Notes: generated from the sequence alone by a model not told the origin. Counted from the stretch's first letter, positions 1-32,298 are shown. The stretch: 32,298 nt of DNA from Bacteroidetes bacterium MED-G20 (GCA_002457645.1 NTKH01000008.1:1-32298); one strand, 5' to 3'. Numbers and translations are program-made.

Positions 1-51
1 GACAACCATGACAAAGAAGCTCAAAAACCAAAAAAAGTAGAACTTAATTAA
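1..51 (+). CDS. rplM: 50S ribosomal protein L13, C-terminal end (partial)
   Basis: Reading from base 1 gives DNHDKEAQKPKKVELN and then a TAA stop at 49-51. The short basic tail with an AQKPK segment resembles the end of flavobacterial L13, and L13 directly precedes S9 in most bacteria. The start lies outside the window. Only 6 nt separate this stop from the rpsI start, so the two are almost certainly co-transcribed. The identification rests on 16 residues plus gene order. Confidence 0.8.
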   Translation, partial: DNHDKEAQKPKKVELN

Positions 52-57
52 TATTTA

Positions 58-444
58 ATGTCTGTAATAAACAAATTAGGAAGAAGAAAATCCTCAGTAG
101 CAAGAATTTATCTAAAAAGTGGCAAAGGTAAAATCACTATTAACAAAAGAGATCATAAAGATTATTTCACAACAGATGTTCTTCAATATAAAATTTTCCA
201 ACCATTCGAATTAACTGGTACAAAGGGAAAATACGATGCTACTATCAATGTAAATGGAGGTGGTTCCACCGGACAGGTCGAAGCGATTAGATTAGCTATT
301 TCTAGAGCATTAGTTGAAATAAATGAAGATTATAAACCCTTGCTTAAAGCTGAGGGACTAATGACAAGAGACCCTAGAATGGTTGAAAGAAAAAAACCAG
401 GACAACCTAAAGCAAGAAAGAAATTTCAATTTAGTAAAAGATAA
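58..444 (+). CDS. rpsI: 30S ribosomal protein S9
   Basis: This is a complete 128-residue protein, the usual length for bacterial S9, a 30S head protein whose C-terminal tail reaches the P-site tRNA. The N-terminus has the family signature NKLGRRKSSVARIYL. The middle carries the NGGGSTGQVEAIRLAISRAL segment, and the C-terminus ends in the conserved basic tail KARKKFQFSKR. The ATG lies 6 nt after the rplM stop, fitting the universal rplM-rpsI pair. A roughly 107-nt gap follows before rpsB, so rpsB may have its own promoter or leader. Confidence 0.98.
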   Translation: MSVINKLGRRKSSVARIYLKSGKGKITINKRDHKDYFTTDVLQYKIFQPFELTGTKGKYDATINVNGGGSTGQVEAIRLAISRALVEINEDYKPLLKAEGLMTRDPRMVERKKPGQPKARKKFQFSKR

Positions 445-551
445 TTTTAGAAAATGCACCAGGGTGCATAGTTTAGTATCTAAGGTATATAGATCAAATA
501 ATTTGCTACTATTTACCTGCTGATAAAACAGTAACAAGAAAGTAAACAAAT
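445..551 (+). promoter_or_regulatory. rpsI-rpsB intergenic leader with short hairpins
   Basis: This 107-nt gap is long compared with neighbouring gaps. It holds a GC-rich inverted repeat, TGCACC-AG-GGTGCA at 455-468, and a weaker ATCTA/TAGAT pair just downstream. AGGTA near 483 can also pair with TACCT near 516. No T-run follows the first hairpin, so it is not a classical terminator. No clean TAnnTTTG core was found. In E. coli, S2 represses rpsB-tsf through its leader; a similar role here is a guess. Confidence 0.3.
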
Positions 552-1364
552 ATGACAAAAGTAACTTTTGAACAAATGTTAAGTGCTGGAGTGCATTTTG
601 GACATTTAAAAAGAAAGTGGAACCCAAGTATGTCTCCATACATTTTTGATGAAAAGAAAGGGATTCATGTAATAGATTTAAATAAGACTCTAATCAAACT
701 AGAAGAAGCTTCTAGTGCCATGAAACAAATTGCTAAATCTGGCAGGAAAATCCTTTTTGTAGCAACTAAAAAACAAGCCAAAGAAATAATGTCATCTAAA
801 GTAGAAGAAGTTAATATGCCTTCTATTACTGAAAGATGGCCAGGAGGTTTATTAACCAACTTTAAAACTACTAGGAAAACCATCAAGAAAATGACATCCA
901 TTGATAAGATGATGAAAGATGGAACTGCAGATACAATGTCTAAAAGAGAAAGACTTCAATTAACCAGAAAAAGAGAAAAAATTGACAAAATTTTTGGGAG
1001 TATTTCAGACATGAATCGACTACCTGCAGCAATTTTTATTGTCGATGTTAAAAAAGAACACATTGCCTTAGCAGAAGCTAAAAATTTAAACATTCCAATT
1101 TTTGCAATGGTAGATACCAATTCCAGTCCTGAAGGAATAGATTTTATAATCCCATCAAATGATGATGCAACTAAATCAATTGACTTAGTAGTCTCTACCT
1201 TGTGTGATTCTATAAAAGAAGGCCTAGGTGAGAGAAAAGATGCAAAAGATAAAATTGCCCAAGAAAAAGCAGCTAAGGAAGAAGCTGCAAAAGATAAATT
1301 AGCAAAAGAAGAGGCAGCTAAGGAAGAAGCGTCTCAAGTTAAAAAAGAAGAAGTTAAATCTTAA
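552..1364 (+). CDS. rpsB: 30S ribosomal protein S2 with charged C-terminal extension
   Basis: This 270-residue protein belongs to the S2 family (small-subunit assembly, near the S1 site). Family signatures include the opening FEQMLSAGVHFGHLKRKWNPSM, ITERWPGGLLTNF near residue 95, and LPAAIFIVDVKKEHIALAEA followed by the NIPIFAMVDTNSSPEGIDF region. The globular part ends near residue 228. The last ~42 residues are a K/E/A-rich, probably helical tail built from imperfect 15-residue repeats; the family is usually nearer 230-250 residues without such a tail. It is followed 10 nt later by tsf, the usual partner. Confidence 0.98.
   Translation: MTKVTFEQMLSAGVHFGHLKRKWNPSMSPYIFDEKKGIHVIDLNKTLIKLEEASSAMKQIAKSGRKILFVATKKQAKEIMSSKVEEVNMPSITERWPGGLLTNFKTTRKTIKKMTSIDKMMKDGTADTMSKRERLQLTRKREKIDKIFGSISDMNRLPAAIFIVDVKKEHIALAEAKNLNIPIFAMVDTNSSPEGIDFIIPSNDDATKSIDLVVSTLCDSIKEGLGERKDAKDKIAQEKAAKEEAAKDKLAKEEAAKEEASQVKKEEVKS
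1269..1330 (+). repeat. Imperfect 45-bp repeat in the S2 tail
   Basis: The 17-mer GCAGCTAAGGAAGAAGC occurs at 1269-1285 and again at 1314-1330, exactly 45 bp (15 codons) apart. It encodes the AAKEEA motifs of the S2 C-terminal extension. The period keeps the reading frame, which is consistent with in-frame duplication, and the intervening codons have diverged. Confidence 0.7.
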
Positions 1365-1374
1365 ATCTATTAAT

Positions 1375-2196
1375 ATGAGTATCACAGCAAAAGATGTTAA
1401 TGAACTTAGAAAAAAGACTGGTGCAGGTATGATGGACTGTAAAAAAGCATTAACAGAGTCAAACGGAGATATGGAGAAAGCTATAGATTTTTTAAGAAAA
1501 AAAGGTCAAAAAATTGCAGCAAAAAGAGGAGATAGAGATGCAAGAGAAGGACTAGTTATTTCTAAATCACATAATGAATATGGTTATTTATTATGCTTAA
1601 ATTGTGAAACTGACTTCGTTGCTAAAAATGATGATTTTGGTACTTTTGCTAATTCCTTAGTTGATATAGCAATGAAATCTGAGTCAAATACACTTGAAGA
1701 TTTATTGAATCAAAAATATGAGAGCAGTCAATTAACTGTAAAAGAAAAAATTACAGAGCAAAGCGGAGTAATTGGCGAAAAAATAGAAATTTCTGCATTT
1801 GAAAAGATAACAGCAAAAAAAGTTGTGGCTTACAATCACCCTGGAAACCAAATTGCAACCATTGTTGGATTAACCATAGACGAAGAAGAAGTCGGCAAAC
1901 AAGTAGCTATGCAAGTAGCCGCGATGAATCCAATTGCATTAGATCAGCAATCTGTAAGTCAAGATGTTATTGATAGAGAAATTGAAGTTGGTAAAGATTT
2001 AGCTATTCAAGAAGGTAAACCCGTTGAAATGGCTGAAAAAATTGCCAAAGGAAGATTAAATAAATTTTTTAAAGAAACAACACTTATTAACCAAGTTTTT
2101 ATTAGAGATAATAAAAAAACAGTGGGACAATTTCTTAAAGAAACCAATCCTGATTTGATGGTGACAGATTTTAAGAGGTATTCACTATCAATTTAA
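1375..2196 (+). CDS. tsf: Elongation factor Ts
   Basis: This is a complete 273-residue EF-Ts, the guanine nucleotide exchange factor for EF-Tu. The N-terminal UBA-like region (KDVNELRKKTGAGMMDCKKAL) is followed by the diagnostic TDFVAKN motif at residues 79-85, which contacts EF-Tu. The C-terminal core ends with FIRDNKKTVGQFLK. The gene starts 10 nt after rpsB and is followed by a hairpin terminator at 2214-2239, which probably ends most of the rpsB-tsf transcript. Confidence 0.98.
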   Translation: MSITAKDVNELRKKTGAGMMDCKKALTESNGDMEKAIDFLRKKGQKIAAKRGDRDAREGLVISKSHNEYGYLLCLNCETDFVAKNDDFGTFANSLVDIAMKSESNTLEDLLNQKYESSQLTVKEKITEQSGVIGEKIEISAFEKITAKKVVAYNHPGNQIATIVGLTIDEEEVGKQVAMQVAAMNPIALDQQSVSQDVIDREIEVGKDLAIQEGKPVEMAEKIAKGRLNKFFKETTLINQVFIRDNKKTVGQFLKETNPDLMVTDFKRYSLSI

Positions 2197-2213
2197 TATT
2201 GTTGATTATATTT

Positions 2214-2239
2214 AGAGAGCTATTGGCTCTCTTTTTTTT
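2214..2239 (+). terminator. Rho-independent terminator after tsf
   Basis: A perfect 7-bp stem, AGAGAGC/GCTCTCT, closes a 5-nt loop (TATTG) and runs directly into eight T residues (2232-2239). It begins 17 nt after the tsf stop and ends only 16 nt before the pyrH start. It would separate rpsB-tsf from pyrH-frr, or act as a partial terminator lowering downstream expression. Confidence 0.85.
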
Positions 2240-2252
2240 GCTTAAATTTTAA

Positions 2253-2963
<711 letters not shown>

Positions 2964-2971
2964 ATTTTTTT

Positions 2972-3532
2972 ATGGAAGAAATTGATATGATTTTAGAAGA
3001 AGCTCAAGTTGGAATGGAAAAATCTATATCTCATTTAAATTTAGAGCTAGGTAAAATTAGAGCAGGAAGAGCCAATCCCTCGATGTTAGATAGTGTTAAA
3101 GTAGACTATTATGGATCTTTAACCCCTTTATCCCAAATTGGTAATGTAAGTACTTTAGATTCAAGAACTCTAACAATCCAGCCGTGGGAAAAAGTGATGC
3201 TTGATGAAATAACAAAAGCTATAATTAATGCCAATCTTGGTTTGAATCCTCAAAATAATGGTGAGGTAATTCTAATTTCTGTACCTGTGTTAACAGAAGA
3301 AAGAAGAAAAGAATTGGTAAAGAGAGCAAAATCTGAGGGTGAACATGCAAAAGTGAGTATAAGGTCTCAAAGAAAAGATGCAAATGACATGATTAAGAGT
3401 TTAAAAGATGAAGGTTTAAGTGAAGATCAAATCAAAGATTCTGAAAACGAAATTCAAAGGATAACAGATTTATTTACTAAAAAAGTTGATGAATTTGTAG
3501 CACTTAAAGAAATTGATATTATGAAAGTGTAA
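2972..3532 (+). CDS. frr: Ribosome recycling factor
   Basis: This 186-residue protein splits post-termination ribosomes together with EF-G. Signatures are LGKIRAGRANPSMLDSVKVDYYG near residues 26-48, a central LTIQPWEK motif, and PVLTEERRKELVKRAKSEGE near residue 110; a helical C-terminal bundle follows. The first ATG is preferred over the one at 2987 because relatives begin with an (E)EID-type segment matching MEEIDMIL. It is co-transcribed with pyrH. Confidence 0.97.
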   Translation: MEEIDMILEEAQVGMEKSISHLNLELGKIRAGRANPSMLDSVKVDYYGSLTPLSQIGNVSTLDSRTLTIQPWEKVMLDEITKAIINANLGLNPQNNGEVILISVPVLTEERRKELVKRAKSEGEHAKVSIRSQRKDANDMIKSLKDEGLSEDQIKDSENEIQRITDLFTKKVDEFVALKEIDIMKV

Positions 3533-3601
3533 GTAATTTGTAGATACTTTTATGCTTGATAATTAGGAATTTATCAAAAATATCTCTTGTTTTGTTACAA
3601 T

Positions 3602-3615
3602 TAATTTGCAAATTA
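3602..3615. promoter_or_regulatory. 14-bp palindrome upstream of the acidic lipoprotein
   Basis: TAATTTGCAAATTA is a perfect palindrome 20 nt before the lipoprotein start. With the preceding T it gives TTAATTTG, a seven-of-eight match to the Bacteroidota -7 core TAnnTTTG, and would place the transcript start near 3613. No convincing -33 TTG lies at the usual spacing. It could be a promoter core, a regulator site, or chance in A+T-rich DNA. Confidence 0.35.
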
Positions 3616-3635
3616 TAAATAAATAAACAGTTACT

Positions 3636-3872
3636 ATGAAGAAGTTTTGGATTTTACCTATTACAGCATTGATGATTTCATGTGGCGCTGCTACTGAAGA
3701 GGCCCCAGTTGCTGAACCTGTAGAAGAAGTTGCTCCTGTAGAAGAAGTTGCTCCTGTAGAAGAAGAAGTTGTTGCTGATTCAACGGCTGAAGAAGTTGTT
3801 GCTGATTCAACGGCCGAAGAAGCTACAGAAGAACCAGCTACAGAAGAAGAGCATGAAGGTCACGATCATTAA
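3636..3872 (+). CDS. Small acidic repeat lipoprotein
   Basis: This 78-residue protein starts with a lipoprotein signal, MKKFWILPITALMISC, giving a lipidated Cys16. The mature chain is almost entirely A, E, V, P, T and D. It has two copies of VEEVAPV, two copies of EEVVADSTAEE, and a histidine-containing end, HEGHDH. No fold is expected; it is probably disordered and strongly negative at the envelope. The two internal tandem repeats are near-identical at DNA level. I do not recognise a family with known function. Possible roles are cation binding or a spacer, but nothing here decides. A hairpin terminator follows. Confidence 0.85.
   Translation: MKKFWILPITALMISCGAATEEAPVAEPVEEVAPVEEVAPVEEEVVADSTAEEVVADSTAEEATEEPATEEEHEGHDH
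3720..3815 (+). repeat. Two in-frame tandem repeats in the lipoprotein gene
   Basis: An 18-bp unit, GTAGAAGAAGTTGCTCCT, is at 3720-3737 and 3738-3755, with a third partial copy beginning at 3756. A 27-bp unit follows at 3762-3788 and 3789-3815; its copies differ only in the last base (GGCT versus GGCC). Units of 6 and 9 codons preserve the frame. Such near-identity suggests recent duplication, for example by replication slippage. Confidence 0.9.
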
Positions 3873-3892
3873 GATTTTCCTTTAAATTCATT

Positions 3893-3917
3893 AAAAGCCC
3901 TATTTAGGGCTTTTTTT
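3893..3917. terminator. Bidirectional terminator between convergent genes
   Basis: AAAAGCCC (3893-3900) pairs with GGGCTTTT (3907-3914) around a TATTTA loop, and the T-run continues to 3917 on the plus strand. On the minus strand the same hairpin ends in four Ts. It sits between the lipoprotein stop and the radical SAM stop codon (3916-3918), so it can serve both genes, more strongly the plus-strand one. Confidence 0.85.
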
Positions 3918-4932
3918 ATGCCCATACTTTTGTTCCTTCAGAGCAGTTTTTACATATTTCAATCTGACTTCTGTCTGAAAAAATTTGATTTCTAAAAGAA
4001 TTATAACTTTTACTTCTCCATATTTCAGAAAATTTATTTTTTTTAACATCTCCCAAAGTATGCTTAGCATCTTTATCAAAACAACAAGGAACAATTCCTC
4101 CGTTTACAGTAATAACTGCACTACTCCACATTCTCCAACAATGATTACTCAATTTATTTTTTAGTTTGTATTGTCCATTTAAAGTTTTTATATATCGAGA
4201 ATATTTATCATTTTCGGGTATTAACTCATTGCCATTTTTAAAATTATAAAATTGAGCTGTTTTAATTCTTAATTCATTTACACCAATTTCTGAAGCTAAT
4301 GTCTTCATTTGATCAATCAAATGTTCATTAGTCTTTACTACTAAAAATTGATATATTATATGAGGATAATTACTATTTAATTTTTTTTTCCATCTGAGTA
4401 TATTTTTAGTTCCTTCAATAACCTTTTCAAAGCGACCATTTTTTCTATATACTTCATAAGTTTCTTGGTTATTTCCATCTATTGAAATGATTAGTCTTTT
4501 TAAACCAGATTCAATAGTTTTTTTACAATTTTCATCATTTAAAAAATGACCATTTGTGGAAGTGGCACAAAAAATTTTTTTTGAATTTGCATAAGACACA
4601 AAATCAAAGAAATGAGGGTTTATATATGGTTCACCTTGAAAATAATAATTAATGTATGTTAAGTTACCTGATAATTCATCTACTATTTTTTTATTTAACG
4701 AAGTAGATAAATTTCCAGTTTTTCTTGTGAATTGTTTAAGTCCACTTGGACATTCAGGACAACCTAAATTACATGCTGTTGTAGGTTCAATACTTAGAGC
4801 CATTGGTAACCCATAAATTTTTGAAGATTTAGAGGTTTTTGAGATTAAAAAACTAACATATAATTTTAAGAAATTATAAGTTTTTCTCAAAGAAAAAAAC
4901 TGAATTAGAGCTAATATTTCTGTCTTGTTCAT
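3916..4932 (-). CDS. Radical SAM/SPASM domain protein
   Basis: This 338-residue protein has the radical SAM signature CNLGCPEC with cluster cysteines at 54, 58 and 61, preceded by the strand SIEPTTA. Further SAM-domain features are YFQGEPYINP near residue 100 and TSTNGHFL near 126. The C-terminal SPASM-like region carries Cys265 (HCW), Cys283-Cys284 (CCFD), and Cys327 and Cys330 (CKNC), enough for one or more auxiliary Fe-S clusters. SPASM enzymes modify peptides, proteins or other large substrates. The substrate is unknown, no obvious precursor peptide is adjacent, and there are no membrane segments. It is divergent from the MMPL-type gene and convergent with the acidic lipoprotein. Confidence 0.9.
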   Translation of the reverse strand: MNKTEILALIQFFSLRKTYNFLKLYVSFLISKTSKSSKIYGLPMALSIEPTTACNLGCPECPSGLKQFTRKTGNLSTSLNKKIVDELSGNLTYINYYFQGEPYINPHFFDFVSYANSKKIFCATSTNGHFLNDENCKKTIESGLKRLIISIDGNNQETYEVYRKNGRFEKVIEGTKNILRWKKKLNSNYPHIIYQFLVVKTNEHLIDQMKTLASEIGVNELRIKTAQFYNFKNGNELIPENDKYSRYIKTLNGQYKLKNKLSNHCWRMWSSAVITVNGGIVPCCFDKDAKHTLGDVKKNKFSEIWRSKSYNSFRNQIFSDRSQIEICKNCSEGTKVWA

Positions 4933-5028
4933 TATAATTAATTAAAATTAGTAAAATCCTTTATTCCAATAATTATTTACTTCTTTATTAATTGATAACT
5001 TAGTGGACATATTAATAATTAAATTTAA

Positions 5029-7665
5029 ATGTGGAAAAATATTTCCAAATTAATTCTTGGTAATAGAATTTTAATAGTCATCTCAATTTTATTGTTTACA
5101 ATATTTTTCGGATTTTTTGCCACTAAATTAAAATTACAATATCAGCTTAATAAACTTCTACCAGCAAGCGATCCAGTCTATGTAGCCTATGAAGACTTTA
5201 AATCAAATTTTGGTCAAGATGGCTTAATGTTGGTTATTGCTACCAATGAGCCTAATTTTTATAAAGAAGATAAATTCAATGCTTGGCTTGAAATGGCAGA
5301 TAGCATTCAAAATGTAAAAGTTCTTATTTCCAATAATGATACTACTTATTATAAAAATGTGGTAGATTCTGTATTCTCCGAAGCTCACCTTTACAATATT
5401 ATAAAAAATAAGAACCAGCAACGTTTTAATTTAGTTGAAATTGTTGATGGTTATCCTTTAGATCAAAATGTTATTGATAGCGTAAAACAAGTTATAAGTT
5501 CTCTAAAGTTTTATGAAAACATCGTTTATAAAAAATCTACTGATCTTCATATGATGATGTTGTTTTTAAACAAAGAAATTTTTAATTCAAAATTAAGAGG
5601 AACCCTAGTTTCAGATATTCATAATATTGCCAATTCCTATAATCACCATTTTAAAAATTGGAAATTTTCTGGACTGCCTTATATAAGAGCATTCATGATG
5701 AATGTTATAAAGTCTGAACTTGCCCTATTTGTTTGTTTAGCTATAATGGTCACTTCCCTTTTGTTGTTAATATTCTTTAGGTCATTGAAAGTGGTTATAA
5801 TTTCAATTGTTGTTGTTTTAATTGGTGTAGTATGGTCAGTCGGAATAATTGGTTTGTTTGGTTATGAATTAACAGCACTAATGGCCTTAATTCCTCCACT
5901 TGTTATTGTAATTGGTATTCCAAATTGCATTTATTTAATCAATAAATATCAACAAGAATTTAGAAAAAATAAAAATAAGATTAAATCCTTAGATCTTATT
6001 ATTCAAAAAGTAGGTAATGCTACTTTTTTAACAAATGCCACTACAGCATTGGGGTTTGGAACATTTGTATTTACAAGTTCAAAAATGATGATTGAATTTG
6101 GAATTGTTTCCTTCATAAATATCATATGTATGTTTTTTATAAGTATTTGTTTGGTGCCAATTGTATACAGTTTTTTACCTGACCCAAAAGAAAAACATAT
6201 TAAACATCTTGATAGAAAATGGATGTATAATTTCGTTTCAAGTTTAATCAAGTTCTCAAAATTTTACAGAAAACAAGTATATATATCAACTTTTGTTCTG
6301 TTGCTTTTGGGAGGATATGGAATTAGCTTGATGCATACTACTGGAAATTTTACAGATGATTTACCTAAAAATAGCCAAATAATTAAAGACCTAAGATTTT
6401 TTGAAAAAGAGTTAAATGGTGTTCTTCCATTTGAAATTGTTTTAACCTTTCAAGATACCATGTACAAAACCTTTTCCAACATTTCAAGAATTCAACAATT
6501 ACAAGAGTCACTAAAAAAGGAAAAATATCTTTCCCAATCTCTTTCCATTGTTGATGCTATGAAGTTTATTTCTCAGTCATACGCAAATGGTAAATCTTCA
6601 AAATATAATCTTGATTTTAGCAGGCCAAAAGATCAGCGATATTTCTCTAGAATTATAAGTTCCAAATATTTTAAAAATACTTTTGTTTCATCTAAAACTG
6701 ATAATAGTAAAGGATTTGTAGGTAGTTTCTTAGACTCTACCCACTTTTCTACTAGAATCACATTACAAATTGCAGACATTGGAACTTCCTCAATGGATAG
6801 TTTAATTAATAGAATAAATTTTAGAATAGATAATATTATTAACCCTGAACAAGCCTTAATTTCAAAACACAAACAAAATAATGATTTATATGGAATGTAC
6901 TCTTCCAATAGCAGAATTAGATTTATTGTTCAAGAAAAGCTGACAAAAGGAAACTTAGATCTTATTAATACTTTTCCTGATGATTATTCAGAAATTAAAT
7001 CTCTTTATGGGGACGAAAATTTTACTTCTGCTATTGAAGAGTCTGTAGAAAGTTTAAAGGTGGAGTCAGTTGTTACAGGTTCTGGAGTTCTTTACACGAA
7101 AGGCACTACTTATATGGTTAAAAATCTTTTCACTAGTTTGATATTGGCCATTTTTGTCATTGCAATTTTAATGTCATTTCTTTTTAAATCATTTAAGATG
7201 GTTTTAGTCTCCCTATTTCCCAACCTTATTCCCTTAATATTTACATCAGCTTTAATGGGTTATTTTGGAATAGCTATAAAGCCATCAACAATTTTAGTTT
7301 TTAGTATTGCTTTTGGTATTTCTATAGATGATACCATTCATTTTTTAGCAAAATATAGACAAGAGTTAAAAACTAAAAGTATTTCAAATTCTGTGGAGAT
7401 TTCAATTAAAGAAACTGGAGTAAGTATGATATATACTTCCATCATTTTATTCTTTGGATTTTCCATGTTTACAGCATCAGAATTTGGTGGCACCCAGGCA
7501 TTAGGGGTTTTGGTCTCTTTAACTTTATTTGTTGCCATGTTAACAAACTTAATTTTATTGCCATCTCTGCTATTAAGCTTAGAACAAAATGTTATTACAA
7601 AAAACTTTAAAAACTCAGATGATTATTTTTATGATGATTCTGATATTGAACTGGATAAATTATAA
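5029..7665 (+). CDS. RND-superfamily (MMPL/SSD-type) membrane transporter
   Basis: This 878-residue inner-membrane protein has RND architecture. TM1 is at about 12-32, followed by a ~195-residue extracytoplasmic domain and a cluster of about five TM helices from ~228 to ~385. A further TM near 420 opens a second large soluble domain (~440-695), and a second TM cluster runs to ~850. The duplicated sterol-sensing-like halves each contain family signatures: the first has [21 protein letters not shown], the second [19 protein letters not shown], whose acidic pair may take part in proton relay. Relatives export lipids, hopanoids or related hydrophobic compounds. The cargo here is unknown. The stop is 5 nt before rfbA, suggesting an operon. 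Confidence 0.9.
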
Positions 7666-7670
7666 AAAAT

Positions 7671-8531
7671 ATGAAAGGAATTATTTTAGCAGGTGGTTCA
7701 GGAACCAGATTACATCCTCTAACATTAGCAGTCAGTAAGCAGTTAATGCCAGTTTATAATAAACCGATGATATATTATCCTCTTTCAACATTAATGCATG
7801 CTGGTGTAAGAGAAATATTATTTATAACTACTCCACATGATCAGCCACTATTTAAGCATTTGTTAGGAGACGGGTCTAAGTTAGGCTGTAGATTTGAATA
7901 TCAAATTCAACATGAACCTAATGGGTTAGCACAGGCTTTTGTAATTGGAAAAAGTTTTATTGGTAAAGAAAAAGTAGCATTAATTTTAGGTGATAATATA
8001 TTTTTTGGAACGGGTTTAGGTCAAAAATTAGAAAGTTCTACCAGCCCAGATGGAGGATATATTTTTGCTTATCGAGTTAATGATCCAGAAAGATATGGAG
8101 TAGTTGAATTTGATGAAAACCAAAAAGCAATTTCAATTGAAGAAAAACCTAAGAATCCAAAATCTAATTATGCTGTCCCAGGTTTGTATTTTTATGATAA
8201 CAATGTCATTGAAATCTCAGAAAATTTAAAGCCTAGTTCTAGAGGAGAATATGAAATCACAGATGTTAATAAGGCGTATTTAGAAGCTGGTAAGTTGAAA
8301 GTAAAAACACTTCCTAGAGGAACTGCTTGGCTAGACACGGGTACTTTTAGATCTTTAATACAAGCTTCCAACTTTGTGCAAACAATCGAAGAAAGGCAAG
8401 GTTTTGGAGTGGGTTGTATTGAAGCTGTAGCCTATTCTAACGGATTTATAAATAGTGAAAAATTAAAAGAACTTGCCATTCCTCTTTTAAAAAGTGGATA
8501 TGGAAATTATTTGATGAGTTTAATTGACTAA
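7671..8531 (+). CDS. rfbA: Glucose-1-phosphate thymidylyltransferase
   Basis: This 286-residue protein has the standard length and sequence of RfbA/RmlA, which makes dTDP-glucose from dTTP and glucose-1-phosphate, the first step towards dTDP-L-rhamnose and other dTDP-sugars. Signatures are [12 protein letters not shown] (residues 7-18) for nucleotide binding, [18 protein letters not shown], metal-binding Asp108 in LGDNIFFG, and GTAWLDTGT near residue 220. The usual partners rfbB, rfbC and rfbD are absent here; it lies instead between an MMPL-type protein and a prenyl synthase, with gaps of 5 and 9 nt. Confidence 0.97.
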
Positions 8532-8540
8532 AGTTTTCTA

Positions 8541-9506
8541 ATGCTAATTCACTATAAAAAAATTATTGATAATGAGCTAAAGCTTTTCAATCAAAATTTA
8601 CCTTCGTTATCAATATATGAACCCATAAAATATATTATCAATCTTGGTGGGAAAAGATTCAGGCCTTCTCTTACACTTTTGGCTGCAGATATATTTTGTG
8701 AAAAGCCGCAATTAGCTATAAATGAGGCTGTAGCCTTAGAGTTATTTCATAATTTCACCTTGATTCATGATGACATAATGGACGAGGCTCCTCTGAGAAG
8801 AAATCAACAAACTGTTCATAATAAATGGAATATTAATAATGCCATTCTTTCTGGAGATTTACTTTATGCCTTGGTCAATAAATTATTAGCTACTTCTCCT
8901 TCCAAGAATAAGGAAATTCACAAACTATTTCATCAAACAGCCATTGAAGTTTGTGAAGGACAATCTTTAGATATGGAATTTGAAAATAAAAACGATATTT
9001 TACTTACAGATTATATAAAAATGATACAGCTTAAAACTTCTGTTTTAATAGCTTGTGCTTTAAAAATGGGAGCGTTAATTGGTGGTGCAAGTTCTAAGGA
9101 TTCCAATCTTCTTTATAACTTCGGACTTAATTTAGGGACTGCTTTTCAAATTCATGATGATATTTTAGATGTCTATCCATCAGAAGATAATTTTGGTAAA
9201 CAAGTTGGAGGAGATATAATTGAGAAAAAGAAAACAATACTTTTGGTGGAGCTAATAAATAATTCATCTTCCGTAGATAAAAAAATTATTTTTCAAATTC
9301 TAGATGACCAAGAGATTGATATTAATTTAAAAGTTTCGAAAATAAAAGATTATTATAAGAAGTATAGTGTTTTAAAATTAGCAGTTGAGTCAAAGAACAA
9401 ATACTATGAAAAGGCCATTGATTGTGTAAATCAAATCAATATATCAGAAAATAAAAAAGTTCTTATTAAAGATTTTTCTGCTGCACTTATGGAAAGAAAA
9501 TTTTAA
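8541..9506 (+). CDS. Short-chain polyprenyl diphosphate synthase (FPP/GGPP type)
   Basis: This 321-residue trans-isoprenyl diphosphate synthase condenses IPP with allylic diphosphates. The first aspartate-rich motif DDIMD is at 77-81, followed by basic LRRN; the second, DDILD, is at 206-210. GGKRFRP at 36-42 binds IPP. Phe72, five residues before the first motif, is an aromatic chain-length determinant typical of short (C15-C20) products, so farnesyl or geranylgeranyl diphosphate is expected. The exact product cannot be assigned. The stop codon overlaps that of the convergent epimerase gene in the shared TTAA at 9503-9506. Confidence 0.93.
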   Translation: MLIHYKKIIDNELKLFNQNLPSLSIYEPIKYIINLGGKRFRPSLTLLAADIFCEKPQLAINEAVALELFHNFTLIHDDIMDEAPLRRNQQTVHNKWNINNAILSGDLLYALVNKLLATSPSKNKEIHKLFHQTAIEVCEGQSLDMEFENKNDILLTDYIKMIQLKTSVLIACALKMGALIGGASSKDSNLLYNFGLNLGTAFQIHDDILDVYPSEDNFGKQVGGDIIEKKKTILLVELINNSSSVDKKIIFQILDDQEIDINLKVSKIKDYYKKYSVLKLAVESKNKYYEKAIDCVNQINISENKKVLIKDFSAALMERKF

Positions 9507-10402
9507 GAATAAATTGCTTTTAAAGCCTCCTCAACTTTTTCATATTTAAAATTAAAGTTTAAAGATTTTATTTTTTTATTGGAAACTTTAACTCCTTTCA
9601 ATATTGTATCTGACATTTCGCCGTAAATAAATTTTAAAACAAAACTAGGAACATTAGGCATCCAAATTTTTCTATTAAGAACCTTTGCTATTTTTAATGT
9701 TAATTCCTTATTGGTGATTACTTCTTGCGAGACAGCATTGAAAGCACCTTTAAATTCATTATTAATTATTGCAAAATAAAATAAATTAACAGCGTCTTCA
9801 AGATGAATCCATGGCATATATTGTTTTCCACTTCCCAAAGGAGAACCAATTCTATTTTTAACCATTCGAGCAATTTTAAGTAAGGCCCCAGAGTTTTTGT
9901 CTAAAATAACACCAAGTCTTAATTTAGATACTCTTGAGATGGAATTAAATTGATCAGCAGCATTTTCCCACTGTTTACAACAATTCCCCATAAAGTCTTC
10001 GTAAGGTTTATCTTTTTCTATAAATGTTTTTTCACTTATTTGAGCACCATAATATCCGACTGCGGAGGCAGATATAAAAGCAGATAGATTTAGATTTAAA
10101 GCATTAATTTTGGAAAGAAGAAGTCTTGCTGTTAAAACTCTACTTTTAACAATGGTATTTTTTCTTGTATTGGTCCAAGCTTTTTCTGCAATTCCAGCTC
10201 CAGCTAAGTGAACTATGTGAGTAACCCCTGCTAAACAGTTTTCATCAATTTCATTTTTTGACCAGTCCCATAAATAATTTTTAACATCGTTTTTAGAGTT
10301 TTTTTCTCTAGTTAAATGAACAACTTCTATATTATTTATTAATAATTTTTGGGTAAGAGCAGAACCTAAAGTTCCAGAACCTCCAGTAATTAAAATTTTC
10401 AT
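9503..10402 (-). CDS. TIGR01777-family NAD-dependent epimerase-like protein
   Basis: This 299-residue protein is an extended short-chain dehydrogenase (SDR) of the TIGR01777/YfcH type. The N-terminal Rossmann motif MKILITGGSGTLGSAL has GGSGTLG at 7-13. LAGAGIAEKAWT and ISASAVGYYG are family hallmarks, followed by GSGKQYMPWIHLEDAV. The C-terminal ~50 residues match the DUF1731 tail of this family (PSFVLKFIYGEMSDTILKG). The substrate is unknown; some relatives have been linked to cell division. A perfect promoter core lies 4 nt upstream of the ATG. The 3' end overlaps the prenyl synthase stop. Confidence 0.92.
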   Translation of the reverse strand: MKILITGGSGTLGSALTQKLLINNIEVVHLTREKNSKNDVKNYLWDWSKNEIDENCLAGVTHIVHLAGAGIAEKAWTNTRKNTIVKSRVLTARLLLSKINALNLNLSAFISASAVGYYGAQISEKTFIEKDKPYEDFMGNCCKQWENAADQFNSISRVSKLRLGVILDKNSGALLKIARMVKNRIGSPLGSGKQYMPWIHLEDAVNLFYFAIINNEFKGAFNAVSQEVITNKELTLKIAKVLNRKIWMPNVPSFVLKFIYGEMSDTILKGVKVSNKKIKSLNFNFKYEKVEEALKAIYS

Positions 10403-10406
10403 GTTC

Positions 10407-10435
10407 CAAAATTACATATATCAATGATATTCAAA
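10407..10435 (-). promoter_or_regulatory. Bacteroidota-type promoter of the epimerase gene, possibly leaderless
   Basis: On the minus strand, TAATTTTG (10414 down to 10407) matches the -7 core TAnnTTTG exactly. TTTG at 10435-10432 lies 17 nt upstream, near the normal -33 spacing. Only 4 nt separate the core from the ATG at 10402, so transcription should begin at or within a few bases of the start codon. Confidence 0.65.
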
Positions 10436-10443
10436 TAATTTGT

Positions 10444-10477
10444 TAAGTAAGGATTTCTAATTTCTTACTTATTTTTT
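10444..10477 (+). terminator. Possible plus-strand terminator between epimerase and sucA
   Basis: TAAGTAAG (10444-10451) pairs perfectly with CTTACTTA (10464-10471) around a 12-nt loop and is followed by six Ts (10472-10477). The next plus-strand gene upstream is the prenyl synthase, whose end has no terminator. This hairpin could therefore stop read-through that would run antisense across the epimerase gene. The stem is A+T-rich, so strength is uncertain; it could also be a regulator site for sucA. The rest of the 161-nt gap (10403-10563) shows only a weak TTATTTTG match at 10541-10548. Confidence 0.4.
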
Positions 10478-10563
10478 CATTTTTAACTTTTATTCCAAAC
10501 TCCCCAAAAGAAACTCCTTTTCTACTATTAATAAAGCCAATTATTTTGCATATTTGTTTGTAA

Positions 10564-13290
10564 ATGGCATTGGATCAATTTTCTTTTTTAAATAGTATAG
10601 ATATAGACTATATTGATGAGCTTCATCAAAGATATTTAGTGGATAAAAGATTGGTTGAACCCAGTTGGAGAACATTTTTTGATGGATATGAGTTTGCCAA
10701 GTTCAGTTATGAAGATATCGATGAAATTCCAAGCAATGTTTTAAAAGAGTTTAAAGTAATTAATTTAATCAATGCTTATCGTACCAGAGGTCATCTTTTT
10801 ACAAAGACCAATCCTGTAAGAGACAGAAGGAAATACCATCCAACTTTAGAAATTAAAAATTACGGTCTTGAAGAAGTAGATCTCCTAACTGTTTTTCAGG
10901 CAAGTGAACAAGTTGGTTTAGAACCTTGCTCTCTCAACGAAATAATTATTCATCTTGAACAAACTTATTGTCAATCTATTGGAATTGAATATCAATATAT
11001 AAGACATCCAGAAAGAGTAGAGTGGATTAGAAAAAATATTGAGTTAAAAAATAGACCACAATTTTCTGTAGCGCAAAAAAAGCATATTCTCCATAAATTA
11101 AATCAAGCAACAGTTTTCGAACAATTCCTTCAAAAAAAGTTTGTTGGTCAGAAAAGATTTTCGATTGAAGGTGCAGAGTCTTTAATTCCAGCATTAGATG
11201 TTTTAATTGAAAATGGATCAAATTTAGGGCTCAAGGAATTTGTAGTTGGGATGGCTCACAGAGGAAGATTAAATGTGTTGGCCAATATTTTCAATAAGAC
11301 GTATGATAAGATTTTCAGTGAATTTGAAGGAAAAGAATACGACGATGAAGTTTTGTTTGATGGTGATGTCAAGTATCATTTAGGAATCACCTCAGAAGTG
11401 AAAACTGATAACGGAAATGATGTTAAAATTACTTTATCTCCCAACCCTTCGCATTTAGAAGCTGTCGATCCTGTTGTCGAAGGTATTACAAGGTCAAAAC
11501 TTGACCATGAATTAAAAGGAGACGAGAAGAAAATTTTACCTATTTTGATTCATGGTGATGCTGCTATAGCTGGGCAGGGGATTGTTTATGAAGTAATTCA
11601 AATGGCACAGTTAGATGGTTATAGAACAGGTGGTACATTACATATTATTATCAATAACCAAGTAGGCTTTACTACTAATTATTTAGACGCAAGATCAAGT
11701 ACTTATTGTACTGATGTTGCTAAAACAACCTTATGTCCTGTATTTCATGTTAATGGAGATGATATTGAAGCTGTTGTTCAAACTTTAGATATTGCTTTAA
11801 GATATAGACAGCAATACTCTAGAGATGTTTTTGTGGATTTGCTATGCTACAGAAAATATGGTCATAATGAAGGGGACGAACCCAAATTTACTCAACCAAA
11901 ACTATATAAGTTAATTGCTAATCATCCTAATCCAAGAGAAATTTATTTAAAAAGATTAATTGATGAAAAAGTTGTTAGTGAGCAAGAAGGTATTAGAATG
12001 GAAAAAGAATTCGATGATATGCTTCAAGAAAGACTCAATGATGCCAAACAAATAGAGAAAGCAAAAATCACAAACTTTCTAGAAGACGTTTGGTCAGATT
12101 ACAGAAAGTCTAATTCTAAAGACTTCCAAACTTCTCCAGATACATCGGTTAATAAAGAAACTTTAATCAAGTTAGCTAAAAAGCTGAATCACCTTCCAGA
12201 TGGTAAAAAATATTTCAGAAAAATAGTCAAACTTTTTGATGACAGATTGAAAATGATTGAGTCAGATAAATTAGACTGGGCTATGGGGGAATTACTTGCT
12301 TATGCTACTTTATTAAACGAAGGGTACTCTGTCAGAATTTCTGGTCAGGATGTTGAAAGAGGAACCTTTTCTCATAGGCACGCAGTTGTAAAAACTGAGG
12401 ATGATGAAGAAGAAGTTATTCCTTTAAATTTATTAAATGAAAAACAAGCGGAGTTTCAAATTTATAATTCACTTCTATCTGAGTATGCGGTATTAGGTTT
12501 TGATTATGGCTATGCTTTTAATACTCCTAAAGGGTTAACTATTTGGGAAGCCCAGTTTGGAGATTTTTTTAATGGCGCCCAAATTATTATAGATCAGTTT
12601 TTAAGTGCTGCTGAGGATAAATGGGGAACACCTAATGGATTGGTAATGCTTCTTCCTCACGGATATGAAGGTATGGGATCCGAACACTCATCGGCAAGAA
12701 TCGAAAGATTTCTCCAACTCTGTGCAGAAGATAATTTTCAGATTGCCAATTGTACAAATCCAGCAAACTATTTCCATTTACTTAGAAGACAAATGGTAAG
12801 ATCATTTAGAAAACCTCTTATTGTATTTACTCCAAAAAAACTTCTAAGGTATCCAAGGGCTGTTTCTTCTATTTCTGAAATGTCTGATGGAAATTTTCAA
12901 GAAATAATTGATGATTCAAATGCCATTCCATCTAAAATAAATAAAGTCGTATTATGTTCGGGTAAGTTTTATTATGATTTAATAGAAGAGTATGAACAAA
13001 ATATATTAGAAGATATTGCTTTTGTAAGATTAGAACAACTATATCCTTTTCCTGAACATCAACTAAAATCGATTGTAAAAAAATATGGTAAAAATTCTCA
13101 ATATATTTGGGCTCAAGAAGAACCCGAAAATATGGGGCCTTGGTCTTATATTCTAAGAAAGTGGAAATTATCAGATATCATATGTTTTTCTCGAAATGAG
13201 TCAGGAAGTCCTGCTTCTGGATCACCAAAAGTTCATGAAATAAGACATCAAGAAATTATAAAAAAAGTAATGTCATATTCTAAAAAATAA
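10564..13290 (+). CDS. sucA: 2-oxoglutarate dehydrogenase E1 component
   Basis: This 908-residue thiamine diphosphate enzyme decarboxylates 2-oxoglutarate and passes the succinyl group to lipoyl-E2 in the TCA cycle. The N-terminal E1o signature [20 protein letters not shown] suits E2 docking. The active-site segment [12 protein letters not shown] has His232. The ThDP/Mg motif is GDAAIAGQG (Asp332) with Asn364-Asn365. The transketolase-like second half includes [16 protein letters not shown] and [23 protein letters not shown]. Length and domain order are normal. It is followed 4 nt later by sucB. Confidence 0.98.
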
Positions 13291-13294
13291 AATT

Positions 13295-14509
13295 ATGTCA
13301 GTATTAGAAATGAAAGTTCCTTCACCAGGAGAATCTATATCAGAAGTTGAAATTGCGGAGTGGATGGTAGAAGACGGTGAGTATGTTGAAAAAGACCAGA
13401 CTATAGCAGAAGTTGACTCTGATAAAGCAACTCTTGAACTTCCTGCTGAACAAGCTGGAATAATATCTTTAAGGGCAGAAGTAGGTGATGTGGTTGCAGT
13501 TGGACAAATAGTTTGCTTAATTGATACTTCAGCTTCAAAGCCCAAAGGGGATCAACCTACAGAAAAAGCACCAAAAACTATTGCTCCCAATCCAGGACCT
13601 GTGAGTCCTTCTAATGATCAACAAAAGACATATGCTTCGGGACATCCAAGTGTTGCAGCTAAAAAGATAATTGATGAGAACAATATTAAAGTTGAGCAAA
13701 TAGAAGGAACAGGCAAAGGAGGGAGAATTACTAAACAAGATATAATTCAGTTATTAGCCAGTCTTCCCGAGGAAGGTAATAGAAAGAGTGAAGTTAGAAA
13801 GCTTAGTATGTTGAGAAGAAAAATTGCTTCTCGTTTGGTTACTGTTAAGAATGAAACAGCTATGCTTACTACTTTTAATGAAGTTGATATGAAACCAATT
13901 ATGGATCTTAGATCAAAATATAAAGAAGCTTTTAAAGAAAAATATAAAGTGGGTTTAGGTTTTATGTCTTTTTTTACTCATGCATGTACCCTAGCTTTAA
14001 AGGAATTTCCTACTGTAAATTCTATGATAGATGGAGACCATATGATTTCTTATAATTTCAATGACATTGGAATTGCTGTTAGCACAGAAAAAGGATTGAT
14101 GGTTCCAGTTCTTAGAAATGCAGAAGAAATGAATTTATTACAAATCGAATCTAAAATTAAAGAATTAGCAATAAAGGCCAGAGACGGTAAAATTGCTATT
14201 GAAGAAATTACAGGTGGAACATTTACCATAACTAATGGAGGGGTATTTGGTTCTATGTTAAGCACTCCTATAATAAATCCACCACAATCTGCTATTTTAG
14301 GAATGCACAATATTGTTCAGAGACCAGTTGCTGTTGATGGAAAAGTGGAGATTAGACCAATTATGTATGTTGCCCTTTCTTATGATCACAGAATTATTGA
14401 CGGGAAAGACAGTGTAGGATTTTTGGTAAAAGTAAAAGAGGTATTGGAAAACCCAGAAGAATTTGTCTTTGGAGGAAAAGATCCAGAAAAAACCCTAATG
14501 AATTATTAA
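13295..14509 (+). CDS. sucB: Dihydrolipoyl succinyltransferase (2-oxoglutarate dehydrogenase E2)
   Basis: This 404-residue E2 core protein carries one lipoyl domain (about 1-78) with the lipoylated Lys44 in [12 protein letters not shown]-rich linker follows, then a peripheral-subunit-binding domain at about 113-153 ([15 protein letters not shown]...[11 protein letters not shown]). The acyltransferase domain runs from ~170 to the end, with the catalytic SYDHRIIDG motif (His365, Asp369). It is tightly linked to sucA. The E3 gene (lpd) is not nearby. It is convergent with the DUF5689 lipoprotein gene, only 7 nt apart with no clear hairpin between them. Confidence 0.97.
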
Positions 14510-14516
14510 TTAATAA

Positions 14517-15773
14517 TCATTCAGTTATTCGAATATTATCAACTTCCCATGTCGCTCCATCTGAAATAGTTCCCGTGTATTTATATGCAATTGCCACAGA
14601 GCTAGCAATAAATTGCGTAAGGTCAGTATTCCCACTAGGAACTAAGGTCCAGTCAAAGTTGTCAGTATCCCAATTGGGAACATAGTTAGTTAAATCAAAC
14701 CACGTTCCTTGAACATCTGGATTACTAACTCCATCATAATTAGAAGAAATATAAAGTTCTAATTGTGGTCCTCCATATCTAGTAACATTATCAAAGACTA
14801 AGTAAGGAGAGGTAGCACTACTTAAATCAATATTTGGAGAAACTAACCAGCTTTCACAAGCATAGTTACTGCTATTTGAATAGTTACTTGCTTTAGCAAT
14901 AGTTCCAAAAAGAATTTCCCACTCACCAATATTTGGGTTGGTACCACTCCAAAAAGTTTTCCACCCACCGGAAGTTAAAGAACCATCATCAAAGTCTTTA
15001 TATAAATAATCTCCAATTCCACCTGTTCCACCTCCCCCGGAGTTACATCTGATAGAATCCAGCATAACCTCATTAATATCTCTAATAACAAATTGTTTTT
15101 CAGAATTATATATAGTAAAAATTCCAACTATTGATCCATTTCCAGAAGGTAAAGTATCATCTGCAAAATTGGCATAACCGCTTGTCCTTACCGAAACTGT
15201 ATTTCCATTACAATCAGAAAGTAGTCTGGAACCTGTACTAAGGTTAACTGCATCAGCATAGGTCATACCCATTTCAGAAAATTCTACATCATTTAATTTC
15301 ACCAATCTACTTTGGTCTTCACTTAAACTTAATTGAGCAATAGTAGCTTCATATGGAACGATGAACCTCTCTGTTGCAATTTTTACTACTTGTTGATCTA
15401 CATCAACATTTTCTAGTTGTATAAGTTCGCCATACTCACTCATAGTTATACCCTGAATATTTATTCTAATACTATCACCAATATAAAGACCTCCAGAGGC
15501 TTTTAATTTTAGCTTAATAGCTCCACTTAAGTCTTGCATAAAAACTTCTTTATAAAAGTTTCCATTAGTTTCCTCACAAGTTATATTCCCAAAAATACTA
15601 TAGTTGCTATCTATGACAGTTGCAGATCCTGTAAACATGTCTTTTAAATCACTTATTGAAATAATATTACCAATTGGGACCTCATTAATTGGTGGGTTAT
15701 CATAAGTTTTATTACAAGAATAAAATAAGCAAATGATAAAGAATATTTTGATAGTGTTTTTGATTTTTCTCAT
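14517..15773 (-). CDS. DUF5689-type surface lipoprotein with C-terminal choice-of-anchor J-like domain
   Basis: This 418-residue protein has a lipoprotein signal ending FYSC, with lipidated Cys20. Residues ~38-243 resemble the DUF5689 family: two OB-fold-like halves, with YSIFGNITCEETNGNFYKEVFMQD early and EKQFVIRDINEVML at the end. A Gly-rich linker (about 244-253) joins a second beta-rich domain (~255-418) like the choice-of-anchor J/DUF5017 group: LYKDFDDGSL, ESWLVSPNIDLSSA, WEVDNIRI. It starts 1 nt after the TonB-receptor stop, so the two are surely co-translated. By position it replaces a SusD-type binding lipoprotein. A binding role for nucleic acid is inferred, not shown. Confidence 0.82.
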   Translation of the reverse strand: MRKIKNTIKIFFIICLFYSCNKTYDNPPINEVPIGNIISISDLKDMFTGSATVIDSNYSIFGNITCEETNGNFYKEVFMQDLSGAIKLKLKASGGLYIGDSIRINIQGITMSEYGELIQLENVDVDQQVVKIATERFIVPYEATIAQLSLSEDQSRLVKLNDVEFSEMGMTYADAVNLSTGSRLLSDCNGNTVSVRTSGYANFADDTLPSGNGSIVGIFTIYNSEKQFVIRDINEVMLDSIRCNSGGGGTGGIGDYLYKDFDDGSLTSGGWKTFWSGTNPNIGEWEILFGTIAKASNYSNSSNYACESWLVSPNIDLSSATSPYLVFDNVTRYGGPQLELYISSNYDGVSNPDVQGTWFDLTNYVPNWDTDNFDWTLVPSGNTDLTQFIASSVAIAYKYTGTISDGATWEVDNIRITE

Positions 15774-15774
15774 T

Positions 15775-18378
15775 TTAATATAAATAACTGATCATTAAAA
15801 AATAGGTTCTTCCATACATATAACCATATTTGTTCGGGAACCTTTGAATATTAGAGGCATCATATCTAAGTTGTTCATATCCGCCAGTTTTAAAAGAAAT
15901 ATTATCTAAGAGGTTGTTGATGTTTAATCCTAACCTCAAGTAACTATTGTTTCTATAAATCTTCCAGCTTTTACCACAGAATAGATTGACTGCATTGCCG
16001 TTATTAAGTTTAGTTTGGTCTATTATTTCATTAATATAGGGGAGTCCATCTGCGTAACCTGAAATAGCTTCAGAAGTTCTTCTATCAGGGTTAGGAGATA
16101 AATAAATATCTGCAAAATAATTGAAATTAATTCCAGCATACCAGTATTTTGGAGCATTGTATTTCAAACCAACAGAAGCGGCCTGCTGAGGCATTCCACC
16201 TATTTTAAAGTTTTTTAGATAAACAATTTTATCTAGTGCAATAATTTCTTGAGAATTATCTCTTGTTATAGTAGCAACTGGTCTAGAAATATATAAATAA
16301 TCACCTATTGTAAAAGCTCCTGTTAATTGCACAGTTGAAGTAATATTACTTTCAAAACCGAGCTCAATTCCCATGAAAAGCTGATCAACATTAGTCATCA
16401 TATAATTTACAAATGTTCTGTATTCATCATGATAAAAAGATCTTGCCCAGGTTTGATTATTAATCTGTGTATAAAATCCAGTTAACCTTGCTTTTAAAAA
16501 AGGGAGACGAACATTATAATTAAGATCTCCTGAAATAATTTCCGTAGATTTTAAGTTAGGTACTAACTGGTCTCTTGTTCTAGGAGAAACATAAGCATTT
16601 CTTACATAGGGAGCTTCAGTTTTATACATTCCGTTAAATGATAATAAATGTCTGCCAGTTATTTTGTATAAAAAACCAAACTTCAAGCCATAATTGATAA
16701 AAGTTTGTTTTTCAGAATTACCTAATGATTGATTAGGGAATCTACCATTTTGCATTTTTCCATTTCTCCAAAAAGTAGTATTAGATAAATTAATTCCGAT
16801 AAAAGATTCTATTCTTTTCTTATTGTAACTATAAGTGCTAAATACTTCATTTTTATTGACATGTATATCATAATTGTATCCAAAAATATCTCCTACTTTA
16901 ATTATATTATTGATGTTTTGTAGATCATTTTGTGCTTGTGTAGGGTCGTCAAAGTCTCTTAGCGCAAATTGATCAATATCTACCCAATAATCGCCTCCCA
17001 ATAAGTCATTCATCAGTCTAAAATTCTTGCTTTTATAATTACTAATGCTTAGACCAAAATTTAATCCACTATTTTCGTTAATGATTAACTTTCCAAAACT
17101 GTTAAATCCATAATGTCGGGGGTCTAATCTGTATTCCTCAACAATATATTTTGACCTTCTTGCAGTTAAAGAGTTCACTAAGTCTCCATTTTCGTCAATG
17201 GTTCCATTCTCAATATTATTTTGTGTATATAAATTATTGTAATTGGCATTATACATTAAATCCCAGTTAAGTTGAGTTATGTTAGGATCACTTTCCTGCC
17301 AACCTTGCAAAATTTGATTGTATTCATTTTGATTTTCAATGACTTGATTACCTGATAAACTGCCTTGATTATTTACATAATAACTTGGTAAATATTTATA
17401 GTAATCGGGTCTTGGATCATTAGCATTGAACCAATTTAAATTGGAATTGGCAGTTCTTCCAATTATGGCATATAAATTAGACTGAATATTTAGCTTGTCA
17501 GAAATTTTCCAATAATGTCCTAATGTCATATATGGCTTATGATTGTCTCTATTTCTTGCATTTCTTTTTTTCTTAGTTCCATCGCTTTGTGTTTGGTATC
17601 CCCAGTAAGGATTATAAAAATTCTCGCCTGTTAAGTCATAGGCTTCTTGTAAAGCAATACCTTGCCTCCCCTGTACTGTTGGTGAACCAAACCCCATTAA
17701 ATTCAAAGTATGTTTTCTATTGACTTTTTTCTCAATGGATAAAAGGTAACTTCCAGCGCTGTAGTATGTTCCAGGAACATAACCTTCATCTGACCATCTA
17801 GAAGATCCACTGATTAAAAAGCCCCATCCTTTATTACTTAGTCCAGTATTGTAGGTGTACATAGCCCTGTTTCTGTAAGATCTATTTGTTGAAGCATATG
17901 ATATTCTTCCCCCGGTTTTTTTTTCTGAAGGAAGAGCAGAAATAAAAGAATAAGCTCCAACACTTCCAAAAGTAGCAGCAGAATTAGAAATTCCAAAGCT
18001 TGTCTCGGGGTATCTTGTTACATCATTTAATCCTCCCCAATAACTCCAAATAGTCCATCCATTTTCCGGATCATTAACAGGAATTCCATTAATAAATAGT
18101 CTTGTGTTTTCTGAACTATATCCTCTCAATCTATATCTTGCAGCACTAAAATTAAAACCAGCCTGATTGACATAAACGTCTCTAGACGATTGAAGTAATC
18201 CACTAATATCTTGAGATTGTAATTCATTGTCAAGAAGATCAACTGTTGTTGTGAATACTGGAATGATATTATCTACACTGTCAGTCGCAAATGTAGAGTC
18301 AGTCTGCGAATTAACATCCAGTGTTAAAATGAAGAAAATGGTATAAATAGCTAAAGACTTTATGCAATTAACAATCAT
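15775..18378 (-). CDS. TonB-dependent outer-membrane receptor
   Basis: This 867-residue protein has a signal peptide (cleavage near VNSQ, ~25). A TonB-box-like stretch (IPVFTTTV, ~39-46) is followed by a plug domain: LLQSSRDVYVNQAGFNFSAA, then YRLRGYSSENTRLFINGIPV, ending near residue 155. A long beta-barrel finishes with aromatic YFLMISYLY. There is no N-terminal carboxypeptidase-regulatory-like domain of the SusC type, and no SusD follows; a DUF5689 lipoprotein does. Transport of nuclease products is suggested by the divergent nuclease genes. It reads from one half of the palindromic promoter at 18411-18432, giving a leader of roughly 40 nt. Confidence 0.92.
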   Translation of the reverse strand: MIVNCIKSLAIYTIFFILTLDVNSQTDSTFATDSVDNIIPVFTTTVDLLDNELQSQDISGLLQSSRDVYVNQAGFNFSAARYRLRGYSSENTRLFINGIPVNDPENGWTIWSYWGGLNDVTRYPETSFGISNSAATFGSVGAYSFISALPSEKKTGGRISYASTNRSYRNRAMYTYNTGLSNKGWGFLISGSSRWSDEGYVPGTYYSAGSYLLSIEKKVNRKHTLNLMGFGSPTVQGRQGIALQEAYDLTGENFYNPYWGYQTQSDGTKKKRNARNRDNHKPYMTLGHYWKISDKLNIQSNLYAIIGRTANSNLNWFNANDPRPDYYKYLPSYYVNNQGSLSGNQVIENQNEYNQILQGWQESDPNITQLNWDLMYNANYNNLYTQNNIENGTIDENGDLVNSLTARRSKYIVEEYRLDPRHYGFNSFGKLIINENSGLNFGLSISNYKSKNFRLMNDLLGGDYWVDIDQFALRDFDDPTQAQNDLQNINNIIKVGDIFGYNYDIHVNKNEVFSTYSYNKKRIESFIGINLSNTTFWRNGKMQNGRFPNQSLGNSEKQTFINYGLKFGFLYKITGRHLLSFNGMYKTEAPYVRNAYVSPRTRDQLVPNLKSTEIISGDLNYNVRLPFLKARLTGFYTQINNQTWARSFYHDEYRTFVNYMMTNVDQLFMGIELGFESNITSTVQLTGAFTIGDYLYISRPVATITRDNSQEIIALDKIVYLKNFKIGGMPQQAASVGLKYNAPKYWYAGINFNYFADIYLSPNPDRRTSEAISGYADGLPYINEIIDQTKLNNGNAVNLFCGKSWKIYRNNSYLRLGLNINNLLDNISFKTGGYEQLRYDASNIQRFPNKYGYMYGRTYFLMISYLY

Positions 18379-18410
18379 TTAATCTAAAATATTAAATATG
18401 AATTAAGTTG

Positions 18411-18432
18411 ATTACTTTTGCCCAAAAGTAAT
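18411..18432. promoter_or_regulatory. Symmetric bidirectional promoter palindrome
   Basis: Two perfect 10-nt arms, ATTACTTTTG (18411-18420) and CAAAAGTAAT (18423-18432), are separated by CC. Each arm contains TACTTTTG, an exact match to the Bacteroidota -7 core TAnnTTTG: plus strand at 18413-18420 towards the nucleases, minus strand at 18430-18423 towards the TonB receptor. Both directions give short leaders of about 25-40 nt. No clear -33 TTG is visible for either side, which would fit dependence on an activator, though -33 elements are weak in this group. Confidence 0.7.
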
Positions 18433-18449
18433 TTAAAAATACAGGTGAG

Positions 18450-19505
18450 TTGAAAGTCAGACTAATTTTATTATCATTCATTCTTTTTTCAAAGGTAATT
18501 CAATCGCAAGATAAAAAATCATTGGATTTAAATTTAGAATGTATAGCTTTTTACAATCTGGAAAATCTTTTCGATACCATTGTTGATCCTGATACCAATA
18601 AAATACTTCAGGAAGATTTTACCCCTTTTGGTCCCAAAAAATTCAACACCGAAAAATACCTACTTAAATTAAAAAATTTAGCATTTGTTTTAGATACTAT
18701 TGGTAAAGAAATAACTCCTTTAGGTCCTAGTATTATTGGAGTTTGTGAAATTGAAAATAAATTAGTTTTAGAAGATTTAGTTAGTCAAACTGCCATTGCT
18801 AATAAAAATTACCAAATTGTTCACCATGAAGGCCCTGATGCAAGAGGAATAGATTGTGCTTTACTATATGATCCTTTACATTTTAAAGTTACTTCCAGTA
18901 AATCTGTTAAATTTTCCATCCCAGGTAATGAAAGATTTAGATCTAGAGATCAATTGGTTGTTTCTGGGGAACTACTAGGCGAAAAAATTCATATAATAGT
19001 TATTCATTGGCCATCTAGAAGAGGGGGAGAATCTAAAAGTAGGCCTAAGCGAATTGCAGCTGCAAAGTTATCAAAGTCCATTGTAGACTCTTTACAACAA
19101 ATCAACAAAAAAGCAAAAGTTATTATTATGGGGGACTTTAATGATGACCCAATATCTCCAAGTATTGCAGACTTTTTAAAAGCTAGTGGATCTACATTTC
19201 TAAAAAATAACCAAATGCATAATACTATGTACGATCACTACAAAAATGGAATTGGTACTTTAGCTTACAGAGACCAATGGAATTTATTTGATCAATTTAT
19301 TATTACTCCTTCATTTATTGATAACGAAAAAAATTACGATGATTTTACTTTTTATAAATCAGTAGTTTACAATAAATCTTTTTTAAAAAATCAAAAAGGT
19401 AATTATAAAGGATATCCTTTTAGGACTTATGGTGGATCTAATTTTTTGGGAGGTTACAGTGACCATTTTCCGGTGTATATGTTTTTAGTAAGAAAGGCTT
19501 TATGA
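18450..19505 (+). CDS. Exported endonuclease/exonuclease/phosphatase-family protein
   Basis: This 351-residue protein uses a TTG start: an in-frame TAA lies at 18429, no ATG or GTG lies between, and TTG gives a complete signal peptide (MKVRLILLSFILFSKVIQSQ). The EEP domain is complete: FYNLENLFD (Asn36), GVCEIEN (metal Glu100), His186 in IHWPSRRGG, GDFNDDP (Asp229, Asn231), Asp281 in WNLFDQF, and the final SDHFPV (Asp338, His339). Family members cut DNA, RNA or other phosphodiesters with Mg. It has no sorting tail, so it may be periplasmic. It overlaps the next gene by ATGA. Confidence 0.92.
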   Translation: MKVRLILLSFILFSKVIQSQDKKSLDLNLECIAFYNLENLFDTIVDPDTNKILQEDFTPFGPKKFNTEKYLLKLKNLAFVLDTIGKEITPLGPSIIGVCEIENKLVLEDLVSQTAIANKNYQIVHHEGPDARGIDCALLYDPLHFKVTSSKSVKFSIPGNERFRSRDQLVVSGELLGEKIHIIVIHWPSRRGGESKSRPKRIAAAKLSKSIVDSLQQINKKAKVIIMGDFNDDPISPSIADFLKASGSTFLKNNQMHNTMYDHYKNGIGTLAYRDQWNLFDQFIITPSFIDNEKNYDDFTFYKSVVYNKSFLKNQKGNYKGYPFRTYGGSNFLGGYSDHFPVYMFLVRKAL

Positions 19506-20716
19506 AGTCATTAATATTTATTTTTTTTAACTTTTTATTCTTCTCTGGAATTTCTCAAAATGAGATAAAGGTTACTTATTATAATTTATTAAATTTCCCT
19601 TCTTCTCAACCCAGCAGAACAGATACTTTAAAAAAAATTCTCGATTTCATACAACCCGATATTTTTGTAGTGAATGAATTAACTTCTTTTAATGGAGGAG
19701 CGCTAATAAAGAACAATGTCTTGAATGCTGGTGGATCAAATAATTATCAAAGTGCATTGTTTTTTGATGGTCCGGATACTGATAATCTACTTTTCTACAA
19801 CCAAAATAAAATGGGATTATATTCTCAACAACAAATCCCAACACAACTTAGAGATATCAGTGAATACATATTGTATTATAAACCATTCGCGAATCAAGGA
19901 GATACCAATCTAATTTATTTTTATTCAATTCATTTAAAAGCAGGCAGTAGTCAATCAAATGAAGAACTTAGAAGGCAAGAAGCTGAAACTTTCAAGCAAT
20001 TTCTAATTAATAATAATAGAAATAATAATTTATTTGTTGGAGGGGACTTCAACTTTTATGATCATTTAGAACCAGCTTGTCAAGAAATATTATTTGGCCA
20101 GTCCTTGGATTTAGTAGACCCGATTAATCAAATGGCAAGTTGGCATAATAATAGTTCATACTCTAATATTCACACTCAAAGTACAAGATCTGCAACAGGT
20201 GGTTTTGCTGGCGGTGCATATGGAGGAATGGATGATAGATTTGATATTATCTTCACTTCAAATGACGTTATAACTGGTAATTCAGGCATTCAATACATAC
20301 CAGGTTCTTATATTGCAGATGGTCAAGATGGTAATCATTTCAATCAAGCTATCAATTCGGGTACCAATAGCCAAGTTACTCAGGAAATTGCCAATGCTTT
20401 ATTTTATATGAGCGATCACTTACCAGTTTCTCTATCTTTTAATATTTCTGAGCCTTCATCAGCTCAAGGTTTAATTAATAATCAGACAGCAATTAATTTT
20501 TATCAAAATAATAATACTTTATTATTAAACTTTAATGAATATTCAAAATTTAATATTTCAATTTATGATATGAGCGGAAGGGTACTTTTTAATAAAAATT
20601 TGAAAAATGAAAATCAAATAGAAATCAATTTAGAATCATTTGATGAAGGGATATATATCGCTAATTGTAATATCAATGGCAACCAAATAAATTATAAATT
20701 CATTTTAAGTCATTAA
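19502..20716 (+). CDS. Secreted EEP-family nuclease with T9SS sorting domain
   Basis: This 404-residue protein has a signal peptide (1-18, ending GISQ). Its EEP catalytic domain contains VTYYNLLNFP, Glu59 in VVNELTS, His144 in YSIHLKAG, GGDFNFYD (Asp182, Asn184), Asp248 in DDRFDIIF, and SDHLPV (Asp305, His306). A C-terminal type A sorting domain follows (~325-404: ISIYDMSGRVLF, LESFDEGIYIANCN), marking secretion and probable surface attachment by the type IX system. It is co-translated with the upstream EEP gene through an ATGA overlap. The two enzymes share the fold but differ greatly in sequence, so they are not a recent duplication. The substrate is not proven. Confidence 0.92.
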   Translation: MKSLIFIFFNFLFFSGISQNEIKVTYYNLLNFPSSQPSRTDTLKKILDFIQPDIFVVNELTSFNGGALIKNNVLNAGGSNNYQSALFFDGPDTDNLLFYNQNKMGLYSQQQIPTQLRDISEYILYYKPFANQGDTNLIYFYSIHLKAGSSQSNEELRRQEAETFKQFLINNNRNNNLFVGGDFNFYDHLEPACQEILFGQSLDLVDPINQMASWHNNSSYSNIHTQSTRSATGGFAGGAYGGMDDRFDIIFTSNDVITGNSGIQYIPGSYIADGQDGNHFNQAINSGTNSQVTQEIANALFYMSDHLPVSLSFNISEPSSAQGLINNQTAINFYQNNNTLLLNFNEYSKFNISIYDMSGRVLFNKNLKNENQIEINLESFDEGIYIANCNINGNQINYKFILSH

Positions 20717-20743
20717 GTCTGAAATTTTAAATATTTATAAAAT

Positions 20744-21505
20744 TTATTCTTTTATAAAATCTACAACCAATCTGTAAAATTTACTTGGGTTTTCTACATG
20801 TAACCAATGACCCACATTTTCAATGGTTTTTATTTTTCCATTCGGAAATTGTTTTTGGATTTCTTCAAAGTCTTCCAAAAGAATATAGTTAGACAAACCT
20901 CCTCTTAAAAACAATGTTTTGGTAAAATTTTTATCAATATTTATTTTTTTTAATATTTCAAATATATTTTTTTCAATGACATTTAAATTCATTCTCCAAG
21001 CTAATTGACCTTTATTTATCCAATATAAGTTTTTTAATAAAAATTGTTGAACCCCAATTTCTTTAATGTGAGTTCCTATTTTTTTTTGAGCATCAGATCT
21101 GTTTTTAGTAATATTTAAATCAATACTGTTGAGACCTTTTAAAATTTGATCGTGGTGCATGGGATAAGATTTTGTTCCAATGTCAGCAACAATTAATTTA
21201 CTTAAAATGTTAGGAAATTTTTTAACAAACATTAATGCTGTTTTTCCGCCCATCGAATGCCCCAGTAGAATAGGTTGAACAATATTTTCTTTATTGATAA
21301 AATTCATCAGGTCATCTGCCATAATTTCATAATTCATTTCATCACTGTGATCAGATCTACCATGATTTCTAAGATCGATTAAATAAACTGTATTTTTTTC
21401 AGAAAATTTCTTTCCTAAAGTTCTCCAGTTGTCGGAAGATCCAAATAAGCCGTGAACTATTAAAATAGGTTCACCATTTCCAAGCTTTGTGAAGTGTAAA
21501 TTCAT
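20744..21505 (-). CDS. Alpha/beta hydrolase (YbfF-like esterase)
   Basis: This 253-residue cytoplasmic alpha/beta hydrolase has the oxyanion segment IVHGLFGSSDNWRTL (about 16-30), NHGRSDHS near 48, the nucleophile elbow GHSMGG with Ser84, and catalytic His in VGHWLHVENP near the C-terminus. It matches the YbfF-type esterase/thioesterase group. The natural substrate is unknown. The start overlaps the pdxJ stop by ATGA, so it is translationally coupled to pdxJ. It is convergent with the T9SS nuclease, with a 27-nt A+T-rich gap and no convincing terminator. Confidence 0.9.
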   Translation of the reverse strand: MNLHFTKLGNGEPILIVHGLFGSSDNWRTLGKKFSEKNTVYLIDLRNHGRSDHSDEMNYEIMADDLMNFINKENIVQPILLGHSMGGKTALMFVKKFPNILSKLIVADIGTKSYPMHHDQILKGLNSIDLNITKNRSDAQKKIGTHIKEIGVQQFLLKNLYWINKGQLAWRMNLNVIEKNIFEILKKINIDKNFTKTLFLRGGLSNYILLEDFEEIQKQFPNGKIKTIENVGHWLHVENPSKFYRLVVDFIKE

Positions 21506-22221
21506 TTTTTAAGAGCTCTTAGGTAAAGATTTACAGTATTTTCCATTCCGTAATTAAGAGCATCAGAAATAAGAGCGTGTCCTATAGAAACTTCTTTAAG
21601 GTTTACAATGTTTGCTGCAAAAAAAGGTAAGTTTTCTAAGTTTAAATCATGACCAGCGTTAATGTCTAACCCTAGTTCAGTTGCTTTTGAAGCTGCTATT
21701 TGATAATTTTTAATTGCTTTTTCAGGATTGTATGAATATTGACTTGCATAATTTTCTGTATATAATTCAATTCTATTTACTTCAGTTTCCTTGGCACCCT
21801 CAATATCTTGTATAACTGGATCTACAAAAAGTGACGTTCTTATCCCTTTTCCAGAAAATAGTTCGATGGTGTCTTTTAAAAAAACTTTTTCTTTATTAGT
21901 ATCCCAACCATGGTTAGATGTTAATTGCCCAATTTCGTCGGGGACAAGAGTAACTTGATCTGGAATTGTTTCTAAAATTAAATCTACAAAAGCGTCTTCT
22001 TTCGGGTTTCCTTCAATATTTAATTCAACATCAATTTTTTTTTTAAGTTCTCTTACATCATTATAGGTTACATGTCTTTCGTCTGGCCTAGGATGAACTG
22101 TAATTCCGTTTGCCCCAAAACGAATAATATTTTGTGCATGCTCTATTAGGTTCGGGATAAGACCGCCTCTTGCATTTCTTAATGTCGCAATCTTATTAAT
22201 GTTTACACTTAATGAAATCAT
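21502..22221 (-). CDS. pdxJ: Pyridoxine 5'-phosphate synthase
   Basis: This protein is 239 residues from the chosen start. PdxJ condenses 1-deoxyxylulose-5-phosphate with 3-amino-2-oxopropyl phosphate to make pyridoxine 5'-phosphate, the last ring-closing step of the DXP-dependent vitamin B6 route. Signatures are SVNINKIATLRNARGG, GITVHPRPDERH (His43, Glu48, Arg49, His50), TLVPDE and INAGHDLNLENL. A seven-codon upstream ATG (22242) exists, but relatives begin just before LSVNINK. The perfect TAATTTTG core at 22227-22234 also lies inside that extension, so ATG 22221 is preferred. Confidence 0.97.
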   Translation of the reverse strand: MISLSVNINKIATLRNARGGLIPNLIEHAQNIIRFGANGITVHPRPDERHVTYNDVRELKKKIDVELNIEGNPKEDAFVDLILETIPDQVTLVPDEIGQLTSNHGWDTNKEKVFLKDTIELFSGKGIRTSLFVDPVIQDIEGAKETEVNRIELYTENYASQYSYNPEKAIKNYQIAASKATELGLDINAGHDLNLENLPFFAANIVNLKEVSIGHALISDALNYGMENTVNLYLRALKK

Positions 22222-22226
22222 AGTTG

Positions 22227-22234
22227 CAAAATTA
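22227..22234 (-). promoter_or_regulatory. pdxJ promoter core, possibly leaderless
   Basis: On the minus strand, TAATTTTG matches TAnnTTTG exactly and is followed by CAACT and the pdxJ ATG. The start codon is 5 nt from the core, where transcription itself would normally begin. No clear TTG is seen at the -33 distance. The arrangement repeats that of the epimerase gene at 10402. Confidence 0.55.
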
Positions 22235-22289
22235 AAATACAATTTATCTTAATAGTAACTTTAATTGTATTTTTACATTTTAATTTTTA

Positions 22290-22952
22290 ATGAAAGCAAT
22301 AGAACTGATCCAAAATGATATTCCACCTGTCAGAATCAATGAGTCGATAGAAAAGGCTTTGAATTGGATGGATGAATTTAAACTGAACCACATACCTGTT
22401 GTAAATGAAAAAGAATATGTGGGCTTACTTTCTGACGATATGATATATGACTATAATCAATTAAAAGACCCTATTTCAAATATCAACTTATTAGGAAATC
22501 AACAATCAGTCTTAGAAAATGCTCATTTTTTTCAGGTCATGACTTTAATTTCAACCTATAATCTTAGTGTTGTCCCAGTTTGTGATGATCAAAGAAACTA
22601 TATAGGTTCTATTAGTACTAAAAAATTAATTAATGTCTTTAGCAAGCAATCGGGGTTTAATAGCCCTGGCGCCATAATAACTTTATTGGTAAACAAAATA
22701 GATTATCAACTTTCTCAGATTGCTCAAATTATTGAAAGCAATGATGCCAAAATTCTTAGTCTATATTCTGAAAATTTAGAATCTAATAATCAAATAAAAC
22801 TGACCATTAAAATCAGTGATAGTAAATTAGGAGCTGTTCTACAAACATTTTCTAGGTATGATTATACAGTTCAAGATGTTTTCAGTGATGATGAAATTAG
22901 CAATCAAGGTAAGCAAAGGTATGATCACCTTATGAAATATTTAAATGTTTAA
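22290..22952 (+). CDS. CBS-pair domain protein
   Basis: This 220-residue soluble protein has two CBS motifs. The first is at about 1-60 (LIQNDIPPVRINESIEKAL, then HIPVVNEKEYVGLLSDDMI). The second is at about 75-120 (LENAHFFQVMTLI, LSVVPVCDDQRNYIGSI). The last ~90 residues form a separate region with ACT-like strand patterns. CBS pairs usually sense adenine nucleotides or similar ligands. No catalytic domain is attached, so a regulatory role is likely but unproven. It ends 1 nt before the nadK start and is divergent from pdxJ; NAD kinase is an attractive but unproven partner. Confidence 0.85.
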   Translation: MKAIELIQNDIPPVRINESIEKALNWMDEFKLNHIPVVNEKEYVGLLSDDMIYDYNQLKDPISNINLLGNQQSVLENAHFFQVMTLISTYNLSVVPVCDDQRNYIGSISTKKLINVFSKQSGFNSPGAIITLLVNKIDYQLSQIAQIIESNDAKILSLYSENLESNNQIKLTIKISDSKLGAVLQTFSRYDYTVQDVFSDDEISNQGKQRYDHLMKYLNV

Positions 22953-22953
22953 C

Positions 22954-23835
22954 ATGAAGAACATTGCTATTTATGGTAAATCAATTTCTGAAAATAATTT
23001 AAAGTTTCTGAGAATACTCATAAAGTCCCTGATTAAAGAACTTGATGCTGAAATATTTATCCACCATTTTTTAAAAGATTATGAATCAATCAATAATAAT
23101 TTAAATTTAAAAGTTTTTGATGATGAAAATCTTGGTTTTCATAAAGTTGATTTATTAATAAGTTTTGGTGGAGATGGAACTCTCCTAGACACTGTAACTA
23201 TGATTAAAAATAGTGATATCCCAGTTTTAGGTGTTAATGCTGGTAGATTGGGATTTTTGGCTAACATTAATCAGGATGATATTCTTTTGGCAGTAAAAGC
23301 ATTAAAAGATAAAGATTTTAAACTAGACGAAAGATCTTTACTACAGGTTGAAAACAAAATCTTAACAGCTGATAATATTTCAAACTATGCATTAAATGAA
23401 GTTACAGTTCATAAAAAAGACTCCTCTTCTATGCTGAAGATTGATGCTTCTTTAGATAATGAGTACTTGAACACTTATTGGTCAGATGGTCTAATTGTTG
23501 CTACTCCAACTGGTTCAACTGCTTATTCGCTTTCCTGTGGAGGTCCAATCATTACACCAGGATCAAATAATTTCGTAATAACTCCGATTTCACCTCATAA
23601 TTTAAATTTAAGGCCAATGGTTGTGGGTGACGATGTTTCCATAATGCTTGAAGCTGAATCAAGAGAAAGTCAATTTCTGGTAACAATGGATAGTAGGTCT
23701 ATTAGCTTGGCTAATAATGAAAGTATTTTGATTAAAAAAGCAGATTTTTCCATAAAATTAGTAGAGCTACCGGATCATAATTTTTTAAAAACTGTTAGAA
23801 ACAAGTTATTTTGGGGTAAAGATTCGAGAAATTAG
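22954..23835 (+). CDS. nadK: NAD kinase
   Basis: This 293-residue protein phosphorylates NAD to NADP using ATP. Signatures are ISFGGDGTLLDT (GGDGT at 72-76), VLGVNAGRLGFLA, the NE-VTVHKKD segment, and DGLIVATPTGSTAYSLSCGGP. The start chosen is ATG 22954, 1 nt after the CBS stop, giving the family-like MKNIAIYGKS. An in-frame ATG at 22945 would add MFN and overlap the CBS gene by 8 nt, and cannot be excluded. Confidence 0.97.
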   Translation: MKNIAIYGKSISENNLKFLRILIKSLIKELDAEIFIHHFLKDYESINNNLNLKVFDDENLGFHKVDLLISFGGDGTLLDTVTMIKNSDIPVLGVNAGRLGFLANINQDDILLAVKALKDKDFKLDERSLLQVENKILTADNISNYALNEVTVHKKDSSSMLKIDASLDNEYLNTYWSDGLIVATPTGSTAYSLSCGGPIITPGSNNFVITPISPHNLNLRPMVVGDDVSIMLEAESRESQFLVTMDSRSISLANNESILIKKADFSIKLVELPDHNFLKTVRNKLFWGKDSRN

Positions 23836-23895
23836 CTCTTTTTAATATGTTCAAGTATTTTCTTTTGTAAATTCACGGATATTTCTCAAAAAAAA

Positions 23896-24693
23896 ATGAA
23901 AAATTTTATTTTTATTATCGTTGTTTTTTTTAGTCTTAGTACCACATCACAGGTTCAAGAGTTAGGTTTTTTCACTGGAACTGGTTATTATTTAGGAGAT
24001 CTAAATAGAAGTCATTTTTCTCAACAAGATCTTTGTGTAGGAGCTGTCTACAAATCTGACTTTAGAAATGAAAGAATGTCTTTAAGGTTTCATCTTATGT
24101 ATAATAAAGTGAGAGCTAGTGATGATGTTTCAGGTATAAACAATCAAATTTATAGAAACTTGAGTTTTAAATCTGAAATTATAGAATTTGGTCCAGTACT
24201 TGAAATAGATTTTTTCCCCTTTCATCCAGGTCAAAATCATACAGATGAACCTGATTTTGGATCACCATATTTTCTAATCGGTCTCAACTATATGAGAATG
24301 AATCCTAAAACAAAGATTGGTGATTCAACTTATCAACTTCAGCCTTTGATGACAGAAGGTCAAGAAAAGCCATATTCACTTAATCAAATTGTTATTCCTT
24401 TAGGAATTGGTATTAAAATGAATATTACCCACCATTTGTCCTTGAGTTTTGAATATGGAATTAGGAAAACTTTCACTGATTTTTTAGATGACGTCAGTGG
24501 GTTATATGCAGATCCAGTAATGGTTCAATCTCCATCAGGTTCTGAAATTAATATAAGCGATAGATCACCTGACACTTATGACGTAAGATATGGTTCTCAG
24601 AGAGGAAATTCTAGTGATAAAGATTGGTATGCCGTAAGTGGAATCATTCTTACCTATGAATTTTTCAAAGATGTTGTTTGCCCAAAATGGTAA
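23896..24693 (+). CDS. PorG-like (DUF6089) outer-membrane protein
   Basis: This 265-residue protein has a signal peptide (~1-18, cleavage near TTSQ) and alternating beta strands of a small outer-membrane barrel. Family hallmarks are GYYLGDLN near the N-terminus, RNLSFKSEIIEFG near 90, KTFTDFLDDVSGLYADP near 195, an RGNSSDKDWY segment, and a CPKW end. The family contains PorG, an outer-membrane T9SS component of Porphyromonas gingivalis. Its position before uppS and bamA suits an envelope-biogenesis role. Whether it is the true PorG or a paralog is unclear, because a second member lies at 31071-31994. Confidence 0.85.
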   Translation: MKNFIFIIVVFFSLSTTSQVQELGFFTGTGYYLGDLNRSHFSQQDLCVGAVYKSDFRNERMSLRFHLMYNKVRASDDVSGINNQIYRNLSFKSEIIEFGPVLEIDFFPFHPGQNHTDEPDFGSPYFLIGLNYMRMNPKTKIGDSTYQLQPLMTEGQEKPYSLNQIVIPLGIGIKMNITHHLSLSFEYGIRKTFTDFLDDVSGLYADPVMVQSPSGSEINISDRSPDTYDVRYGSQRGNSSDKDWYAVSGIILTYEFFKDVVCPKW

Positions 24694-24720
24694 AAATTAC
24701 TCATCCGTCATTTTTTCTTT

Positions 24721-25470
24721 ATGAAAGATTTTAAAATTGATCAAAACAAAATTCCTAAACATGTAGCCATTATTATGGATGGAAACGGAAGATGGGCTAA
24801 GCAAAAAGGAGAATTAAGAATATTTGGTCATACGAATGGGGTTGATTCTGTAAGAGAAGCTTTAACTGCAGCTGGAGAAATAGGGGTTGAATATCTTACA
24901 CTCTATGCATTTAGTACTGAAAATTGGAACAGACCTAAAGAAGAAATTGCTGCATTGATGGATTTATTAGTTCAATCCATATATAATGAAACTGATGAAT
25001 TAAATAAGAAAGGGGTAAAGTTAGCTACAATTGGGGATGTGGAAATTTTACCAAAATCATGTCAAAAAGCTTTGATTGAAGCTAAAGAAAAAACAAAAGA
25101 CAATAAAAAAATTACCTTAATTTTAGCTCTCAGTTACAGTTCAAGACGTGAAATTTCCTTGGCAATACAAAAAATGTCCAAAGAAGTAAGCCAAGGTGAA
25201 TTAAATCCTAATGCAATAAATGAGGACTTAGTAAGTTCTTACTTAAGTACTGCAGATTATCCAGATCCTGAACTATTAATTCGTACCAGCGGTGAGAACA
25301 GGGTTAGCAATTTTTTAATGTGGCAATTAGCCTACACAGAATTGTATTTTACGGATATATTGTGGCCTGATTTTAAAAAGAAAAACTTTTACAAGGCAAT
25401 TTATGATTATCAACAGAGAGAGAGAAGATTTGGTAAAACTTCAGAACAAATATTAAATCATAATGCTTAG
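24721..25470 (+). CDS. uppS: Undecaprenyl diphosphate synthase (cis-prenyltransferase)
   Basis: This 249-residue protein makes C55 undecaprenyl diphosphate from farnesyl diphosphate and IPP, the lipid carrier for peptidoglycan and surface glycans. Signatures are HVAIIMDGNGRWAKQKG with catalytic Asp20, TLYAFSTENWNRP near residues 62-74, LALSYSSRREI, DPELLIRTSGENRVSNFLMWQLAYTE-type region near 180-205, and the terminal YQQRERRFGK. The stop overlaps the bamA start by 8 nt. Confidence 0.98.
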   Translation: MKDFKIDQNKIPKHVAIIMDGNGRWAKQKGELRIFGHTNGVDSVREALTAAGEIGVEYLTLYAFSTENWNRPKEEIAALMDLLVQSIYNETDELNKKGVKLATIGDVEILPKSCQKALIEAKEKTKDNKKITLILALSYSSRREISLAIQKMSKEVSQGELNPNAINEDLVSSYLSTADYPDPELLIRTSGENRVSNFLMWQLAYTELYFTDILWPDFKKKNFYKAIYDYQQRERRFGKTSEQILNHNA

Positions 25471-28018
25471 AAATATTCAATTAGTTTTTATTTTTTGTTT
25501 GTCATTCATTTCTATTTCAAGTCAAACTTCTTATACCAATTATGAGTTAACTCCTAGAGAGTACACACTTGCTGGTATTTCTATTGAGGGTGTTTCTTTT
25601 TTAGATCATGAAGTAGTCATTCAAAAATCTGGTTTACAAAGGGGACAAAAAATTGCAATTCCTAGCGATAAAATTTCTAAAGCTATTTCAAAATTATGGG
25701 ATCAAGGTTTGTTTAGTGAAGTTGTTATTTTGAAAGAAAAAGTTCAAGGAGGTAATCTTTTCCTAAGGATAAAGTTGAAAGAAAGACCTCGAATGTCTCG
25801 TTATTCGTTTAGTGGAATTTCTAAATCGGATGCTGATCAATTAAGAGAAGATTTAGATTTATATAGTGGTAAAATTATTACGGAAGCCCTTAAAATGAAT
25901 GTTAAAAATATTTCTAGAAATTTCTTTGTTGGAAAGGGGTTTCTAAAATCTAAAGCTTCTATTTCAATAAAAAGTGATACGCTAATAAACAATAGCAAAA
26001 TCTTAAAAATTGATATTGATAAAGGTGAAAAATTTAAAATTAACGAAATTATAATTGAAGGAAATTCCTCGTTATCTGATGAGAAAATAAAAAGGTTAAT
26101 GAAAGAAACAAAAGAAAGAAAGTGGTATAGGTTTTACAAAAGATCTAAGTTTCAATATTCATTATTTGATCAAGATAAAGAAACTATTATTGGGAAATAC
26201 AATGAAATAGCCCATAGGGATGCTAAGATTATATCAGATACTATTTTCGATTTCGATGAAAATAGTATTAATATTATTTTAAAAATTGAAGAAGGAAATC
26301 AATATTTTATAAGAGACATTCAATGGTCTGGAAATCAAAAATATTCCAGCGGATTATTGGATACAATCTTGGGAATCAAAAAAGGAGATTTATATGACCA
26401 AACCTCCTTAGAAACGAAGCTTTTCATGAATCCAAATGGAAATGACATTAGTTCTCTATATATGGATGATGGGTATCTATTTTTTCAAGTAACTCCGATT
26501 GAAAAGAAAATTGAAAATGACTCTGTTGACCTAGAAATTAAAGTTTATGAAGGAAAACAAGCAAGAATTAAGAAAGTTAATGTTACTGGTAATACCAAAA
26601 CCAGTGATCATGTTATTTTAAGAGATATGTACACTCACCCCGGAGACTTGTTTTCCAGAGATGCGATTATCAGAACTCAAAGACAATTGGCGCAAAATGG
26701 ATATTTTGATCCTGAAAAATTGGGAGTAAATCCAATGCCTAATCCTACAGATGGAACGGTTGATATTGAATATGTTGTAGAAGAAAGACCCAATGATCAA
26801 ATTGAACTTTCAGGAGGATGGGGAAATAATTCTTTAGTAGGAACTCTGGGACTTACTTTTAATAATTTCTCAGCGAGAAAATTGTTTAAAAAGAAATCTT
26901 GGTCTCCATTACCCTCCGGAGATGGGCAAAGATTGAGTATTAGAGCTCAATCAAGCGGTTATTTTTTCCAAAGTTATAATATGTCTTTTACAGAACCTTG
27001 GCTAGGAGGAAAGAAACCCAATTCTTTTACTGTTTCTGCTTATCATTCTTTACAGTCTTATGATAGAAAGTTTATTAATGACTCTCTAGATAGTGAAGGT
27101 AATAATGTTGTAAATCCATTTAGAAGAGTAATAAAAATTACTGGTGTTTCTGTAGGTTTAGGTAAAAGATTAAAATGGCCAGATGATTATTTCAGTGTTT
27201 ATTACGAAGCAGGTTATCAATATTATAATCTTCAGAATTTTGGAAATGTTTTTAGCTTCTCAGATGGTTTTGTTAATAATCCTTATGTTCTATGGAGAAT
27301 TTCTAGAAATAGTATTGATCAACCTTTATATCCAAGAAGCGGATCATCTATTTCTTTGTCTCTAAAGTCTAGTGTTTACCCATATTCAAGAATTAACAAC
27401 TTTACAGATCATAGTACATTGACAGATCAAGAAAAATACAGATTTTTGCAGTACAATAAGTTTAAATTTACTTCTTCTTGGTTTACACCAATTTCAAAGG
27501 ATAAAAAGTTAGTAATTAATGCAAGGTTAGGTTTTGGATTATTAAATGGATGGAATAAGAATTTAGGTGCTCCACCATTTGAAAGGTTTTATTTAGGGGG
27601 AAGTGGATTGTCTGGATTTAGTTTAGATGGTAGAGAAATCATTGCTTTAAGAGGATATGACGAACAAACAATATCTTCTAATACTGGAGATAGATTAATT
27701 AGTAAATACACTTTAGAATTAAGATATCCTGTAAGTCTTAATCCTTCCGCTACTATATACTTATTGAGCTTTCTTGAGGGTGGAAACTCTTGGAATGATT
27801 ATAAAAAATACAATCCTTTTAAGGTAAAAAGATCAGCGGGTGTAGGAGTTAGAATATTTTTACCCATGTTTGGACTATTGGGATTAGATTATGGATTTGG
27901 TTTTGATCCGTTAGATCCAGGAGCTGCGGGTGAGGTAAATCATAATGCTCAAATCCAGTCTAATGGTTATCGTGGTCAATTTCACTTTACGATTGGCATG
28001 AATATTGGAGAACTATAA
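25463..28018 (+). CDS. bamA: Outer-membrane protein assembly factor BamA
   Basis: This 851-residue Omp85 protein is the core of the machinery that inserts beta-barrel proteins into the outer membrane. The signal peptide is ~1-20. POTRA repeats fill about 30-430, with motifs such as ISIEGVSFLDHE, KINEIIIEGNSSLSDEKI and IKKVNVTGNTKTSDHVI. The barrel follows, with ELSGGWGNNSLVGTLGLTF at its start and the conserved lid-loop ALRGYDEQ near residue 730. The C-terminus, FHFTIGMNIGEL, lacks the usual terminal aromatic residue and extends a few residues past the expected last strand. It overlaps uppS and is followed by two Skp-like chaperones. Confidence 0.96.
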   Translation: MLRNIQLVFIFCLSFISISSQTSYTNYELTPREYTLAGISIEGVSFLDHEVVIQKSGLQRGQKIAIPSDKISKAISKLWDQGLFSEVVILKEKVQGGNLFLRIKLKERPRMSRYSFSGISKSDADQLREDLDLYSGKIITEALKMNVKNISRNFFVGKGFLKSKASISIKSDTLINNSKILKIDIDKGEKFKINEIIIEGNSSLSDEKIKRLMKETKERKWYRFYKRSKFQYSLFDQDKETIIGKYNEIAHRDAKIISDTIFDFDENSINIILKIEEGNQYFIRDIQWSGNQKYSSGLLDTILGIKKGDLYDQTSLETKLFMNPNGNDISSLYMDDGYLFFQVTPIEKKIENDSVDLEIKVYEGKQARIKKVNVTGNTKTSDHVILRDMYTHPGDLFSRDAIIRTQRQLAQNGYFDPEKLGVNPMPNPTDGTVDIEYVVEERPNDQIELSGGWGNNSLVGTLGLTFNNFSARKLFKKKSWSPLPSGDGQRLSIRAQSSGYFFQSYNMSFTEPWLGGKKPNSFTVSAYHSLQSYDRKFINDSLDSEGNNVVNPFRRVIKITGVSVGLGKRLKWPDDYFSVYYEAGYQYYNLQNFGNVFSFSDGFVNNPYVLWRISRNSIDQPLYPRSGSSISLSLKSSVYPYSRINNFTDHSTLTDQEKYRFLQYNKFKFTSSWFTPISKDKKLVINARLGFGLLNGWNKNLGAPPFERFYLGGSGLSGFSLDGREIIALRGYDEQTISSNTGDRLISKYTLELRYPVSLNPSATIYLLSFLEGGNSWNDYKKYNPFKVKRSAGVGVRIFLPMFGLLGLDYGFGFDPLDPGAAGEVNHNAQIQSNGYRGQFHFTIGMNIGEL

Positions 28019-28033
28019 ATAAATACTTAATAT

Positions 28034-28540
28034 TTGAGATCACTAATTTTAATAACTTCAATATGTTTTTTGACTATTTTTTCTCAAAGTCAAAAATTTG
28101 CTTTCGTTGATTCTGAATATATATTAGATCAGATGGAAAGTTATCAAAAAGCACAGAAGCAAATTGATGATTTAGCTGCAGATTGGCAGAAAGAATTGGA
28201 TAAAAAATTAGCAGACATTGAAGGCAAAGTAAATGATTTGAGAAAAAACGAATTGCTTCTTCCAGAAGATATTAAAGAGGAAAAAGAATTAGAAATAACT
28301 ACTTTACAAAATGATTTAAGAATTTTCCAAAGCAAAAAATTTGGAGTAGGAGGAGATTTATTTAAAAGAAGAAAAGAACTAATCCAGCCCATACAAAGAA
28401 AAGTTTTTAAGGCCATAGAATCTTTAGCAAAAGATAATAATTATAGTTTTGTGCTTGATAAAAGTAAAAATTCAAATATCTTGTACGCGGATCCAAAGTA
28501 TGATAAAAGTGATGCAATTATTAGAAAACTAAAAAAGTAA
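28034..28540 (+). CDS. OmpH/Skp-like periplasmic chaperone (first copy)
   Basis: This 168-residue protein uses a TTG start: an in-frame TAA at 28028 excludes upstream starts, and TTG gives a full signal peptide (~1-19, ending IFSQS). The mature protein opens with KFAFVDSEYILDQMESYQKA, the OmpH family signature. A long helical hairpin (~40-125) rich in K, E and D follows, then a short C-terminal part of the trimerisation body. Skp holds unfolded outer-membrane proteins in the periplasm for BamA. It sits 15 nt after bamA and 3 nt before a second copy. Confidence 0.93.
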   Translation: MRSLILITSICFLTIFSQSQKFAFVDSEYILDQMESYQKAQKQIDDLAADWQKELDKKLADIEGKVNDLRKNELLLPEDIKEEKELEITTLQNDLRIFQSKKFGVGGDLFKRRKELIQPIQRKVFKAIESLAKDNNYSFVLDKSKNSNILYADPKYDKSDAIIRKLKK

Positions 28541-28543
28541 ACA

Positions 28544-29050
28544 ATGAAAAACACATTAAAATCTATCTTATTTACCCTTGCCATTATAACCTCTTTTAAT
28601 TTTAATGCTCAAAAATTAGGACATGTTAATTCTCAAGCAATTGTTCAGGAAATGCCTGATTATGAATCAGCTCGACAAGAACTAGAAAGTTATAAAAATG
28701 ATTTGTCAAAAGAATTAGAGATGTATCAAAAATTGATTATGGAGTTTGCTCAAGCTTATGAAGAACAAAAAAGTGGTATGTCAGCAGAATCTAGACAAAG
28801 GAAAGAAGCAGATTTAATGGAAAGACAGCAAAATTATGAGAAGAAAGCCTATGAAGCTGAAACTAAATTACAACAGAAGGAACAAGAATTGTTACAAGCA
28901 ATTATGATTAAAGTGAATAATGCTGTTCAGGACTTGGCCAAGGCAGAAGGATATTCTTATATTTTTGAAAGAACGACATTGCTTCATGCTGGTGGAGATG
29001 ACATTAGCGATAAAGTAAGAAAAAAGCTAGGTATAGTTACTTCAAACTAA
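28544..29050 (+). CDS. OmpH/Skp-like periplasmic chaperone (second copy)
   Basis: This 168-residue paralog of the preceding gene has a signal peptide ending FNFNAQ (~22) and the OmpH opening KLGHVNSQAIVQEMPDYESA. A coiled-coil arm (~45-125) is rich in E, Q and K, and the C-terminus has EGYSYIFERTTLLHAGGDDIS. Both copies are exactly 168 residues but have diverged strongly, so this is an old duplication. It is followed by a strong terminator that ends the envelope-assembly transcript. Confidence 0.94.
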   Translation: MKNTLKSILFTLAIITSFNFNAQKLGHVNSQAIVQEMPDYESARQELESYKNDLSKELEMYQKLIMEFAQAYEEQKSGMSAESRQRKEADLMERQQNYEKKAYEAETKLQQKEQELLQAIMIKVNNAVQDLAKAEGYSYIFERTTLLHAGGDDISDKVRKKLGIVTSN

Positions 29051-29056
29051 TTTATT

Positions 29057-29082
29057 AAGGCTCTTTTAAAGAGCCTTTTTTT
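29057..29082 (+). terminator. Rho-independent terminator after ompH2, abutting murI
   Basis: AAGGCTCT and AGAGCCTT form an 8-bp stem around a 5-nt loop (possible extra A-T pairs inside), followed by Ts to 29082. The hairpin starts 6 nt after the ompH2 stop, and its T-run ends 4 nt before the murI ATG at 29087. Confidence 0.88.
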
Positions 29083-29086
29083 ATCA

Positions 29087-29908
29087 ATGGACGGTTCAAT
29101 TGGCATATTTGACTCAGGATACGGTGGATTAACTGTATTAAAGTCCATTCAAGATCTAATGCCTACTTATAATTGTATTTATTTAGGGGATAATGCAAGA
29201 GCCCCATATGGTGAAAGATCTTTTGAGGTTATTAATCAATATACTTTAGAAGCTGTAGAATTTTTATTTTCCAAAAATTGTCCTCTCATAATACTGGCCT
29301 GTAATACATCATCTGCAAAGGCCTTGAGAAATATTCAGCAAAATATTCTCCCTTCAAATTATCCAAATAAAAAAGTATTAGGTGTAATTAGACCAACCAC
29401 AGAAGAAGTTGGTAATATTTCTATTTCTGGGTACATAGGTATTATGGGCACGGCTGGTACAGTGGTATCTAATAGTTATCCGTTAGAAATTGCAAAATTT
29501 TCTCCCAATGTGAGCGTTATACAACAGAGTTGTCCTATGTGGGTTCCTTTGGTAGAAAATAATACTTTTATGGAAGAAGGAGGTCAATATTATATTCAAA
29601 AATATGTGGATGAACTTTTAGAAAAAGAACCAAGAATTGATACCATAGTATTAGCATGTACACATTATCCAATTCTGAAGCATTCCATAGAACAATTTTT
29701 ACCCAAAGGAGTAAAATTATTTGATCAAGGAGATTTAGTTGCTCTGAAATTAAATGATTATCTGAAAAGACATTCTAAGATTGATAATTTAATTTCTAAA
29801 AATGGAAAAGTAGAAATTTTAACATCTGAATCAAGTGAAAAATTTGATGATCATCTAAATTTATTTTATGAAGCTAATCATCAATCAAAAAAGGTTCAAA
29901 TTTCTTAA
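29087..29908 (+). CDS. murI: Glutamate racemase
   Basis: This 273-residue protein makes D-glutamate for peptidoglycan. The N-terminal GIFDSGYGGLTVLK has Asp9. The two catalytic cysteines are Cys72 in LACNTSSAKA and Cys191 in LACTHYPIL, and YLGDNARAPYGERS is also diagnostic. The ATG cannot be moved downstream without losing the first strand, so the gene truly begins 4 nt after a terminator. Its stop overlaps that of the convergent carbonic-anhydrase-like gene in TTAA (29905-29908). Confidence 0.97.
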   Translation: MDGSIGIFDSGYGGLTVLKSIQDLMPTYNCIYLGDNARAPYGERSFEVINQYTLEAVEFLFSKNCPLIILACNTSSAKALRNIQQNILPSNYPNKKVLGVIRPTTEEVGNISISGYIGIMGTAGTVVSNSYPLEIAKFSPNVSVIQQSCPMWVPLVENNTFMEEGGQYYIQKYVDELLEKEPRIDTIVLACTHYPILKHSIEQFLPKGVKLFDQGDLVALKLNDYLKRHSKIDNLISKNGKVEILTSESSEKFDDHLNLFYEANHQSKKVQIS

Positions 29909-30414
29909 TCCTTATACCAACTCGAGTACTCAATATATTTATTGGCCAAATCTAAAAGTTGTTTTTTAAATTCTCCTTCTTTAACCTTTTTGGCGGGTAC
30001 ACCAGCATAAATTTCTCCTGATTTTACATGAGTTCCCATTGTAACTACTGCTCCAGCAGCAATAATACTATCATTTTCTATAATACTGTTATCTAATACT
30101 ATGGCCCCCATACCTATAAGCACTCTGTCTTTAATGGTGCAGCCATGAACAATGGCGTTGTGTCCTATGGTAACTTGATTACCAATATTAGTAGGGCTTT
30201 TTTTATAGGTGCAATGAATAACTGCTCCATCTTGTACATTCACTTCATTACCCATTTTAATATAGTGAACATCGCCTCTTGTTACAGAGTTAAACCAAAA
30301 ACTACAGCGGTCTCCACAAATCACCTCTCCAATTATGGTTGCATTTTCTGAAATGTAGCAATCTTTACCCAATTGAGGATTTATTCCATTTATTTCTTTA
30401 ATCAATGGTTTCAT
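29905..30414 (-). CDS. Gamma carbonic anhydrase-like hexapeptide-repeat protein
   Basis: This 169-residue left-handed beta-helix protein of the gamma-CA/YrdA group is probably a trimer. The metal-binding histidines are in place: His67 (DGAVIHCTY), His85 and His90 (TIGHNAIVHGC). Repeats run from ~15 to ~140, including CSFWFNSVTRGDVHYIKMG, IGMGAIVLDNS, and EIYAGVPAKKVKE before the C-terminal helix. Many family members have no measurable carbonic anhydrase activity, so the reaction is uncertain. It is divergent from the Nfu gene (39-nt gap). Confidence 0.92.
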   Translation of the reverse strand: MKPLIKEINGINPQLGKDCYISENATIIGEVICGDRCSFWFNSVTRGDVHYIKMGNEVNVQDGAVIHCTYKKSPTNIGNQVTIGHNAIVHGCTIKDRVLIGMGAIVLDNSIIENDSIIAAGAVVTMGTHVKSGEIYAGVPAKKVKEGEFKKQLLDLANKYIEYSSWYKD

Positions 30415-30453
30415 TTGAAATGTGTTTACGTAATTTAGCTAAAAATAAATAAA

Positions 30454-31074
30454 ATGAGTAGACCAGTTACTATTTATGCTGAAATGACCCCAAATCCTAA
30501 TACTATGAAGTATGTGGCCGATCACATGCTGGTAGAAAGTGGAGTAGTAATAGAGTTTTTATCTCCCAAAGAAGCCAAAGGGTATTCTACTTTTGCTGAG
30601 GCGCTGTTCAATTTCCCATTTGTTACTCGAATATTTATAACTCAAAATTTTGTAACGGTCTATAAAAACGATATGGTGGAGTGGAGTGATGTAACAATGG
30701 AAATGAGAGAGTTTATTAAAGAATGGTTGATGGAAAATGAAAATGCTGTTCAGCAAGTTCCTCAACAAGAAGTTATGGAGTCTTCGATTGAATCTCCTAA
30801 AATAACTACTACTAATTTTGCTCCTGAAATCAAAACTGAAAAAGATCAAAAAATTGTTGATTTAATTGATGAATATGTACAACCAGCAGTGGAGCAGGAT
30901 GGGGGCGCGATTCATTTCCAGTCATATAATGTAGAAAGTGGAGCAGTAACAGTAATTTTAAAGGGCTCTTGTAGTGGATGCCCATCTAGTACAGCTACTT
31001 TAAAAGGAGGTGTAGAAAACTTACTCAAATCACACTTGCCTGAAATTAAGGAAGTGGTGGCTTTGAATGGTTAA
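30454..31074 (+). CDS. Nfu-type Fe-S cluster scaffold/carrier
   Basis: This 206-residue protein combines an N-terminal Nfu_N domain (about 5-92: YAEMTPNPNTMKYVADH, FPFVTRIFITQNFVTV) with a C-terminal NifU-like domain (about 128-206). The latter has cluster-binding Cys173 and Cys176 in GSCSGCPSST. A ~35-residue polar linker joins them. Such proteins carry [4Fe-4S] clusters to apo-enzymes in the cytoplasm. Possible clients in this window include the radical SAM protein, but that is a guess. The stop overlaps that of the convergent PorG-like gene in TTAA. Confidence 0.94.
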   Translation: MSRPVTIYAEMTPNPNTMKYVADHMLVESGVVIEFLSPKEAKGYSTFAEALFNFPFVTRIFITQNFVTVYKNDMVEWSDVTMEMREFIKEWLMENENAVQQVPQQEVMESSIESPKITTTNFAPEIKTEKDQKIVDLIDEYVQPAVEQDGGAIHFQSYNVESGAVTVILKGSCSGCPSSTATLKGGVENLLKSHLPEIKEVVALNG

Positions 31075-31994
31075 AACTTGGCTCTAACTATCCTTGCTTT
31101 TGGCATTTTAAATTGCTTAGAAGAATATTTTCTAGATACCTTTCTATATGGTTTTCTATTTGAATAGTATGAATTTTTGGTATAAAGATTTTTACTAACT
31201 CTTATTCCAAAATTAAAATAACCATCTTTATTTTTAGGGTTTCCTCTTATATTTCCAGCTTGGAAATAAATTAGATTATCTGGATGAATATTACCTAAAT
31301 GTGCTTGGTTGGCATAGTTCTGAGTTTGTTCGCTTTGGCTGGCTGGCTCCATGAAAACAGTACTTATATCATCCAAATAATCAGTAAATGTCTTTACATA
31401 ATCAAATTGAATTCCGAAATTTATATTGTTATAATTAACGTTAATGCTAAATCCATTTAATATTCCAATTCCGAATAAACTATATTTTATGTTTTCTGTT
31501 TGTAATGGTTGTAAAAAAACCCAACTATTGGATCCATATATACTTCCCTTGGGGTTATGATAAAAAAATGTCGTTCCTATATGTATATTTAATAGAGCTT
31601 TATAATTGTACTTTCCCTTATTCCCAAGGTCATTTATTTGTAAAATATTGTATTGGATAGAACTGGAAAGTTCAGTAATGTTATTTTTTAATCTTAAATT
31701 CCTCCATTTTCTGGGTCCATCAGGTGTATCTGAATCATCTGCTTGAATAGAAAGATTTTTTAAATAAAAGAGATACGAAAATTTATTTTGATAATGTTTT
31801 TTAAAAAATATTCCGAAAGCAGGCCTTGTTTTGGATAGATGAAATGAAATATCACCCAAATAATTAGCTCCTCCAACTAGTAAACCAATCTCATTTTTCT
31901 GACTTCGAAGGGGAGAAGATAAGATTACACTTATTATTATTAGGAATGCTATCCTTCTCCCTTTGTAAAGCCAGTTTGTACTTATGCATATCAT
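31071..31994 (-). CDS. Second PorG-like (DUF6089) outer-membrane protein with basic tail
   Basis: This 307-residue protein has a signal anchor (~13-31, LRSQ at the cleavage region) and the DUF6089 landmarks in the same order as the gene at 23896: GGANYLGDI, WRNLRLKNNITELSSS, FTDYLDDISTVFMEP and RGNPKNKDGYFNFGIRV. It differs by a ~35-residue basic C-terminal tail (about 273-307) rich in K, R, Y and S that the other copy lacks. It lies 34 nt downstream of a T9SS cargo gene on the same strand, probably one transcript. A T9SS-related role is plausible. Confidence 0.82.
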   Translation of the reverse strand: MICISTNWLYKGRRIAFLIIISVILSSPLRSQKNEIGLLVGGANYLGDISFHLSKTRPAFGIFFKKHYQNKFSYLFYLKNLSIQADDSDTPDGPRKWRNLRLKNNITELSSSIQYNILQINDLGNKGKYNYKALLNIHIGTTFFYHNPKGSIYGSNSWVFLQPLQTENIKYSLFGIGILNGFSINVNYNNINFGIQFDYVKTFTDYLDDISTVFMEPASQSEQTQNYANQAHLGNIHPDNLIYFQAGNIRGNPKNKDGYFNFGIRVSKNLYTKNSYYSNRKPYRKVSRKYSSKQFKMPKARIVRAKF

Positions 31995-32028
31995 CTTCAG
32001 ATATATCTTTTAAATACATTTTTAGTTA

Positions 32029-32298
32029 TTAATTGATGATAAGGTGTTTGGTTACTATTATTTTTTTGCTATCGTTTCTAATATTGATGAAATACAATCC
32101 TTTGGAACCAAAATTAGATACCGGTATTTGAATGTTTGATGCATCTATTGTACTTATAAATACTTGCTGTCCTAGGCTATTGATAATTTCTACATAGTGG
32201 TTATTAAAATTATCTTCTGTTCCATAACTAATATTTATCATATATCTAGCAGGGTTGGGATATAATACTAGATTACTGAAAGCTTCAGCAATTGAAAG
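32029..32298 (-). CDS. C-terminal end of a T9SS-secreted protein (partial)
   Basis: The open frame continues past the internal Met at 32241 to the window edge with no stop, adding LSIAEAFSNLVLYPNPARY before MINISYG. The YPNPA motif, then VEIINSLGQQVFIS and SNFGSKGLYFINI, and the final VTKHLIIN are the classic type A sorting domain of T9SS cargo. The catalytic or structural part lies beyond base 32298, so the function cannot be told. The stop is at 32029-32031. Confidence 0.9.
   Translation of the reverse strand, partial: LSIAEAFSNLVLYPNPARYMINISYGTEDNFNNHYVEIINSLGQQVFISTIDASNIQIPVSNFGSKGLYFINIRNDSKKIIVTKHLIIN

Follow-up and report, generated by a model that had tools for sequence, protein, structure and literature searches.

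In Riemerella anatipestifer, markerless deletion of either RA0C_RS04915 or RA0C_RS04920 reduces natural transformation below detection (PMC8459023). The first gene encodes an outer-membrane protein with a carboxypeptidase-like domain and the second a protein combining DUF5689 with DUF5017, and both are essential alongside ComEC, DprA, ComF, RecA, an HHH protein and a DUF1343 protein (PMC8459023). Mutants in tonBA and tonBB are also impaired in transformation, an effect that the authors of that study attribute to iron in the case of tonBB (PMC8383284). The Riemerella model published in 2021 names no protein for making single strands; RA0C_RS04910 appears there only as an upstream control for polarity, and the EEP gene is kept outside the system (PMC8459023). 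We found no RA0C_RS04910 mutant in that paper, nor did the Riemerella screen include one. In Flavobacterium columnare, a DUF5017 gene lies between the receptor and lipoprotein genes (PMC8459023), and the Flavobacterium loci that we inspected match this report. F. johnsoniae, reported with homologues of the pair, showed no competence under the conditions that were used (PMC8459023, PMC7965970), and the requirement of receptor and lipoprotein for transformation is published for Riemerella only. A second comparable system is PusCD, the phosphate utilization system of Flavobacterium, in which a TonB-dependent receptor and a surface lipoprotein are likewise combined with exported phosphodiesterases (PMC8115612).

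The window analyzed here, a stretch of 32,298 nucleotides from Bacteroidetes bacterium MED-G20, carries four exported-protein genes in two divergent pairs at 14517-20716, as delimited by open reading frame calls. On the minus strand, the gene of a TonB-dependent-type outer-membrane receptor (15775-18378, 867 aa) is followed, after a gap of 1 nt (15774), by the co-directional gene of a surface lipoprotein with DUF5689 and choice-of-anchor J domains (14517-15773, 418 aa), an arrangement that is kept in relatives. On the plus strand, the gene of EEP3, an exported PF19580 enzyme (18450-19505, 351 aa, TTG start), shares a 4-nt ATGA overlap (19502-19505) with that of EEP-T9SS, a second EEP-family enzyme ending in a T9SS type A sorting tail (19502-20716, 404 aa). 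A first-pass annotation made from the sequence had described precisely this layout, with two tight pairs, the 1-nt gap and the ATGA overlap, and all of it proved correct. We take the receptor and lipoprotein as counterparts of RA0C_RS04915 and RA0C_RS04920, respectively: the Riemerella pair comprises the same two families in the same order and strand relation, and EEP3 lies divergently upstream of it in a genome matched by gene order.

This genome, G534 (complete, 2,164,087 bases), shows the order RecA, four genes, ComEC, two genes, EEP3, receptor and DUF5689-DUF5017 protein. Its gene spacing equals that of the RA0C_RS locus tags 04870, 04895, 04915 and 04920, with EEP3 falling at 04910. Judged by gene order, G534 would thus correspond to Riemerella, and EEP3 would occupy the position of RA0C_RS04910. 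The G534 receptor matches PF13620 and shows no Plug match, and its DUF5689-DUF5017 protein scores above the cut-off of the NCBIfam model NF052645. Riemerella itself was absent by name from one scan of named genomes, which returned Chryseobacterium, Flavobacterium and others. We had also considered the first two Weeksellaceae loci as ComEC-linked and discarded the idea, as no ComEC is nearby and the large neighbor is Rho.

The window lipoprotein has a signal peptide ending in an SC lipobox and matches PF18942 (E 1.7e-46) and NF038128 (E 7.3e-9) in Pfam and NCBIfam, respectively. Its combination of DUF5689 with a choice-of-anchor J/DUF5017 part is the Riemerella-type architecture and is shared with G534. 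In contrast to the Riemerella lipoprotein, it stays under the 475-bit cut-off of NF052645 (lipo_M949_1556), with which it aligns almost full-length at 139 bits, and so falls outside that family. The window also differs from the Riemerella pair in its shorter receptor of 867 aa, which matches Plug (PF07715, E 8.4e-6) and gave no CarboxypepD_reg match, and in the addition of EEP-T9SS. Receptors of Flavobacteriaceae and Weeksellaceae carry CarboxypepD_reg and span about 905-990 aa as open frames. The AF2 model of the lipoprotein (pLDDT 80) shows two OB-like beta units in its N-terminal part and a C-terminal jelly roll resembling MAM and cleaved-adhesin (gingipain adhesin) domains (Z 14-15). A role of the N-terminal DUF5689 part as DNA binder, considered after a Foldseek match to the HIN-dsDNA complex 5z7d (rank 14, TM 0.24), was dropped as too weak, and sequence searches against solved structures gave no useful match. 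Many loci (for example L034:7436-8839 and L048:6543-7940) have an extra gene after the lipoprotein gene, encoding choice-of-anchor J/DUF5017 with a T9SS tail and an ExeM-like N-terminal match; this gene is absent from the window.

Between receptor and EEP3 lies a divergent intergenic region of 71 bp (18379-18449), in which two Bacteroidota-type -7 boxes (TACTTTTG) stand face to face. They form a perfect inverted repeat, TTACTTTTG-CC-CAAAAGTAA (18412-18431), with one -7-like box (TAnnTTTG) per direction; promoters arranged in this way would overlap, and use of one could preclude use of the other. The first-pass annotation had placed both pairs around one promoter; the shared gap is there, but a single promoter is too loose a description of two opposed boxes. 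In relatives, the corresponding gap frequently contains boxes of the form TAnnTTTG, but only 3/68 loci have them paired face to face, and we therefore rejected a conserved palindromic promoter.

EEP3 belongs clearly to PF19580 (Exo_endo_phos_3; E 1.5e-119, 399 bits, with the cut-off at 27), and EEP-T9SS matches PF03372 (E 4.6e-9), the Por_Secre_tail family PF18962 (E 4e-9) and the type A sorting domain TIGR04183 (E 7.7e-9, 35.4 bits against a cut-off of 23). Both retain the catalytic residues expected of them, as claimed earlier, and so do their relatives: N36, E100/E102, H186, D229/N231, D281 and S337-D338-H339 of EEP3 are invariant in 40 sequences, and N28, E59, H144, D182/N184, D248 and S304-D305-H306 of EEP-T9SS are conserved in 21. 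The sorting tail previously noticed on one of the enzymes is that of EEP-T9SS. EEP3 has a plain signal peptide, and no T9SS sorting domain was matched on the window protein in Pfam or NCBIfam. Beyond the SDH motif, its relatives have a median of 12 residues and never more than 21, and 134 of the 139 with a recognizable signal-like start lack a lipobox according to a crude regular expression. Together, these features predict a periplasmic location for EEP3, which departs from the initial picture, drawn by analogy with polysaccharide utilization loci, of two enzymes both cutting at the surface. That analogy lacks support in a further respect, as neither SusC nor SusD family members were matched in the window among the Pfam and NCBIfam results.

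The fold of EEP3 leaves its substrate unsettled. Its AF2 model (pLDDT 89) resembles TDP2 (Z 24.5) and DNase I (Z 22), and the Bacteroides mannosyl-6-phosphatase 4c1r ties with these DNA enzymes (Z 23.4), so we infer the substrate from genomic context. Like EEP3, the exported nucleases ExeM/NucH (NF033681) have an EEP fold, and EEP3 matches their model weakly; at 28.8 bits it scores far under the 300-bit cut-off and is not a member. The structural tie lends some weight to a different ligand, in that EEP-fold enzymes act on many substrates: the receptor could import a phosphorylated glycan, a lipid headgroup or another phosphodiester, with the EEP enzymes as its phosphatases or phosphodiesterases, and transformation would be lost in Riemerella indirectly, for example via the envelope. 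In line with this, Riemerella M949_1556, the namesake of the NCBIfam lipoprotein model, has been linked in a report to LPS synthesis and antigenicity. We nevertheless consider such a ligand distinctly unlikely, as the clean Riemerella deletions gave a complete loss of transformation (PMC8459023) and as relatives repeatedly tie DUF5689 to nucleases, as described below.

The first-pass annotation had proposed a conserved surface and export module and a search for its co-occurrence across related genomes, which we carried out. A DUF5689 search across 199 genomes of the window's order revealed two kinds of loci, A and B. Kind A comprises 47 genomes as we read the table; scores of its DUF5689 protein range from 98 to 178 bits, and in the 44 intact loci examined the receptor lies directly upstream of it. 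EEP3 was divergent and adjacent at all 38 order-level loci with a visible upstream side, the single entry counted against adjacency being the second fragment of a split receptor (L031). The same held for 29/39 loci in a class-wide sample and for 77/78 loci in named Flavobacteriaceae and Weeksellaceae; NF052645 was matched in 106/110 Weeksellaceae genomes. EEP-T9SS is less widespread, with 21 order-level and five class-level loci. The module genes thus co-occur far beyond chance, and the proposed four-gene module is real and conserved across relatives. The first-pass annotation had named a lack of conserved co-occurrence as a refuting outcome, and this outcome did not arise.

In a tree built from PF19580 proteins, 96 linked to the module and 20 not, a single branch with a support of 100 divides the two sets; the unlinked set consists of lower-scoring matches from the same order, a choice that favors separation somewhat. 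Complementarily, we ran an EEP3 profile search in 28 genomes, among them 12 with receptor A, eight of which had been picked because EEP3 was not divergently adjacent. Module-type EEP3 (at least 413 bits) was present in 12/12 receptor-A genomes, whereas 14/14 genomes without receptor A held other PF19580 proteins only (310 bits or less). Module-type EEP3 without receptor A occurs in two more genomes, G014, judged by reading its locus, and G102, judged by its coordinates alone. These sequence comparisons identify EEP3 as a dedicated partner of the receptor pair across the class. Shared regulation alone can keep divergent neighbors together, and the EEP enzymes might merely occupy the same intergenic region with no functional tie to the receptor. 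We regard this as very improbable, as module-type EEP3 persists in 8/8 receptor-A genomes in which it is not adjacent, is absent from 14/14 genomes lacking the receptor, and its linked representatives form their own group in the tree.

The locus of G014 (L252:6056-13713) is informative about the substrate. Here, a class B receptor, a DUF5689-Endonuclease I-T9SS protein, EEP3 and a second EEP enzyme are encoded co-directionally, and the flanks (alpha/beta hydrolase, pdxJ, CBS and NAD kinase) are those of kind A relatives; the receptor pair has been swapped in place and both EEP genes have been retained. Elsewhere in the order, a different receptor is immediately followed at class B loci (L075:6500-11570, L076:3850-8925, L079:4382-9409 and L080:6131-11550) by a DUF5689 fusion protein, in which the partner is either Endonuclease I or a PLD/NucT-like nuclease and which also carries a T9SS tail. 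These pairs resemble the window in that the protein following the receptor contains DUF5689 and has a link to the cleavage of nucleic acids; they differ in that DUF5689 is fused to the nuclease and the T9SS tail, and in having no divergent EEP3. The swap in G014 and the repeated fusions point to nucleic acid, on which the four-gene module probably acts, and argue against another ligand. No genome of the 199 clearly held both classes, compared with about 20 expected (hypergeometric 1.4e-14), a mutual exclusion that is suggestive only, since the test ignores shared ancestry and class B detection is weak.

What the nucleic acid is used for is a separate question. The first-pass annotation had seen a nutrient or phosphate scavenging system, comparable to a polysaccharide utilization locus, in which extracellular nucleic acid is digested and oligonucleotides or nucleotides are imported as food. 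Exported nuclease-like enzymes next to a receptor and a surface lipoprotein would suit such a role, as would the parallel receptor and DUF5689-nuclease pairs. Phosphate-induced receptor systems of Flavobacterium have periplasmic phosphodiesterases, for which the authors propose scavenging of phosphodiesters including nucleic acids, and two extracellular nucleases are phosphate-induced as well (PMC8115612). PusCD, however, belongs to the SusC and SusD families, for which the window has no match, and searching the text of the F. johnsoniae phosphate study yielded no accession of the EEP3 or DUF5689 families and no PF18942 or PF03372 entry; the sole EEP entry, Fjoh_0074, is listed with a fold change of 1.15 (PMC8115612). 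In addition, Riemerella cannot be transformed without its counterparts of the receptor and lipoprotein genes (PMC8459023). We therefore rate feeding as the main role as unlikely, while treating nutrition as a serious rival; DNA uptake and nutrition may both hold. Fjoh_3841, an 'orphan' phosphate-induced receptor of F. johnsoniae, is listed with PF13620 as its sole Pfam family and in this respect looks like the Riemerella-type receptor (PMC8115612); if it is indeed that receptor, the nutritional role gains weight.

We favor, with moderate confidence, the interpretation that the locus encodes a module for taking up DNA across the outer membrane, like the one that serves natural transformation in Riemerella. 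Extracellular DNA would be held at the cell surface by the DUF5689/anchor-J lipoprotein; EEP-T9SS, exported by the T9SS, would shorten or free DNA there, and the TonB-driven receptor would pass it through the outer membrane. In the periplasm, EEP3 would nick or trim the incoming DNA, which could then be rendered single-stranded for ComEC, and imported DNA that is not recombined could be used as a nutrient. DNA as the substrate in the window's organism, as well as the nuclease activity and role of both EEP enzymes, is what we infer from this comparison. Competence genes are neutral on this point: ComEC, DprA and the HHH protein family are present in the same-genus genomes G029 and G045, and the window genome, which is 63% complete, yielded no ComEC. 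We rejected the co-occurrence of ComEC, DprA and the HHH (ComEA-like) protein as evidence, since all three are near-universal in the order, including genomes without either receptor, and thus lend no specific support to DNA uptake.

As EEP3 accompanies the receptor across the whole class, it is a candidate for a missing part of the uptake machine. We tentatively suggest, as a possibility that is itself rather doubtful, that a TonB-driven machine for DNA uptake, independent of a pilus, is spread across Bacteroidia and that EEP3 is its missing nuclease, acting in the periplasm beside the receptor to turn imported duplex DNA into a form acceptable to ComEC, with RA0C_RS04910 as the Riemerella counterpart of EEP3. 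The module had been put forward as under-described, which holds for the nuclease partners, for which there is no published phenotype, but not for the core pair, the phenotype of which has been published.

Overall, this analysis bears on the open question of how DNA crosses the outer membrane in Bacteroidota, which have no recognized uptake pilus, and provides, beside the receptor, a specific and class-wide conserved candidate for DNA processing in EEP3. Together, these findings suggest that gene exchange through DNA uptake is possibly widespread in environmental Bacteroidota.
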